64,000 nucleotides of DNA from an uncultured Acetobacteraceae bacterium (GTDB taxonomy: Bacteria; Pseudomonadota; Alphaproteobacteria; Acetobacterales; Acetobacteraceae). The stretch's first letter is position 1; the number at the start of each line of letters is the position of its first letter. The stretch covers positions 1 through 64,000 of the forward strand of contig CAIXDS010000195.1 of assembly GCA_903918195.1 (NCBI GenBank). The letters run 5' to 3'. The notes under the pieces are model-generated. The model was given only the letters and a program-made list of their open reading frames with translations, was not told the origin of the DNA and did no database searches. Shown piece after piece: positions 1-64,000 of this stretch. A program made the position numbers and the translations under genes.

Positions 1-1118
1 CGGTTCTGCGGCTCGCGCACGCCCGGGCCGGTCGGCACAAGCAGGTGCGTGTCGCCGAACGCCTGGATGGCGATGACGTTCTTCGGCACGCCCAGACGGA
101 CCAGCTCGGCGGCCACGTTGTCGGCGCGACGACGCGACAGCGCCAAGTTGTACTGTGCCGTGCCGGTGCGGTCGGCATAGCCGGAGACCTCGATCTGGGT
201 CAGTTGCACGTGGGTCGAGGCCTGCGCCGCATCGGCGATGATCTGCCGGGCGCGGCCGGTCAGATCGGCGCGGTCCCAGTCGAAGAACACCAGGTAGGTG
301 CGGGCCGGCTCCGGCGCCGGGGCGGCGATCGGAGCCGGGGCCGGCGGCGGTGGCGGCGGGGCCGCGTTGAAGGCGTAGCGCAGGCCAATCAGGAAACTCT
401 CGTTGGTCGGCGCCGCGAGCTTCACGTTGGTGGGGAAAATGCCGGCGGTACGCGCCGGCGGCGGCGTCACCGTGGTCGTGCCGTGGTAGGTCTGATCGGT
501 GAACTCGCCGACAAAGCGGAACTCGGTGGTGAGCGCCAGACCGGGCACGCCGAGCGGGAAGGCGGCGCCCAGGATCAACTGGCCGGCCGCAGATCCCTGC
601 CAGGAACTATTGAAATTGAACTGTTCGTAGTAGAGGGTGCTCTGCACGTTTCGGTAGGCGTAGTACTTGCCGGTCTGCAAACTATTGCCGATGTAGCCGA
701 TACCGATACCGACGTAAGGCGAAACCCATGGCGCAACATTGTTGAAGTCATAGAGAACGTTCGCAAACCCGCCCCACTGCAGGAAGTTGCCGCCACCACC
801 GCCGGCAGCCTCGCTCACGTGCACGTTGTTCTGGCGGAAGTTCATCTCGACTTCGGCGCGCAGGCCGTTTCCGAAGCCCCAGCCGACACTGCCGAGCAGG
901 GCATACCCGCCGTTGGAGTTGAGGTTGCCGCTGTTGATGGGCACGCTGCCGGTGCCAAAACCGGGAACCGACACATTGATATTCTTCCCGTTCAGCGTGT
1001 TCAGGTAGTCAAAGCCCGCCCCCAGACCGACATAGACACCGTTGACCGGGTCCGCCGCCATGCCCGTTGCTGGCGCGGCCAGGATGGTGGCTGCCAGCAG
1101 CAAACTCCGGAGCTTCAT
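1..1118 (-). CDS. OmpA-family outer-membrane protein (3' end outside window)
   Basis: The reading frame begins at 1118 after a good AAGGAG ribosome site and is still open at base 1, so the C terminus is missing. A signal peptide of about 22 residues (MKLRSLLLAATILAAP...) is followed by an aromatic, glycine-rich porin-like beta-barrel of about 225 residues. A Pro/Ala-rich linker comes next, near residues 251-271, and then an OmpA/MotB-type peptidoglycan-binding domain. That domain shows FFDWDRADLT, an SGYADRTG segment and LSRRRADNVAAEL. The protein should tie the outer membrane to the cell wall. The family call is secure; the specific role is not known. The upstream 150 bases are AT-richer and probably hold the promoter. 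Confidence 0.9.
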   Translation of the reverse strand, partial: MKLRSLLLAATILAAPATGMAADPVNGVYVGLGAGFDYLNTLNGKNINVSVPGFGTGSVPINSGNLNSNGGYALLGSVGWGFGNGLRAEVEMNFRQNNVHVSEAAGGGGGNFLQWGGFANVLYDFNNVAPWVSPYVGIGIGYIGNSLQTGKYYAYRNVQSTLYYEQFNFNSSWQGSAAGQLILGAAFPLGVPGLALTTEFRFVGEFTDQTYHGTTTVTPPPARTAGIFPTNVKLAAPTNESFLIGLRYAFNAAPPPPPPAPAPIAAPAPEPARTYLVFFDWDRADLTGRARQIIADAAQASTHVQLTQIEVSGYADRTGTAQYNLALSRRRADNVAAELVRLGVPKNVIAIQAFGDTHLLVPTGPGVREPQN

Positions 1119-2072
1119 GGCTCATTCTCCTTGTGTTTCGGATCGCCCGGCACACCCACCCGGACGGTCGATCAGACTCCCAAGCGATTTCAAATGCAGC
1201 TTATTGCCCGGAAGGCCCGGATGCCAGCGCCGATTATTTTGTCGTGAACGTGCGTTTTCATTTCTAATTCCGGACAATGCAAATACGCCATAAACACTTC
1301 TTCAATCACGACGCTGTGATTTATCAAATCCGTTCTTGCGTGCGGCAGACTAACGGAATTCCAGCGTTCGCCCCGACATCATAAATAAGAAAAATGAAAA
1401 TCCTGCTGTTTCCTGCGCCGCCCGCCGTCTGCGTGACGGCTGCTCATGAATTTCGCCGATTCTTCGCCACATCCAACCGCCCATCGGCGAATAACGATGA
1501 ATGCCCGGCGCGATCGGTCCTGCTTTCAACCCACCCTGGTCAGGGCAATCGGCTGGCGCAAGCGCTTCCGCCGTCAGGCCGCCGCAAACCCACCGATCCA
1601 GCCGGCGACCGCGGGGCGGCCCCAACCGGGCTACGCTCGTTGCACCGGCTGGTTCATCAGACCGCTGCCGCCACACGCGGCGCACCGGGGCGCGGCGAAG
1701 TCCGGCGGCCGGATCGGGTCATATGAGTACAAGGATATAAAGTTGAATCAAGTGGATGCGTGGATACATCGGGGGATGACCGGCGGCGGTTCCGACCGGG
1801 CGCAAGCCGCCGCCGCGGTGGAAGGACCAGGTCGCAGCGGTCCCGCGAACCAGCCGCCGGGCGGGTGCGGGGCGCTGGATAAATCCCGTGATGCCCGGAC
1901 TACCAGGCCGTCACATCTGCGCGAGCGGCCCACGGAACCGCAACGAACTAACGGCTCGCGCCGACGCTCGCCCGGCCGGTGTCCCCCTGAACGCGTAGGT
2001 GAACGCCAGCCGGATGAAGCTATCGGCCGAGCGCGCGGGCGCCGGCGCTGTCGCCGCGCCGGACGGACCGTG
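1119..2072. other. Long stretch without a recognisable gene
   Basis: About 950 bases lie between the OmpA-like gene and the methyltransferase. Several open frames run through it on both strands, but their translations are Arg/Pro/Ala-rich, overlap each other and resemble nothing I know, so I treat them as GC-driven. The part at 1200-1400 is AT-richer and probably contains the promoter of the minus-strand OmpA-like gene. I see no tRNA, insertion sequence or strong hairpin. Confidence 0.5.
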
Positions 2073-2735
2073 TCAGTTCGGCAGGCGCACCAGGGTGAAC
2101 AGGCCGAACGGCGGCACCGGACGCTGGGTTGCAGCGGCGCGATCCTCGGCCGGCAGCAGCGCCTCAAGCGCGAAATCGGGATGCCAGCCCAGCTTGCGTG
2201 AGGCCGGCGCCATCGCCCGTTCCACCCACCAGCGCGGCCCGCGCTCGGCGGCGAAGTGGTTGACGAACAGGATGTGGCCGCCCGGCCGGACCACTCGCCG
2301 CATCTCGGCCAGCAGACGGCGCGGGTTCGGCACCACCGAGGCCACGAACATCGCCACCGCGATGTCGAAGCTGCCGGCGGCGAAATTGGTCGCCTCGGCA
2401 TCCATTTCCAGCAGCCCGGTGACGTTGGTCAGCTGGTCCTGGGCGACCCGCGTGCGGGCCCGCTGCAGCATCTCGGCCGAAAGATCGATGCCGGTGATGC
2501 GCTTCTCCGACCGGTAATGCGGCAGCGCCAGCCCGGTGCCGACACCGACCTCCAGCACCCGGTTGCCCGGCAGCCGGTTCGCCTCGGCGACGGCGCGACG
2601 GCGCCCCCAGGCGGAAACACCGCCGAACACGGTGTCGTAACTGGCCGCCCAACGCCGATAGGCAGCGCGCACGGCATCCGCATCAAGCGACGCAATTGGT
2701 TCCGCCCGACGCTGCAGCTGGGTGGTTTGGCTCAT
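2073..2735 (-). CDS. SAM-dependent methyltransferase, PmtA-like (phosphatidylethanolamine N-methyltransferase?)
   Basis: A 220-residue class I methyltransferase. SAM motif I is LEVGVGTGLALPHY, starting near residue 61. GIDLSAEML gives the ribose-binding acidic loop, and VVRPGGHILFVNHF is the post-motif strand. The start at 2735 is chosen because GAGGAATC precedes it and the conserved YDTVFG region lies near residue 33; upstream frame extension is Arg-rich and unlike the family. Size and the YDTVFG...GRRRAVA pattern resemble the Rhodobacter-type soluble PmtA, which methylates phosphatidylethanolamine towards phosphatidylcholine. That assignment is by resemblance only; other small methyltransferases (ubiquinone or unknown substrates) remain possible. 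It stands alone, with the cold-shock gene upstream. Confidence 0.75.
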   Translation of the reverse strand: MSQTTQLQRRAEPIASLDADAVRAAYRRWAASYDTVFGGVSAWGRRRAVAEANRLPGNRVLEVGVGTGLALPHYRSEKRITGIDLSAEMLQRARTRVAQDQLTNVTGLLEMDAEATNFAAGSFDIAVAMFVASVVPNPRRLLAEMRRVVRPGGHILFVNHFAAERGPRWWVERAMAPASRKLGWHPDFALEALLPAEDRAAATQRPVPPFGLFTLVRLPN

Positions 2736-2961
2736 GATTCCTCGTTCATCCGCTAAATGGAGGCGCTCGCTGGCCACGGCGAAGCGCACGGACGCGCGAC
2801 GGTGACACCAATCTGTAACACGGGCGTGAGGGTAAAGGAAATGCATGGCTGGCGCGAATTGCGTGCGCCCCATCCGGCCAGACCGGAACAGGCCATCGGC
2901 ACCAGCCAGCCGACCGGCGGGGAGCCACCCCCACCGGCTCAGCAAACCGGAGAAGCCGTGC

Positions 2962-3171
2962 TCAGTCGCCCGCGATCAGGTTAACCGCGGCGGCGCGTCC
3001 GTTCTGCTGCTGCTCGATTTCGAAGCCGAGACTTTGACCCTCGTTCAGGGTGCGCAGCCCGGCCTTCTGCACCGCGCTGATGTGCACGAACACATCCTTG
3101 CCGCCGGTGTCCGGCGCGATGAACCCGTAGCCCTTGGTCGGGTTGAACCACTTCACAGTGCCCTTGCCCAT
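2962..3171 (-). CDS. Cold-shock domain protein (CspA family)
   Basis: A complete 69-residue single cold-shock domain. RNP1 (KGYGFI, residues 13-18) and RNP2 (VFVHIS, residues 27-32) are intact, so it should bind single-stranded RNA/DNA and act as an RNA chaperone in the cytoplasm. A strong AAGGAGG site lies 10 bases before the ATG. Length is exactly that of the family. It is monocistronic. The roughly 150-base leader up to the lipoprotein gene could carry the usual cold-responsive 5' UTR, but I cannot show that from sequence alone. Confidence 0.95.
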
Positions 3172-3324
3172 AGACGTGCCGCCTCCTTGCTGCGGGCGCG
3201 GGTTTGGCCGCGCCCCTGCCGCGGCGTCCGGCCCGTTCCTTCTTGTCCGGGCAACGTGGCCGGCCGCCAGGTGGAACGATACCCGCCCTCCCTGGCATCT
3301 GCAACGGACAGCAACAATGGCCGG

Positions 3325-4059
3325 TTACGGCGCCAGCGGTGTCGGCGCCGGGCTGGAAAAGGGCACCGCCGAGGGGCGCGCCGGAGCGGGGGGAGGAAGC
3401 GGAGCCTCCGGGGGAAGCGGGGCCTCCGGGGCGCCAGCAGGCGGCGCCAGCTCCAGCTGTTCCACCGGGCCCGGCGCCGGCGCCGCCGGCTCGGTGGTCT
3501 GCAAATAGTCGCGCAACGACCGGTGCAGCTGGTACTCGAACTCGACATTCATGTCCGACATCATCTGCTTGACCATGTCGTACAGCTCGGCCCGCACCCC
3601 GTTGGGGCTGTCGTCCTTGATGGTGCGCGTGCGCAGCACCCGCGCCTCCGCATAGCCGCTACGGGTGCCGTCCGAGGTGGTCACGTCGAGATGCACGGCG
3701 AAGCTGCCCTGGTAATTCTCGCGCGTCTGCACGATCGAGGCGTCGTCGATCACGAATACCGCCCGTCCCGAGCTGCCGCCCGGGATCAGCCGGTCCTCGG
3801 CCATCTTGCGCAGCGCGTCCACCGGCCGGACCGGGGCGAGGAAGCCCTTCTCCCGTGTGCCGGCCCGCGGCGTCCAGGAATCGTCGATGTCGATCGCGGC
3901 CACGTTCAGCTTCAGTGGCGCCAGGTAGTCCCAGCTCAACGGCGCGAAATGAACCGGGGGCGCCGGCCCGCCGCAAGCCGTGAGCAGCACAGGAATCGAC
4001 AGGGCGGAGAATGCGAGGGCAGTCAGGGCAGCACGGCGTGCGACCCAGGTCTCGGTCAT
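3325..4059 (-). CDS. Predicted lipoprotein with proline-rich tail
   Basis: 244 residues. The N terminus carries a signal peptide ending in the lipobox LLTAC, with Cys29 as the lipidation site, so it is probably anchored in the outer membrane facing the periplasm. The body (about 35-195) has no motif I recognise. It contains a run typical of secreted alpha/beta folds and a helical stretch (AELYDMVKQMMSDMN). The last 50 residues are Pro/Ala-rich low complexity with a repeated PLPPEA/PLPPPA pattern. I recognise no function. The call of lipoprotein is firm, anything further is not. Confidence 0.8.
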   Translation of the reverse strand: MTETWVARRAALTALAFSALSIPVLLTACGGPAPPVHFAPLSWDYLAPLKLNVAAIDIDDSWTPRAGTREKGFLAPVRPVDALRKMAEDRLIPGGSSGRAVFVIDDASIVQTRENYQGSFAVHLDVTTSDGTRSGYAEARVLRTRTIKDDSPNGVRAELYDMVKQMMSDMNVEFEYQLHRSLRDYLQTTEPAAPAPGPVEQLELAPPAGAPEAPLPPEAPLPPPAPARPSAVPFSSPAPTPLAP

Positions 4060-4137
4060 GGCGACTCCGTCCCGTCCTGGTGGCGTCTTGGCACGGCACC
4101 CTGCGCAGGCCGCGCCGCCGGGTCAATCGGAAATAGC

Positions 4138-4168
4138 AAGGAAGGCCAGGGGCTTTTCCCCTGGACCT
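4138..4168. repeat. Divergent copy (D) of the interspersed palindromic repeat
   Basis: The stretch begins aaggaaggccagg, identical to the start of copy B (47646), then forms the hairpin CCAGGGG-cttttt-free loop of five bases-CCCCTGG (4146-4152 with 4158-4164). Only the first hairpin of the element is present; the second is missing. It lies 21 bases past the stop of the minus-strand hydratase gene, so it can act as that gene's terminator. On that strand the stem is followed by CCTTCCTT. Confidence 0.6.
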
Positions 4169-4188
4169 CCGTCGTTTTGACGACCATG

Positions 4189-4947
4189 CTATGCGGCGAA
4201 GTTAAGCGCCACCTCGCCCAGGGTGGAAAACGCCACCCGCACCTGCGCCGCCGGACCGACCCGGTTGGCGCCGGTCCACGAACCGCAGGTGACGAACTGG
4301 CCGGCCTTCAGCCCGCCGGCCCAAACGCTGCCCTGGTTGGCCAGCCACACCACCTGGCCCAGCAGGTCACCGCCGGGATGGCCGGTGCGGGTCGCGTTCA
4401 CCGCGCCATCGACGCGCTGCACCACGCTCTCGGGGCCGAGACCAATGCCGCGCCATTCCGCCACCGGCGCCCCGTACACGAAGGCCCCGTGCGACTGCGT
4501 GTCCGCCAGCCCGGTCAGCGGCGCGACCGCATTGGGCTCGAGAAAGCGCGACTGCAGCACCTCGATCGCCGGATACAAGGCGGCGATGGCGTCGGCCACC
4601 TCCTCGCGTGTGTAGGGTGTCGGACGCGGCGGCAGGTCGCGGGCGAGCCGCACCGACAGCTCGGCCTCCACCCCGCGCAACAGGAACACCGAGGATGCCA
4701 GCGTGGCCGGACCTGCCATGATGCCGGCGGCCGGCAGCGGGCCGCAAAAAGGCGGGCCGTCCGGCAGGAAAGGGCTGACCTTCCACCCCCCGATCGAAGC
4801 GAAGGATTCGGCCACCTTCCGTTGGATGGCATAGGCGGCCGCACGGTCGGCCGGACGCAAATCCGGCGGCAGGTCCGTCAGGCGCCGGGCGGGATCACGC
4901 CGCGCCGCGAGCAACAACGCGGCGGCACGCGTGGGGGTGTCTGGCAT
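4189..4947 (-). CDS. 2-keto-4-pentenoate hydratase / FAH-fold family protein
   Basis: 252 residues with the arrangement of the MhpD/2-oxopent-4-enoate hydratase branch of the fumarylacetoacetate hydrolase fold. There is an N-terminal helical domain (PADRAAAYAIQRKVA), then a GGWKVS turn, then VEAELSVRLARDLP, where the acidic residues normally bind the divalent metal. The C-terminal segment includes GHPGGDLLGQVVWLANQ and LKAGQFVTCGSWTG, which is the family signature. The usual reaction adds water to 2-hydroxypentadienoate in aromatic meta-cleavage pathways. No other catabolic gene is adjacent, so the substrate here is unknown. Start 4947 is chosen because the sequence before it is not family-like. 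Confidence 0.82.
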   Translation of the reverse strand: MPDTPTRAAALLLAARRDPARRLTDLPPDLRPADRAAAYAIQRKVAESFASIGGWKVSPFLPDGPPFCGPLPAAGIMAGPATLASSVFLLRGVEAELSVRLARDLPPRPTPYTREEVADAIAALYPAIEVLQSRFLEPNAVAPLTGLADTQSHGAFVYGAPVAEWRGIGLGPESVVQRVDGAVNATRTGHPGGDLLGQVVWLANQGSVWAGGLKAGQFVTCGSWTGANRVGPAAQVRVAFSTLGEVALNFAA

Positions 4948-5064
4948 GCTTGGCGTCCCTGGATCGGTCGAGCGGCGACACTCGCACGCGCCCGCACGCC
5001 GGGCCAACCCGGGGGTCACGACACCGGCGCGCGGCCCGTCCGCAAACCTGGGTGATCGACTTTT

Positions 5065-5439
5065 CTAAATTGCGGCACTCGCGGTGCGCAACTGGTGGAC
5101 CATTTCATTCATGACGAACCAAACGAAGTTCGGCATTTCTTCCACCATGTAGCGAAACTTCTTGCGGTCGATGAGGGCAAGATCGCAATCCTCGCTCGCC
5201 CGGGCGGTCACGCCGCGCGGATGTCCGTCGAGCAACGAAACAAAGCCGAGCGCGTCGCCGGCATGGATCGTCTCAATCACTTTGGTCTGCTTGGTGAGGT
5301 CAACCGAACCGCTCAGGATCACGTACATCACGCCCGCGGCATCGCCCTCACGGAAGATTGTGTCGCCGGCCGCGTAGTGGACGACGGTGCCCACGGAGCG
5401 CGCAAAGTCGCGAAAATCCACATCTGCTGTCATCGACAT
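5065..5439 (-). CDS. Single-domain cyclic nucleotide-binding (CRP/cNMP-BD) protein
   Basis: A 124-residue protein consisting only of a cNMP-binding beta-roll. YAAGDTIFREGDAAGVMYVILSGSVDL is visible in part (key blocks FREGD and MYVILSGSV). It is followed by a phosphate-binding-cassette region GFVSLLDGHPRGVTARASEDC and a C-terminal helix pair. The helix-turn-helix of true CRP/FNR regulators is absent, so it is not a DNA-binding factor. It could be a stand-alone sensor or regulate a partner by contact. The start is taken as the first ATG of an ATG-TCG-ATG cluster at 5439, and no strong ribosome site decides between the two. The upstream region holds a long perfect inverted repeat. Confidence 0.8.
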   Translation of the reverse strand: MSMTADVDFRDFARSVGTVVHYAAGDTIFREGDAAGVMYVILSGSVDLTKQTKVIETIHAGDALGFVSLLDGHPRGVTARASEDCDLALIDRKKFRYMVEEMPNFVWFVMNEMVHQLRTASAAI

Positions 5440-5532
5440 GACGCTGGCCCCCGGTTTTTTTTGTGGCAGTTCGATGAAACCCGCCGATACGAACGATGTC
5501 AATCCAAAGCATATGCCCTGGAGAACAATTTT

Positions 5533-5566
5533 CGCTGCCGTTGTGGCGAGCGCCACAACGGCAGCG
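5533..5566. repeat. Perfect inverted repeat, 16-bp arms, 2-nt centre
   Basis: The left arm is CGCTGCCGTTGTGGCG, the centre is AG, and the right arm is the exact reverse complement. It is much longer than a typical operator half-site and is not followed by a T-run on either strand, so it is neither a standard intrinsic terminator nor an obvious dimer operator. It lies 94 bases upstream of the cNMP-binding protein start, in a transcribed-leader or promoter position. Confidence 0.8.
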
Positions 5567-5606
5567 TGCGGAACCTGCTGGAGCGCGCGGGCCGGGTCAT
5601 CGAACG

Positions 5607-5638
5607 ACCTGATGGAAGAAATACCTGATGGAAGAAAT
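5607..5638. repeat. Perfect 16-bp tandem duplication
   Basis: The unit acctgatggaagaaat occurs twice head to tail without a mismatch (5607-5622, 5623-5638). It is noncoding and AT-richer than its surroundings, close to the middle of the divergent promoter region. Confidence 0.85.
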
Positions 5639-5849
5639 ATAGGGCGACGAGGACCGCAGCCTTGCGACGGGATGCAACGTGACAATATGCCAGGATCGGT
5701 ATTCACGGGACGGAAGGTACCGTTCCATTCGGGCCCGCCCGGATGACCAGGCGTATCGGGCAAATTCCGGCTACCTCGGCAGGGTGGGGTTGTTTTGGTG
5801 CTGCAAGCCTGCAAATCGTCCGGACAAATCCGGATCATGGGAGGCGACA

Positions 5850-6092
5850 ATGTCGAAATGGACGCTCCTCGTGTCCGCCGCAACAATACTGCTGCCGCTG
5901 TGCGGAAGTGCCGATGCCGCAGGCACCTGCGGGGGGACGAAACAGCCGGCCTGCGGCAACTCCGCCGACGGCGCGGCGAAGGGTCAGGCGACCGAGCGCA
6001 GCTTCGCCCCCGGGTCACCGGGCGGGGCCCACCCGGCACCGGGCATGGCGGTCAAAGGCACCGGCGTTCCGCAAAACACCACGGTCCGCTGA
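5850..6092 (+). CDS. Small exported protein, unknown
   Basis: 80 residues, with GGGAGGCGACA before the ATG as ribosome site. A classical signal peptide (MSKWTLLVSAATILLPLCGSADA) is followed by a short mature part of about 56 residues rich in Gly/Ala/Pro. The mature part has two cysteines (TCGGTKQPACGN) that could form one disulfide. No known domain is apparent. The start is preferred over longer in-frame options because of the signal peptide and the ribosome site. It is probably periplasmic. Confidence 0.6.
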   Translation: MSKWTLLVSAATILLPLCGSADAAGTCGGTKQPACGNSADGAAKGQATERSFAPGSPGGAHPAPGMAVKGTGVPQNTTVR

Positions 6093-6221
6093 ACGATCCG
6101 CCGGAGTCTTGCCGGCAAATCGATCAAGCGGCGCCGTCGTGCAGGAACCCGTACAGCCGCGGCGCGCCGGGACAACCGGCCCGCCCGCAGGTTCCCCTGC
6201 TGGCGGGCGTGGCATTCGCCG

Positions 6222-6599
6222 TCAGGGCTTGGGCACTGGCGTTATCAGACCCAGTTTGGCGCCGGTGCTGTCCTCGACGAAGCCAAGCCGGCCGACATCC
6301 GCCACATCGAAGGGCGGGCGCACGCTCTTGCCGCCGTGCTCCGTGGCCAGCCTGAGGCGCGCATCCACGTCGTCCACTTCCAGATACTCGAACCAGTGCG
6401 GCGGCACGGTCGGCGGCAGGTCCGGTGGCATTTGCATGATGCCGGCGACCGGCTTTTCGTCCTTTTCGGCGATCCAGTAGGTACCGCTCTCGATCGGCAT
6501 GGACTTGAAGGTCCAGCCGATAAAGCTGGCATAGAACTGCTTGGCGGCTTCGACATCGCGCGTCAGCAACTCGTTCCAGACGAATCTCCCGTGGGCCAT
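6222..6599 (-). CDS. VOC-superfamily (glyoxalase/bleomycin-resistance-like) protein
   Basis: 125 residues, the usual length for one VOC unit with two beta-alpha-beta-beta-beta repeats. FVWNELLTRDVEAAKQFYASFIGW opens the first module in the standard way (domain start about residue 6). HWFEYLEVDDVDARLRLATEHGGK opens the second at about residue 68, and FVEDSTGAKLGLI closes it. Such proteins are metal-dependent lyases, isomerases or dioxygenases, and the sequence does not tell which. GAAGGA precedes the ATG. No functional partner is next to it. Confidence 0.85.
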   Translation of the reverse strand: MAHGRFVWNELLTRDVEAAKQFYASFIGWTFKSMPIESGTYWIAEKDEKPVAGIMQMPPDLPPTVPPHWFEYLEVDDVDARLRLATEHGGKSVRPPFDVADVGRLGFVEDSTGAKLGLITPVPKP

Positions 6600-6897
6600 T
6601 GGCGCGTTCCTTCAGTTGTCGCGGCGTTGCCGGCACGTGTGGCGGCGACAGCACCGCCCATGACCAAACCACGGTGAATATCGGCAAACCGCGCGCTGAC
6701 ATCCATAGGCCTGCCTGCCACGAATTCTTGAGTCCGGAACCGTGCGGACGGGAGCAGCTTGCACCGGGCATGACCGTCAAGGCAGTGGCGTGCCGCAGGG
6801 GGTGAGTAGAATCCGATCCTGCTCCCAGTGATGGCGAAGGCCTATCTGAGATGACGGCGCAGTACTTTTCGCCGTATCGGTAGATGTGGAGATTGAT

Positions 6898-7203
6898 ATG
6901 AATAGACTATTGGTGGTTGGCGCGGCGGTGTTCCTGATGATGACTGGCGCTGCGATGGCACAGTCTACGACGTCGCAAACCACGACGACCATCACCCCCT
7001 CCGTGGCGACCCCGCCGCCGGGCACATTCAGCGAAAGCCGATCGCAGAAGACCATCGGCCCGGATGGCAGCCGGACCAACTCGAGCGAAACGACATACCG
7101 CGATGGCCGCGGGGTGGCGAACGACAGCGTCAGCCGGACGACCACGTATCCGCCGCCGTCGGTCACAACGACCCGGAAGTCCACGACCACCGAAACGGAA
7201 TAG
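6898..7203 (+). CDS. Small threonine-rich exported protein
   Basis: 101 residues from the ATG at 6898, which follows GTGGAGATTGAT. A signal peptide (MNRLLVVGAAVFLMMTGAAMA, cleavage before QSTTS) precedes a Thr/Ser-rich, probably disordered chain with TTSQTTTTITPS and a terminal PPPSVTTTRKSTTTETE. The middle (SRSQKTIGPDGSRTNSSETTYRDG) is hydrophilic. No catalytic motif is visible. The same terminal PPP-SVTTTR motif recurs in the next gene downstream, suggesting a local duplication or a shared role at the cell surface. Function unknown. Confidence 0.65.
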   Translation: MNRLLVVGAAVFLMMTGAAMAQSTTSQTTTTITPSVATPPPGTFSESRSQKTIGPDGSRTNSSETTYRDGRGVANDSVSRTTTYPPPSVTTTRKSTTTETE

Positions 7204-7265
7204 GACGCGCGGCCGGCCGGGTGCGCGCCGCGTACCCGGACCCAACCCCTGTCAGGAAAGCTGCC

Positions 7266-7484
7266 ATGAACCAGACAAGATCGATGAGCGATACGAACCC
7301 GATGTTCAGGCGTGTGCTGAGCGGCGTGCTGTTCGCGGCAATGGCGGCGGTGAGTGGGTGCGGGTCCGCGCCACCGGCGGTCATGACGACCACGATCGAC
7401 CGGACCACCACGCAACAGAGCTATCCGATCGCGCCACCACCCACGTCAGTCACAACGACCAGAACGCAGCAATATACGCCCTGA
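7266..7484 (+). CDS. Small threonine-rich lipoprotein
   Basis: 72 residues from the ATG at 7266 (AGGAAAGCTGCC upstream). A signal sequence ends in the lipobox AVSGC, so the mature protein is about 40 residues tethered by an N-terminal lipid. The mature part is a Thr/Pro tail (MTTTIDRTTTQQ ... PPPTSVTTTRTQQ). It shares the PPP-SVTTTR ending with its upstream neighbour 62 bases away, in the same direction, and the two are probably cotranscribed. No known domain. Confidence 0.6.
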   Translation: MNQTRSMSDTNPMFRRVLSGVLFAAMAAVSGCGSAPPAVMTTTIDRTTTQQSYPIAPPPTSVTTTRTQQYTP

Positions 7485-7695
7485 GCTTCGGTGCGCGCCC
7501 GAGCTTCGGCGCGCCACGACGGCATCGGCTGACATTGTTCGCCCGGCCTGCGTCACCGCCGCGGAAGGGTGAACGATGCCGCCGTGCCAGCCGTGACCCC
7601 TTGCCCGGCGACGGTGCCGCCCCCCCCCCGCATGAAGTGTCTGGACGCCGCCGCCCGATCGGCCGAGAAATCCGCTCCGGAACGGAGGGCGCGCG

Positions 7696-8112
7696 ATGAC
7701 CATCTATCTGGACGAGATTTTCGTCGGCATGACCGCCAGCACGGGGAAAACCATCACCGAGGCTGACATCCTGATGTACGCCGCGGTCAGCACCGACACC
7801 AACCCGACGCACATCAATGCCGAGTTCGCCTCCGCCGGCCCCTTCAAAGAGCGGGTGGCGCACGGCATGCTCACCGCCGGGCTGATCAGCGCCGTGCTGG
7901 GCACGCAATTGCCGGGTCCGGGCACCATCTATCTGGGCCAGACACTGCGCTTCCGCGGCCCGGTGAAAATCGGCGACACCGTCACCGCCATCGTCGAGGT
8001 CACCGATATCGTCGTCGAGAAGCAGCGCGCCACGCTCAGGACGGTCTGCATCGTCGGCGGAAAAACCGTTATCGAGGGCGAGGCCACCGTGCTGGTGCCG
8101 ACCCGCGGCTGA
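7696..8112 (+). CDS. MaoC-like (R)-specific enoyl-CoA hydratase
   Basis: 138 residues of hot-dog fold. The catalytic MaoC signature is clear: DTNPTHIN (Asp and His of the hydratase pair, about residues 34-41) within VSTDTNPTHINAEFA, then VAHGMLTAGLIS. The family hydrates trans-2-enoyl-CoA to (R)-3-hydroxyacyl-CoA, often feeding polyhydroxyalkanoate synthesis (PhaJ-like), although some members only bind acyl groups. GGAGGGCGCGCG precedes the ATG. Its TGA overlaps the ATG of ribF by one base, so the two genes are translationally coupled. Confidence 0.88.
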   Translation: MTIYLDEIFVGMTASTGKTITEADILMYAAVSTDTNPTHINAEFASAGPFKERVAHGMLTAGLISAVLGTQLPGPGTIYLGQTLRFRGPVKIGDTVTAIVEVTDIVVEKQRATLRTVCIVGGKTVIEGEATVLVPTRG

Positions 8113-9053
8113 TGCGCATCTTCAGCGACTGGCGGGACCTGCCGGACGATTCCAGGGGAGGCGCGGTCGCGCTCGGCAATTTCGACGGCGTGCATCTCGG
8201 CCATGCCCATGTGCTGCGCGCCGCCCATGGCGCGCGGCCGGATTCGCCGCTCGCCGTGCTCACCTTCGAGCCGCATCCGCGCGAGATGTTCCGCCCGGAC
8301 GACCCGCCCTTTCGCCTGACGCTGCCGCCGGCCCGCAACGAGGCGCTGGCAGCCCTCGGGGTGAAGATCGTCTACGAGCTTCCGTTCGACACCGCGTTCA
8401 GCGAAATGACCGCCGAAGCGTTCGTGACCGAGGTGCTGTGGCGCGGCATCGGCGCCCACCATCTGGTCTGCGGCCCCGATTTCGCCTTCGGCCACCGCCG
8501 CGGCGGCGACACCGTTTTCCTGGCCGCCCGGGCCGAGGCGCTGGGCGTCGGGCTGACCGTGGTGCCGCCGCTGTCCGATGAATCCGGGCCGATTTCGTCC
8601 AGCCGCATCCGCCGCGCCCTGCAGGACGGCTATCCCGAGCGGGCGACGCAGAAACTCGGCCGCCATTGGGCGATCCGCGGCACCGTGGCGCATGGCGATG
8701 CGCGCGGGCGCACCATCGGATTTCCCACCGCCAACATCCCGCTCGGCCGCCATCTGGAACCGGCGCGCGGGGTTTATGCCGTCACCGCCCGCCTGCCGGA
8801 TGGGCACCGCCTGCGCGGGGTGGCCAATATCGGCCGCCGCCCGACCGTCAATGCCGGGCCGGAGAGCCGTCTGGAGGTCAATCTGTTTGATTTCGAGGGC
8901 GACCTGTACGACGAGGAACTGGAAGTGGCGCTGCACGCCTTCCTGCGCCCCGAGCGGAAATTCGCCGGGCTGGAGGCGCTGCGGGCGCAGATCGCCGCCG
9001 ACGCCGCCGCGGCGCGCCGCCTGCTTGACCTTGCCGTCCGCCCCTCCGCATAG
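8112..9053 (+). CDS. ribF: Bifunctional riboflavin kinase / FAD synthetase
   Basis: 313 residues. The N-terminal adenylyltransferase domain carries GNFDGVHLGH (residues 22-31) and a later ISSSRIR motif. The C-terminal riboflavin kinase domain (from about residue 185) begins GRTIGFPTANI and contains GVYAV and GVANIGRRPTV. It makes FMN then FAD in the cytoplasm. Position next to ileS-lspA is a common proteobacterial arrangement. The start codon overlaps the MaoC-like stop. Confidence 0.97.
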   Translation: MRIFSDWRDLPDDSRGGAVALGNFDGVHLGHAHVLRAAHGARPDSPLAVLTFEPHPREMFRPDDPPFRLTLPPARNEALAALGVKIVYELPFDTAFSEMTAEAFVTEVLWRGIGAHHLVCGPDFAFGHRRGGDTVFLAARAEALGVGLTVVPPLSDESGPISSSRIRRALQDGYPERATQKLGRHWAIRGTVAHGDARGRTIGFPTANIPLGRHLEPARGVYAVTARLPDGHRLRGVANIGRRPTVNAGPESRLEVNLFDFEGDLYDEELEVALHAFLRPERKFAGLEALRAQIAADAAAARRLLDLAVRPSA

Positions 9054-9172
9054 TCGGACCATGCACGGGATGCTGCACGCGCGAATTTCCGGCCCGGCCG
9101 CTTGCGGGCAGCCGGGACCACGCTGACGCGCCCCCATCCCTCCGATGCGGCGAACGCCGCCTGAGAATATTG

Positions 9173-11995
9173 ATGAGCGACAAGCAAGACTACCGCGACA
9201 CCGTTTTCCTGCCCGCCACCCCCTTCCCCATGCGCGGCGACCTGCCGAAGAAGGAACCGGGGCTGCTGGCCCGCTGGGAGCGGATGGGCATCTGGCAACG
9301 GCTGCGCGAGGCCTCGCACGGGCGGGAGAAGTTCATCCTGCATGACGGCCCGCCCTATGCGAACGGCAACATCCATATCGGCACCGCGCTGAACAAGATC
9401 CTCAAGGACGTGATCAACCGCGCCGCCCAGATGGGCGGCTATGACGCGTTGTACATCCCGGGCTGGGACTGCCACGGCCTGCCGATCGAGTGGAAGATCG
9501 AGGAGCAGTACCGCAGCCAGTCGCGCGACAAGGATGCCGTGCCGGTGCTGCAGTTCCGCGCCGAGTGCCGCGCCTATGCCGGCCACTGGATGGACGTGCA
9601 GCAGACGGAATTCCGCCGCCTCGGCGTGCAGGGCGCCTGGGGCGAACGCTACGCCACCATGGATTTTCCCTCCGAAGCGGCGATCGTCAACGAGATCGGC
9701 AAGTTCCTGCTGAACGGGGAATTGTTCCGCGGCCTGCGGCCGGTGATGTGGTCGCCGGTGGAAAAGACGGCGCTGGCCGAGGCCGAGATCGAATACCACG
9801 ACCATACGTCCACGACGATTTTTGTCGCCTTCCCGGTGGTGACACCCTCGGTGCCGGTGCTGGCGGGGGCCTCGGTGGTGATCTGGACCACCACGCCCTG
9901 GACCATGCCCGGCAACCGCGCCATCGCCTGCGGTGCGGCGTTCGATTACGCCGTGGTGCGGATCGACTCGGTGAAGGAAGGATCGCTCGCCCGCGCGGGC
10001 GCTGCGCTGGTGGTGGCGCTGCCGCTGCTGCCGGAAACCTGCGCGGCGCTGGGGGTGGAAACCCACCATGTGCTGCACCTGGTGAAGGGCGAAGACATCG
10101 CCGGCACCATCTGCGCCCATCCGCTGCGCGGGCGGGGCTACGACTACGATGTGCCGGTGTTTCTCGGCGATTTCGTCACCACCGAAGTCGGCACCGGTTT
10201 TGTCCACATCGCCCCCGGCCACGGCGAGGACGATTTTGATCTCGGCCGGGAACACGGCATCGCGGTGCCGGAAACGGTCGGCGATGACGGCACCTTCAAC
10301 CCCTGGGTGCCGCTGTTTGCCGGCTTGCACGTCTACAAGGCCGCCGATCCGGTCTGCGTCGCCATGACCGAGGCGGGCGGGTTGCTGGCGCGCGGCAAAC
10401 TGGTCCATTCCTACCCGCATTCCTGGCGCTCGAAGGCGCCGCTGATCTTCCGCGCCACGCCGCAATGGTTCATCCGCATGGATGGCGAAGGCCGCATCCG
10501 CGAGAAGGCCCTGCAGGCGATTGCGGAAACCGATTTCGTGCCGGAGAAGGGCCGCACCCGGCTGGCCAGCATGATCGCGGCGCGGCCGGACTGGTGCATC
10601 AGCCGCCAGCGCGCCTGGGGCGTGCCGATCGCCGTGTTCGTGGAAAAAGCAACCGGGCAGCCGCTGCGCGACCCTGACGTGGTGGCGCGCATCGTCGAGG
10701 CGTTCCGCGAGGAAGGGGCGGATGCATGGTACGCCGCCCCGCCCGAACGGTTCCTCGGCCCCGGCCGTGACCCGGCCGATTACGAGCAGGTGAAAGACAT
10801 TGTGGATGTGTGGTTCGAGTCCGGCTCGACCCATGCGTTTACCCTCGAAGACCGGCATCTGCCCTGGCCGGCCGACCTGTACCTGGAAGGATCGGATCAG
10901 CACCGCGGCTGGTTCCATTCCTCACTGCTGGAATCGGTCGGCACGCGCGGGCGGGCGCCGTTCAAGGCGGTGCTGACACACGGCTTCGTGCTCGACGAGC
11001 AGGGCCGCAAGATGTCGAAATCCATGGGCAACGTGATCGCCCCGCAGGAGGTCTGCGACAAATATGGCGCCGACATCCTGCGGCTGTGGGTGATGATGTC
11101 CGACACCGCCGACGATCTGCGCATCGGCCCGGAAATCCTCAAGCAGCAGGCCGAGCTGTACCGCCGCCTGCGCAACACGCTGCGCTGGCTGCTCGGCAGC
11201 CTGGCCGGGTTCTCCAACGCCGAGCGCCTGCCGGAAGCGGAAATGCCGGAACTGGAGCGCTGGGTACTGCACCGGCTGGCGGAACTCGATGCACGGGTGC
11301 GCTACGGCGTGCAGACCTATGACTGGACCGGGGTGTATCCGGCCCTGCATACGTTCTGCTCCACCGACCTTTCGGCGTTCTATTTCGACATCCGCAAGGA
11401 CGCGATCTATTGCGGCCGGCCGGACGATATCCGCCGCCGCGCCGCCCGCACAGTACTCGACCATCTGCACCGCTGCCTGACCACCTGGCTCGCGCCGGTG
11501 CTGGTGTTCACCGCCGAGGAAGCCTGGGTCGCCCGCTTCGGCGAGGCGACCAGCGTGCATTTGCAGGATTTCCCCGACATCGCGGAACGCTGGCAGGACG
11601 AGGCGCTGGCGCTGCGCTGGACGGAGATCCGCGACATCCGCCGCGTCATCACCGGCGCGCTGGAGCGGGCGCGCGCCGAGGGGACGATCGGCGCCTCGCT
11701 GCAGGCCGCCCCGGTGCTGCATCTGCCGGACGACAAGGCGGGGCTGCGCTCCGCGGGCGAATGGGCGGAACTGGCCATCGTGTCCGATCTGACGGTCTCG
11801 ACCGAACCGCCGCCGGAGGGCGCGTTCGCCCTGCCGGAGGTGCCGGGCGTGGCGGTGGCCTTCGCCCGGGCGCCCGGCGAAAAATGCGCCCGTTGCTGGA
11901 AAGTGCTGCCCGAGGTGGGCGAGGACCACAAACACCCGACACTCTGCCGCCGCTGCGCCGACGCGGTCGAGTCCCGCCTGGTCGGCCCGGCATGA
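9173..11995 (+). CDS. ileS: Isoleucyl-tRNA synthetase
   Basis: 940 residues, the full family length. Class I signatures are present: PYANGNIHIG (residues 61-70) and KMSKS (613-617). The WCISRQRAWGVPI block and the editing domain between them are intact. The C-terminal zinc finger CARCW...LCRRC is present, placing it in the bacterial type with Zn motif. A TTG lies one codon before the ATG at 9173; the ATG is preferred. The ribosome site is weak. The stop overlaps the lspA start (ATGA), giving coupled translation. Confidence 0.98.
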   Translation: MSDKQDYRDTVFLPATPFPMRGDLPKKEPGLLARWERMGIWQRLREASHGREKFILHDGPPYANGNIHIGTALNKILKDVINRAAQMGGYDALYIPGWDCHGLPIEWKIEEQYRSQSRDKDAVPVLQFRAECRAYAGHWMDVQQTEFRRLGVQGAWGERYATMDFPSEAAIVNEIGKFLLNGELFRGLRPVMWSPVEKTALAEAEIEYHDHTSTTIFVAFPVVTPSVPVLAGASVVIWTTTPWTMPGNRAIACGAAFDYAVVRIDSVKEGSLARAGAALVVALPLLPETCAALGVETHHVLHLVKGEDIAGTICAHPLRGRGYDYDVPVFLGDFVTTEVGTGFVHIAPGHGEDDFDLGREHGIAVPETVGDDGTFNPWVPLFAGLHVYKAADPVCVAMTEAGGLLARGKLVHSYPHSWRSKAPLIFRATPQWFIRMDGEGRIREKALQAIAETDFVPEKGRTRLASMIAARPDWCISRQRAWGVPIAVFVEKATGQPLRDPDVVARIVEAFREEGADAWYAAPPERFLGPGRDPADYEQVKDIVDVWFESGSTHAFTLEDRHLPWPADLYLEGSDQHRGWFHSSLLESVGTRGRAPFKAVLTHGFVLDEQGRKMSKSMGNVIAPQEVCDKYGADILRLWVMMSDTADDLRIGPEILKQQAELYRRLRNTLRWLLGSLAGFSNAERLPEAEMPELERWVLHRLAELDARVRYGVQTYDWTGVYPALHTFCSTDLSAFYFDIRKDAIYCGRPDDIRRRAARTVLDHLHRCLTTWLAPVLVFTAEEAWVARFGEATSVHLQDFPDIAERWQDEALALRWTEIRDIRRVITGALERARAEGTIGASLQAAPVLHLPDDKAGLRSAGEWAELAIVSDLTVSTEPPPEGAFALPEVPGVAVAFARAPGEKCARCWKVLPEVGEDHKHPTLCRRCADAVESRLVGPA

Positions 11996-12507
11996 ACCGC
12001 CGGATCGCCGGCCTCGCCGCCGCGGCGCTGGTGCTGGCCGCCGACCAGGCCAGCAAGGCCTGGATCGTGCACGGCCTGAACCTGCCCGAAATCGGCAGCA
12101 TCCGGCTGCTGCCGGTGCTGAACCTGACCTGGGTGGAAAATCGCGGCATTACCTTCGGCCTGCTGAACGGCGGCGGCGGACTCGGCCCGGCGCTGCTGGT
12201 GCTGGTGGCGCTGGCGGTGGTGGTCGCGCTGCTCGTCTGGCTGTGGCGGTCGGAGCGGGCGCTGGTGGCGGTCGCCCTCGGGGCGGTGGCCGGCGGGGCG
12301 GTCGGCAACGTCATCGACCGGCTGCGCCTGGGCTACGTGGTGGACTTCATCCACGCGCATGCCTGGGGGTGGTCCTGGTATGTGTTCAATGTGGCCGACG
12401 CCGCCATCGTCTGCGGGGTCGGCGCGCTGGTGCTGGACGGTATGCTCGCCCACCCGGCGCGCGCGCCGGAGCGGGACCGCCTTGCCGACGCCGGGGACGG
12501 ACGCTAA
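11992..12507 (+). CDS. lspA: Lipoprotein signal peptidase (signal peptidase II)
   Basis: 171 residues with four membrane helices. The two catalytic aspartates sit in conserved blocks: GNVIDRLRLGYVVDFI and FNVADAAI. It cleaves the signal peptide of diacylglyceryl-modified prolipoproteins in the inner membrane, including the DUF3035 lipoprotein encoded just downstream. The N terminus contains ADQASKAWI, the family opening. The start overlaps the ileS stop by four bases. Confidence 0.97.
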   Translation: MNRRIAGLAAAALVLAADQASKAWIVHGLNLPEIGSIRLLPVLNLTWVENRGITFGLLNGGGGLGPALLVLVALAVVVALLVWLWRSERALVAVALGAVAGGAVGNVIDRLRLGYVVDFIHAHAWGWSWYVFNVADAAIVCGVGALVLDGMLAHPARAPERDRLADAGDGR

Positions 12508-12517
12508 GAGGGGCGCC

Positions 12518-13075
12518 ATGTCACCATCCCGCATCCTGCTGGCCGCCGCCCTGTTGCCGCTCGCGCTGGCCGCCTGCGGCAACGGTGATGACATCTCGCG
12601 CAGCTTCGGCCTCACCCGGGACGCGCCCGACGAATTCCAGGTGACCACCCGCGCGCCGCTCTCCATGCCGCCCGACTTCACCCTGCGCCCGCCGCGCCCG
12701 GGTGCCGCGCGGCCGCAGGAGCAGTCGCCGCGCGAAGGCGCGGAGGCCGCGCTGGCGCCGCAATCGGCGCTGTCCGCCGGCCCAGCCGGCCAGACGAGCC
12801 CCGGCCAGGAAGCCTTGCTGGCCGCTAGCGGTCCGGCCGCGCCGGCCGACATTCGCCGCCGGGTCGACAGCGATGCGGCGCTTGAGCAGTCCAGCAGCAG
12901 CTTCGGCGACACGCTGATGTTCTGGAAGGCGCCCGAGGATAAGTCGGTGGTGCTCGACCCGCAGCGCGAGGCCCAGCGCCTGCGCGAGAATGCGGCGCTG
13001 GGCCAGAATCCCACCAACGGCGACACGCCGATCATCCAGCGCGCGCCGAAGACGTTCTGGCAGTCGATCTTCTAA
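12518..13075 (+). CDS. DUF3035 lipoprotein (BamF-like)
   Basis: 185 residues beginning with a lipoprotein signal (LPLALAAC, Cys at about 20). The conserved DUF3035 opening follows: FGLTRDAPDEFQVTTRAPLSMPPDF. The family is widespread in alphaproteobacteria directly after lspA and has been linked to the outer-membrane beta-barrel assembly complex as a BamF candidate; that role is family knowledge, not shown here. The middle is Ala/Pro-rich and variable. The ribosome site AGAGGGG precedes the ATG. It is probably cotranscribed with ileS-lspA. Confidence 0.85.
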   Translation: MSPSRILLAAALLPLALAACGNGDDISRSFGLTRDAPDEFQVTTRAPLSMPPDFTLRPPRPGAARPQEQSPREGAEAALAPQSALSAGPAGQTSPGQEALLAASGPAAPADIRRRVDSDAALEQSSSSFGDTLMFWKAPEDKSVVLDPQREAQRLRENAALGQNPTNGDTPIIQRAPKTFWQSIF

Positions 13076-13144
13076 ATCTGCTTCCGACCGGAGCCTGACC
13101 AAAGGACGGTGCGGCCGGGTGCGGGCTTGCGCTAGACTGGCATC

Positions 13145-14806
13145 ATGGAGAACGAAACCATTCTCGGCGAAGCCTGGCTGCGTCTGGCCGGCTTCGCCAC
13201 CCGCCCGGATGCCGGTGCGATCCGGCCCCTGTTCGCCGCCGACCCCGAGCGGGCGCGGCGCTTCACCGCCACCCTCGACGACCTGACGGTCGATGTCTCG
13301 AAGACATCGATCGACGGCGAGGCGCTGGTGGCGCTGCTCGATCTCGCCCACGCGGCGGGGGTGGACGGATTCCGCCGCCGCCTGTTCGCCGGCGCGGCGG
13401 TGAACAGCACCGAAGGCCGCGCCGCCATGCACATGGCGCTGCGGGGGCCGGCCGATGCAAGGCTGCTCGCCACCCTGCCCGGCGGCATCGACGACGCCAG
13501 CCGGCTGGCCGCCGCTGAGCGGGAGACAATGCGCGACTTCGTCGCCGGCGTGCATGACGGCACCCTGCGCGGCGCCACCGGCGAGCCGTTCGATGCGGTT
13601 CTCAATATCGGCATCGGCGGGTCCGACCTCGGCCCGCGCATGGCAACCGAGGCGCTGACGCTGGCGCAGGGCGGCAAAATGCGGGCGCGGTTCCTGTCCA
13701 ACGTGGACGGCACCGGCTTCGCGGCGCTGGCGCGCGAGCTTGATCCGGCGCGCACGCTGGTACTGGTGGCGTCGAAAACCTTCACCACGCTGGAGACCAT
13801 GGAGAATGCCCGCGCCGCCCGGGCCTGGGTGGCGGGCGCCCTGGGCGAGGTGGCGGTGGCAACCCATTTCGCCGCCCTGTCAACCAACCTGAAGGCGGTG
13901 GCGGCGTTCGGCATCGCGCCGGAACGGGTGTTCGGCTTCCGCGACTGGGTGGGCGGGCGCTACTCGCTATGGTCACCGGTCGGGCTGTCGATCGCGCTGG
14001 CGGCCGGGTGGGAGGTGTTCCAGGCCATGCTGGACGGCGCCTGGGCAATGGACCGGCACTTCCGCGAGACCGATTTCGCCGAGAACCTGCCGGTGCTGCT
14101 GGCGCTGGTGGATGTATGGCACATCAATGTCATGGGATATCGCAGTCACTGCGCGCTGGCCTATGACGACCGGCTGCGCCGCTTCCCGGCCTATCTCCAG
14201 CAGCTGGAGATGGAGAGCAATGGCAAGTCGGTGACGCTGGACGGCCTCAAGGTGGAGCGGGCCACCTGCCCGGTGATTTTCGGCGAGCCCGGCACCGACG
14301 CGCAGCACAGTTTCATGCAGCTTGTGCATCAGGGCACCCAGGTGGTGCCGGTGGACTTCCTGCTGGCGGCGACCCCGGACCACGACCGGCCGGCGGCGCA
14401 TTTTGTCCTGGCGGCGAATGCGTTCGCCCAGGCCGAAGCGCTGCTGCGCGGCAAGACCGAGGCGGAGGTGCGGGCCGAAATGGCGGCTTCCGGCGCTTCC
14501 CCCGGCACGATCGAGGCGGTGGCGCCGCACCGGGTGTTTTCCGGCGACCGGCCGAGCGTGACCATCCTGTTCCGCCGGCTGGACGGCTTCACGCTGGGGC
14601 GGCTGATCGCGCTTTATGAGCACAAGGTGGCGGTGCTGGGGGCGATCTGGGGCATCAACAGCTTCGACCAGTGGGGGGTGGAGCTGGGCAAGGTGCTGGC
14701 CGGCGGCATCCTGCCGGAACTGGCCGGACGCGCGAAGCCGGGCGCGCATGACGGGTCCACGGCGGCGCTGATCGCCCGCTTCAAGGCGCTCCGCGGCGGG
14801 AAATGA
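13145..14806 (+). CDS. pgi: Glucose-6-phosphate isomerase
   Basis: 553 residues, in the normal range. Family blocks include NIGIGGSDLGPRM, SKTFTTLETM, the signature around VGGRYSLWSPVGLSIAL, and GTDAQHSFMQLVHQG near the active site. The C-terminal KVAVLGAIWGINSFDQWGVELGK includes the catalytic lysine region. It interconverts glucose-6-phosphate and fructose-6-phosphate in the cytoplasm. It stands 70 bases after the DUF3035 gene and may share its transcript. Confidence 0.98.
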   Translation: MENETILGEAWLRLAGFATRPDAGAIRPLFAADPERARRFTATLDDLTVDVSKTSIDGEALVALLDLAHAAGVDGFRRRLFAGAAVNSTEGRAAMHMALRGPADARLLATLPGGIDDASRLAAAERETMRDFVAGVHDGTLRGATGEPFDAVLNIGIGGSDLGPRMATEALTLAQGGKMRARFLSNVDGTGFAALARELDPARTLVLVASKTFTTLETMENARAARAWVAGALGEVAVATHFAALSTNLKAVAAFGIAPERVFGFRDWVGGRYSLWSPVGLSIALAAGWEVFQAMLDGAWAMDRHFRETDFAENLPVLLALVDVWHINVMGYRSHCALAYDDRLRRFPAYLQQLEMESNGKSVTLDGLKVERATCPVIFGEPGTDAQHSFMQLVHQGTQVVPVDFLLAATPDHDRPAAHFVLAANAFAQAEALLRGKTEAEVRAEMAASGASPGTIEAVAPHRVFSGDRPSVTILFRRLDGFTLGRLIALYEHKVAVLGAIWGINSFDQWGVELGKVLAGGILPELAGRAKPGAHDGSTAALIARFKALRGGK

Positions 14807-14860
14807 ACCGCCGCGGAGGTCCGTGCTGTTCAGGTGAAGGATGATTCTGAGACGAGGGAC

Positions 14861-14977
14861 TTATGTTTTGGGAGTCAGCTCCCGCTTCGGCAGCTTCGTG
14901 GTGCCGTCGAACGGCCAGTACTGCCAATACCACAAGGCCCCGGCGATGAGGGCGAAACCGATTACGAACCTGATCAT
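14861..14977 (-). CDS. 38-residue single-span membrane peptide
   Basis: The ORF opposite to the flanking genes starts at 14977 after AAAAGGACGGACAAT and ends with TAA at 14861. It encodes a hydrophobic aromatic helix (FVIGFALIAGALWYWQYW, about residues 4-21) followed by a short basic tail (PFDGTTKLPKRELTPKT). This is a typical small inner-membrane protein layout. The reading frame has a good ribosome site and no competing frame of comparable quality. I know no family. It could be a membrane-stress or regulatory small protein. A chance ORF cannot be excluded at this length. Confidence 0.55.
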   Translation of the reverse strand: MIRFVIGFALIAGALWYWQYWPFDGTTKLPKRELTPKT

Positions 14978-15141
14978 ATTGTCCGTCCTTTTGCCTATGG
15001 CGTTTTGATTTTATGCTTGCGCGGGCGGGTTCTGCCAGACGGGACGCCTGTCACAACCTGGTGACCCCCCGCCGGTGCCGTGCGGCGCCCGGACTCGGGG
15101 ACGCTGGGAATCGTTAGGGCGCGTCGGGCATACTGGCCGGC

Positions 15142-16929
15142 ATGGAGACACATGCCGGCCGGATCCGGCTGCTGCCTGAGACCACCGTCAATCGGATCGC
15201 GGCCGGCGAGGTGATCGAGCGGCCGGCCGCGGCCGTGCGCGAACTGGTGGAGAACGCGCTGGATGCCGGCGCCGGCCGCATCGCCGTCGCCATCGCCGGC
15301 GGCGGCATCGACCGCATCGAGGTGACGGATGACGGCAGCGGCATGCGCGCCGACGATCTGGCACTGGCGGTGCAGCGCCACGCCACCTCCAAGCTCGCCG
15401 ATGACGATCTGGTGCGGATTGCCACCCTCGGCTTTCGCGGCGAGGCGCTGCCGAGCATCGGGGCGGCGGCGCGGCTATCCATCACCTCCCGCCCGCCCGA
15501 CGCGGATGCGGCCGCGAGCATCGTCGTGGAGGGCGGCAAGGTTGGCGAGGTCGGGCCGGCCGCCGGGCCGCCGGGCACGCGCGTGGTGGTGCGCGACCTG
15601 TTCTTCGCCACCCCGGCGCGGCGGAAATTCCTGAAATCGGCGCGCGCCGAGGCCGATGCCGCCGAGGCGGCGGTTCGGCGGCTGGCGCTGGCGGCCCCGC
15701 ATGTGGCGATGCGGTTTGAAAGCGAGGGCCGGGTAGCGTTCGACCTGCCGGGCCAGTCGCGCGCCGACCGGGTGGCCGCCCTGCTGGGCGCCGAGGCGGT
15801 GGCGGCGCTGTTGCCGGTGGAGGGGGTACGCAACGGGCTGCATTTGTCCGGCTATGCCGCCGCCCCGGGGGTGACGCGCGCCCCCGCGGTGGCGCAGGCG
15901 CTGGTGGTGAACGGCCGGCCGGTGACCGACCCGGTGCTGCGGGTTGCGGTGCGGGTGGCCTATCGCGACGTGATTGCCTATGGGCGGCATCCGGTGGTGG
16001 CGCTGTTTCTCGACCTGCCGCCGGAGGAGCTGGACGTGAACGTCCACCCGGCCAAGGCCGAGGTGCGGTTCCGCGACCCGAACGAGGTGCGGGCGCTGGT
16101 GATTTCGTCGCTGGCGCGGGCGCTGGCCGGCGGGGCCGGGACGTTTGCGGGCAGCATGCAGCCACGGCCGGCGCCGCCGCCTGGGCAACCCGGCCGGCCG
16201 GGGCTGGCGTTGTCGCGGCCGGGGCGCCCTGGCCTGCCCGGCATGGCGGAGACTGGGGCGGAAACCGGGCTGCCCTTCGGCGCCGCGCCGGCCGTGCGCC
16301 CGCCCGACCGCTTTCATGGCCCCTTCACCGAGCGGGATGCCGCAAATTTCCCGCTCGGGGCGCCGGTGGCGCAGGTGCTCGACACCTACATCATGGCGGT
16401 GGCCGGGGACGGGTCGCTGGTGCTGGTGGACCAGCACGCCGCGCATGAGCGGCTGACCCATGAGACGCTGAAGGCGCAATTGCTGGCGGGCGGCGTGCGC
16501 TCGCAGCCGCTGCTGCTGCCGGCGGTGGTGGATCTGCCGCCGGCCGACGCGGCGCGGCTGCTGGCGCGGGCGGAGGAACTGGGGCGGCTGGGGCTGGAGA
16601 TCGAGGCGTTCGGCGCCGGCGCGGTGCTGGTGCGTGCCCTGCCGGCGGTGCTGGGCACGCCGGAGCCGGCGCCGCTGCTGCGCGATCTGGCGGACGAACT
16701 GGCGGAGATGGACGAGAGCACGGCGCTGGCGGCCCGGCTCGATGCGGTGGTGGCGCGGCTGGCCTGCCATGGCAGCATCCGCGCCGGGCGGCGGCTCGGC
16801 CTGCCGGAGATGGACGCGCTGCTGCGCCAGATGGAGGCAACGCCGCGGGCCGACACCTGCAGTCATGGCAGGCCGACCTGGCTGAAACTAACGCGGGCGG
16901 AGATCGAGCGGCTGTTCGGCCGGCGGTAG
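15142..16929 (+). CDS. mutL: DNA mismatch repair protein MutL
   Basis: 595 residues. The GHKL ATPase N terminus is intact: RIAAGEVIERP, ELVENALDAGA (motif I), DDGSGM, TLGFRGEALPSI and the DLFFATPARRKFLKS block. The C-terminal dimerisation domain (about 400-595) contains DQHAAHERL and the end segment ACHGSIRAGRRL...HGRPTWLKL. It couples MutS recognition of mismatches to strand removal. A Pro-rich linker lies between the domains. The upstream sequence shows no strong ribosome site. Confidence 0.97.
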   Translation: METHAGRIRLLPETTVNRIAAGEVIERPAAAVRELVENALDAGAGRIAVAIAGGGIDRIEVTDDGSGMRADDLALAVQRHATSKLADDDLVRIATLGFRGEALPSIGAAARLSITSRPPDADAAASIVVEGGKVGEVGPAAGPPGTRVVVRDLFFATPARRKFLKSARAEADAAEAAVRRLALAAPHVAMRFESEGRVAFDLPGQSRADRVAALLGAEAVAALLPVEGVRNGLHLSGYAAAPGVTRAPAVAQALVVNGRPVTDPVLRVAVRVAYRDVIAYGRHPVVALFLDLPPEELDVNVHPAKAEVRFRDPNEVRALVISSLARALAGGAGTFAGSMQPRPAPPPGQPGRPGLALSRPGRPGLPGMAETGAETGLPFGAAPAVRPPDRFHGPFTERDAANFPLGAPVAQVLDTYIMAVAGDGSLVLVDQHAAHERLTHETLKAQLLAGGVRSQPLLLPAVVDLPPADAARLLARAEELGRLGLEIEAFGAGAVLVRALPAVLGTPEPAPLLRDLADELAEMDESTALAARLDAVVARLACHGSIRAGRRLGLPEMDALLRQMEATPRADTCSHGRPTWLKLTRAEIERLFGRR

Positions 16930-16996
16930 CGCCCGGGGGGCGGTCCTGTGGGCATTTTGTTCATTGTTTTTCTGCAGCGTACTGGGACACTTCGGC

Positions 16997-17980
16997 ATGG
17001 ACAGGATGCTTCGTCGCCCGAGAGGACCGCACCGCCGCCGCCTTATCGGGGCGCTGGCGGCTTTTATGGTGCCGGGGTCGGCCGCGGTGGCGGACCAGGG
17101 CGGCGTGAGTTTCTGGCTGCCGGGACAATATGCGAGCTTCGCCGCGGTGGCGCCCGATCCGGGGTGGTCATTGCCGATGAATTACTACAGCTATGCGGGC
17201 TCGGCCGGGATCGGGCGGGCGCTGCCACGCGGCAATCTGGCGACGTACGGGCTGAACACGTCATTGAACCAGATGTTCATCGTGCCGACCTACACTTTGG
17301 ACACCACGATCCTGGGCGCCCGCCCGAGCTTTTCCGTCTCTCTTGCCCCCGGATACAACAGTTCAACGGCGGCCGTCCGGCTTGGTCCGTTGTCCGAATC
17401 GCGCTCGGATTCGGTGTTCGGCCTCGGCAACCTCACGCCGACGGCCAACCTTTTCTGGTCGGGGGACGTCCACAACTTTATGGTTTACCTCACCGGCGTC
17501 GTTTTGAGCGGCGATTATAATTCCAACCGGCTGTCCAATCTCGGCATCGGCCATCCGGCGATCGATGGCGGCGGCGCCTATACGTATTACAATACAAAGA
17601 GCGGGACGGAGATATCGGCGACCCTGGGATTTACCGGGAATTTCAGGAATCCGTCAGATAATTATACGAACGGCATCGATTCGCACCTGGATCTCGCGGC
17701 GGCGCAATTTCTTACGGATAAGTTTTTCATTGGTGCTGTGGGCTATTACTATCAGCAGTTGACGGCCGATAGCGGACAAGCGCCGATCCTTGGTTCCTTC
17801 GAATCGCGGGTCCGGGCGGCCGGGCCGCAAATCGGCTACAATTTCGACCTTGGCAACGGGCTGACGTTGTCCACCAATTTGCGCGGCTACGCCGAGTTCC
17901 TGGCGCATGACAGGACCCAGGGCTGGGCGATTTACGCGACCGCGAGCGTGCCGTTGTCGGGGTTGTTCAAGGGGCATTGA
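16997..17980 (+). CDS. SphA-like outer-membrane transport protein (MetA-phenol family)
   Basis: 327 residues from the ATG at 16997. A basic N terminus and signal peptide (RRRLIGALAAFMVPGSAAVA) precede GGVSFWLPGQYASFAAVAPD, the characteristic opening of the SphA / phenol_MetA_deg outer-membrane family. The rest is alternating aromatic and polar strands, with a terminal strand (GWAIYATASVPLSGLF) as expected for a beta-barrel. Members are associated with uptake or export of hydrophobic compounds, but the substrate is unknown here. An upstream ATG at 16964 would add 11 residues and is less likely, since the signal peptide is complete without it. Confidence 0.75.
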   Translation: MDRMLRRPRGPHRRRLIGALAAFMVPGSAAVADQGGVSFWLPGQYASFAAVAPDPGWSLPMNYYSYAGSAGIGRALPRGNLATYGLNTSLNQMFIVPTYTLDTTILGARPSFSVSLAPGYNSSTAAVRLGPLSESRSDSVFGLGNLTPTANLFWSGDVHNFMVYLTGVVLSGDYNSNRLSNLGIGHPAIDGGGAYTYYNTKSGTEISATLGFTGNFRNPSDNYTNGIDSHLDLAAAQFLTDKFFIGAVGYYYQQLTADSGQAPILGSFESRVRAAGPQIGYNFDLGNGLTLSTNLRGYAEFLAHDRTQGWAIYATASVPLSGLFKGH

Positions 17981-18009
17981 GGGGGGGGGGACTGTCCCCG
18001 CGCCCCGAA

Positions 18010-18047
18010 TTGCGCTGCTGAGGCGCATCGTGCTATACATGTACAGC
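18010..18047 (+). promoter_or_regulatory. Toxin-antitoxin promoter with overlapping palindromic operator
   Basis: A TTGCGC -35 (18010-18015) and TATACA -10 (18034-18039) are separated by 18 bases. The 16-bp imperfect palindrome GCTATACATGTACAGC (18032-18047, one mismatched pair) covers the -10 box and ends 21 bases before the antitoxin ATG. The placement fits autorepression by a ribbon-helix-helix antitoxin. No experiment is implied; the site is seen, its use is inferred. Confidence 0.6.
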
Positions 18048-18068
18048 GTTTTGATTGCAGGAGGCGAT

Positions 18069-18293
18069 ATGCTCGCCATTCGGCTGCCCGCGGACATCGA
18101 GAAGCGACTTGAAGCCCTGGCCGTCGCAACGGGACGGACCAAGAGCTTTTATGCCCGGGAGGCGATCCTGGAGCACATTGATGACCTCGAGGACCTTTAT
18201 CTGGCCGAGCAGAGGCTCACCGATATTCGTGCCGGTCGGACCGAAACGATCCCACTTGAGGACGTGATGAAGAAGCATGGCCTGGCGGATTGA
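18069..18293 (+). CDS. Antitoxin, ribbon-helix-helix (RelB/ParD/CopG-like)
   Basis: 74 residues with a very strong AGGAGGCGAT ribosome site. The N terminus MLAIRLPADIEKRLEALAVATGRTKS is a ribbon-helix-helix fold: strand, helix, turn, helix, then SFYAREAILEHIDDLED. The C terminus (LAEQRLTDIRAGRTETIPLEDVMKKHG) is the toxin-neutralising tail seen in RelB/DinJ-like antitoxins of this group. It overlaps the toxin gene by 17 bases. It should dimerise, bind the operator upstream and block the toxin. Confidence 0.88.
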   Translation: MLAIRLPADIEKRLEALAVATGRTKSFYAREAILEHIDDLEDLYLAEQRLTDIRAGRTETIPLEDVMKKHGLAD

Positions 18294-18549
18294 GTTCGAT
18301 CCGTCCGCCGAAAAGGAGCTTGGGAAGCTTGGTCGCGAGCCGGCGCGGCGCATCCTCACGTTTCTGTCCGAACGGGTTACCGGATTGGGTGATCCCCGCA
18401 GGATAGGCGAAGCGCTGAAGGGTTCCAAACTTGGCGATTTTTGGAAATACCGGGTCGGCGATTATCGTATCATCGTCGATATTCGGGATGATGCGCTGTG
18501 CGTTCTGGTGGTCCGAGTCGGCAATCGCCGTGATGTTTACAAGCGGTAG
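18277..18549 (+). CDS. RelE/ParE-superfamily toxin
   Basis: 90 residues of the RelE/ParE fold: WRIEFDPSAEKELGKLGREPARRI (strand-helix-helix), then LGDFWKYRVGDYRIIVDIRDDALCVLVVRVGNRRDVYKR in outline (blocks KYRVGDYRII, VVRVGNRRDVYKR). The WKYR-GDYRI and the terminal GxRxxVYK basic cluster are the RelE-type active-site region, so ribosome-dependent mRNA cleavage is more likely than gyrase poisoning, although the superfamily includes both. It starts inside the antitoxin gene, giving coupled translation and excess antitoxin. Confidence 0.88.
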   Translation: MAWRIEFDPSAEKELGKLGREPARRILTFLSERVTGLGDPRRIGEALKGSKLGDFWKYRVGDYRIIVDIRDDALCVLVVRVGNRRDVYKR

Positions 18550-18825
18550 AAGGAACGAAAAGGCGAAGTACCGCTCCCCTTTCGGTCTCACCGCCGCTCG
18601 GCGTCGGAGGAGGGCAGAATGCGATACGCTTTTCTTCCCCTGAGCTTGCTCGCTCAACCGCCGTGGAGAAATGGTTGCAAAGTCGGTTTGGCGTTCTCGA
18701 ATTGGGCAACGAAAGGCCGCGTGAACCGGCCACCGCAATGATTTCGTGCTGCCAAGGTTTCCCAACGCGAGCGACGGATTTTGAGAGCCGTAAGGCTTAA
18801 CCCCGCCTAGCCGGAGATGCCAACA

Positions 18826-19263
18826 ATGGCTATGGCCTTGACTTACACCGTTGCGCCTGGAGCCACCTCAACGAACTTGATCGTCTTCAACAATCGCGTC
18901 CAAGGTCTATTTCAGAGGTTTGGCTGGGAGCACGTATCGCAATCGCAATTTCGGTATCCATCTAGCAACAGAGGCTCCGTAACCTTTATTGGGGCAATGA
19001 ATTGCTATATCCCGGCGCTTTTCTGCTTCCTGGTATATCTTATCGTATCACGAATGGAATTGGCGGCTTTCACGCTCTCCGGTGACATTGATGTCGTTCA
19101 TAACGCAAACGCTCCAAATGCTCCCGGGAATGCCTCGCCCGCCCCTAATCCAGACACATATATCCTCGATAACAAGTGCCCCCGTGTGACGGTAAACGCC
19201 TTCGGACGCAAAAATCTTATTGCCTGGTTGACGCAAGCTCAAAAATATTTTCCATATAAATAA
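18826..19263 (+). CDS. Orphan membrane-associated protein, AT-richer islet
   Basis: 145 residues, start at 18826 with GGAG nine bases upstream. One hydrophobic segment (IPALFCFLVYLIVSRMELAAF region, about 66-86) suggests a membrane span or buried core. The first part (LTYTVAPGATSTNLIVFNNRVQG) resembles secreted beta structures but matches no family I know. GC content is visibly lower and codon use is less biased than in neighbouring chromosomal genes, so acquisition by transfer is likely. A hairpin overlaps the stop codon. Confidence 0.5.
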   Translation: MAMALTYTVAPGATSTNLIVFNNRVQGLFQRFGWEHVSQSQFRYPSSNRGSVTFIGAMNCYIPALFCFLVYLIVSRMELAAFTLSGDIDVVHNANAPNAPGNASPAPNPDTYILDNKCPRVTVNAFGRKNLIAWLTQAQKYFPYK

Positions 19264-19310
19264 GCAAACGTAGAGTATAATATCCTTGCATTGCACCCTA
19301 CACTTGCTTA
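19261..19310 (+). terminator. Imperfect stem-loop at the end of the orphan gene
   Basis: The stop codon is the first base of taagcaaacgtag (19261-19273), which pairs with ctacacttgctta (19298-19310), 11 of 13 positions matching, across a 24-base AT-rich loop. No T-run follows, so it may be only a weak terminator or an mRNA 3' end stabiliser. The right arm is also the first copy of a 19-base direct repeat. Confidence 0.4.
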
Positions 19311-20080
19311 GCTTGCCGAATATCGCGTTATGCACCTGATCGAACTTGAATGAGCGTATGACCCTGCGTGGAACCTGAAAACGATGTACACGATTTGGAC
19401 AACTCTCTACCCAAACCTTGACGACCTCTCAAAGGGCGCAAACATTGCACTATCATTTCTGACTCTCGGTCTAGTCTGGCTAACGAAGGTCTTGGCCAGC
19501 GAAACCAGAGCTACACGACTTCAAAATATCTCTCCGGAAATAATTGTTACTATAGAGCCACATCAAGAATTTGGATTCTTTAAATTTGTTGTTGAAAATA
19601 TTGGCTCTGGCGCCGCGTTTGACGTCACCATAAAACTTGATCCAGATATTTGTATACCAAATTCGATATTTCTGCAACCAGACATAAACTTATCAACGTT
19701 TTCGCTAACCAAAATTCCTACGCTGAAGCCGCATCAGAAAATTGAGGCCCCCTTGGGGCATTGGAAAGCGTTCACCGTCAAGGCGACCAAATTCAGTGTC
19801 GAGTGCCGCGATTCTCGCGGTCAGATAGTTCGCCATCAAAACGCAATCGACCTGTCCATTTACGAGAGCCTATGTATGCTCAAAAATACCGAAACTGAAA
19901 CGATCGCAAGGGGCGTGGATCAAATTAGTAATCTACTGGATCGCGTCACTCATCGCGGATCGCGGCTGGCTGTCGATATCTTCGACAGAAAAGACCGCGA
20001 GGGGAACAAAGACCCTTGAACTAAAAATGATGGCACGCGATGGTGCAATGCTTGGCGACACTGCACCCTAAACTTGTTTA
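19292..20080. repeat. 19-nt direct repeats bracketing one orphan gene
   Basis: TGCACCCTACACTTGCTTA (19292-19310) and TGCACCCTAAACTTGTTTA (20062-20080) match at 17 of 19 positions. They frame the 211-residue orphan gene and nothing else. Such spacing is compatible with integration or recombination boundaries, or with two related terminator arms. No integrase is near. Confidence 0.55.
19384..20019 (+). CDS. Orphan single-span membrane protein
   Basis: 211 residues. One membrane helix lies near residues 17-37 (GANIALSFLTLGLVWLTKVLA), with a short N-terminal part outside. It is followed by a soluble domain with beta-rich blocks (FFKFVVENIGSGAAFDVTIKL, then KFSVECRDSRGQIV) reminiscent of an Ig-like or lectin-like fold, and a helical C terminus. 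The NIGSGAA motif occurs in other uncharacterised bacterial membrane proteins of this layout. GC is low for this chromosome, indicating recent acquisition. Function unknown. Confidence 0.6.
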   Translation: MYTIWTTLYPNLDDLSKGANIALSFLTLGLVWLTKVLASETRATRLQNISPEIIVTIEPHQEFGFFKFVVENIGSGAAFDVTIKLDPDICIPNSIFLQPDINLSTFSLTKIPTLKPHQKIEAPLGHWKAFTVKATKFSVECRDSRGQIVRHQNAIDLSIYESLCMLKNTETETIARGVDQISNLLDRVTHRGSRLAVDIFDRKDREGNKDP

Positions 20081-20088
20081 AACCGAAT

Positions 20089-20145
20089 GGGTTCCAAGGG
20101 CCTCCCGGCCCTTGGCGGGTCCAGGGCAGAGCCCTGGCCTTCCTT
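20089..20145. repeat. Interspersed palindromic repeat, copy A
   Basis: This 57-base element is made of two hairpins. CCAAGGGCC-TCCC-GGCCCTTGG (20094-20115) has a perfect 9-bp stem. CCAGGGC-AGA-GCCCTGG (20121-20137) has a perfect 7-bp stem. It lies between two converging genes (stops at 20019 and 20163) and could end transcription from both sides. Its whole length is identical, in reverse orientation, to copy B at 47646-47702. Confidence 0.9.
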
Positions 20146-20162
20146 AAACCCAACGACCAAGG

Positions 20163-23100
20163 TCAAGCCGCCGCCCGAGCAGCCAGCAGCCGCTCGACCG
20201 CCGGATAATCGATCTTGCCGGAACCGAGCAGCGGGATGGCATCGACCGTGACAAAACTGCGGGGGACGAGAATCTCGCCGATGCCGCGGGTGGCGGCGTG
20301 GGCGAGCAGGGCGGCGGGGTCGGCGCCGCGCTGGGTGGTGACGAGGAGGAGGCGCTCGCCCTTGCGTGGGTCGGGTTGGGCCAGCACGGCGTGGGTGGCG
20401 TTCGGCCAGAGGGCGGTGGCGAGGTCTTCGGCGGCGGCCATGGAGACCATTTCGCCGCCGATTTTGGCGAAGCGTTTGGCGCGGCCGAGGATGGAGACGA
20501 AGCCGGCGGGGTCGATGGCGACGATGTCGCCGGTGTCGTACCAGCCATCGGGTGGCGGCTCCAGCACGCCGGGGGCGGTGCTGCGGAAATAGCCGAGCAT
20601 GATGTTGGGGCCGCGCACGTGCAGCCGGCCGCCGTGGGGGATGCCCTCGACCGGGGTGATGCGGTGGTCGATGCCGGGCAGCAGGCGGCCGACGGTGCCG
20701 GTGCGGTGGTGCATCGGCGTGTTCAGCGCCAGCACCGGGGCGGCCTCGGTGACGCCGTAGCCTTCCAGGATGCGCACGCCGAAGCGGTCGAGATAGAGCT
20801 GGCGGGTTTCGTCGCGCACTTTCTCGGCGCCGGCGTAGATCATGCGGACTGTGTGGAAATCGTAGGGATGGGCGAAGCGCGCCCAGCCGGACAGGAAGGT
20901 GTCGGTGCCGAAGGCGATGGTGGCGTCGGTGTCGTAGATGGTTTCGGGCACGATGCGGTAGTGCAGCGGCGAGGGGTAGAAGAAGGTGCGCACGCCGCCG
21001 AACAGCGGCAGCAGGGTGCCGCCGGTGAGGCCGAAGCTGTGGAACATCGGCATGGCGCTGACGATGCGGTCGGCCGGGCCGAAATCCATGATGGCGGCGA
21101 GCTGGGCGCAGTTGGCCAGGATGTTGCGGTGGCTGAGCACGACGGCTTTCGGCGTGCCCTCCGAGCCGCTGGTGAACAGCACCACGGCGGGGGCGTCGGC
21201 CGGGGTGCGCGCGCCGGGCAGGCGGGTGGCGCGGATGGCGTCGATCAGGCCGCGCAGGCGGGCGCGGCGGCCCAGGCTGGCGCGGATGTCTTCCAGCCAC
21301 ACGAAGCGTATGTGGGCTTCCATGTGGGCGATGCTGCGCTCCATGCGCCCGCGGCTGACGAAGGCGCGCGAGGAGACGATGGTGGACACCTGGGCGGTGC
21401 GGCAGGCCGAGAGCATGCCGTCCGCGCCGGCGGAGAAATTCAACAGGGCGGGAACGCGGGCGAAGGCCTGCAGGCCGAAGAAGGTGAGCAATGCCGCGTT
21501 GGCGTTGGGCAGCATCACGCCGACGCGCTCGCCCGCCGGCAGCAGCGCATCGAGGCGGCGGCCGAGCACGACGGCGCCGAGCAGCACGCGGCGATAGGTG
21601 AGCGGCTTGCGGAGGATGTCCTCGGCGATCTCCACCGCCGCGCCGTGGCGGTCGCGCGCCCGGAGGAGGGTGGAAAACAGGGTGCGGTTGGTGTCGGCGG
21701 CGCTGAAGGCGGCGTTGACCATGACGTCCTGCAGCGCCACGGCGAGGGCGTGGCGGCGCGGGCGGCCGCGCAGCGCGGGGGCGGCGGCGAGGCGCACGGC
21801 CGGGCCGATGGTGATGCGCACCGGCACGAACCAGCGGCGGCGGAACACCCCTTCCATGCGTCCGACCGGACTGAACTGCGGGCCGTCGATGTGGATGGGC
21901 AGCACCGGCGCATCGGCGAAGTCGGCCACCATGGCGGCGCCGTCATAGACTTTCATCAGCGCGCCGGTGCGACTGAGCCGGCCTTCCGGGAAGATGACCA
22001 GGCGGTTGTCCTGGCGCACCCAGTCGATCATGGCGCGGGCGGTCAGCGGGTGGGCGGGGTCGAGCAGGAAACTGTCGACCGGCGCGATGAACGGCTTCAC
22101 CCACCATTTGTGCGCCATGCCGGCGTAGATGGCGAAGGCGGGCGCGTCCGGCAGGAAGGCGCCGAGCAGCACGCCGTCGGCCAACGAGACGTGGTTGGCG
22201 ACGATGACCAGGCGTTTGCCGGCGGCGCGGTAGTGCTCCAGGCCGATGATCTGCGCTCGGTGGAAGCGGCGGAAATACCAGGCGGCGATGGCGCGCAGCG
22301 TGGTCCGCGGCAGGATGCGCAGAAGCCAGATGGAAGCGAGGAAATTCGCCGCGGCGGTGAGCAGCAGAATGCGCGGGGCGGAAAAATGCGCGAAGGCCAG
22401 CGCCGCCGCGATCAGCGAGGCAGTCACCATGAAGGCGGCGTTCAGCACGTTGTTCATCGCGATCATGCGCGAGCGCGAGGCCGGGTCGGCGCGGTCCTGC
22501 AGGAAGGCATAGAGGGACACCGAATAGACGCCGCCGCACAGGGCCAGCAGAAACAGATCGGCGAGGATGCGCCAGCCGGCTGGGGACACCAGCACGTCCA
22601 GCGGGGCGGCGAGGATGCCGGCGGCGGTGAAGGCGTGGGCGAGATCGAAGGCGAAGACGGAGATGCCTATCGCCGCGAGGGGCACCAGGCGCGGTGACAC
22701 GTCGCCGTGCAGCAGCCGGGCGCAGCCGACCGAGCCGGCGCCGACGCCGACCGAGAAGGCGGTGAGCAGCAGGGTGATCAGGCCGGCATCGCCGCCGAGC
22801 ACGTCCTTCGCCGCCACCGGCAGTTCCGACAGCACGATGGCGCCGACCGCCCAGAACCAGGAGATGCCGAGGGCGGAGAGCCAGACGTCGCGGTTGGTGC
22901 GGGCGGCGCGGATCAGGGCGGCGGTCTCGCGCGGGATGTTCCAGCCGATGCGCAAGGTCGCGGCCGCGGCAGGGGCGGGCGGGATGCGCCAGGCGGCGGC
23001 GAGGCCGGCCAGCGCCACGAACAGGCCGAGCCCGGCGACGATCTCCGGCCCGTGAAGGGTCCGCACCAGCGCACTGCCGGCGATGGTGCCGGCGAGGATG

Positions 23101-23552
23101 CCGAGGAAGGTGCCGGCCTCGATGAGGCCGTTGCCGGCGACCAGCTCGGACTCGGCCAGGTGGTCGGGCAGAATGCCGTATTTCAGCGGGCTGAAGAACG
23201 TCGCCTGGATGCCGAGGCCGAACAGCACCGCCATGAGCAGCGGCAGGCTGGCGATGAGGAAGCCGATGGCGCCGACCGCCATCAGGCCGAGTTCCCAGAA
23301 TTTGGTGAGGCGGATCAGGCTGGCTTTCTCGGTGCGGTCGGCCAGCTGCCCGGCAACGGACGAAAAGAGCACGTAGGGCAGGATAAAGACGCCAAGCCCG
23401 ATGGCGACCAGTTCATTGCCGTACTGCACGGAGACGAACAGCGCCATGACGCCGAGCGCGTTCTTGAACAGGTTGTCGTTCAGCGCCCCCAGGAACTGGG
23501 TGATGAACAGCGGCAGGAAGCGACGGGCCTGCAGCAACGGGACGGGCGGCAT
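20163..23552 (-). CDS. MFS-PlsC-AMP-ligase phospholipid acyltransferase (Aas/LplT-type fusion)
   Basis: 1129 residues in three modules. Residues 1 to about 400 are an MFS transporter opening with RFLPLFITQFLGALNDNLFKN, as in LplT lysophospholipid flippases. About 420-640 is a PlsC-type acyltransferase with the HX4D motif in VANHVSLADG and the partner motif FPEGRLSRTG. The C-terminal half is an acyl-activating AMP-forming ligase with TSGSEGTPKAVVLSH, an EGYGVTEAAPV block and WYDTGD. The family takes up lysophospholipid, activates fatty acid and re-acylates it in the inner membrane. Start at 23552 is chosen because LLQARRFLPLF is the family N terminus; the upstream extension is unlike it. It lies just outside the puf operon on the same strand, separated by two strong hairpins. 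Confidence 0.9.
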   Translation of the reverse strand: MPPVPLLQARRFLPLFITQFLGALNDNLFKNALGVMALFVSVQYGNELVAIGLGVFILPYVLFSSVAGQLADRTEKASLIRLTKFWELGLMAVGAIGFLIASLPLLMAVLFGLGIQATFFSPLKYGILPDHLAESELVAGNGLIEAGTFLGILAGTIAGSALVRTLHGPEIVAGLGLFVALAGLAAAWRIPPAPAAAATLRIGWNIPRETAALIRAARTNRDVWLSALGISWFWAVGAIVLSELPVAAKDVLGGDAGLITLLLTAFSVGVGAGSVGCARLLHGDVSPRLVPLAAIGISVFAFDLAHAFTAAGILAAPLDVLVSPAGWRILADLFLLALCGGVYSVSLYAFLQDRADPASRSRMIAMNNVLNAAFMVTASLIAAALAFAHFSAPRILLLTAAANFLASIWLLRILPRTTLRAIAAWYFRRFHRAQIIGLEHYRAAGKRLVIVANHVSLADGVLLGAFLPDAPAFAIYAGMAHKWWVKPFIAPVDSFLLDPAHPLTARAMIDWVRQDNRLVIFPEGRLSRTGALMKVYDGAAMVADFADAPVLPIHIDGPQFSPVGRMEGVFRRRWFVPVRITIGPAVRLAAAPALRGRPRRHALAVALQDVMVNAAFSAADTNRTLFSTLLRARDRHGAAVEIAEDILRKPLTYRRVLLGAVVLGRRLDALLPAGERVGVMLPNANAALLTFFGLQAFARVPALLNFSAGADGMLSACRTAQVSTIVSSRAFVSRGRMERSIAHMEAHIRFVWLEDIRASLGRRARLRGLIDAIRATRLPGARTPADAPAVVLFTSGSEGTPKAVVLSHRNILANCAQLAAIMDFGPADRIVSAMPMFHSFGLTGGTLLPLFGGVRTFFYPSPLHYRIVPETIYDTDATIAFGTDTFLSGWARFAHPYDFHTVRMIYAGAEKVRDETRQLYLDRFGVRILEGYGVTEAAPVLALNTPMHHRTGTVGRLLPGIDHRITPVEGIPHGGRLHVRGPNIMLGYFRSTAPGVLEPPPDGWYDTGDIVAIDPAGFVSILGRAKRFAKIGGEMVSMAAAEDLATALWPNATHAVLAQPDPRKGERLLLVTTQRGADPAALLAHAATRGIGEILVPRSFVTVDAIPLLGSGKIDYPAVERLLAARAAA

Positions 23553-23673
23553 GCGGTCGGCTCCGGAGATGGCGCGGCCGAGTATGTGTGGATCGTGGGG
23601 AAGGAAGGAAGCCCACGGGCCCTGCCCCTGGTCCTGCGTCATGCGCTTCGGGATGGAATGGGGATCAAACGGA

Positions 23674-23782
23674 AGTGGGCCGGGACCGGCCCCGCGGAGG
23701 GGTCAGTCCCGGCCCACTGCCGGGTCACTCCGGTTTCAGCACTCGGACGACGAAGTCAGTGTCGTCCGGTGCTGAAAGCCGG
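23674..23782 (-). terminator. Tandem strong hairpins at the 3' end of the puf operon
   Basis: Two large stems follow the pufC stop. The first (23730-23751 with 23761-23782) pairs 21 of 22 positions with two single-base bulges. The second (23674-23686 with 23706-23718) has a perfect 13-bp stem AGTGGGCCGGGAC, with an inner CCCC/GGGG stem in its loop. On the minus strand the last stem is followed by TTCCGTTTGATC. They can end puf transcription before the acyltransferase gene and protect the mRNA 3' end. Confidence 0.7.
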
Positions 23783-23799
23783 GGCAGGACTCTCCGGGG

Positions 23800-24849
23800 C
23801 TACTTCGTCAGCTCCGGATAGTACTGGACCATATTCGCGCCGAACAGCGGCTTGTAGACGCCATTGTGGCACGTCGCGCAGTTGACCTTCGGCCCGTCGC
23901 CGCCAGGACCCAGGCGGGTGTCAGGGAAGGTCGAAGTGAGCGGCACGAGGTAGTCGTTGTTCAGATGGCGGACCATCCGAATGCCATACCATGCCGTCGC
24001 ACGCTGCGGGGTGCTCTGCGACCAGTCGCTGAACTGCCGCGTGTTGTGGCAGTAGGTGCAGTTCACGCCGAGAGCCTTCGACATGTTGATCATCACGCCG
24101 TAGGTCCAGTAGGCCGCCTTGAAGGACGCGGTCTGGGTGCCTTCGGGCAGGGCGGTCGACGGGAAGACGCGGATGTCGTCGGAGCCGAGGAAGTACGGCG
24201 TGTACGGGTCGGTCTCCAGCGAGGTCAGGCCGGCGGCCACCGATGGCCGGTTCCGTCCGCCGCCGCGGTAGCCCAGGGTTTTCACCGGAGCTTGCGAGTC
24301 GACATCGGTGAACCAGATGTTCGCCGGCACCGGATTGCCACGGTGGCAGGTGTAGCAGGTAACGCCAGTGGCGCCGGTCGGGCCGGAAGATGCCACATGG
24401 GTCTTGTAGTTCTTGTTGATGTCCAGAACCATCTGCAGCATCCGACGCGCGACCTTCTTGGTGTAGAGGTCGTCGGAAGCCAGGTTGTTGGTATCAACGT
24501 GGCAGTAGGTGCAGCCTTGGGTCGGTGCCACCCAGGTGGTGATGGAGGCCATCAGCCGGGTAAACTCGGCCACCGGCAGATCCTTCAGCACCTGCACGTT
24601 TTTGTAGACGCTGCCAGCCGGCCCGCCGACCGCCAACGGTGAACCGATGGGGCCGATGGGTTGGTTCGCTTCTACCGTCTTCGCAAACGTGCTCGGATGG
24701 TAGTTCTGCATCATGCCGAGGCCGCGGAAGCCACGCTGGACGACATCGACCGGTGGACGCTCTAGGGTGAACAGGAGCCCGACGCCCGCCAAGACAGCGA
24801 CGGCGAGAAGGGCGCGGGCTGGACCGGGAACATAGGGAATAAACGACAT
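23800..24849 (-). CDS. pufC: Photosynthetic reaction centre tetrahaem cytochrome c subunit
   Basis: 349 residues. Four c-type haem sites are visible: CTYCH, CYTCH, CTYCH and CATCH, in that order. The periplasmic protein docks on PufL/M and re-reduces the photo-oxidised special pair. The N terminus is a membrane helix (ALLAVAVLAGVGLLFTL, about 13-29) with no cysteine before the first haem site, so a lipid-anchored form like that of Blastochloris is not possible; anchoring must be by the uncleaved helix. It follows pufM by 16 bases and is the last gene of the puf operon. Confidence 0.98.
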   Translation of the reverse strand: MSFIPYVPGPARALLAVAVLAGVGLLFTLERPPVDVVQRGFRGLGMMQNYHPSTFAKTVEANQPIGPIGSPLAVGGPAGSVYKNVQVLKDLPVAEFTRLMASITTWVAPTQGCTYCHVDTNNLASDDLYTKKVARRMLQMVLDINKNYKTHVASSGPTGATGVTCYTCHRGNPVPANIWFTDVDSQAPVKTLGYRGGGRNRPSVAAGLTSLETDPYTPYFLGSDDIRVFPSTALPEGTQTASFKAAYWTYGVMINMSKALGVNCTYCHNTRQFSDWSQSTPQRATAWYGIRMVRHLNNDYLVPLTSTFPDTRLGPGGDGPKVNCATCHNGVYKPLFGANMVQYYPELTK

Positions 24850-24865
24850 GGCTTGCTCTCCCCTC

Positions 24866-25828
24866 TCAAAGTGCCGACGGATCGGGCACGGGCGGGAAGA
24901 CGTTCGGCCACACCGGGACGATGCCGTGCTTGGCGCCCCAGAGGAACCAATTGTCGACCACGGTTCCGGTGAGCAGGATGCCGATGCCGCCAGTCAGGGT
25001 GACGAGCACAGCAAACCACCAGGCCCAGCGATGGATCGATTCGGCCGTCGCATTGAAGCCCATGCACCAGCGCCACAGCAGCGCGCCGCGTTCGTAGGCG
25101 GTGCCGCGGTCGAGGATCTGCTCCACTTCGCGCTCGCCGCCGAAGCGGCTGATGGCGAGCACCGTGCCGCCATGCATCGCGAACAGCACGGCCGAGCCGT
25201 ACAGGAACGCGATCGAGAGCATGTGGAACGGGTTGTAGTAGAGGTTGCCGTAGCGGATCGAGAACGCCGAGGTCCAGTCCAGGTGCGGGAAGATACCGAA
25301 CGGAACGGACTCGCTCCAGCTCCCCATCAGCACCGGGCGGATGAACCCGATCGACAGGAACAGGAAGATCGCCGAGGCGAACGCCCACGCCGCGTGGGTG
25401 CCCAGGCCAAGCTGGATGGCACGGCGATAGACACGCAGCCACCACGTCAGCACCGACGCAGTCAGAAAGAAGCCAGCGATCAGCCACCAGCCGCCTTCGT
25501 TCAGCGGCGGGAAGTGCAGGCCATAGGCCGGCGCAGGCGGCTCAAGCGCGAGCCACGGCAGCGAGCGCCAGAACTGCAGCCAGTTCCAGTGCACCGACGC
25601 CAGCATGTTCAGGCCGATGATCTCGAACGCGATGAAGAAGAACGCGAACGAGAGCAGCCCGAGCGTGCCGATATAGAGCGGCCCGATCTGCGGCTCGCCG
25701 AGCCAGCCGGCAAGCTGGAGATAGAACGGCTTGATGACGCGCGGGTCGTCACCATGTGGCAGGGGTATCCCCGGGTAAACCGGGCCACGGACTTGAACGC
25801 GGGTGAAGATATTCTGGTATTCAGGCAT
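24866..25828 (-). CDS. pufM: Reaction centre M subunit
   Basis: 320 residues with five membrane helices. The segment [20 protein letters not shown] and the block [24 protein letters not shown] carry the chlorophyll- and iron-binding His residues. [15 protein letters not shown] is followed by the fifth helix, with an iron/quinone-site His in [12 protein letters not shown]. The C terminus (about 300-320) continues after [12 protein letters not shown], as in species that also have PufC. It forms the core heterodimer with PufL. The gap to pufL is 15 bases. Confidence 0.98.
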
Positions 25829-25843
25829 GATGGTGATCTCCCC

Positions 25844-26668
25844 TCAGCCCCAAACCGGCAGATTGTACCACCAGCCCCACCATTCCGGCCAACCACGGGT
25901 CCAGAAGGGGCCGCTCAGCACGATGCACACGGCGCTCCAGAATGCCGCGGACACGGCCAGGAACACGCCAAGGCGATGGATGCCGAGCGTGCCGATCGAG
26001 TAGCCGACGATGTCACGGAAGAAAACACCCTCGTGCTCAGCCAGCTTGACCGGTTCGCCCTTCCCGGGGTTGGCGGCGGACAGGATCAGCGAGCCGTGCA
26101 GGGAGAGCGCGAAGGCGTTCGTGAAGAAGAACGCAATCGCCAGCATGTGGGCCGGATTGTAGTGGAAGTGCAGGAACTGGTAGCCGGTGTTCGACACCCA
26201 GTCGAGGTGGCTGAGAATGCCGTACGGGAAGCCGAAGCCCCACGCACCCATCAGCACCGGCCGGATCACCACCAGGGTGAAATAGGCAAGGATCGCGAAG
26301 CTGAAGGCGAACGGCACATGCAGGCCGATGCCAAGCTTGCGGCAGATCTCGACCTGGCGGAGCGCCCACGAGACGAAGGCTCCCAGCGCGAAGCAGGTGA
26401 TGAGCTGCCAGTAGCCGCCTTTGGCCAGCGGCGCGAGACTCAGACCATAGCTGATATCGGGCGGCGCGATGTTGATCCGCCAGATATTGTAGTCGCCGTT
26501 TTGAACGGCGGCGTAGAAGATAAGCGCCGTGCCGAGGACTGCGCAGAGGACAGCTGTGACCCCGAAGAAGCCGACAAAAAAGGGCCCCACCCAGAAGTCG
26601 AACAGATCTCCTCCGATCAGAGTCCCCCCGCGCACACGGTATTTTTTCTCAAAGCTGAGCAATGCCAT
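25844..26668 (-). CDS. pufL: Reaction centre L subunit
   Basis: 274 residues, five membrane helices, opening with the classical [34 protein letters not shown] contains the special-pair His at residue 174 (counting Met) and a histidine at residue 169, the position equivalent to L168 in Rhodobacter. That position is Glu in the zinc-chlorophyll Acidiphilium, so this reaction centre looks like a normal Mg-bacteriochlorophyll type. [10 protein letters not shown] has the fifth-helix iron ligand. GGAGGAG lies ahead of the ATG. A 116-base leader with a hairpin separates it from pufA. Confidence 0.98.
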
Positions 26669-26725
26669 TTATCGGCTCCTCCGCTCCGGTGCAGCCTAGC
26701 AAGCTGCGCCTTGCAGCAACGTTGG

Positions 26726-26772
26726 CCACGGACGAGGCCGGGCACATCGCCGAGCCTCGTCCGCCGCCGTGG
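26726..26772 (-). promoter_or_regulatory. Intercistronic pufA-pufL hairpin
   Basis: The perfect 10-bp stem CGGACGAGGC (26729-26738) pairs with GCCTCGTCCG (26754-26763) around a 15-base loop, and CCACGG/CCGTGG can extend or compete at the base. It stands between the antenna genes and the reaction-centre genes. In Rhodobacter capsulatus, structures at this place stabilise the pufBA message and set the LH1 to reaction-centre ratio. The same role is inferred here. Confidence 0.65.
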
Positions 26773-26784
26773 ATAGTGGCGCTA

Positions 26785-26979
26785 CTACTTCGCCGGGGCT
26801 GCCGCGACCGCATGCACCGTCGGGCCGTCCAGCCAGTTGAAGCGGCTGGTGCCGAGCAGGATGAAGTGGATCAACAGCCCGAGGACGATCAGGAACACGA
26901 ACACCGCGATGATCACGCGGCGCGGGTCAAACAGAAGCCAGAAGCGCCAAACGTCCGGCTCGCCGGGGAACTCGGCCAT
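26785..26979 (-). CDS. pufA: LH1 antenna alpha polypeptide
   Basis: 64 residues. [20 protein letters not shown] opens the single membrane helix, and LIHFILL provides the bacteriochlorophyll-ligating His, followed by the FNWLDG ending typical of LH1 alpha. A short AVAAAPAK tail is probably trimmed or exposed. AAGGAGACTGTAAC before the ATG overlaps the pufB stop. It assembles with PufB into the ring around the reaction centre. Confidence 0.97.
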
Positions 26980-26991
26980 GTTACAGTCTCC

Positions 26992-27195
26992 TTATGCCAG
27001 GAACGAAATCACGGTGTTGACGCCGTCAAGCATCGAGTAGCCGTTGACTCCCGGGAGCCACGGGCGCCACGACCACACCAGGATGTGGGCCACGACCACG
27101 ATCGCCACAAAAACCCCGAAGCTCGCACGGTAGATCTTGTGGAACTCCTTGGCCTCTTCCTCAGTCAGCCCCGACAGGGACTTTTGATCAGCCAT
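26992..27195 (-). CDS. pufB: LH1 antenna beta polypeptide
   Basis: 67 residues. [40 protein letters not shown] in outline (blocks [24 protein letters not shown]) shows the interfacial helix, the first conserved His and the bacteriochlorophyll ligand His in VAHIL. The C-terminal extension after RPWLPG (about 20 residues, [18 protein letters not shown]) is longer than in many LH1 beta chains. The ribosome site overlaps the stop of the small ORF 12 bases upstream. Confidence 0.96.
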
Positions 27196-27207
27196 CTTTA
27201 GTGCCCT

Positions 27208-27393
27208 TCAGATGACAGCCTTTCGGCCGTTACCGCGCATCTCCCGCACGGCAGGGATCGTCGTGTGAGCGGAACTCACCACGATCGACTCTTCGGTCCG
27301 GCAATGCCGGACACAATTCGTACCGGACGCGCGCCCGCAGCGGGCGGCACCGGAAATAACCACGACCACCGCGTTCGGGGCCGCGTGCATCAT
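27208..27393 (-). CDS. Putative 61-residue ORF in the pufQ position
   Basis: The ATG at 27393 overlaps the bchZ stop (ATGA). The TGA at 27208 lies within the ribosome-site region of pufB, so the frame fills exactly the bchZ-pufB gap where pufQ occurs in Rhodobacter. The translation ([20 protein letters not shown] start) has only a short hydrophobic stretch and three further Cys residues, and does not look like PufQ. The same DNA holds two perfect hairpins: GTCCGGCA/TGCCGGAC at 27296-27312 and CGCCCG/CGGGCG at 27332-27346. The region may therefore be mainly an RNA regulatory element. Confidence 0.35.
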
Positions 27394-28847
27394 GCGACCT
27401 GCCCTGCGCGCAGGGCGGCAAGCGAATGTTCCACGCGCCCGGCGGTCACCCGCTCCTCGCCGGCCGCACGGGCGTCGCGCTCGGCGCGCTCGCGCGCCCG
27501 CTTCGCCGCCGAAATGCGCACCAGGAACGGCTCGGTCTCGACATAGGCGTCCAACGCCGCATGCGCCGCGTCGTCCCAGGGGATGGTGTCGCGCTCGGCC
27601 AGCCGCGCCGGCGTCGGCTCGACACGGTCGAGCTCGGTACCGAGCGGCAGGATGTGGAACAGCGCATCGAACAGCGCGTTGCAATATTCCTGCACGATGT
27701 AGGTCGCGCCGGCATAGCCCATGAATGGCGTGCCGGTGGCGCGACGGATAATCGCGCCCGGGAACGAGGCCGGAATATACACCGCCCGGCTGCCGCACTC
27801 GGCGGCATACATACGCTCGTTATACGAGCCGAACAACACCAGTACGGGCTTCGTGCGCACCGCTTCGCGCACCGCCGCGTTGTCGGTTTTGGTGCCGGCC
27901 GTACGGGAGAAGGCGAACGCGCAGGGCACGCCCATTTCCTCTTCGAGGAAACGCCGCATGCCGCGCACATAGGTATCGGTGGCGACGATGGCGAAGGCGG
28001 CGCTGCCGAAGAAATCCTGAGTGACGCTGCGCCAGAGATCCCAGATCGGCTTGATGGTGGTGTGCTTCTCGCGCTCGATGAACGGCTCGGGATCGACGCC
28101 GGTCAGCTCGCCGAGCTTGCGCAGGAAATTGGTGGTGGCGAACAGGCCGATCGGTGCCTGCAGGTAGGGCCGGCCGAGTTCTTCGCAGAGCAGGCGGCCG
28201 AACTCGCGATACATGCAGATGTTCACATCGGCATCCGGCAGCCGCGCGATGTCCTCGACATGCGAGCCGAGCGGGAACACCAGGTTGATCTCGCAGCCGA
28301 TACCTTCGATGAGGCGGCGGATTTCGGCGAGATCGGACGGCATGTTGAAAGTGCCGTAGATCGGGCCGATGATGTTTACCCGCGGCCTGGCACCTTCCGG
28401 CCGGGGGGCCGGCTTGCGACCCTTGCGGGCGCCGAACTCGCTCCACAGCCAGTTGATGGCGCGGTCAGCGGCCTGCCACTGATCCTCGTCGATGGTGCGC
28501 GGAATGAACCGCTGCAGGTTCGAGCCTTCCGGGGTGACGCCGCCGCCGATCATTTCGGCGATGCTGCCGGTTACCACCACGGCCGGCAGGTCAGGGTCCT
28601 GCGTGGCGGCGGCGCGGCTCATCGCGCCCTCGGTGCCGTTCATCGACAGGCTGTCTTCCGACAGGCCGGTCACCACCACCGGCAATTCGTGCGGCGGCAG
28701 CGCGTCGGTGTAGTGCAGCACCGCGGTCACCGGCAGGTTTTCGCAGCCCACCGGGCCGTCGATCACCACGCGCAGGCCACGCACCGCGGCGAACGCATAC
28801 ACCGCACCCCAGTAGCCGCCAGCGCGATCATGGTCGAGCACGAGCAT
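27390..28847 (-). CDS. bchZ: Chlorophyllide a reductase, subunit Z
   Basis: 485 residues. Nitrogenase MoFe-like fold: [30 protein letters not shown] in outline, with the cluster-binding Cys in VGCENLP and the [22 protein letters not shown] block typical of BchZ. With BchY it forms the catalytic component that reduces the C7=C8 bond using electrons from BchX. Start 28847 is chosen because [19 protein letters not shown] is the family N terminus and a GGGGAG site precedes it. It follows bchY by four bases. Confidence 0.97.
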
Positions 28848-28851
28848 GGCT

Positions 28852-30384
28852 CTAGCTCCCCATTGCCTGGTTGGCGCGGGCCTTGGCGCGCGCCTCGCGG
28901 ACTTTGCGGGTGCGGTCGCGCCAGCCGGCCGGCTCCTTCGGCACGTCGGTCCAGCCGTAGCCGGCGCCCTCGCCGCTACCGACCGGGCCGAAGAATTCGA
29001 CCATGCGGGCAAACCGTTCGGCGCCGCGGGTCTGCGCCGCCACGATGCCGGCCAGGGCGCCCGCGCCGGCGGGGCCGAACAGGGGACGGGCAGAGACCAT
29101 GTTGGTGAAGTAAAGCGCCGGAATGCCCATCGACTTGGCTTTTTGGACCAACGGTGTGGTGCCGAGAGCCAGATCGGGCCGCACGTCCTGCATGGCCGCG
29201 ATGTCGTTCTCCAGCGAGGCGCGGTACTGAACATGCACCCCGCGCGCCGTAAGCCATTCGCGGTCGGGGTCGCTCCACTCGGTGCGCGGGGCCGCGGTGC
29301 CGACATAGGGCACCTCGGCGCCGGCCTCGATCAGCAGGCGTGCCACCAGCAGTTCCGAACCCTCGTACCCCGACACGGTCACCCGGGCCTTGATCGGGTT
29401 GGCTTCCAGCGCCGTGCGGATGGCCGGCAGGGCACGCGCCTTGGCGGCGTCGAGCTTGTCGGCCGGCACGTTGGCGGCAGCGGCGATGGCCTCCAGCCAG
29501 GCGGCCGTGCCGTCAACGCCGACCGGGCCGGACCCGACGACGGGGCGGCCGGCGGCGTGGAACTCGCGCACCGTCGCGGTATAGAACGGATGCACCGCGG
29601 CGACGGCGACGCAGTCCAGCGCAGCATACAGGTCGCGCCATTCGCGCGACGGCAGTTGCGGCGCGACGCCGAGGCCGAGCGGCGCCAGCAGCGCGCCGAT
29701 GCCGACCGGATCGGCCGGGAACAACTCGCCGAGCAGGGTGACGGTCGGCTCGCCGAGCACCACCCCGCGCGGGCGCGCCACCGGCCCCGCTTCCGCTTCC
29801 AGCCGCGCGTAGCGCAGCATGGCACCGGCGAGCACGTCCTTGGCTTCGGCGTGCGTCGGCACGCCAAAGCCCGGTACGTCGATGCCGATGATACGCACAC
29901 CTTCGATCTGCTTCGGCAGCAGGTCGAGCGGCACGCCGGAGGCGGTCGGTACGCAAAGGTTGATGATTACGACCGCGTCTAGCTGATCCGGTTTAGCAAC
30001 ATCGTAGACGGCCTTGCGGATATCTTCGAACAACTGGCCGGTGACCAGCGTCTCCGAGTTGAACGGCACGTAGCCCACCGTGCGGCGGGCGCCATAGAAA
30101 TGCGAGGTGAAGGTCAGGCCATAGACGCAGCAGGCCGAGCCCGAAAGGATGGTCGCCGTGCGCCGCATCCGCAGCCCGACGCGCAGCGCGCCGAAGGCCG
30201 GGCACATCGATTGCGGCTGGTCATGCGGCCCGCGCGGATAGTCGGCCAGCATCTGCGCGATCGAATCCGTTTTGCCGGCGGTGCGGGCTGCCTCCAGCAT
30301 GGTCTCGCGCCCGCCATGGCAGCCACCCGCTTCCCCTGGTGGGGGCGCTGCCGCGCGGTCAAGGGTGGTGTCGTGCGTGCTCAT
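28852..30384 (-). CDS. bchY: Chlorophyllide a reductase, subunit Y
   Basis: 510 residues. [41 protein letters not shown] in outline gives the cluster-ligating cysteines ([14 protein letters not shown]). [16 protein letters not shown] and [17 protein letters not shown] are family blocks. It pairs with BchZ. The first 45 residues are Ala/Gly-rich and variable. It follows bchX by five bases and has a GAGGGA ribosome site. Confidence 0.97.
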
Positions 30385-30389
30385 CGCCG

Positions 30390-31421
30390 CTACGATCCCT
30401 CGTAGATGACTTCGAGCGACGGTTTCACCACCGCCAGCTCGCCGCACATGTCCTCGGCCGTCGCCGGGTCGAGCACCACGTCGCGGCCAACCGTCTCACC
30501 CTTGAACAGACCGAGCAGCCCATCCTGGCTCAGCGGGTTCGGCCGCTTCGGCGGCGCTTCGGCCACCTGCACGGACAACGCCTCGAACAGCGGCGCCCAG
30601 CGGGTGCCGGGCCGGCCGACGATTTCGTAATTGGCGCTCTTGCGGCGGATGTCTTCGTCGGCAGGGATCGCCGCCAGCACCGGAATGCCGACCGCTTCGG
30701 CGAAAGCCTGCGCCTCGCCGGTGCCGTCATCCTTGTTGATGACCATGCCGGCCACGCCGACATTGCCGCCGAGCTTGCGGAAATAATCCACCGCCGAGCA
30801 GACATTATTGGCCACGTACAACGATTGCAGGTCGTTCGAGCCGACCACGATGACCTTCTGGCACATGTCGCGGGCGATCGGCAGGCCGAAGCCGCCGCAC
30901 ACCACGTCACCCAGGAAGTCGAGCAGCACGTAGTCGAAATCCCACTGGTGGAAGCCCAGCTTCTCCAGCAGCTCGAAGCCGTGGATGATGCCGCGCCCGC
31001 CGCAGCCGCGGCCGACTTCCGGCCCGCCCAGCTCCATGGCGAACACGCCGTCGCGCTTGAAGCAAACGTCACCAATGGTGACCTTCTCGCCGGCGGCCTT
31101 CTTCTTCGACGACGTCTCGATGATGGTCGGCGTGCTGCGCCCGCCGAACAGCAGCGACGTGGTGTCGCTCTTCGGGTCGCAGCCGATCAGCAGCACCCGC
31201 TTGCCCTGCTGCGCCATCATGTACGACAGGTTGGCGAGGGTGAAGCTCTTGCCGATGCCGCCCTTGCCGTAGATGGCGATGATCTGGGTCTGCCGGGTCG
31301 GTGTGGTGGACACCGGTGCATCCGGTTCGATTGCAGCCTCTGCCTTCAACTGTTGTTGCATGGTGTTGAGCGGCGTGGCCGCCTGGTTTCCCGCTCCGGG
31401 AATGCCGAATGGTGCGTTCAT
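30390..31421 (-). CDS. bchX: Chlorophyllide a reductase, iron protein subunit X
   Basis: 343 residues, NifH-like. The P-loop YGKGGIGKS is at residues 51-59, GCDPKSDTT is the following loop, and the two cluster cysteines are in GRGCGGRGI and VVCGGFGLP. ATP-driven electron donor to BchYZ. An N-terminal extension of about 45 residues rich in Gln/Ala precedes the core. Its ATG overlaps the bchC stop (ATGA), so bchC-X-Y-Z are one translationally coupled series. Confidence 0.97.
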   Translation of the reverse strand: MNAPFGIPGAGNQAATPLNTMQQQLKAEAAIEPDAPVSTTPTRQTQIIAIYGKGGIGKSFTLANLSYMMAQQGKRVLLIGCDPKSDTTSLLFGGRSTPTIIETSSKKKAAGEKVTIGDVCFKRDGVFAMELGGPEVGRGCGGRGIIHGFELLEKLGFHQWDFDYVLLDFLGDVVCGGFGLPIARDMCQKVIVVGSNDLQSLYVANNVCSAVDYFRKLGGNVGVAGMVINKDDGTGEAQAFAEAVGIPVLAAIPADEDIRRKSANYEIVGRPGTRWAPLFEALSVQVAEAPPKRPNPLSQDGLLGLFKGETVGRDVVLDPATAEDMCGELAVVKPSLEVIYEGS

Positions 31422-32362
31422 TGTTTTTCTATCCCCCGCCAATCCAGGACCATTTTGAGACATCCGGGATCGCCGAAGGCCGTCCGGTAGGCAGCCTCCG
31501 CCTGGGATGCGTCCCGGCGATGGGTGATCAGGCCGTCGAGCGACAGTCGCCCGGCCTCCACCAATTGTATTGTCGCCAGCAGGTCCGATTCGCGCCATTC
31601 GGCGGCGATGCGGATGCGCGCCTCGCGCATGAAGGCCGGCGGGAAGGCGAACGACACCCGGTCGGAATAGAAACCCGCGAGCACGATCTCGCCGCCCGGT
31701 GCGAGCCGGGCGATCAACGTGTCGAGGATTGCGGAGTCGCCGCTCATGTCGCAGATGCAGCGGTAATCGCGTCGCTCATCCGCGGCGGGGTCGATCACCG
31801 CGTAGCCGTCCGCGCCCGTGGCCCGCTCGGCATTGTGCTCCCACACGACGGGGGCGCCGCCCTGCGCCACCACCTGGCGGGCCATCAGCCGGCCCAGCAC
31901 GCCATGACCAACGATGAGGTCGGGCAGCACGGCACCGGGCGCGGCGATGGCGTGGTAGGCGGTGGCGGCCAGCGCCAGCAGCACGCCCTGCTCGCCGAGG
32001 TCGTCACCGATCGGCACCACCCGTGCCCCGGGGACAACCACCCGCGCCGCCGCGCCGCCGAACAGGCCGCGGATCTCGCCGTAACAGCGTGCGCCCGGCA
32101 CGAACACCCGCACGCCCACCATGGCGCTCGCTGCCGGACCGGCCGCCATTATCAGCCCGACCGACTCGTAGCCCGGCACCAGCGGATAGCCGAGCCCGGG
32201 GAACGGCGGCATGCGACCGGTATAAAGCAGACGTTCGGTGCCGGTGCTGATGCCGCTCCATTCGATGTCAACGACGACGTCGGTCTCGCCCGGGGGCGAG
32301 AGCTGGACCCGGTTCAGCGAGAGGCGCTCAGGCGCCTGCAGCACCACGGCGATGGTGTCCAT
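31418..32362 (-). CDS. bchC: Bacteriochlorophyllide a dehydrogenase
   Basis: 314 residues of the medium-chain alcohol dehydrogenase superfamily without the structural zinc lobe. ISTGTERLLYTGRMPPFPGLGYPLVPGYESVG in outline is the BchC signature, and LIVGHGVLGRLMARQV is the Rossmann nucleotide-binding loop. It oxidises the 3-hydroxyethyl group to the acetyl group of bacteriochlorophyll a. First gene of the bchCXYZ-puf unit. Two PpsR-type sites lie 44-87 bases ahead of the start. Confidence 0.97.
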   Translation of the reverse strand: MDTIAVVLQAPERLSLNRVQLSPPGETDVVVDIEWSGISTGTERLLYTGRMPPFPGLGYPLVPGYESVGLIMAAGPAASAMVGVRVFVPGARCYGEIRGLFGGAAARVVVPGARVVPIGDDLGEQGVLLALAATAYHAIAAPGAVLPDLIVGHGVLGRLMARQVVAQGGAPVVWEHNAERATGADGYAVIDPAADERRDYRCICDMSGDSAILDTLIARLAPGGEIVLAGFYSDRVSFAFPPAFMREARIRIAAEWRESDLLATIQLVEAGRLSLDGLITHRRDASQAEAAYRTAFGDPGCLKMVLDWRGIEKQ

Positions 32363-32405
32363 AAGAGGACTTCGAACTCCCGCTTGCGGCCGTCGGTGGC
32401 CGCGT

Positions 32406-32449
32406 TGTCAGCCTACATTGACGAATAGTAATGTCAAGTTGGATTTACA
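32406..32449 (-). promoter_or_regulatory. Tandem PpsR/CrtJ-type sites in the bchC promoter
   Basis: TGTCAAGTTGGATTTACA (32432-32449) matches TGT-N12-ACA exactly. TGTCAGCCTACATTGACG (32406-32423) matches with one change in the last base. The two are 8 bp apart. On the bchC strand a TTGACA -35 (32437-32432) falls in the first site and a weak -10 (TAGGCT, 16-base spacer) in the second. This is the arrangement known for CrtJ repression of Rhodobacter bchC. The first site overlaps the crtF stop codon. Confidence 0.75.
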
Positions 32450-33587
32450 CCAACTGTGACGACCCGGTCACGCGCGCCAGCAGCAACCCAGTCAACATCG
32501 GACTGCGCGTGCGAACTGTATGAATCCGATCGAATCCTGCCTCAGCCAGCATGCTGGTGAGTTCAGCGGCGCGGCGCGGACGGCCGCGCCCCATCGCCAT
32601 CAGGTAGAAGCCGAAATACGCGTCCCCCACCGGTTCGGCACCGCTGGTAGCCGCCATCGGCTCGGCGATCAGCAGCGTGCCGCCCGGCGGCAGACAGGCC
32701 CGCACGGCGCGCAGCAGCGCCCGCACGGTGGCGTCATCGTGGTCATGCAGGATGCGCACCAGGGACACCAGATCGCCCCCCTGGGGCAGCGCATCGGTGC
32801 GGAAATCGCCGCCGATCGCGCTGGCGCGGGCCGACAGACCGGCCGCCTCGAAGCGGGCGGCAGCCCGCGCCGCCACGGCCGGCAGGTCGAACAGCATGAC
32901 CCGCAAGGCAGGCGCCCGGGCGGCCGCTTCGGCCAGGAAACGCCCGTCTCCACCACCCACGTCGAGCAGGCAGCGATGCTGTCCGACATCGTAGGCGTCG
33001 AGCACCTCGGCGGCGATGAAGGGCTGCGAGGCCGACATCAGGTCGGTGTAGCCGGCGACCTGGGCCGGGGAGAGCGCGGCCGGGCCGGTGGAGTCGGCAT
33101 AGGGCCAGTAGCCGCCCAACGCGGTTTGCCCCCGGTCGCCGCGCAGCAGCGCGACCGGGTCGGCCAGATCGGCGTAGAGCAGCCGGTGGTGCTCGATCAT
33201 GGCGGCGATGCCGGGATTGCCGACCATGGCGTGGCCGAGTGGACCCAGCCCGTAGCGACCACGGCCGCGGGGCTCGGCGAGGCGCAGCGCCACCGCAGCG
33301 TCCAGCAGGCGGGCCGCGCCCGGCTCCGGCAGTCCCAGCCGCGGCGCCAGTTCCGCCAGCGTCTGCGGCCCGTCGCGCAGGATGTCGAACAAGTGCAGCC
33401 GGACAGCGGCAAACAGCACCTGCGAGTAGACGAAGCCGGCGACCAGGTCGAACAGACCCCGCGCCCGCCGGCGTGCAATCGGCCGGGTGAGCGGGAAGCC
33501 GGTTGCCCAGCGCTGGAAACGCGGGCTGGCAAACAGGCGGTCGACCTGGCCGACACAGCGGTCCCACCACGAAAGTTGCGGTTTCAT
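32445..33587 (-). CDS. crtF: Hydroxyneurosporene O-methyltransferase
   Basis: 380 residues. N-terminal winged-helix dimerisation domain (ARGLFDLVAGFVYSQVLFAAV; LFDILRDGPQTLAELAPRLGL), then a SAM-binding fold with LLDVGGGDGRFLAEAAARAP and the catalytic LVRILHDHDD block, as in plant-type O-methyltransferases. It methylates the 1-hydroxyl of acyclic carotenoids to the methoxy group of spheroidene/spirilloxanthin. It follows crtE by 51 bases on the same strand. Confidence 0.95.
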   Translation of the reverse strand: MKPQLSWWDRCVGQVDRLFASPRFQRWATGFPLTRPIARRRARGLFDLVAGFVYSQVLFAAVRLHLFDILRDGPQTLAELAPRLGLPEPGAARLLDAAVALRLAEPRGRGRYGLGPLGHAMVGNPGIAAMIEHHRLLYADLADPVALLRGDRGQTALGGYWPYADSTGPAALSPAQVAGYTDLMSASQPFIAAEVLDAYDVGQHRCLLDVGGGDGRFLAEAAARAPALRVMLFDLPAVAARAAARFEAAGLSARASAIGGDFRTDALPQGGDLVSLVRILHDHDDATVRALLRAVRACLPPGGTLLIAEPMAATSGAEPVGDAYFGFYLMAMGRGRPRRAAELTSMLAEAGFDRIHTVRTRSPMLTGLLLARVTGSSQLV

Positions 33588-33638
33588 CGACGCATCATCG
33601 CCGGCATGCTGCCCGGCCGGAGCCGGGCCCGTGCCATC

Positions 33639-34520
33639 TCAGGCAGCGCGTGCCGATAACTGCTTGGGCACCAGACGTTGCGATTCGGAGAGAATATGGG
33701 CGCGCAGCTCGGCCGCCCCCGGGCAATCCGGGATGGAGGCCACAGCGCCGGCCGCCAGCTCCTTGAGCAGGCGCAGCGCGCCCTCCATGCCATGCAAGGT
33801 CACCGCGCTCGGCCGCGCATGCGCCTGGTCCTGGCCGATCGGCTTGCCCAGTTCCTCGGCGTTGCAGGCCACGTCGCGGATGTCGTCGGCCACCTGATAG
33901 GCGGCGCCGAGACGCTCGCCGAGCAGGCGCCACGGCTCCGCCTCGGCACCCGCCGCCGCCGCGCCGGCCACCGAGGCCGCGGCAAACAGCGCGCCGGTCT
34001 TTTCCTGCTGGTAGACGGCGAGATCGATCTCGGATTCGCATTCCCAGGCCTGCCCGGCGGTGATGCCGCGCGGCATGCCGACCGACCGGCCGACGGTATC
34101 GACCAGCACGCCGAGGCGCTGCGGTGCCCCGACCGAGGCCCAGGCGAGCGTCTGGAACGCCAGCACAATCAGCGCATCGCCCGCCAACACGGCGATCTGC
34201 TCACCGAAGGCCTTGTGAACGGACGGTTTGCCACGACGTATATCGGCATCATCGAAACAAGGCAGGTCGTCATGGACCAGGGAGGCGCAATGCAGCAGCT
34301 CGATCGAAGCCGCCGCGGCATCGGTCAGGCCGGGGTCGTCCTCGCCGCAGGCCATGGCGACGGCCAGGCACAGGCGGGGCCGGATTCGCGCGCCGCGCGG
34401 GAACACCGCATAGTGCAGCGCCTCCGCCAGCTTGGGCGGACCTCCGGCACCACCTCCGGAACCCTGGGCTCGAGCCACGGCGGCAGCTAAGGCCCGTTCG
34501 ATGCGCGTCGTGGCATCCAT
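33639..34520 (-). CDS. crtE: Geranylgeranyl diphosphate synthase
   Basis: 293 residues of the trans-prenyltransferase family. The first Asp-rich motif is in SLVHDDLPCFDDADIRRGKPSVH, and the second region is AYQVADDIRDV. It condenses isopentenyl diphosphate to the C20 precursor shared by carotenoids and the phytyl tail. AGGAGG lies nine bases before the ATG. It is divergent from crtD, with a PpsR-like element in the 69-base gap. Confidence 0.96.
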   Translation of the reverse strand: MDATTRIERALAAAVARAQGSGGGAGGPPKLAEALHYAVFPRGARIRPRLCLAVAMACGEDDPGLTDAAAASIELLHCASLVHDDLPCFDDADIRRGKPSVHKAFGEQIAVLAGDALIVLAFQTLAWASVGAPQRLGVLVDTVGRSVGMPRGITAGQAWECESEIDLAVYQQEKTGALFAAASVAGAAAAGAEAEPWRLLGERLGAAYQVADDIRDVACNAEELGKPIGQDQAHARPSAVTLHGMEGALRLLKELAAGAVASIPDCPGAAELRAHILSESQRLVPKQLSARAA

Positions 34521-34552
34521 GGAGGTGCGCCTCCTGCGTGCGCTTCACAAAG

Positions 34553-34570
34553 TGTCAAGTCAGGTTGTCA
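34553..34570. promoter_or_regulatory. PpsR-like element between crtE and crtD
   Basis: TGTCAAGTCAGGTTGTCA has the left half-site TGTCAA and a right half differing from TTGACA at one base (TTGTCA), with 6 bases between. It shares TGTCAAGT with the bchC site. It lies in the short divergent region and could repress both genes. Confidence 0.5.
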
Positions 34571-34589
34571 CATTGCACTGTCATGCCGT

Positions 34590-36200
34590 ATGGACGGTCG
34601 AGTCAATGGCATTCTTCCCGGGGGCAACCAGTTGCAGCATTGTCGCCGCGTCGCCGTGATCGGTGCCGGCATCGGCGGACTCGTGGCGGCGCTTGAACTC
34701 GCCGCGCGCGGCCTTGATGTGCTGGTGCTGGAGCGTGCCGGCGCGCCGGGCGGCAAGCTGCGCACGGTGGCAGCCGGCGGCGCCCGCATCGATTCGGGGC
34801 CGACGGTGTTCACCCTGCGGCCGGTGTTCGAGGAGATTTTCGCCGCCTGCGGTGAATCGCTGGAGGCGCACATGACGCTGCAGCCGCTGGAGCGGCTGGC
34901 CCGGCACGCCTGGGGCGAGCGGGAGCGGCTGGACCTGTTCGCCGATGCCGAACGCTCGGCCGACGCCATCGGGAGGTTCGCCGGCCCGACGGAAGCCGCC
35001 GGCTACCTGGCGTTCTGCGCCCGCGCGCGGCGCATCTACGGCACGCTGGAACAGCGGTTCATTCGCATCCAGCGACCGAGCCTGCTGTCACTGTCGCTCG
35101 GCCACGGGCCGCGCGGCTTGCTCGACGTGATGCGCATCTCGCCCTACACGCGGCTGTGGCAGGCGCTGGGCCAGCATTTCCGTGACCCGCGCCTGCGCCA
35201 GTTGTTTGGCCGCTATGCCACCTATTCGGGCTGCTCGCCGTTCCGGGCGCCGGCCACGCTGATGCTGATCGCGCATGTCGAGCAACAGGGCGTCTGGGCG
35301 GTCGAAGGCGGCATGCAGCGCATCGCCGCGGCGCTGGCGGGGCTGGCGGCGGCCCGCGGGGCGCGGTTCCGCTATGGTGCGGCGGTGGCGGAGGTGCTGA
35401 CCGAGGGCGGGCGCGCCGTCGGCGTGCGGCTGGAGGATGGCGAGCGCATCGCCGCCGACGCGGTGGTGGTGAATGCCGATGCGGCGGCGCTCGGCCGCGG
35501 CCTGCTCGGGGCGCAAGCCGCGCGGGCGGCGCCGCGGGCGCACCGGGCGCCGCGGTCGATGTCGGCGCTGACCTGGTCGTTGCTGGCCGAAACCGACGGC
35601 TTCCCGCTGCTGCGCCACAATGTTTTCTTCAGCGACCGCTATGCTGCTGAGTTCGACGACGTGTTTCGCCGCCGCCGGCTGCCCGCGTCGCCGACCGTCT
35701 ATGTGTGTGCGCAGGATCGCGGCGGCGGCGAGGCCCCCGCGCCCGCCAGCCCGGAGCGCCTGTTCTGTCTCGTCAACGCACCGGCGACCGGTGATTCCCA
35801 TCCCTTCAGTGCCGCGGAGATCAGGGAATGCGAGGAGCGGACCTTCAGCCACCTGGAGCGGAGTGGCCTGCACGTGCGGGCGCAGCCGGACCGCACGGTG
35901 GCGACGACGCCGGCGGATTTCGAGCGCATGTTCCCGGGGACGGGGGGAGCGCTGTACGGCCGGACGCTGCACCACCCGTTCGCGTCGTTCCAGCGGCCGG
36001 GGGCAAGGAGCCGCGTTCCGGGCTTGTATCTGGCGGGGGGCGGCACGCATCCGGGGCCGGGGGTGCCGATGGCGGCGCTGTCGGGCCGGCTGGCGGCGGC
36101 CAGCGTGCTGGCGGACCTGCCTTCGACCAGCCTGTCCCGGCCGGCGGCTACAGCTGGTGGTATGTCGACGCGCTCAGCGACGATGGAAAGCACGGGCTGA
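34590..36200 (+). CDS. crtD: Methoxyneurosporene (1-hydroxycarotenoid 3,4-) dehydrogenase
   Basis: 536 residues as read here, versus just under 500 usual for CrtD. The FAD-binding VIGAGIGGLVAALELAARG starts near residue 23. GSxxPT-type RIDSGPTVFTLRPVFE and the terminal PGLYLAGGGTHPGPGVPMAALSGRLAA are family blocks. It introduces the 3,4 double bond in the spirilloxanthin branch. The last 30 or so residues after SVLADLP are not family-like and run over the beginning of crtC in another frame. The ATG at 34590 has no ribosome site; a TTG at 34632 preceded by GGGGG is an alternative. Confidence 0.92.
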   Translation: MDGRVNGILPGGNQLQHCRRVAVIGAGIGGLVAALELAARGLDVLVLERAGAPGGKLRTVAAGGARIDSGPTVFTLRPVFEEIFAACGESLEAHMTLQPLERLARHAWGERERLDLFADAERSADAIGRFAGPTEAAGYLAFCARARRIYGTLEQRFIRIQRPSLLSLSLGHGPRGLLDVMRISPYTRLWQALGQHFRDPRLRQLFGRYATYSGCSPFRAPATLMLIAHVEQQGVWAVEGGMQRIAAALAGLAAARGARFRYGAAVAEVLTEGGRAVGVRLEDGERIAADAVVVNADAAALGRGLLGAQAARAAPRAHRAPRSMSALTWSLLAETDGFPLLRHNVFFSDRYAAEFDDVFRRRRLPASPTVYVCAQDRGGGEAPAPASPERLFCLVNAPATGDSHPFSAAEIRECEERTFSHLERSGLHVRAQPDRTVATTPADFERMFPGTGGALYGRTLHHPFASFQRPGARSRVPGLYLAGGGTHPGPGVPMAALSGRLAAASVLADLPSTSLSRPAATAGGMSTRSATMESTG

Positions 36201-37045
36201 CGCTGATCGCCTTCATCGGCAACGTGTTCTCGCCGTACTACGCGCGCGCGCGCCGGCATGGCGGCGGCGACCCGCTGGAGCATTGCGCCCTGAACGTCGC
36301 GCTGTACGGCGCCGGCGGCAAGCGCTGGGCGCTGACCGAGCGCAACGGCCGCGCGCTGCAACGCAGCCGCACTCAGCTCGGCATCGGGCCGAGCGCGCTG
36401 AGCTGGGATGGCAGCGTGCTGACCGCAAGGATCGACGAGGTCACCGCCCCCTTCCCGTCCCATGTGCGCGGCACGGTGCGGGTGCATCCGGCGGCGCTGC
36501 CGGGCCGCAGCTTCGCACTGGACGCCGCCGGGCGGCACATCTGGACGCCGATTTCACCCTGTGCGCGGGTGGAGGTGGCGATGGAGCGGCCGGCGCTGCG
36601 CTGGAGCGGCTCGGCCTATTTCGACGCCAATGCGGGCAGCGAGCCGCTGGAGGCGGGGTTCAGGAGCTGGGACTGGTCGCGCGCCGATCTGCGGAATGGC
36701 ACGGCGGTGCTGTATGATGCGGTGCGCCGCGACGACAGCACGCGGCTGCTGGCGCTGCGTTTCGGCCCGGATGGCAGCGTGGAGAGTTTTGACGCGCCGC
36801 CGCCGGTGCGGCTGCCGGTTGCCACCGTCTGGCGTGTTGCCCGCGGCACGCGCGCCGATGCCGGCCATAGCGCGGCGGTGGTGGAGACGCTGGAGGACAC
36901 GCCCTTCTACACCCGCTCGTTGCTGCGCACGCACCTGTTGGGCGAACGCGCGACGGCGGTGCATGAAAGTCTGTCGCTGGACCGCTTCCGCACCGGCTGG
37001 GTGCAGGCGCTGCTCCCCTTCCGCATGCCCCGCGCCCTTCTCTAA
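35828..37045 (+). CDS. crtC: Carotenoid 1,2-hydratase (hydroxyneurosporene synthase), start uncertain
   Basis: Family similarity begins near 36122 with FDQPVPAGGYSWWYVDALSD, then GLTLIAFIGNVFSPYYARARR and DPLEHCALNVALYG, and continues to 37045 as expected. It adds water to the terminal double bond of neurosporene/lycopene derivatives. No ATG, GTG or TTG exists in this frame between 35831 and the GTG inside GNVFSP. The only standard start before the conserved block is the ATG at 35828, inside crtD, which would add about 98 Gly/Ala-rich residues that are the other-frame reading of crtD. Options are a noncanonical start, frameshifting from crtD, or an assembly error. Confidence 0.85.
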   Translation: MRGADLQPPGAEWPARAGAAGPHGGDDAGGFRAHVPGDGGSAVRPDAAPPVRVVPAAGGKEPRSGLVSGGGRHASGAGGADGGAVGPAGGGQRAGGPAFDQPVPAGGYSWWYVDALSDDGKHGLTLIAFIGNVFSPYYARARRHGGGDPLEHCALNVALYGAGGKRWALTERNGRALQRSRTQLGIGPSALSWDGSVLTARIDEVTAPFPSHVRGTVRVHPAALPGRSFALDAAGRHIWTPISPCARVEVAMERPALRWSGSAYFDANAGSEPLEAGFRSWDWSRADLRNGTAVLYDAVRRDDSTRLLALRFGPDGSVESFDAPPPVRLPVATVWRVARGTRADAGHSAAVVETLEDTPFYTRSLLRTHLLGERATAVHESLSLDRFRTGWVQALLPFRMPRALL

Positions 37046-37057
37046 ACGGATCGGGGT

Positions 37058-37110
37058 GCAGGGGCCTCTCGGCCCCTGCCGGGTCCAGGGCAGAGCCCTG
37101 GTCTTGTTTT
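37058..37110 (+). terminator. Interspersed repeat copy C acting as crtC terminator
   Basis: GCAGGGGCC-TCTC-GGCCCCTGC (37058-37079, 9-bp stem) is followed by CCAGGGC-AGA-GCCCTGG (37085-37101), identical to the second hairpin of copy A, and then TCTTGTTTT. The first stem differs in sequence from copies A and B but compensating changes keep it paired. It starts 13 bases after the crtC stop and ends five bases before the stop of the converging ferredoxin gene. Confidence 0.8.
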
Positions 37111-37114
37111 CCTG

Positions 37115-37483
37115 TCAGGCCCCGCCCGGCTCGCCGGTAAAGTGGATCACCACCTCCTCATCCCGCGCCACAAACTGGCAGGCCAGACGGAAGGGCGGCG
37201 GGATATCGCGCACCTCGGCGTCCTCGATCTCGGCGTCGGTGATCTTGCCGAGCGATTTGAGCGTCGCCTTTTCCTTTTCCGTCAGCGCCACGCCCATCTT
37301 CGGCTTGCCCTCGACGTATTCGATGCGGATCAGACACGAGCCGCACTCGCCATTGCGGCAATCATGCGGGATTTTCACCCCGTTCTTTTCGGCGACCACC
37401 AGGATGGTGTGGGTGTCGCCGGCGGTGGCGTAGGCGCGCAGGTCGCGGTGCAGGGTCGGTGACGAAAATGTGAGGATCGGCAT
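37115..37483 (-). CDS. 2Fe-2S ferredoxin
   Basis: 122 residues with the plant/adrenodoxin-type cluster motif CRNGECGSC (Cys42, 47, 50) and the fourth ligand Cys102 in RLACQF. An insert of about 50 residues between third and fourth ligands (KMGVALTEKEKATLKSLGKI) is typical of the subgroup. It is a one-electron carrier in the cytoplasm. It lies 142 bases after bchJ with a perfect FNR box in between, so it probably has its own low-oxygen promoter. A partner among the Bch enzymes (BchE, reductases or AcsF) is plausible but unproved. Confidence 0.93.
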   Translation of the reverse strand: MPILTFSSPTLHRDLRAYATAGDTHTILVVAEKNGVKIPHDCRNGECGSCLIRIEYVEGKPKMGVALTEKEKATLKSLGKITDAEIEDAEVRDIPPPFRLACQFVARDEEVVIHFTGEPGGA

Positions 37484-37594
37484 GCCTGTTCTCTCCGGTT
37501 GGCGGTGATGCGCCAGCGCTCCCAGCCAAAGCCCGCGTCAACAGGCTCTTTTCGTCCTTTTCGGTACTATTTCGGGTGGATGGAGCGGGCGCGC

Positions 37595-37608
37595 GTTGAT
37601 GCAGATCA
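37595..37608 (-). promoter_or_regulatory. Perfect FNR/FnrL box upstream of the ferredoxin
   Basis: TTGATGCAGATCAA matches TTGAT-N4-ATCAA at every position and is extended to GTTGATGCAGATCAAC. It lies 112 bases before the ferredoxin ATG and 18 bases past the bchJ stop. The position fits activation of a promoter inside the intergenic region. Confidence 0.75.
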
Positions 37609-37625
37609 ACGCCGCGGCGGGCGCG

Positions 37626-38249
37626 TCAGCGCTTCCAGCGGATCTCGAACACGCAGGCGGGGGCGCCGGTGGCCTGGCACGCCGTCTCGACCACCGTGGC
37701 ACGGCGGCTGACCAGGGTGCGGTAGAGGTGCTCGAAGGTGGCGGCGTAATAGTCGCAGACCGGCTCTGCCGCTGTCGTGCCGCGGCAGAGCGGGCAGTTG
37801 GTGAAGCTCAGGCGCACGGGATAGCCTGACTCGGCACGGAAATGACTGCTGCCGGCGAAGGTCCAGGAATGGCCGCCGATGGAGCGCAGCAGAATGCGGC
37901 TGGCGAGCCCCGGCGGCAACAGGCGCAGCACGAACTGGGCAGGACGGGGGATACGGTTGGCCAGCAGGTAATCGCAGGTGCGTACCCCGGCCTCACGCGA
38001 CACCGCGCGCGCCTGCGCCGCCCCGAGCGCCGGGCGCAGGCGCTGGTGCAGGGCAATGACTTCCCGCTCGTCCACCATCTGGCCGGGCATGGTCTGGAGG
38101 TAGTGCTCCACGCCGGCGCTGCGGAACACCTCCGCCGTCACCGCGTCGCCGAGCTGCGCACGCAGCGCCTCGGCGACGCGGATGATGGCGTTCGGGCCAA
38201 TCCGCGCCGGCCCCGTATCGGGGGCCGGCGTGTGGGTGGAGGCGGTCAC
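37626..38249 (-). CDS. bchJ: BchJ-type V4R domain protein (bacteriochlorophyll 4-vinyl reductase family)
   Basis: 207 residues. IGPNAIIRVAEALRAQLG opens the protein. The C-terminal V4R domain (about 120-205) contains FTNCPLCRGTTAAEPVCDYYAATFEHLYRTL, in outline CPLCRG and CDYYAATFE, with cysteines likely to bind metal. BchJ was first named a vinyl reductase; later work makes it an accessory factor acting around BchE, which suits its place eight bases after bchE. No catalytic residue can be assigned. Confidence 0.92.
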   Translation of the reverse strand: MTASTHTPAPDTGPARIGPNAIIRVAEALRAQLGDAVTAEVFRSAGVEHYLQTMPGQMVDEREVIALHQRLRPALGAAQARAVSREAGVRTCDYLLANRIPRPAQFVLRLLPPGLASRILLRSIGGHSWTFAGSSHFRAESGYPVRLSFTNCPLCRGTTAAEPVCDYYAATFEHLYRTLVSRRATVVETACQATGAPACVFEIRWKR

Positions 38250-38257
38250 GCCGTGCC

Positions 38258-40054
38258 TTAACGCGGCGGCGCGGCGACGGCCTTGTCAGGCACCTTCGGA
38301 TGGGTGGGCGCCGATGCCGCCGGCACCACCACCCCCGCATCCTCGTCGTATTGCAGGTGGTTGGGCGCACCGCAGGCGGTCACCACTGCGTCTTCGTCGT
38401 AGTGCAGGTCGTTCGGTGCGCCGCAGGCCGAGATGGTCTCGGACTGGCCGCGCCCCGCCGGCTGTTGCAGGTACTGGCTGTCGTTGGTCGGCGAGCATTT
38501 GCCGATGATCGTGGGCGTGCCGGTGAAGTTGACGTCGGCGGCGAGATCGGGCCGGTTGCGCTTGGTCGCCTGAATCTGCTCGGAGGTCAGCACCTTGCTC
38601 TGGTCGAAGCCCAGTTCCCATTCCGAGGACATGCCGTTGAACTTCAGGCGCTCGAGATCGTAGAATTTCTTCTCCCACGTCGTCTTCGCGAACGCCTTCA
38701 GGCAGCCGAGCATGTACTTGCGCTTCCACTTGTCGCGAATCCACGGATAGCCGAGGAACGTCTTCCGCAGATAGAAGCGCGCATAGTTCTTCATCACGCC
38801 CTTGAGCACCTGCTCGCGGGTCATGGCGTCGGGCTTCATGATCGGCGTGACGAAATTGTACTTCGAGTAGTCGCGGACCTCGACCTTGTCGCCCAGATCC
38901 TCGAACAGCTCGGCGAAGGGCCACGGCGTGTAGCAGTTCCAGTTGACCATGTCGGCCTTCCAGTCCAGCCCCAGCCGGTAGGTTTCCTCGATGGTCTCCG
39001 GAGTCTCGTTCTCCAGCCCCATGATGAACTGCACTTCGGCGACCATGCCGGCGTCGCGCAGCAGCTTCACCGCCAGCTTGTTCTGCTCGATTGTGGTTTC
39101 CTTGCGGAACAGGTCGAGCTTCATCTGGGCGGCCGCCTCGGTGCCCAGCGAAACATGCACGAGGCCGGCCTTGCGGAACATCGGCAGCAATTCGCGGTCG
39201 CGCAGGATGTCGGTGACGCGGGTGTTGATGCCCCAATGCACCGGCAGGTTACGCTCGATCAACTCCTCGCACAGCCGGATGAACTTCTTGCGGTTGATGG
39301 TCGGTTCCTCGTCGGCGAGGATGAAGAAACCGACATTGTGCTCGCGCACCAGCATTTCGACTTCGTCGACGAATTTCTTCGGATCGCGGGTGCGATACTG
39401 GCGCCAGAACTTCCACTGCGAGCAGAACCGGCAGGTGAACGGGCAGCCACGGGCGAAGTTGGGCACCGCTACCCGGCAGTTCAGCGGGGTGTAGATGTAT
39501 TTGTCCCACTCCAGCAGCGACCAGTCCGGGGTCAGGCTGTCGAGGTCCTTGATGACCGGATGCGCCGGAGTGGCGACCAGCTGGCCGTCTTCCAGGAAGG
39601 CCAGGCCCTTGATTTCGCGCCGTTTCGCCAGATGGGTGCCGTCCTGGATGGCGCGCATCAGATTGACGGTGATCTCCTCGCCCTCGCCGCGGACGATGTA
39701 GTCGATCCAGGGCGCCTCGCTGAGCACCTGGGCGTACATGAAGGTGGGATGGATGCCGCCGAGGATGGTGACCGCGTTCGGCACCGCTTCCCGCGCCAGT
39801 TGCAGCGTCTTCTGCGCCTGATAAATCATCGGGGTGATGGCGGTGGCCATCACCACGTCGGGCTGAATCTTGCGGATCATCTCGGCGAGCTTGTCGTCCG
39901 GGATGTAGTTCGTCATGGCATCGACGAAGCGGATGTTGGTGATGCCCGCCTGCTTCAGCGCGCCACCGACATAGGCCACCCAGCCCGGCGGCCAGTTGCC
40001 GGCAATCTCGGCACCACCGGAATGGTAGTTGGGCTGGATCATCATCACGCGCAT
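38258..40054 (-). CDS. bchE: Anaerobic Mg-protoporphyrin IX monomethyl ester cyclase
   Basis: 598 residues. The N-terminal cobalamin-binding domain (residues 1 to about 170) precedes a radical-SAM core with CPFTCRFC (Cys204, 208, 211), followed by the BchE-type C-terminal domain. It forms the isocyclic ring with oxygen from water under anoxia. The C-terminal tail holds two copies of ACGAPN-L-YDEDA (543-556 and 560-573). A near-perfect FNR box lies 64 bases before the ATG. The same cluster also encodes the aerobic cyclase AcsF. Confidence 0.97.
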   Translation of the reverse strand: MRVMMIQPNYHSGGAEIAGNWPPGWVAYVGGALKQAGITNIRFVDAMTNYIPDDKLAEMIRKIQPDVVMATAITPMIYQAQKTLQLAREAVPNAVTILGGIHPTFMYAQVLSEAPWIDYIVRGEGEEITVNLMRAIQDGTHLAKRREIKGLAFLEDGQLVATPAHPVIKDLDSLTPDWSLLEWDKYIYTPLNCRVAVPNFARGCPFTCRFCSQWKFWRQYRTRDPKKFVDEVEMLVREHNVGFFILADEEPTINRKKFIRLCEELIERNLPVHWGINTRVTDILRDRELLPMFRKAGLVHVSLGTEAAAQMKLDLFRKETTIEQNKLAVKLLRDAGMVAEVQFIMGLENETPETIEETYRLGLDWKADMVNWNCYTPWPFAELFEDLGDKVEVRDYSKYNFVTPIMKPDAMTREQVLKGVMKNYARFYLRKTFLGYPWIRDKWKRKYMLGCLKAFAKTTWEKKFYDLERLKFNGMSSEWELGFDQSKVLTSEQIQATKRNRPDLAADVNFTGTPTIIGKCSPTNDSQYLQQPAGRGQSETISACGAPNDLHYDEDAVVTACGAPNHLQYDEDAGVVVPAASAPTHPKVPDKAVAAPPR

Positions 40055-40117
40055 GGACGAACTCCCACCAGATCCTGCTGGTTCACGGAAAAATATCGAG
40101 TGCGCAACTCAGTCACC

Positions 40118-40131
40118 TTGATGTAGGTCAA
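40118..40131 (-). promoter_or_regulatory. FNR-like box upstream of bchE
   Basis: TTGATGTAGGTCAA matches TTGAT-N4-ATCAA with one substitution (GTCAA). It is 64 bases from the bchE start in a 132-base gap, in a position suited to activation under low oxygen. Confidence 0.65.
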
Positions 40132-40186
40132 GATTTTCGCGGCTGCGCGCACCGGTCCGGCCACTCGGCCATCAGTCTCCCGGCCA

Positions 40187-40561
40187 TCAGCGCGGCTCGG
40201 CCGCCGATGTGACCGGGACGACCTCACGATAGCGCGTGCTGATGCTGAACCACACGCCATAGCCCAGCAGCAGGAGCAGGAATCCGGCGAGGTCGATCGG
40301 CGAGAACAGACTGGAACGGCCGATCGCCGCATAGGATAGCGACACCTCGGCGGCCCCGACGAGCAGCACGAAATTAACAACCGGCCGGGCGATCGCCCCG
40401 GTCAGAGCGAATTTCTGGCTGGTGCGCACGTCGATCTCCAGCCCCTTGGCCTTCGCCGCGTGCCATGCCGCCAGCGCACGCTTGCGCCGTTGCAGCGCCG
40501 TCGTGAAAAACCACACCCCGATAGCGGCCAGGACCAGTCCCGCCCAGTTCCTTATCGGCAT
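40187..40561 (-). CDS. Small membrane protein, unknown, between crtB and bchE
   Basis: 124 residues from the ATG at 40561, which follows AAGGAGGCTTGAGC. Three hydrophobic segments: about 7-22 (AGLVLAAIGVWFFTTA), 57-80 and 92-112 (LAGFLLLLLGYGVWFSI). A basic loop RRKRALAAWHAAKAKG after the first helix should stay cytoplasmic. I recognise no family. It sits on the same strand between crtB and bchE, so a role in the photosynthetic membrane is possible but only by position. Confidence 0.7.
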   Translation of the reverse strand: MPIRNWAGLVLAAIGVWFFTTALQRRKRALAAWHAAKAKGLEIDVRTSQKFALTGAIARPVVNFVLLVGAAEVSLSYAAIGRSSLFSPIDLAGFLLLLLGYGVWFSISTRYREVVPVTSAAEPR

Positions 40562-40794
40562 GCTCAAGCCTCCTTGGATCGGCGATCCGGATCACCGGCG
40601 GACCTCTCCGACGGGTTCTCCGCGCGCGTTGGATGTTGTGGCCCGATTCACCCGTCAGCACGGGCGCGCATGGCGGGATCGAACCACGAGGCGCAGCAAT
40701 TGTGCACAGATTGCCGTGCGAACGCAGACACAGTTTTCGTCCGCGCGCAAGCCGGCTCAGCGTCCGTCACGCATGTAAACCTTGCAAGCTTTGC

Positions 40795-41901
40795 TCAGGA
40801 CGACGGCACGGCTTCGGTGGCCCGGCGGCGGCGTTCGATGGCCTCCATCCGCTCAAGCTGCTCCAGCTTGGTAAACAGTTGCAGCACCCAGCCAACCTGT
40901 TCGTTGATGCTCCGATCCGGGATCGGCGATGCGGCGTCCGGGTTGATGCGACCGCGCGCGGGTTGCGCGATCACGGCATCGATCAGGAATTTCGCCTCGG
41001 GCAGCGGCGGCGAGGCGTCCTGGCGCACCGGCAGGACCGGCGCCGTGAGCGCGCGCGCCATCAGCCGCGCCTTGCGCCGCGCCGACACCACGGCGCGCCG
41101 CGAGACCGAATCGCAGCCCGCGCGTTCCACTTCACGGCCGATCTCGGCATAGAGGTAGCGCGCCGCCCAGATGCCGGGCTGGCACGACAGCGGCAGCCGC
41201 GAAATACCCGCGCCGGCGCGGTCGTAGAGCACATCGGCCTCGCGCAGCAGGCGCTTGACCACCTCGGCCAGCGCCTCGCTGAACACGGGGTTGGCCAGCC
41301 AGGCATCCGGATCGATGCCGGCCTCGCGCATCCAGGCGCGCGGCAGATAGAGCCGCCCGTTGCGCGCATCCTCGCCGACGTCGCGGGCGATGTTGGACAA
41401 TTGCATGGCGATGCCGAGGTCGCAGGCGCGCGACACCACGGTGGGATTCCGCTCGCCCATCAGCAGCGTCATCATCACCCCGACGGTGCCGGCCACGCGC
41501 GCCGAATAAGCATGCACGCTCGACATGTCCTCGTAGCGCCGCCCCTCGGCATCCCAGGCGAACCCTTCCAGCAGCGCCTCCGGAATGGCGCGCGGCACGG
41601 CGAACCGGGTCACCACATCGGTCAGCGCCCGGTCGGCCGAGATGGCGGCGGGCCGCCCGTCATAGACCCGCTCCAGCCGCTCGCGCAGCCGCTCGAGCGC
41701 GTTGCCGCCGGGGCTGTCGAGGTCGATGGCATCGTCGGCCACCCGGCAGAACGCATACAGCGAGACTGCCGGGTCCCGCACCGATTTCGGCAGCAGGAAC
41801 GATGCGGCGAAAAACGAGCGCGACCCGCCGCGCAGCAACTCGCGGCAGGCCTCGATATCGGCGTGTGACGCCTTGGGTCGTTCAGCGGAGAGCAGAAACA
41901 T
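40795..41901 (-). CDS. crtB: Phytoene synthase
   Basis: 368 residues. Two Asp-rich sites are clear: CRVADDAIDLD and NIARDVGEDARNGRLYLP, together with the GTVGVMMTLLM helix. It joins two geranylgeranyl diphosphates into phytoene. The C-terminal extension of about 60 residues (after PLPEAKFLIDAVIAQPARGR) is longer than usual and ends in a coiled-coil-like ERMEAIERRRRATEA. Its start overlaps the crtI stop by 20 bases. Confidence 0.97.
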   Translation of the reverse strand: MFLLSAERPKASHADIEACRELLRGGSRSFFAASFLLPKSVRDPAVSLYAFCRVADDAIDLDSPGGNALERLRERLERVYDGRPAAISADRALTDVVTRFAVPRAIPEALLEGFAWDAEGRRYEDMSSVHAYSARVAGTVGVMMTLLMGERNPTVVSRACDLGIAMQLSNIARDVGEDARNGRLYLPRAWMREAGIDPDAWLANPVFSEALAEVVKRLLREADVLYDRAGAGISRLPLSCQPGIWAARYLYAEIGREVERAGCDSVSRRAVVSARRKARLMARALTAPVLPVRQDASPPLPEAKFLIDAVIAQPARGRINPDAASPIPDRSINEQVGWVLQLFTKLEQLERMEAIERRRRATEAVPSS

Positions 41902-43420
41902 CCGGCACCACCATGTCGAGAACGCGGGCAGAGGAAATCACCCCGGGCACACCCGCCCCCGGATGGGTGCCGGCACCGACGAGGTACAGCCGCTCGATGT
42001 CCTCGCTGCGGTTGTGCGGCCGGAACCAGGCACTCTGCAACAGCACCGGCTCAAGCCCGAACCCGGCGCCCTTGAAGGACAGCAGACGGTCCTGGAAATC
42101 GCGCGGCGTGGTGATGCGGGAAGTGGCGATCTGCGATTGCAGACCGGGCAGCACCGTCCGCTCGAGAAAGCGCGCGATCGCCTGCCGGTACGGCTCGGCC
42201 TGCTGCGCCCAATCGATTCCGGCATCCATGTGCGGCACCGGCGACAGCGCATAGAACGTGTCGCAGCCGGGCGGCGCCAGCGACGGATCGGTCGCGGTCG
42301 GGCGGTGCAGATAGACGCTGAAATCCTCAGCCAGCTTCTTGCGGCTGAAGATGTCGCGCAGAAGCTCCTGATAGCGCGGGCCGAACAGGATGGTGTGATG
42401 CGCCACCTCGGGATACTGGCGCCTGGTGCCGAAATACCAGACGTACAGGCCGCTGGAGTAGCTCGACCGCTTGAGCTTGCGGTCGGTCCAGCGGCGCCGC
42501 GCCGAGGCCGGCAGCAGGCGCAGATAGGTGGTGGCGGAATCGGCGTTGGATACCACGATGTCGGCGGCGATCTGCTCGCCGTTGGCCAGCCGCACGCCGG
42601 TCGCGCGCCGCCCCTGCAGGGTGATCTCGGCCACCTCGGCATTGCAGCGCACGACGTTGCCCTGGCCTTCGATCAGGCTGACCAGCCCGGTCACCAATGC
42701 GCCGGTGCCGCCCATGGCGAAATGCACGCCCCAGCGCTGCTGGATCGCTTCGATCATGCCGTAGATCGAACTGACCTTCAGCGGGTTGCCGCCGATCAGC
42801 AGCGGATGGAAGCTGAAGGCGATGCGCAGCCGTGGATCGCGGAAATGCGCCGAAACGATCGAGTAGACGCTGCGCCACGCCTGCACCTTCATCAGGTCGG
42901 GGGCCACCCGCACCATGTCCATGAAGGAGTTGAACGGCACATGGCCGAGCTCCTCGAAGCCGATACGGCAAAGGGACGTGCTCAGCGCCATGAAGCGCTC
43001 GTAGCCCTCGACATCGCCCGGCGACAGCCGCGCCACCTCGGCGCGCACGCGCGCCGGATCGCCCGAGATGTCGAGCAGGCTGCCATCGTCGAAGCGCAGC
43101 CGGTAGTACGGGTCCATCCGCCGCAGATCGATGTCGTCGGCCAGCCGGCGGCCAGCGAGTTGCCAGAGGTCCTCCAGCAGCTGCGGCACGGTGATGATGG
43201 TCGGACCGGCATCGAAGGTGAAGCCGTCCTGGCGATGCACGTAGGCGCGGCCGCCCGGCGCGTCGAGCCGCTCCAGCACGGTCACGCGGTAGCCACGCGC
43301 CCCCAGCCGGACCGCAGCCGCAAGCCCGCCGAAGCCACTGCCGATAATGACGGCATGCGGCTTATGCTGCACGGGAACCCCGTCGCCGGCGGGAAACACG
43401 GCCTGTGTCACGTCGAGCAT
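41882..43420 (-). CDS. crtI: Phytoene desaturase
   Basis: 512 residues from the ATG at 43420. FAD loop VIIGSGFGGLAAAVRLGARG near residue 25, TFDAGPTIITVP and the terminal LYLVGAGTHPGAGVPGVI are hallmark CrtI blocks. It desaturates phytoene to neurosporene/lycopene in the membrane. A GTG at 43450 would add ten residues, but a PpsR-like site covers it, so the ATG is preferred although no clear ribosome site precedes it. It is followed by crtB in the same transcript. Confidence 0.96.
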   Translation of the reverse strand: MLDVTQAVFPAGDGVPVQHKPHAVIIGSGFGGLAAAVRLGARGYRVTVLERLDAPGGRAYVHRQDGFTFDAGPTIITVPQLLEDLWQLAGRRLADDIDLRRMDPYYRLRFDDGSLLDISGDPARVRAEVARLSPGDVEGYERFMALSTSLCRIGFEELGHVPFNSFMDMVRVAPDLMKVQAWRSVYSIVSAHFRDPRLRIAFSFHPLLIGGNPLKVSSIYGMIEAIQQRWGVHFAMGGTGALVTGLVSLIEGQGNVVRCNAEVAEITLQGRRATGVRLANGEQIAADIVVSNADSATTYLRLLPASARRRWTDRKLKRSSYSSGLYVWYFGTRRQYPEVAHHTILFGPRYQELLRDIFSRKKLAEDFSVYLHRPTATDPSLAPPGCDTFYALSPVPHMDAGIDWAQQAEPYRQAIARFLERTVLPGLQSQIATSRITTPRDFQDRLLSFKGAGFGLEPVLLQSAWFRPHNRSEDIERLYLVGAGTHPGAGVPGVISSARVLDMVVPDVSALR

Positions 43421-43431
43421 TGCGGTAACAA

Positions 43432-43449
43432 CGTAAGCACAACTTGACA
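43432..43449 (-). promoter_or_regulatory. PpsR-like site upstream of crtI
   Basis: Read on the crtI strand, TGTCAAGTTGTGCTTACG is TGT-N12-ACG, one base from consensus, and shares TGTCAAGTTG with the bchC site. It ends 12 bases before the crtI ATG. The right half-site is poor, so confidence is limited. Confidence 0.4.
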
Positions 43450-43492
43450 CTCCTCGCCAGAGGTGAAAGCGGCGGGCACGCCGTTCGGGCGG

Positions 43493-44809
43493 TCAGGTGA
43501 CGGTGCGGGTCACCATGCGGCGGATGCTGCGCACCCCTAGTGCGGCCAGCACGGCGATAACAGGAACGCTGATTCCCATTGTCAGCTCCGGGTCGATCGC
43601 AAGGCCGCCCGCCTTCGCCGCCTTCGCCGCGTCGCCGACCAGGGCCACCACGTAATAGGTCAGCGCCGCCACCGACAGGCCCTCGACGGTGGTCTGCAGG
43701 CGGAGCTGGATTTTCGCCCGGCGGTTCATCGATTCCAGCACGGCCTGATTCTGCCGTTCCAGCGTAACATCAACCCGGGTCGCCAGCAGCTGAATGGCCC
43801 GGGCGACGCGCGCCGACAGCGATTCCTGACGCGCAGCGGCCGCCGCACAGGTGGACATCGCCGGGGCCAGCCGGCGCTCGGTGAATTCCTGGAAGGTCTG
43901 CAGCCCCTCGATGCGGCGCTCGCGCAGTTCGGCGGTGCGCCGCTGCACCAGGTCGTAATAGGCCGCCGCCGCGCTGAACCGGTACAGATTGTCGGACTCG
44001 CGGCTTTCGATCTCGGCGGCCAGCCGGGTCAGGCGGTCCAGCAACACCGGCTCGTCCGGCTCGCCCGCCGCTACCAGGTCGGCGGCAATGGTGGCCAGTT
44101 CGCGCTCGCGCTCGCCCAGGAAGGGCGCCAGATTCCGCGCCACCGGGAACGCCAGCAGCGCCAGCATCTGGTAGGTGTCGATCTCCAGCAGGCGCTGCAC
44201 GATGCGGCCGGCCTGGCGCGCCGTGCTGCTGCGGTCCAGCACCAGCATGCGGCCGAACCCATCGGCATGGATGCGGAAATCGGTCAGCGCCGTCGCGGCG
44301 CCGCCGAGGGTGGCGGACCCCACCAGCATGTTGCCGGCGAACAATCGCGCGCTCAGCGCCTCGACGTCCGGCGGGGCCTCGCCGCCCGGAAGAAACGCGA
44401 CATGGGTCGCCGTGATCACCTGCCCGGGCAGGGCAGCCAGCCAGTCGGGCGGCACCGCGGCAATCGCGGGTTCGGCGAACGGGTCTTCACCCGCACCGGG
44501 CACGGTAAAAAGGTAGCGGACGAACTCGGTATGTCGCTCCCATTGGAGCCGGAACGGACCCAGATCGGCGCGGAAATGATAGGCCGCCAGCGGCGGCGGC
44601 GGCACACCGTAGCGCTCGGCCAGCGCGCACAGCGCGTGCCAGCCGGGCTCGCGCGGGGCGCCGTCCTTCATCAGCGCCAGGTAGGACAGGCGCGTCGGCG
44701 CGAGCAGAAGCTCCGGCGCGCGCGCGTGGACCTCTTCGTTCAGCTCGGCGCGCCGCGGATGGTCGCGCGGAAACACCAGAGCCGGTGCAGGTGGGGTCGC
44801 GTCAGGCAT
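43493..44809 (-). CDS. DUF3422 family membrane protein
   Basis: 438 residues. HPRRAELNEEVHARAPELLLAPTRLSYLAL near residue 17 is the DUF3422 opening. A long helical middle (about 220-380, with QSLSARVARAIQLLATRVDVTLERQNQ) suggests coiled coil, and two membrane helices end the protein (LSVAALTYYVVALVG; VPVIAVLAALGVRSI). The family is common in alphaproteobacteria and uncharacterised. It lies 18 bases after bchO and 72 before crtI on the same strand, thus inside the bch-crt transcript. Confidence 0.88.
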   Translation of the reverse strand: MPDATPPAPALVFPRDHPRRAELNEEVHARAPELLLAPTRLSYLALMKDGAPREPGWHALCALAERYGVPPPPLAAYHFRADLGPFRLQWERHTEFVRYLFTVPGAGEDPFAEPAIAAVPPDWLAALPGQVITATHVAFLPGGEAPPDVEALSARLFAGNMLVGSATLGGAATALTDFRIHADGFGRMLVLDRSSTARQAGRIVQRLLEIDTYQMLALLAFPVARNLAPFLGERERELATIAADLVAAGEPDEPVLLDRLTRLAAEIESRESDNLYRFSAAAAYYDLVQRRTAELRERRIEGLQTFQEFTERRLAPAMSTCAAAAARQESLSARVARAIQLLATRVDVTLERQNQAVLESMNRRAKIQLRLQTTVEGLSVAALTYYVVALVGDAAKAAKAGGLAIDPELTMGISVPVIAVLAALGVRSIRRMVTRTVT

Positions 44810-44827
44810 GCCAGGCTCCCTTGGCGG

Positions 44828-45709
44828 TTACGCCGCCGCAGCGGCGCTCGCCAGCCCGTGTATCATGTCGGCGATCCGGGCGGGCTGCTCCTCGTGCGCG
44901 AGATGGCCGAGGCCAGGCAGCGACACCAGCTCCGCCCCCGGCACCAGCGCCCGCACGCGGGCGGAATCCGACGGCGGGATGGTGCGGTCGTTGCTGCCGG
45001 TGATCAGCAGCAGATGCGGGCGCAGCCTGGGCAGGTCGTGGGCGAGCGGGCGCAGGTCCCAGTTCGCCATCATCGCCAGCGCCGCCCCCGCATGGGCCGG
45101 GCAGCGGGCCAGCCGCATATATTGATCCACCCCGGCCGGATCGATGCTGGAGCCGGTGCTGCGCAGCATCCGCATGACGACCTTCCGGTCGGCCGCCTGC
45201 CAGGCGAACATCCGCCGTGTCAGCGGCAGCGACACCACCAGCCGGGCGATCGGCGAGAAGAGGTGGCCCGGCAGGCCGCGCAGCGGCAGCATGGCCCCGT
45301 TCAGGCTGACCAGGAATCGCGGCGCAATGGTACCGTCCAGGCACATGCGCGCCAGGATGGCCGCCCCGGCGGAGTGGCCCACCGCGAACTCCGGCCGGAC
45401 GCCCAGCGTGTGCACCAATTCGCCCAGCGCCCGCGCCATGCCGGGCAGCGACAGCAGCGCCTCGGGCGGCGTGCCGGTGAAGCCGTGGCCCGGCAGGTCG
45501 GGCGCCACCACCGTGAAGTCGCGCGCCAGCAGCGGCAGCAGATCGCGCCAGGAATGGGTGGCAGCGCCGGTGCCGTGCACCAGCAGCAGCAGCGGGCCGC
45601 TGCCGGCGATCTGCACGTGCCATCGGATGCCCGCGGCCATGACGAAGCGGCCGGCCTCGCGGTTCGGCCAGTCCCGTCCCTCGCGCTCCCAAACCGGTTT
45701 CTCGCTCAT
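44828..45709 (-). CDS. bchO: BchO, alpha/beta-hydrolase associated with Mg chelatase
   Basis: 293 residues. HGTGAATHSWRDLLPLLAR (oxyanion region) and the nucleophile elbow GHSAGAAIL place it in the alpha/beta-hydrolase fold, and LSLPGLGHLAHEEQP carries the catalytic His. BchO is conserved after bchID in purple bacteria; its substrate is not established. Start 45709 is the ATG of MSEKPVWEREGRDWPNREA, the usual family N terminus. It lies 98 bases after bchD. Confidence 0.94.
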   Translation of the reverse strand: MSEKPVWEREGRDWPNREAGRFVMAAGIRWHVQIAGSGPLLLLVHGTGAATHSWRDLLPLLARDFTVVAPDLPGHGFTGTPPEALLSLPGMARALGELVHTLGVRPEFAVGHSAGAAILARMCLDGTIAPRFLVSLNGAMLPLRGLPGHLFSPIARLVVSLPLTRRMFAWQAADRKVVMRMLRSTGSSIDPAGVDQYMRLARCPAHAGAALAMMANWDLRPLAHDLPRLRPHLLLITGSNDRTIPPSDSARVRALVPGAELVSLPGLGHLAHEEQPARIADMIHGLASAAAAA

Positions 45710-45807
45710 GTCGCCGCCGACCCCGCACCGGTTGAACGCCAAACTGCCGGCTCACCGGCCCCGGGATCGGGGCCGGCGCGGCGCGGCGTCGCCCTTCAGC
45801 TTGGTGC

Positions 45808-47631
45808 TTATCGGGCCGGCGCAAGACCCCGGTCCGGTTCGGCGCTCGCCGACTTCACCGCGCGCGACAGGGTGGCGGCGTCGGCGAACGGCAGCGGCAG
45901 GTAGCGCGCGCCCATCTCGGCGGCGAGGCGCTGCGCCTGGGCCTGCGGGCGCGGCGACATGTCCACCAGCAGGGCCGTGATGCGCGCGGCCCGCATCAGG
46001 CGGGCGGCGGCGTGCGCGTCCTCCTCGGCACGGGCGCGGTCGGGCTTGCCGTCGCGGGTGATGTTGGCCCGCCCGTCGGTGAGCATGATGACGATCGGCG
46101 TCTGGCCTTTGCGCTTCACCGCGTCGGCCAGCGCCATGGCGGCGTCGATCGCGGCGGCCACCGGCGTGCCGCCGCCGCCGGGCAGACCGGCGAGGCTGCG
46201 TTTCGCCCGCACCAGCGAGTTGGTCGGCGGCAACATCAGGTCAGCCACGGTGCCGCGGAAGGCCACCAGCGCCACCCGGTCGCGGCGGACGTAGCAATCG
46301 GCCAGCAGCAGGTTCACCGCCCCCTTGGCCTCGGCCAGCCGGTTCAGCGCCGCCGAGCCGGAGGCATCGACAACGAAGATGGTGGTGGTCTCGGTGCGCT
46401 GCTTGTAGCGGTTGACCCGGAAATCGTCGCGGCGCACTTCGACGCGCTTGCCGTTGCCCGACTGGCCGTTGACCAACTGGCCGTTGACCAACTGGGCATT
46501 GTCGCGGGGCGGCCGCGCCGCCACTTCGCGCTGGCGCAGGCGCTGCCAGGGGGCGGCCACCCGCAACGTCTCCACCAGATTCAGCCGCGCACCGCTGCGC
46601 GGATCGCCCGCCCGGGTGCCGATCGGCCGGCCGCGCATGACCGACTGCTTCAGCATGCCGGCCTTGCCGGAGGACTGGGTGCGCGGCTTGCCGCCGGCCA
46701 GCTGCAACTGCGCCAGCAGCCCGGCGGGGATGGCAGCCTTGGCGGCCTCCAGCAGAATTTCCTGCAGTTCCTGCTCGTTCGGTTCCTGCGGCTTCTCTTC
46801 CTCCTGCTCCTCGTCCTCGGGCGGCGGCGGCTCGGGCGGCGGCGGCGCCGGCAGGACGGTCGCGCGCGGGCCGAGCACGAGGCGGGCCGCCACCCGGGCA
46901 TCGCCGTCGGCAACGGTGTCGCGCGCCGCCAGCGCCGCCGCGGCGCGGGCCACCCGCAACGCCAGGATGGGGGCGCGGAGCGAATCGATGCCGAGCATCA
47001 CGGCGGCACCGCAGAGCGCCTTGATGATGTTCTCATCGGCGGTGACGCCGGCCAGCCGCGCCCTGGCCCCGGCGACAATGGTCGCGGTGACCGGCGGACG
47101 GGTCGCCTGCTCCATCCGGATGGAGGCGAGATCGAGATGGAAGGCCAGGCGGTCGAGCAGCGCCGTGGGGGGGGATTCATCGTCGGCCATCGCCTCATCG
47201 AGCGCCACCACGCCGATGCGGGTTTGCATGCGCAGCGCGATGCCATCGCGTTCGACGAACACCTCGCCGCAATCCAGCGCGGCGCCGATGCGCGCGGCCA
47301 TGCCGGCGGCGATGCGCTCGGCGGTGGCAATCAACACCACCCCGCCATCCGCCTCCGCGAGGATGCCGCGTTCCGCCACCGGCCGGCCGGAGCGCAGGGT
47401 GGCGGCCAGGTCGAGCCCGCCCAGCAGCCGGCCGTCGGTGATGTGGATGGGCAGCTTGCGGAACGGCGCGCCGGCCGGGAGGTATTCGCGCACCAGGGTC
47501 AGCCAGCGGTCGCGCACCGGGCCGCTGAGCGACCGCAGGGCGACGCCCCCGGTGCCGAACGGATCTACGGCGAACAGCGCGGCGGCGAGGGCTGCGTCGT
47601 CCCAGCTTGTTGGTTCTTCGGGGTCGGTCAT
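45808..47631 (-). CDS. bchD: Magnesium chelatase subunit D
   Basis: 607 residues. A degenerate AAA+ N-terminal half is followed by a Pro/Glu-rich acidic linker (about 265-290, EPPPPEDEEQEEEKPQEP) and a C-terminal von Willebrand A domain with the MIDAS motif VVDASGSAA and the MLTDGRANIT loop. BchD bridges the BchI ring and BchH for ATP-driven Mg insertion. Between the halves the chain has a tandem QLVNGQLVNGQSGNG. Start 47631 fits the family. The 118-base gap to bchI carries repeat copy B. Confidence 0.96.
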   Translation of the reverse strand: MTDPEEPTSWDDAALAAALFAVDPFGTGGVALRSLSGPVRDRWLTLVREYLPAGAPFRKLPIHITDGRLLGGLDLAATLRSGRPVAERGILAEADGGVVLIATAERIAAGMAARIGAALDCGEVFVERDGIALRMQTRIGVVALDEAMADDESPPTALLDRLAFHLDLASIRMEQATRPPVTATIVAGARARLAGVTADENIIKALCGAAVMLGIDSLRAPILALRVARAAAALAARDTVADGDARVAARLVLGPRATVLPAPPPPEPPPPEDEEQEEEKPQEPNEQELQEILLEAAKAAIPAGLLAQLQLAGGKPRTQSSGKAGMLKQSVMRGRPIGTRAGDPRSGARLNLVETLRVAAPWQRLRQREVAARPPRDNAQLVNGQLVNGQSGNGKRVEVRRDDFRVNRYKQRTETTTIFVVDASGSAALNRLAEAKGAVNLLLADCYVRRDRVALVAFRGTVADLMLPPTNSLVRAKRSLAGLPGGGGTPVAAAIDAAMALADAVKRKGQTPIVIMLTDGRANITRDGKPDRARAEEDAHAAARLMRAARITALLVDMSPRPQAQAQRLAAEMGARYLPLPFADAATLSRAVKSASAEPDRGLAPAR

Positions 47632-47645
47632 TTGGGCCAAACAGC

Positions 47646-47734
47646 AAGGAAGGCCAGGGCTCTGCCCTGGACCCGCCAAGGGCCGGGAGGCCCTTGGAAC
47701 CCATTCCGTAAGGGGGTCCGGGGCTGCGCCCCGG
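47646..47734. repeat. Interspersed palindromic repeat, copy B, inside the bchI-bchD gap
   Basis: Bases 47646-47702 are the exact reverse complement of copy A (57 of 57) and contain the same two hairpins. A third perfect hairpin follows, CCGGGGC-TGC-GCCCCGG (47718-47734). All lie between the bchI stop (47750) and the bchD start (47631), so the bchI-bchD message must read through them. They could partly terminate transcription and so set BchI above BchD. Confidence 0.9.
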
Positions 47735-47749
47735 CTGCCGATGCACGCA

Positions 47750-48775
47750 TCACGCCGCGAACTGCTCCTGCACCGCCCGCTCCACCCGCGTCGTCGCCAC
47801 CGCCTCATCGAGCGGATTGCGCCGCAGCCGGTGGCGCAGCGCCGGCGCCGCCACGCGCTTCAGATGCGCATCGCCCACCGCCTTATCGCCCTCCAGCGCC
47901 GCCACCGCACGGGCGGCGCGCACCAGCGTCAGTTCGCCGCGCAGACCGTCGGTGCCCAGCGCCATGCACAGCTTCGCCGCGCGCTCCAGCGCCGCGTCCG
48001 ACACTTCGACATCGGCGATCCGGCCGCGCGCGGCGACGATGCGGCGGCGGATGCGCTCGTCCTCTTTTTTCCAGTGCGCCGTGAAACCTTCCGGGTCGCG
48101 CTCGAAGGCATCGCGGCGCTTGACCACCTCGATGCGCGTCTTCATCTCGCCGGGCGTGCGCACTTCCACCGACAGGCCGAAGCGATCGAGCAATTGCGGC
48201 CGCAATTCGCCCTCCTCGGGGTTGCCGCTGCCGATCAGCACGAACTTCGCCGGGTGGCGCACGCTGAGCCCTTCGCGCTCGACCACGTTCTCGCCCGAGG
48301 CGGCAACGTCGAGCAGCAGATCGACCAGGTGATCCTCCAGCAGGTTCACCTCATCGATGTACAGGAAGCCTCGATGCGCGCGAGCGAGCAGACCCGGTTC
48401 GAAAGCCTTGACCCCGTCGGCCAGCGCCCGCTCGAGATCGAGGGCGCCGACCACGCGGTCCTCGGTGGCACCGAGCGGCAGGTCAACCACCGGCACCGGC
48501 ACGACATGGCCCTTGAGCGGGCCGTGCGCCTTGCGCGCCTGGCAGTCGTCGCACAGGCCGCGCTCGGCGGCCGGGTCGCAGCCATAACGGCAGCCAATGA
48601 CCGCCTTCATCTTCGGCAGCAGGGCGGCCAGCGCGCGCACCGTGGTGGACTTGCCAGTGCCGCGGTCGCCAAAGGCGAGCACGCCGCCCACACTGGCATC
48701 GACCGCCGCGACCAGGAGCGCGAGCTTCATCTCCTCCTGGCCGACGATCGCGGAGAACGGGAAACATATTGACAC
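47750..48775 (-). CDS. bchI: Magnesium chelatase subunit I
   Basis: 341 residues, AAA+ ATPase. Walker A GDRGTGKST (36-44), Walker B FLYIDEVNLLEDHLVDLLLD region, and the GSGNPEEGELRPQLLDRFG sensor/arginine-finger block. It forms the hexameric motor for Mg insertion. The start is GTG at 48775, since FPFSAIVGQEEMKLALL is the family N terminus and no ATG is in frame upstream nearby; the ribosome site is poor. First gene of bchI-D-O. Confidence 0.96.
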   Translation of the reverse strand: MSICFPFSAIVGQEEMKLALLVAAVDASVGGVLAFGDRGTGKSTTVRALAALLPKMKAVIGCRYGCDPAAERGLCDDCQARKAHGPLKGHVVPVPVVDLPLGATEDRVVGALDLERALADGVKAFEPGLLARAHRGFLYIDEVNLLEDHLVDLLLDVAASGENVVEREGLSVRHPAKFVLIGSGNPEEGELRPQLLDRFGLSVEVRTPGEMKTRIEVVKRRDAFERDPEGFTAHWKKEDERIRRRIVAARGRIADVEVSDAALERAAKLCMALGTDGLRGELTLVRAARAVAALEGDKAVGDAHLKRVAAPALRHRLRRNPLDEAVATTRVERAVQEQFAA

Positions 48776-49061
48776 GATCAGGCCATTTCGCGAAGCCCGG
48801 TCATGCCGGCGAGCGGTCGCTTCGGATTCGAAAGACGTTCCGGGGCACGGGTGGCGGCTGGGGAATCAGCGAACCCGCACGCGGCGCAGGTCGCCGGGCG
48901 GGGATCGTTCGCACCATCATCCACGCGCGCCGCGACTCCGGCCCCGGCTTCGGCAGCGCAGCGCTCGTCCTGCACGACCTAGACCACTTGGAGGCGAGCA
49001 ACGTGAAATCCATCTGGCCCTATAGGGTAATCGCGACGACACGGCACGTTGCAGTCGCGAC
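48776..49061. other. Region upstream of bchI
   Basis: About 285 bases between bchI and the HiPIP terminator. It should contain the bchI promoter. I find no convincing FNR or PpsR consensus and no ORF with family character in it. Confidence 0.4.
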
Positions 49062-49102
49062 GGCGCCCCTCGCGCATTGCCATGCGGCAGCGCGGGGGCG
49101 CC
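49062..49102 (-). terminator. Strong hairpin after the HiPIP gene
   Basis: GGCGCCCC-t-CGCGC (49062-49075) pairs with GCGCGGGGGCGCC (49090-49102): 13 bp with one bulge, and a GCC/GGC pair closes part of the loop. It is 19 bases past the HiPIP stop. No T-run follows, so it may be a stabiliser rather than a strict intrinsic terminator. Confidence 0.5.
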
Positions 49103-49120
49103 GGGCCGGCGAGAATGCGG

Positions 49121-49375
49121 TTAGGCCTTCGGCGCGAAAGCGCCGCACCATCCGGTCGGGCTGATCGTCCCCGCCACGATGGCACAGGCGTTGGGCGGCT
49201 GGAAGTGCAGGCACTTCGAGCACTGCTGGTCTTCCTTCGGCTTGTCCTGGTACAGGACCATGGCCTTGTCGATCTTCTGCTGCGCGGACGCACGGGTTGC
49301 AACCCCGACGGCGGCAACCGCGGCGCCGCCCATACAGAGGACGGTTCGGCGCGACGTCTTGATCTCGTTGTTCAC
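49121..49375 (-). CDS. High-potential iron-sulfur protein (HiPIP)
   Basis: 84 residues from a GTG at 49375 (GAGGGA upstream). A twin-arginine signal (SRRTVLCMGGAAVAAVG) is followed by a cleavage site near ASA-QQ and a mature protein of about 54 residues. Cys52, 55, 64 and 77 form the 4Fe-4S HiPIP pattern (CSKCLHFQPPNACA, GTISPTGWC). It is a periplasmic electron carrier that in several purple bacteria reduces the reaction-centre cytochrome. It follows hemA on the same strand, so it is at the tail of the superoperon. Such small soluble carriers are typical of Rhodopila-like organisms. Confidence 0.9.
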   Translation of the reverse strand: MNNEIKTSRRTVLCMGGAAVAAVGVATRASAQQKIDKAMVLYQDKPKEDQQCSKCLHFQPPNACAIVAGTISPTGWCGAFAPKA

Positions 49376-49511
49376 GGCGGCAAGTTCCCTCAACTGACAG
49401 CGCACACGTATTACTGACGACCGCAACACTTGGCAACGTGGCGCGTGCGCCGCGGCGACCGGAACGTCGCGGATCTCGTCCGCATCGTCCCGATCGTGCG
49501 CGGCGCCAGGG

Positions 49512-50723
49512 TCACGCGGCGCGGCGCAGGCTGAACTGCGACCAGATGGACGACAGCGACGACACCAAATGCTCGATGTCGGCATCGGTGTGCAGCGGGC
49601 CTGGGGTGAAACGCAGACGTTCTGTGCCGCGCGGCACGGTCGGATAGTTGATGGCCTGCACATAGATGCCGTGGTGGTCGAGCAACTGGTCGCTGATCTG
49701 CTTGCAGACCACCGCATCGCCGACCATCACCGGCACGATATGGCTCGGGTTTTCCATGTGCGGCACACCGACTTCGTCGAGCCGGCGGCGCACCCGGGCG
49801 ACCCGGTCGCGTTGCGCGAGGCGTTCGGCGTCGCTGTTCTTGAGGTGGCGGATGCTGGCGATCGCGCCCGCTGCCACCGACGGCGGAATCGAGGTGGTGA
49901 AGATGAAGCCCGAGGCGAAGCTGCGCACGAAATCGCACATGGCGTGCGAGCCGGCGATGTAGCCGCCGGCGACGCCGAACGCCTTGCCGAGCGTGCCCTC
50001 GATCACCGTCAGCCGATGCGAAATCTTCTCCTGATCGGTAACGCCGCCACCGCGCGGGCCGTACATGCCGACCGCATGCACCTCGTCGATATAGGTCATG
50101 GCATTGTGCTTATCGGCCACATCGCAGATCTCGGCGATCGGCGCGATGTCGCCGTCCATCGAGTAGACCGACTCGAAGGCCACCAGCTTGGGCCGGTCCG
50201 GCCCGATCTCGGCGAGCGTGCGGTCCAGGTCCTCGACGTCATTGTGCTTGAAGATGCGCTTCTCGGCCCGGCTGTGGCGCACGCCCTCGATCATGGAAGC
50301 ATGGTTCAGCTCGTCCGATACGATGACGCAGCCCGGGATGCCGGCGCCGAGCGTGGTCAGCGTCGCCCAGTTCGACATGTAGCCCGAGTTGAACAGCAGC
50401 GCCGATTCAGTGCCGTGCAGATCGGCGAGTTCGCGCTCCAGCAGCACGTGGTAGTGGTTGGTGCCGGAGATGTTGCGCGTGCCACCGGCGCCGGCGCCGC
50501 AGCGGTCCAGCGCTTCGTGCATGGCCGCCAGCACGTCCGCGTTCTGGCCCATGCCGAGGTAATCGTTCGAGCACCACACCGTCACCTTGGTGGGGCCGCG
50601 CTCGCGGTGGTGCGTCGCGCGGGGGAATTCCCCCACATGGCGTTCCAGATCGGCAAACACCCGATAGCGACCCTCCCGACGGAGTCCATCGAGTTGTTTG
50701 CTGAAGAAGGCTTCGTAGTTCAT
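49512..50723 (-). CDS. hemA: 5-aminolevulinate synthase
   Basis: 403 residues, pyridoxal-phosphate alpha-oxoamine synthase. The glycine-rich loop [17 protein letters not shown], the [10 protein letters not shown] block and the Schiff-base lysine in [14 protein letters not shown] are present. It condenses glycine with succinyl-CoA, the first step of tetrapyrrole synthesis in alphaproteobacteria. GGAGGCCACAC precedes the ATG. The gene lies downstream of puhE in the superoperon but has its own leader with a palindrome. Confidence 0.98.
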
Positions 50724-50757
50724 GTGTGGCCTCCGAATGGGGATCATCTTGCGCGTG

Positions 50758-50777
50758 ATCGTGTGATTTTACACGAT
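50758..50777 (-). promoter_or_regulatory. Palindromic operator-like site upstream of hemA
   Basis: ATCGTGT-gatttt-ACACGAT is a perfect 7-bp inverted repeat with a 6-base centre, 35 bases before the hemA start and 29 past the end of puhE. It is not an FNR (TTGAT-N4-ATCAA) or PpsR (TGT-N12-ACA) site. A TAAAAT -10-like hexamer lies inside it on the hemA strand. Confidence 0.55.
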
Positions 50778-50805
50778 ACTGTTGCGCGCAAAGTATTCGT
50801 CCAGG

Positions 50806-52554
50806 TTAAGTTCTGTTCATTCTTGCTGGCACGGTGGTACAGGCCGCGAACGCTGCCTGCAACCGACCGCGGTCGATCTCACGTCCCACTGCAACCAGGC
50901 GGGGCATCTCGTCCTCGGTGGCGGCAAACGCCGTGAGGTTCGGGCGGCTACCGGAACAATCGAACCGCACCCACCCCGGGCCTGCCCGCACCACGCCCTT
51001 CACATGCTCGACCTGACCGAAGGCGCCGCCGGCGACGGCTTCAAGCAATTCGTGCAGGAGTTGCGGATCGCAGCTTCCGGGCAGCGCCATACTCCAGGTG
51101 CCGAAGCCGAGCGCATCCGCCTGCACATCGAAATGTCCCGACGCGGTGACGCCGGCAACCGTATCGATCGTCAGGTCGGACATATCCGCCTCTCCTGGCG
51201 CCGCCGCGCGATCGTGTTCGGCCGCGCCGGCACGCAGCGCGCCGTACGTGGCCGGCACCACGCGTGCCTCCGGGTTCAGCGCATGCAGCGTCGCCTCCAC
51301 CATGCGCAATTCGGCCGGTGCGACCAGATCCGTCTTGTTCACCACCAGGGTATGCGCGAGCGTCGCCTGCTGCTCGAAATAGCGCTGCAGTCTGGCGTAG
51401 TCGCGCAGGAACGCGCCGGCGTCAATCAGCGCCGTCACCTGCACGCTTTTCACCAGCGGCTTGAGATCAGGCCGCGCCAGCACGCCAAGCAGGGCGCCGA
51501 GATCGGCGCTGCCGGCGGGCTCGATGATGATGCGCTGCGGCGACCAGCGGGCCACCGACTGGCGAATCTGCAGCGACAGGTTGCGCGCCAGCGGCAGGAA
51601 CACCGAGCTGCCGGCCGCGGCCCCGGGGCTGCGGTCACGCAGCAGCGCGGCATCCAGATGCATCGCGTCCGGATCGTTCACCAGCACCAGCGTGCGCAGC
51701 TCCGGATCGATCCGGCGCAGCCGGCGGCGCAGGAAGCTGGTTTTGCCGGCGCCGAGGAAGCCGGCGACGATTTCGACATCGAAGCCATGCGGTGGGCGAT
51801 GCGACTGCAGGCTCCAGCGCCACAGCGCCGCCGCGGGCAGCGGCAGCACCAGGAACCAGTGCTCCAGGATCGCCAGCGTCATCATCGTGGCGACGAAAGT
51901 GAAGCCCGCCGCGGTGGCGGCATCGGCGTCCGCCGCCAGGGCATGGCGGAACAGCAGCGCCGCCACCACCGTGGACACCGTCACCGACACCGGAAACAGC
52001 AGGTTCATCGGCGCCTTGCGGAAGAAGCTTTTCAGGAACGCCAGATGCTCGGGGATGAACTCCTCGTTGAGGTTGCGCACCCCGAGGAACACGTTCAGCC
52101 GCGCACTCTGGTGCATCCACCACAGCACCATGAAGGTCCAGGTGCCGATCTGGTTCGTCCCGCCCCAGGTGACGCCGACCACCGCCGCCGCCACCACCAG
52201 AATCGCCAGCTCGTGCCACAGGCAGGCCAGGATCGCGTGGCCGAAATGCCGCCAGCCGCGGCAGCCTTCCGGGCAGGCCTGCTTGCGCACGCCGGTGACG
52301 TAGCCGAGGTAAAAACTCACCTCCAGCCACGCCCAGGCGAGCAGCCCGAAGGTGAAGGCCTGGTAGGCGCCGCCCACGCTCATGTCGCTGGCACTGCTGG
52401 CGAGCCCCACCAGCGACGCCGCCAGCAGCACGGTCGATCCCAGCATGGTCCAGCGGAACGTCCAGCGCGGCAGCCCGTCCAGGTAAATCACCAGGCCGGT
52501 GCTGAACCACCAGATGAACAGAGCATGCAGCGCGGGATAGACGTACTGGGACAT
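50806..52554 (-). CDS. puhE: PuhE fused to a G3E-family (CobW/COG0523-like) GTPase
   Basis: 582 residues. Residues 1 to about 255 are PuhE (photosynthetic complex assembly protein 2): several membrane helices and the family block NVFLGVRNLNEEF...LAFLKSFFRKAPMNLLFPVSVTVSTV, ending EHWFLVLPLPAAALWRW. From about 258 a complete P-loop GTPase follows: Walker A GFLGAGKTS (265-273), IIIEPAGSAD (343-351) in the Walker B/switch position, guanine motif NKTD (406-409) and a CobW_C-like domain (about 465-575). The CxCC metal motif expected near 314-320 is replaced by SSVFLP. The two parts are in one frame without a stop. Usual PuhE ends after the first part. Confidence 0.9.
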   Translation of the reverse strand: MSQYVYPALHALFIWWFSTGLVIYLDGLPRWTFRWTMLGSTVLLAASLVGLASSASDMSVGGAYQAFTFGLLAWAWLEVSFYLGYVTGVRKQACPEGCRGWRHFGHAILACLWHELAILVVAAAVVGVTWGGTNQIGTWTFMVLWWMHQSARLNVFLGVRNLNEEFIPEHLAFLKSFFRKAPMNLLFPVSVTVSTVVAALLFRHALAADADAATAAGFTFVATMMTLAILEHWFLVLPLPAAALWRWSLQSHRPPHGFDVEIVAGFLGAGKTSFLRRRLRRIDPELRTLVLVNDPDAMHLDAALLRDRSPGAAAGSSVFLPLARNLSLQIRQSVARWSPQRIIIEPAGSADLGALLGVLARPDLKPLVKSVQVTALIDAGAFLRDYARLQRYFEQQATLAHTLVVNKTDLVAPAELRMVEATLHALNPEARVVPATYGALRAGAAEHDRAAAPGEADMSDLTIDTVAGVTASGHFDVQADALGFGTWSMALPGSCDPQLLHELLEAVAGGAFGQVEHVKGVVRAGPGWVRFDCSGSRPNLTAFAATEDEMPRLVAVGREIDRGRLQAAFAACTTVPARMNRT

Positions 52555-52569
52555 GCTGGACCGCTCGCT

Positions 52570-53643
52570 CTACCAGGCTGCGGCGAGCCGAACCCGGGCG
52601 GGTGGCTCGTTCGGTTTGGCCGGGATCAGATAGAGCCGCGCAATTACCGCCGCCGACGCCGCGGTCAGGCCGACCCGCTTCAGCCGCGCCAGCACGCCGC
52701 CCTGCTCACGGGCCGACGCCAGCGCGCGCGTGATCTGCCACAAGCGCTCGAGCCCGGCACGGAAGGCGGGGGCGTCAATGTCGAGCGTCAGCGGGAACAC
52801 CTGGCGGGTGATCTCGTTGGTGATGGCGTACACCTTGTAGTCGTACTCAGTGGGATCGACGCCCAGCGCGGCATGGAACACCGGCCGCGCGTGGTCGCGC
52901 ACATACATCGTGGCGTAGACCGCGAGCAGGAAGAACTTGATCCACAGCTTGTTGAAGCCGCGCAGCAGCTGCGGGTTGGCGCGCATCGCCATGGCGAACG
53001 CCTCGCCGTGGCGGAACTCGTCCTGGCACCAGTTCTCGAACCATTTGAAGATCGGGTGGAAGCGCAGCTCCGGATGGCGTTCGAGCTGGCGGAAGATGGT
53101 GATGTAGCGGGCGTAGCCGATCTTCTCCGACAGGTAGACGGCGTAGAAGATGAATTTCGGCTGGAAGTAGGTGTACTTCTTGGCCTTCGTGAGGAAGCCG
53201 AGATCGACGCCGACGCCGAAATCCTTCAGCGTGTCGTTGATGAACCCGGCATGGCGCGCCTCGTCGCGGCTCATGTAGCCGAACCAGTCGCGGATTTTCG
53301 GGTTGCTGATGCGCTTCTTGATCTCGGAATACAGCACGCAGCCGGAGAATTCCGCCGTCACCGAGCTGACCAGGAAGTCGATGAACTCGTGTCGCAGCTC
53401 CGGCGGCAGGGTGGACAGGTCGCGGTTGAATTCGTCGTTGCGGATGAAGTGACCGCGGTTGGTGTCGCGGGCGAACTCGGCCATCAACTCGTCCCACTCG
53501 GCCTGCACCGCCGATACGTCAAGCCGGTCCATGGCGGCGAAGTCGGTGGTGTAGAAGCGTGGCGCCAGTACGGTGTTGGCCTGTGCCAGTCGTGTTGTAT
53601 CGTTTATAAAATGGTCGGGCCGCGGATCGGTCAGAGCGTCCAT
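52570..53643 (-). CDS. acsF: Aerobic Mg-protoporphyrin IX monomethyl ester cyclase
   Basis: 357 residues, membrane-bound diiron oxygenase. Ferritin-like metal ligands lie in [25 protein letters not shown] and [31 protein letters not shown] ends the protein. It uses O2 to form the isocyclic ring and complements BchE encoded at 38258. The ATG is one base from the stop of the preceding gene. In alphaproteobacteria the cyclase also needs BciE or Ycf54-like partners in some groups; none is recognised here. Confidence 0.97.
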
Positions 53644-53928
53644 TTATGTCCCCCGTTGGAAGCCCACTTCGTACAGCTCGGTGAGCGCGAAGAGGCCGGT
53701 TTTTTGTATCCAGAGTCGTTGCAGCCAGCCGGCGCGGATGACGGTCGCGCGGCATTGCAGCGTCACCCGGTCGCCGAAGCGCACTTCGGTGGGCGCGCCG
53801 TGCACCACCACGGTGTCGCCGGGCCGGATGTCGATGCCGTCGGGAATTGCGTGGGCATGCAGGCTTTCGGCCGTCTGTTCGATGTCCACCGTGCAGGTGA
53901 CCTCGATGGTGCGACGGCCAAAGATCAT
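53644..53928 (-). CDS. Conserved-looking 94-residue protein between puhC and acsF
   Basis: 94 residues, soluble, beta-rich. It reads IEVTCTVDIEQTAESLHAHAIPDG, then IRPGDTVVVHGAPTEVRFGDRVTLQCRATVIRAG in outline (blocks PGDTVVVHGAP, DRVTLQCRATV). The shape recalls OB-like or small beta-barrel proteins. Unknown ORFs of about this size are found between puhC and acsF in other acsF-bearing clusters, from memory. It overlaps puhC by ATGA and abuts acsF, so it is part of the same translated unit. No function is known to me. Confidence 0.85.
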   Translation of the reverse strand: MIFGRRTIEVTCTVDIEQTAESLHAHAIPDGIDIRPGDTVVVHGAPTEVRFGDRVTLQCRATVIRAGWLQRLWIQKTGLFALTELYEVGFQRGT

Positions 53929-54383
53929 GGTGTGGTGCTCCGGGGCAGCGGCAGCAGGCGCGAGAACACCTCCAGGTTTGTATGGCCGAACGCCTCGATG
54001 TCGATGCGGCGGCCGGTTTCGGGATCCTCCAGCGTCAGCCGCCCGTCGGCGTATCCGGTCAGGCGGAACGGCGTGGTGGGGCCGATCGCCTCCATCTTGC
54101 GCTCCCGGGCCAGGCCGCGCAGCGTGCCGCGCAGGAAGCCATTGGTGCCCGGCGCCAGCACTTCCACCAGCGTGCCGTCGGCCGCGTTGATCACGTTGAT
54201 CGCCCCGTTCGGCTGGTCCACGAAGAGCATATCGCGCGAGGCCACGACGGCGGCGGTCGGCGGAAAGGTGTCGGTGCCGATAATGCGCGCCACGACCGCG
54301 GTGATGATGGTGACCGTGATCAGCACGCCGGCGGCCACCAGAGCGAAGCGCGGAAACGGCTGCGGTTGCGGGGGGGTGGTCAT
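53925..54383 (-). CDS. puhC: Photosynthetic complex assembly protein PuhC
   Basis: 152 residues from the ATG at 54383. One membrane helix (ALVAAGVLITVTIITAVVARI, about 14-34) and a periplasmic domain with FVDQPNGAINVINAADGTLVEVLAPGTNGFLRG in outline (NGAINVINA, APGTNGFLRG), the PuhC hallmark. It helps LH1-reaction centre assembly. It follows puhB by 13 bases. Confidence 0.95.
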   Translation of the reverse strand: MTTPPQPQPFPRFALVAAGVLITVTIITAVVARIIGTDTFPPTAAVVASRDMLFVDQPNGAINVINAADGTLVEVLAPGTNGFLRGTLRGLARERKMEAIGPTTPFRLTGYADGRLTLEDPETGRRIDIEAFGHTNLEVFSRLLPLPRSTTP

Positions 54384-54396
54384 GGCTGTGATCCGG

Positions 54397-55053
54397 TCAC
54401 TCAGCTGCGGCCTGCGACGATGGCTTGGCGGCCGCTGCGGTGTCGGATGCGGTTTGGGTGACGGGCGTGCGTGTCGCCATGTCGGCGGCCAGCGCACCGG
54501 CAAGAATCTCGGCGACCTGACCGGCATCCTGCAGCCCGCGCAGCATCGGTTCGGCCTGCGAGAAGCGCCACGGCCGCGCGTACGGCCACAGCACGAGGTA
54601 GGCAATGCGGTCGTCGGCAAACAGCGCGAGCGGAATGTCGCCACTGCCATCGCCGTAGCGGCGCAGGCCGGCCGAGCGAATGCGGCGGAACGGCAGGTTG
54701 AACGTGACCGGGAAGGCCACACCGAACCGCATGACCACGCGCCTTGTGGTGATGGTGAAGATGGCACTCCGCGCGGTCAGCCAGGCAAGGATCGACAGAA
54801 TGGCGATCACGACCGCGGCGCCGCCGATCACCCAGAGCGATGACTGCACAATGGACCACGGCGCAATGCCGTCTTCGATGTCGGCATAGACGAGCCAGGC
54901 CAGCAGGATGGCGAAATAGAGTGCGATCTTGCGGACATGGAAGACCCGCCTGGCCAGGGCGCCCCATCGGGGCGCCCCTTGCCAGAGGATCGTTTCACCG
55001 GCCGGGAGAAGCTCGGGCAACCCCCGGACCGGCTCGGTCTCGTGTTCGTTCAA
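54397..55053 (-). CDS. puhB: Photosynthetic complex assembly protein PuhB
   Basis: 218 residues. GLPELLPAGETILWQGAPRW opens the PH-like domain, with two membrane helices (IALYFAILLAWLVYA; VIGGAAVVIAILSILAWLTA) and then TTRRVVMRFGVAFPVTFNLPF and LALFADDRIAYLVLWPYARPW, as in PuhB. The C-terminal 40 residues are Ala/Thr-rich and variable. Its ATG overlaps the puhA stop. Confidence 0.95.
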   Translation of the reverse strand: MNEHETEPVRGLPELLPAGETILWQGAPRWGALARRVFHVRKIALYFAILLAWLVYADIEDGIAPWSIVQSSLWVIGGAAVVIAILSILAWLTARSAIFTITTRRVVMRFGVAFPVTFNLPFRRIRSAGLRRYGDGSGDIPLALFADDRIAYLVLWPYARPWRFSQAEPMLRGLQDAGQVAEILAGALAADMATRTPVTQTASDTAAAAKPSSQAAAE

Positions 55054-55817
55054 ACGAGCGGTTCCTGACGGTCCGGCGTGGCATACAGCTTGCCGCCAGC
55101 GAAGTAGCCGGTGATCTTGTCTTCCTCGAGCAGCGTGACCTGGTTCGGGTTCTTGATGCGCGGCACGTTGGCGAACTGCGCCGCGGTGATCGACTGGACG
55201 ACCAGCTTGCTGGTGTCCTCGTTGAGCACGGCCAGGCGCGCCGGCACCAGCACGGTGCTGCCGCCCGCGATCGAGACTTCGTAGTAAACGACCTGCGGCT
55301 CGACAACGTCGACCCAGGCTTCCGTGACGGTGCCGGCCGAGTTGCCGTCAGCCCCCACGACGTCCCAGCCACGAATGTCGGGATCGCGCGGGTCGATGTA
55401 GAACGCCTTGGCGGCGCGCAGCGGCAGGATGCGCGGCTCGCCTTCCCAGCTGTGCTCGGGATGGTCCTGGCGCAGCGTGTAGGAAGCCGGGCCAACCGCA
55501 TCGACCAGCGGGTTGCCGGTGGGCTCGGACGGCGTGCCGCCGAGTTGCCCGGCAACCGGCTTCAGAGCCAGCGTGCGTTCGTTGGGCTCGCGCGGCAGGG
55601 TGAGGGTGCTGCCGTCCTGCAGCAGGTAGGTTTTCTTCGGCGGCGTCGCGGGGAAAAGACCGCTAACCAGTTCTCCGGTCCCCTCGGCCACGAGCGGATA
55701 TCCCTCGCGCTTGTCCTCGCGCCGGAGATAAACGATCAGTCCAAAGAACAGGAGCCAGAACGTGTCGATCGAGAGGGAGGCGACGTCGAAGTATTGAGTG
55801 ATGTGCCCGGTTTGCAT
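55050..55817 (-). CDS. puhA: Reaction centre H subunit
   Basis: 255 residues. One N-terminal membrane helix (SLSIDTFWLLFFGLIVYLRRE, about 14-34), then a cytoplasmic beta domain with RILPLRAAKAFYIDPRDPDIRGWDVVGADG in outline. EDKITGYFAGGKLYATPDRQEPL closes it, as in all PuhA. It caps PufL/M and helps proton delivery to the QB site. Confidence 0.98.
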   Translation of the reverse strand: MQTGHITQYFDVASLSIDTFWLLFFGLIVYLRREDKREGYPLVAEGTGELVSGLFPATPPKKTYLLQDGSTLTLPREPNERTLALKPVAGQLGGTPSEPTGNPLVDAVGPASYTLRQDHPEHSWEGEPRILPLRAAKAFYIDPRDPDIRGWDVVGADGNSAGTVTEAWVDVVEPQVVYYEVSIAGGSTVLVPARLAVLNEDTSKLVVQSITAAQFANVPRIKNPNQVTLLEEDKITGYFAGGKLYATPDRQEPLV

Positions 55818-55858
55818 TGGCGTACCTCGGCTGAGTGTGAGGAAGTGGAAACGAAGTC

Positions 55859-57274
55859 TCAGGCTGGTCGCAGGCTCGACGATGGTGAACTCTCACCGGT
55901 GCGACGCACCAGCGGGAGAAGGGCGATCAGGGTGGCAAGCAGCAGAATGATCTCCAACAGATAGACGGCGGCATAGCCCGTCACCGGCCGTGCCAGTGCC
56001 GGACCGAACAGGCCGTGCTGGGCGAGCGCGGAGACGCCGTCGCGCAGCACACCGCCGGTCGCAATGGCCGCGCCGGCCGCGAAGGCCTGCACGGCGCCCC
56101 AGCTGCCGAGGGCAAGGCCGGTCAGATCGCCCTTGGCATTGCGCATCGCCGCCGACAGCGTGCCCACGACGAACAGCGCGCTGCCGAAGCCGATCAGCAC
56201 GGTGCCGCCGGCGAACAGGATGAGCGAGTAGATCGGTGCGGCGGTCAGCACGCAGGCGAACGCCGCCAGCCCCGCCGTGACCCCGAATGCGGCCAGACGG
56301 TAAGGCTCCATGCCGCGGCCCAGCAGCCGCGCCGAGAGCGCGAAGCCGCAGATTCCACCAATGGCTAGAAGCGCCGTGAGCTTGGTGGTGGTGCCGACGG
56401 TCAGGTGCAGGATCTGCCCGCCATACGGCTCCAGCAGCACGTCCTGCATGGAGAACGCGATCGTGCCGATGCCGACGGTGAGCAGCGCGCGGGTGGACTG
56501 CGCCTGGTGCACGAAGCTGTTCCATGCCTCGATGAAGGTCGGCGCCTTGGCGTCCGACTTCGCCCGCGTCGGGTTGCGCGGCTCCTGCTTCCACAGCGCG
56601 ATGCTGTTGAGGACGACGGTGACCACGGCGGAGCCCTGGACGACCTGGATCAACTTGCCCGGGCTGAAATCGGCGAGCAGGAAACCGAACAGGACCGCGC
56701 TGATGACCATGCCCACCAGCAGCATGCCGCAGAGCAGCGTCACCACCTGCGGATGCTTCTCGCGCGGCGCCAGATCGGTCGCCAGCGCCAGCCCGACCGT
56801 CTGGACGGTGTGCAGTCCGGCGCCCACCATCAGGAACGCGATCGCGGTGGCGAAATCCCCAAGCAGGACCGGGGCATTGTTGTCGCCCGACATCACCAGC
56901 AGCGCGAACGCCATGAACGCCAGGCCACCGAACTGCAGCAGCGTGCCGTACCAGAGATACGGCACGCGGCGCCAGCCCAGGGCCGAATGGTGCGTGTCCG
57001 ATTTGAAGCCGATGACGGCACGGAACGGCGCGAAGATCAGCGGCAGCGAGATCATCACCGCCACCAGCCAGGCCGGCACGCCCAACTCGACGATCATCAC
57101 GCGGTTCAGGGTGCCGATCAGCAGCACCACCGCCATGCCGACCGAAACCTGGAACAGCGACAGCCGCAGCAGCTTCTTCAGCGGCAGTTCCGGCGTCGCC
57201 ACATCGGCGAACGGCAGGAACGCCGTGTCCATCTGCATCAGGCTTTGTTTGGCGAGTTCCGTAATCCGATTCAT
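55859..57274 (-). CDS. lhaA: LhaA/PucC-family light-harvesting assembly transporter-like protein
   Basis: 471 residues, MFS fold with twelve predicted helices. LRLSLFQVSVGMAVVLLIGTLNRVMIVELGVPAWLVA in outline and GFKSDTHHSALGWRRVPYLWYGT are the LhaA/PucC signature. It is needed for LH1 assembly in the membrane in Rhodobacter. It starts four bases before the bchM stop (ATGA overlap) and precedes puhA by 41 bases. Confidence 0.96.
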   Translation of the reverse strand: MNRITELAKQSLMQMDTAFLPFADVATPELPLKKLLRLSLFQVSVGMAVVLLIGTLNRVMIVELGVPAWLVAVMISLPLIFAPFRAVIGFKSDTHHSALGWRRVPYLWYGTLLQFGGLAFMAFALLVMSGDNNAPVLLGDFATAIAFLMVGAGLHTVQTVGLALATDLAPREKHPQVVTLLCGMLLVGMVISAVLFGFLLADFSPGKLIQVVQGSAVVTVVLNSIALWKQEPRNPTRAKSDAKAPTFIEAWNSFVHQAQSTRALLTVGIGTIAFSMQDVLLEPYGGQILHLTVGTTTKLTALLAIGGICGFALSARLLGRGMEPYRLAAFGVTAGLAAFACVLTAAPIYSLILFAGGTVLIGFGSALFVVGTLSAAMRNAKGDLTGLALGSWGAVQAFAAGAAIATGGVLRDGVSALAQHGLFGPALARPVTGYAAVYLLEIILLLATLIALLPLVRRTGESSPSSSLRPA

Positions 57275-57971
57275 GCCCGTACCAGTTCCAGAGCCTGCGA
57301 CGTATAAAATCCGCTGACGATCCGCCGGGTTCGCGCGGGCGTCCAGGACCGCAATCCCGGCTCCGCCGCAATCAGCGCCCGCAGCGCATTCTCGCCGACC
57401 GGCTCGATCGCCGGCGCGCGGTCGCGCCTGGGAAACAGCCGGCCGACCGCGTGCATCACGGCCAGCGGCAGCGTCTTGGGTGCGAAGGTGAAAACAAACG
57501 ACGACCCGGTCCGCGACGCCAGCCCCGTCAGCACCGCAACCGTGTCCGGCGCGCGGTAATGGATCAGCGAGTCCATGCCGACCACGTGGTCGAACTGTCC
57601 CAACGCCGGGTCGAGCATGTCGCCAACCAGGAACTCGATGCTGCCGTCACCGCAGGCGCCGGCGGCACGCTCGCGCGCCAAGTCCACCAGCGTGGCGGCA
57701 ACATCGATCGCCACCACCGCGGCACCGCGGCGGGCGGCCTCGACGGCGAGCGCGCCGGTGCCGCAGCCGGCATCCAGCAAGCGCTTGCCGTGCAGGTCGG
57801 CGGGCAGCCAGTCCAGCAGGGTGCGGCGCATCTCGTCGCGGCCGGCGCGGACGGTGGCGCGGATACCGCTGACCGGAGCGTCGGAGGTCAACCGCTTCCA
57901 GGCTTCCGACGCCGTGCGGTCGAAATAGGTCTGGATCTGCCCGCGTCGCTGTTGATAGGTCGAACTGCTCA

Positions 57972-57972
<1 letters not shown>
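57271..57972 (-). CDS. bchM: Mg-protoporphyrin IX methyltransferase
   Basis: 233 residues. TYFDRTASEAWKRLTSDAPVSGIRATVRAGR in outline is the BchM opening, and LLDAGCGTGALAVEAARRG is SAM motif I. It methylates the C13 propionate, the step before the cyclase. The ATG at 57972 overlaps the bchL stop (TGATG); a TTG one codon earlier is less likely. Confidence 0.97.
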
Positions 57973-62465
<4,493 letters not shown>

Positions 62466-62494
<29 letters not shown>

Positions 62495-64000
62495 ACAACG
62501 TCTCAACGGTAATGACCGCCAGGCCGCGGTCGTGCGCGTATCGCTCGGTGTTGCGGCGAGCCTTGCCGCGAACGAAGAACGGGATTTTTCCCAGTTCCTT
62601 CTCGGCCTCGGGCGCCCAGGTGGTGGGGCCTCCGGCAGCTACGATCGCAGGCGTGTCCGCTGCGGGGGCCGGCACCGGGGGAACCGGGGCCACCTGCTCC
62701 TCGCGGCGTTCCACGCCGCCGCCCAGATGCGACGGCGCAGCAGCATCGTGGAACTCGAAATCCTCGCGGAACATCGTCAGCAGATGTTCCTCCAGCCCCA
62801 TCATCAGCGGGTGTACCCAGGTGTCGAACAGCACGTTCGCACCCTCGAAGCCCATTTGCGGGGCATAGCGGGCCGGGAAATCCTGCACATGCACCGGGGC
62901 CGAGATCACCGCGCAGGGCACGCCGAGCTTCTTGGCGATGTGCCGCTCCATCTGCGTGCCCAGCACCAGTTCGGGATGCGCCGCGGCGATGGTTTCCTCG
63001 ACCTCCAGATAGTCATCGGTAATCAGCGGCTCGACGCCATAGCGCTTGGCCGCCTCGCGCACGTCGCGGGCGAATTCGCGGCTGTAGGTGCCCAGGCCGA
63101 CCACCTGGAAGCCCAGCTCCTCGCTGGCCACCCGGGCCGCCGCGATGGCATGCAGCGCGTCGGCGAAGATGAACACGCGCTTGCCGGTCAGGTAGGTGCT
63201 GTCCACCGAGCGCGAGTACCAGGGCAGCCGCGACGGCACTTCGGCCAGGATCGGGGCCGGATCGACGCCGGCCAGCGCCGCCACTTCGGTGACGAAATCG
63301 CAGGTGCCGCCGATGCCGATCGGCACCGCCTTCACGCTCGGCTGGCCGAAGATGCGGGCCAGCCAGGTCGCGGCCATGCCGGCGGTCTCGGGATACAGCA
63401 CCACGTTGAAGTCGGCCGCGCCCAGCCGGGCCAGGTCGGACGGCTTCGCGCCGAGCGGGGCGGCCACGTTCACGTCCACGCCCAGCCGGCCGAGCAGGTG
63501 GGTGATTTCCTGCACGTCGTCGCGGTGGCGGAAACCGAGCGCGGTCGCGCCCAGCAGGTTGCAGCTTGCCCGCACCCCCGGCGCACGCTCCGGCCGCTTC
63601 GTGCCGGGTGGCGGCGCATGCGGGCCGGCGAAGGCGCGAACCAGCTGGTAGAAAGTCTCCGCCGCGGCCCAGTTTTCCTTGCGCTGATAGGCCGGCAGAT
63701 CGAGCGGCACCACCGGCACCGGCAGGCCGAGCGTCTTGGCCAGGCCGCCCGGATCGTCCTGGATCAGCTCGGCAGTACACGAACTGCCGACGATCATCGC
63801 CTGCGGCCGGAACCGCTCATAGGCGTCGCGGGCGGCGATCTTGAACAGCTCAGCGGTGTCGCCGCCGAGGTCGCGCGCCTGAAAGGTCGTGTAGGTCACC
63901 GGCGGGCGCTTGTTGCGCCGCTCGATCATGGTGAACAGCAGGTCGGCGTAGGTGTCGCCCTGCGGCGCGTGCAGCACGTAGTGCAGCCCCTCCATTGCCG
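62466..64000 (-). CDS. bchB: Dark-operative protochlorophyllide reductase, subunit B (5' end outside window)
   Basis: The frame is open to base 64000, so the N terminus is missing. The visible 511 codons begin at [20 protein letters not shown], which is internal in this family (it normally follows about 20 residues). [15 protein letters not shown] includes a cluster-ligating Cys. The C-terminal domain ([26 protein letters not shown] in outline) is complete. With BchN it forms the catalytic component. It should follow bchN/bchF upstream. Confidence 0.97.

Follow-up and report, generated by a model that had tools for sequence, protein, structure and literature searches.

What does a GTPase of the G3E type do at the end of a photosynthesis assembly protein, and can it still handle a metal? 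The question is raised by a stretch of 64,000 nucleotides (hereafter the window) from an uncultured Acetobacteraceae bacterium, in which a single open frame on the minus strand (50806-52554) encodes a 582-residue fusion of PuhE, a G3E GTPase and a CobW_C domain. In Rhodobacter capsulatus, PuhE is an assembly factor and pigment modulator. A first-pass annotation, made from the DNA alone, had proposed a membrane-tethered GTPase that couples metal or cofactor delivery to the assembly of the reaction centre or of the cyclase AcsF.

Architecture and setting of the fusion gene

All features described here lie on the minus strand. The PuhE/DUF3623 domain (residues 1-253; 51796-52554) is matched by PF12291 (E 5.7e-109, 363.7 bits, cut-off 27) and, over its full length, by the NCBIfam PuhE model TIGR03055 (317.9 bits, cut-off 164.05). 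It is followed by a G3E P-loop GTPase domain (about residues 257-440; 51235-51786), matched by PF02492 over residues 260-433 (E 5e-23), by a linker (51103-51222) and by a CobW_C domain (PF07683, residues 485-572; 50839-51102; E 3.4e-8, 33.7 bits, cut-off 22). The G3E motif set is complete, with a P-loop GFLGAGKT (residues 265-272; 51739-51762), ExxG as EPAG and NKxD as NKTD. Pfam and NCBIfam thus agree with the first-pass annotation that PuhE, a P-loop GTPase and a CobW_C-like tail share one frame, and alignment bears it out on the absence of the CxCC metal motif, since SVFL (residues 317-320; 51595-51606) stands in its place; "lost" is the correct wording for this absence because CICC is present in a congener (G004) and in the majority of relatives. 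An assembly artefact or a missed stop or frameshift at the junction, the obvious objection to such a gene, is ruled out: a separate assembly of a congener (G001; locus L003, the same as L096) carries the same fusion with identical architecture and 83% identity, also without CxCC. The gene is therefore real and its junction sound. Compared with other PuhE proteins (DUF3623, TIGR03055), it shares the full-length domain and the operon position, but PuhE is usually about 250-280 residues long and has no extra domain, whereas the window protein is 330 residues longer.

In the structure predicted for the window protein (mean pLDDT 80, pTM 0.67), seven long PuhE helices (residues 5-26, 30-54, 60-83, 100-129, 136-157, 186-205 and 212-236), predicted to span the membrane, precede the GTPase and CobW_C domains. 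Positive charge is found on loops 84-99 and 158-185 and at the end of PuhE, with little on the opposite-side loops, so that by the positive-inside rule the GTPase is predicted to be cytoplasmic; the membrane tethering claimed for the protein is thereby supported. The G3E fold was also correctly recognised, as YjiA is both the closest solved structure by sequence and the top Foldseek match, Zn-bound crystal forms included. The PuhE half, queried within the larger model, gave no outstanding fold match in the structure searches.

The predicted cytoplasmic loop between PuhE helices 3 and 4 carries a cluster of the form C94-x3-C98-x4-H103-x2-H106 (52237-52275, PuhE alignment). In fused PuhE rows C94 and C98 are present in 53/53, and H103 and H106 in 52/53; in unfused rows C98 is found in 28/64, H103 in 20/64 and H106 in 24/64. 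H148 is likewise near-invariant in fused rows (52-53/53) and patchy in unfused ones. The cluster may possibly form a metal site on the GTPase side, and the association with fusion may reflect ancestry. We did not retain it as a co-evolving metal site: the association is seen, but it comprises just two independent pairs on supported branches.

Immediately upstream lies acsF, the aerobic cyclase gene (52570-53643; TIGR02029 match at 52612-53601), and the fusion gene starts 15 nucleotides past this ORF, in agreement with the statement that it directly follows acsF. Downstream is a hemA-like ORF (49512-50747), which we take, from recognition of its sequence, to encode 5-aminolevulinate synthase. 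With the window genes as queries, the order bchL-bchM-lhaA-puhA-puhB-puhC-acsF-puhE-hemA proved common to the window and related loci. Where flanks are long enough, the fusion occupies a constant position in the puh operon, usually behind acsF, which is its immediate neighbour in most fused loci. A 94-residue ORF lies between puhC and acsF in the window (53644-53928), a position kept in most related clusters.

Distribution and origin of the fused family

The fusion is not peculiar to one genome but a recurrent architecture found in dozens of species. PuhE is encoded in 122 of the 397 genomes of the window's family; 27 of these 122 have the fused GTPase, in some cases as a fragment at a contig end. 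Named genomes with the fusion include Acidiphilium rubrum, Acidocella, Lichenicoccus, Aurantimonas, Fulvimarina, Jiella and Lichenibacterium, together with Pararhizobium mangrovi, Rhodovibrio sodomensis, Ferrovum MAGs and Kouleothrix (Chloroflexota); the Aurantimonadaceae are a family-level carrier outside the window's own family. Even sampling of the class gave 27 genomes with PuhE above the cut-off, three of which carry the fusion. Since it is missing from most PuhE-bearing species, the fusion is not essential for photosystem assembly generally.

Some loci deserve separate mention. PuhE with its GTPase extension is encoded on two Kouleothrix contigs (L073 and L103), suggesting that the gene has moved between phyla. 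Two fused copies per assembly are seen twice (L062 with L065, and G083), and a MAG labelled Thiodictyon has two PuhE contigs, one of them fused (L102 and L116), possibly as a mixed bin. In the complete chromosome of Jiella pelagia (L105, about 10860-11443) the fusion gene is split over two frames within the GTPase domain.

In a tree with 17 standalone G3E proteins, E. coli YjiA among them, the 50 distinct fused GTPase domains group as a single clade (SH-aLRT 99). Fused copies score at least 344 bits against the family profile, except for one degenerate copy (G025, 204 bits) and contig-end fragments, and standalone proteins at most 200. Profile searches of 397 family and 398 phylum genomes revealed no standalone orthologue of the fused GTPase, and the GTPase half was not seen as a separate gene beside puhE in unfused clusters; the suggestion that related genomes might encode the two halves as neighbours thus found no counterpart. 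The data fit a single fusion event with later spread and losses, and the family is widespread and apparently of single origin. How often the fusion was gained and lost is uncertain, given the weak resolution deep in the PuhE tree.

No description of the fusion was found. In the literature searched, outside which most subscription journals fall, PuhE is nowhere mentioned together with CobW, nor COG0523 in combination with photosynthesis and bacteriochlorophyll, and the excerpts that name DUF3623 describe no fusion. The annotation, which knew of no description, agrees with this, and an earlier mention may exist elsewhere. Because domain databases will display the architecture, the novelty consists in its description, its distribution, the decay series described below and the link to zinc.

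Loss of the metal-binding elements

Most of the family appears equipped to bind a metal. The CICC motif is kept in 47 of the 50 distinct fused GTPase domains; among these 47 the P-loop and ExxG are universal (47/47) and an NKxD-type motif nearly so (46/47). The three exceptions are the window protein, in which alignment places SVFL at the CICC position with two residues (EL) absent directly before it, the congener G001 (AVFL) and G025 (GFRC). The linker is also affected. It holds at least six histidines in 40 of 45 CICC members, so that a His-rich linker is not universal (it is His-poor in the other five), and one or two in all three CICC-less members, two in the window protein; CICC and the His-rich linker were thus lost together. 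Going by the alignment, the window gene is a decayed member of an ancestral, presumably metal-binding fusion. The proposal that the window protein itself delivers a metal is consequently a part of the first-pass annotation that is not supported: with both elements gone, delivery by the G3E route is unlikely.

Could the GTPase half of the window lineage then be vestigial, a tolerated passenger decaying since the loss of metal binding? We consider this doubtful. On its side, the GTPase branch on which CICC disappeared is, as far as the trees tell, accelerated: the stem of the window protein and its congener L096 measures 0.57 changes per column in the GTPase tree vs 0.15 in the PuhE tree. Relatives also include PuhE proteins without the GTPase or without any tail, among them an unfused Rhodopila clade nearby in the tree, and remnants persist in Pelagibius MAGs. 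However, the P-loop, ExxG and NKxD are intact in all three CICC-less members, and in a single pair of genes that both lack CICC (window vs L096) omega is well under 1: the YN00 values are 0.106 (GTPase) and 0.054 (PuhE), the NG86 values higher at 0.364 and 0.160. The GTPase half of the window protein is under purifying selection, looser than that on PuhE.

The fate of the tail points the same way. PuhE joined to CobW_C without a GTPase domain occurs in Pelagibius L108 and in G030, where the tail exceeds the Pfam cut-off, and in seven more genomes, where it lies below or near that cut-off but is matched by the fused-family profile. Such GTPase-less PuhE-CobW_C proteins occur in several lineages (L108, L010, L169, L170, L173, L175, L177, L180 and L184), and the CobW_C domain appears, from these profile matches, to outlive the GTPase domain repeatedly. 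That it is retained as a domain suggests that parts of the tail have a role, and argues against mere decay. The CICC-less, GTPase-less and tail-less relatives constitute a natural series in which the role of each part may be dissected.

Metal, mechanism and candidate clients

The account that we regard, on balance, as probable is that PuhE anchors a family of COG0523-derived GTPases, of which the intact members handle a metal and the window copy has lost both metal elements. With COG0523 proteins (YjiA, YeiR, ZigA and CobW) the window protein shares the P-loop, ExxG, NKxD and CobW_C, and most fused relatives share CICC and often a His-rich linker. The fusions differ in their covalent link to a membrane protein encoded in the photosynthesis cluster and in forming a clade of their own, and the window copy differs further by its lack of CxCC. 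The CxCC metal motif is stated for all members of COG0523 (PMC2770081); as it is absent here, the window protein, though of COG0523 descent, should not be classed among these metallochaperones. What has been established for other COG0523 members is that a tight metal site forms with MgGTP, its thiols probably supplied by CxCC, and that the metal is released in the GDP form (PMC7895991).

CobW is a parallel to be considered. It too is a G3E GTPase and serves metal insertion into a tetrapyrrole, with the cobalt chelatase CobNST (PMC7895991). However, the fusions score far under the CobW equivalog cut-off of TIGR02475 (332 bits; window 34, CICC member L005 129.7) and the cysteine pair that precedes CxCC in five true CobW proteins of fusion-bearing genomes is absent from the fusions inspected. 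Of eight fused genomes searched, five encode a true CobW besides the fusion; the draft genome of the window itself yielded none. The idea that the fusion is simply its genome's own CobW is ruled out, where testable, by the separate CobW and the missing cysteine pair. Nor does the window protein reach the ZigA equivalog cut-off of NF038288 (45.5 bits vs 600). IcmF, in which a MeaB-type G3E chaperone is fused to its target mutase, is a precedent for a chaperone-partner fusion (PMC9164220), but it is a soluble enzyme with a cobalamin cofactor and belongs to another G3E subfamily.

By analogy with characterised homologues, Zn(II) would most likely be the metal of the intact family. CobW takes Co(II), YeiR and YjiA prefer Zn(II), and the extra cysteine pair marks CobW, homologues without it preferring zinc (PMC7895991). 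Zn(II) is favoured because the fusions have no such pair and because two of the nearest standalone relatives adjoin zinc-type transporters, either zinc CDF-type transporters or an AztA/AztC-like ABC transporter that scores close to but under the AztA/AztC cut-offs and is ZnuA by Pfam. The intact fusion thus fits best as a zinc-type, membrane-tethered metallochaperone for photosystem assembly.

For GTPase activity, metal, client and the role of the window copy, we infer the following scheme. PuhE would hold the GTPase on the cytoplasmic membrane face, where reaction centre and pigment are assembled. Intact members would collect the metal, most likely Zn(II), with their His-rich linker and enclose it in the CICC site on binding GTP; hydrolysis of the GTP would either pass the metal on to a client in photosystem assembly or withhold it from that client. 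The window protein, with its GTP-binding motifs and CobW_C retained and both metal elements gone, would probably no longer carry metal by the G3E route; it may persist for a GTP-dependent or docking role, or be on its way to the GTPase-less state. If so, a metallochaperone-type GTPase would be tied directly to photosystem assembly, in a gene of cultured species.

One such species is Acidiphilium rubrum, whose strain ATCC 35905 (L074) carries an intact CICC fusion. A. rubrum has exclusively Zn-bacteriochlorophyll a, and the step in which zinc replaces magnesium was unexplained as of a 2020 review (PMC7242693); its magnesium chelatase inserts magnesium, and the exchange for zinc is thought to come later (PMC4944227). 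The PuhE-tethered zinc-type GTPase is a concrete, testable candidate for this step. More specifically, the intact fusion might supply the Mg-free pigment with Zn(II) at the membrane in A. rubrum and its kin; in other carriers it might buffer or exclude zinc at that site. We put this proposal forward as improbable. A purely acid-specific or Zn-pigment-only role is unlikely, given that the fusion also occurs in marine Aurantimonadaceae, Rhodovibrio and Kouleothrix. To our knowledge, zinc pigment has not been reported from the marine and other non-acidophilic carriers of the intact form.

The GTPase half might instead act on the type II reaction centre, by inserting its non-haem Fe(II) or metallating it in some other way, with no pigment step involved. 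The gene does lie inside the puh block for reaction-centre assembly wherever the flanks suffice, it is retained where acsF is not adjacent, and bchE is present in some fused genomes and absent from others, so that neither cyclase explains the fusion. We nevertheless hold this to be quite unlikely, as most PuhE phototrophs with the same type of reaction centre do without a fused GTPase (fused in 3/27 of the even class sample). A zinc-type metallochaperone in photosystem assembly remains the reading that we prefer. Delivery of iron to the diiron cyclase AcsF, the coupling initially suggested, has in its favour the adjacency of acsF in the window and in most fused loci, but is very improbable: L076, L080 and L100 have no acsF between puhC and the fusion, searches of two draft genomes (those with L100 and Kouleothrix L103, which may be incomplete) turned up no AcsF, unfused PuhE genes follow acsF equally often, and CICC sites without the extra cysteine pair of CobW prefer zinc in measured homologues (PMC7895991). 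Neither AcsF nor BchE, considered as the partner that would explain the presence of the fusion, tracks it. The window also encodes BchE (38567-40051), and its genome thus has both the anaerobic and the aerobic cyclase.
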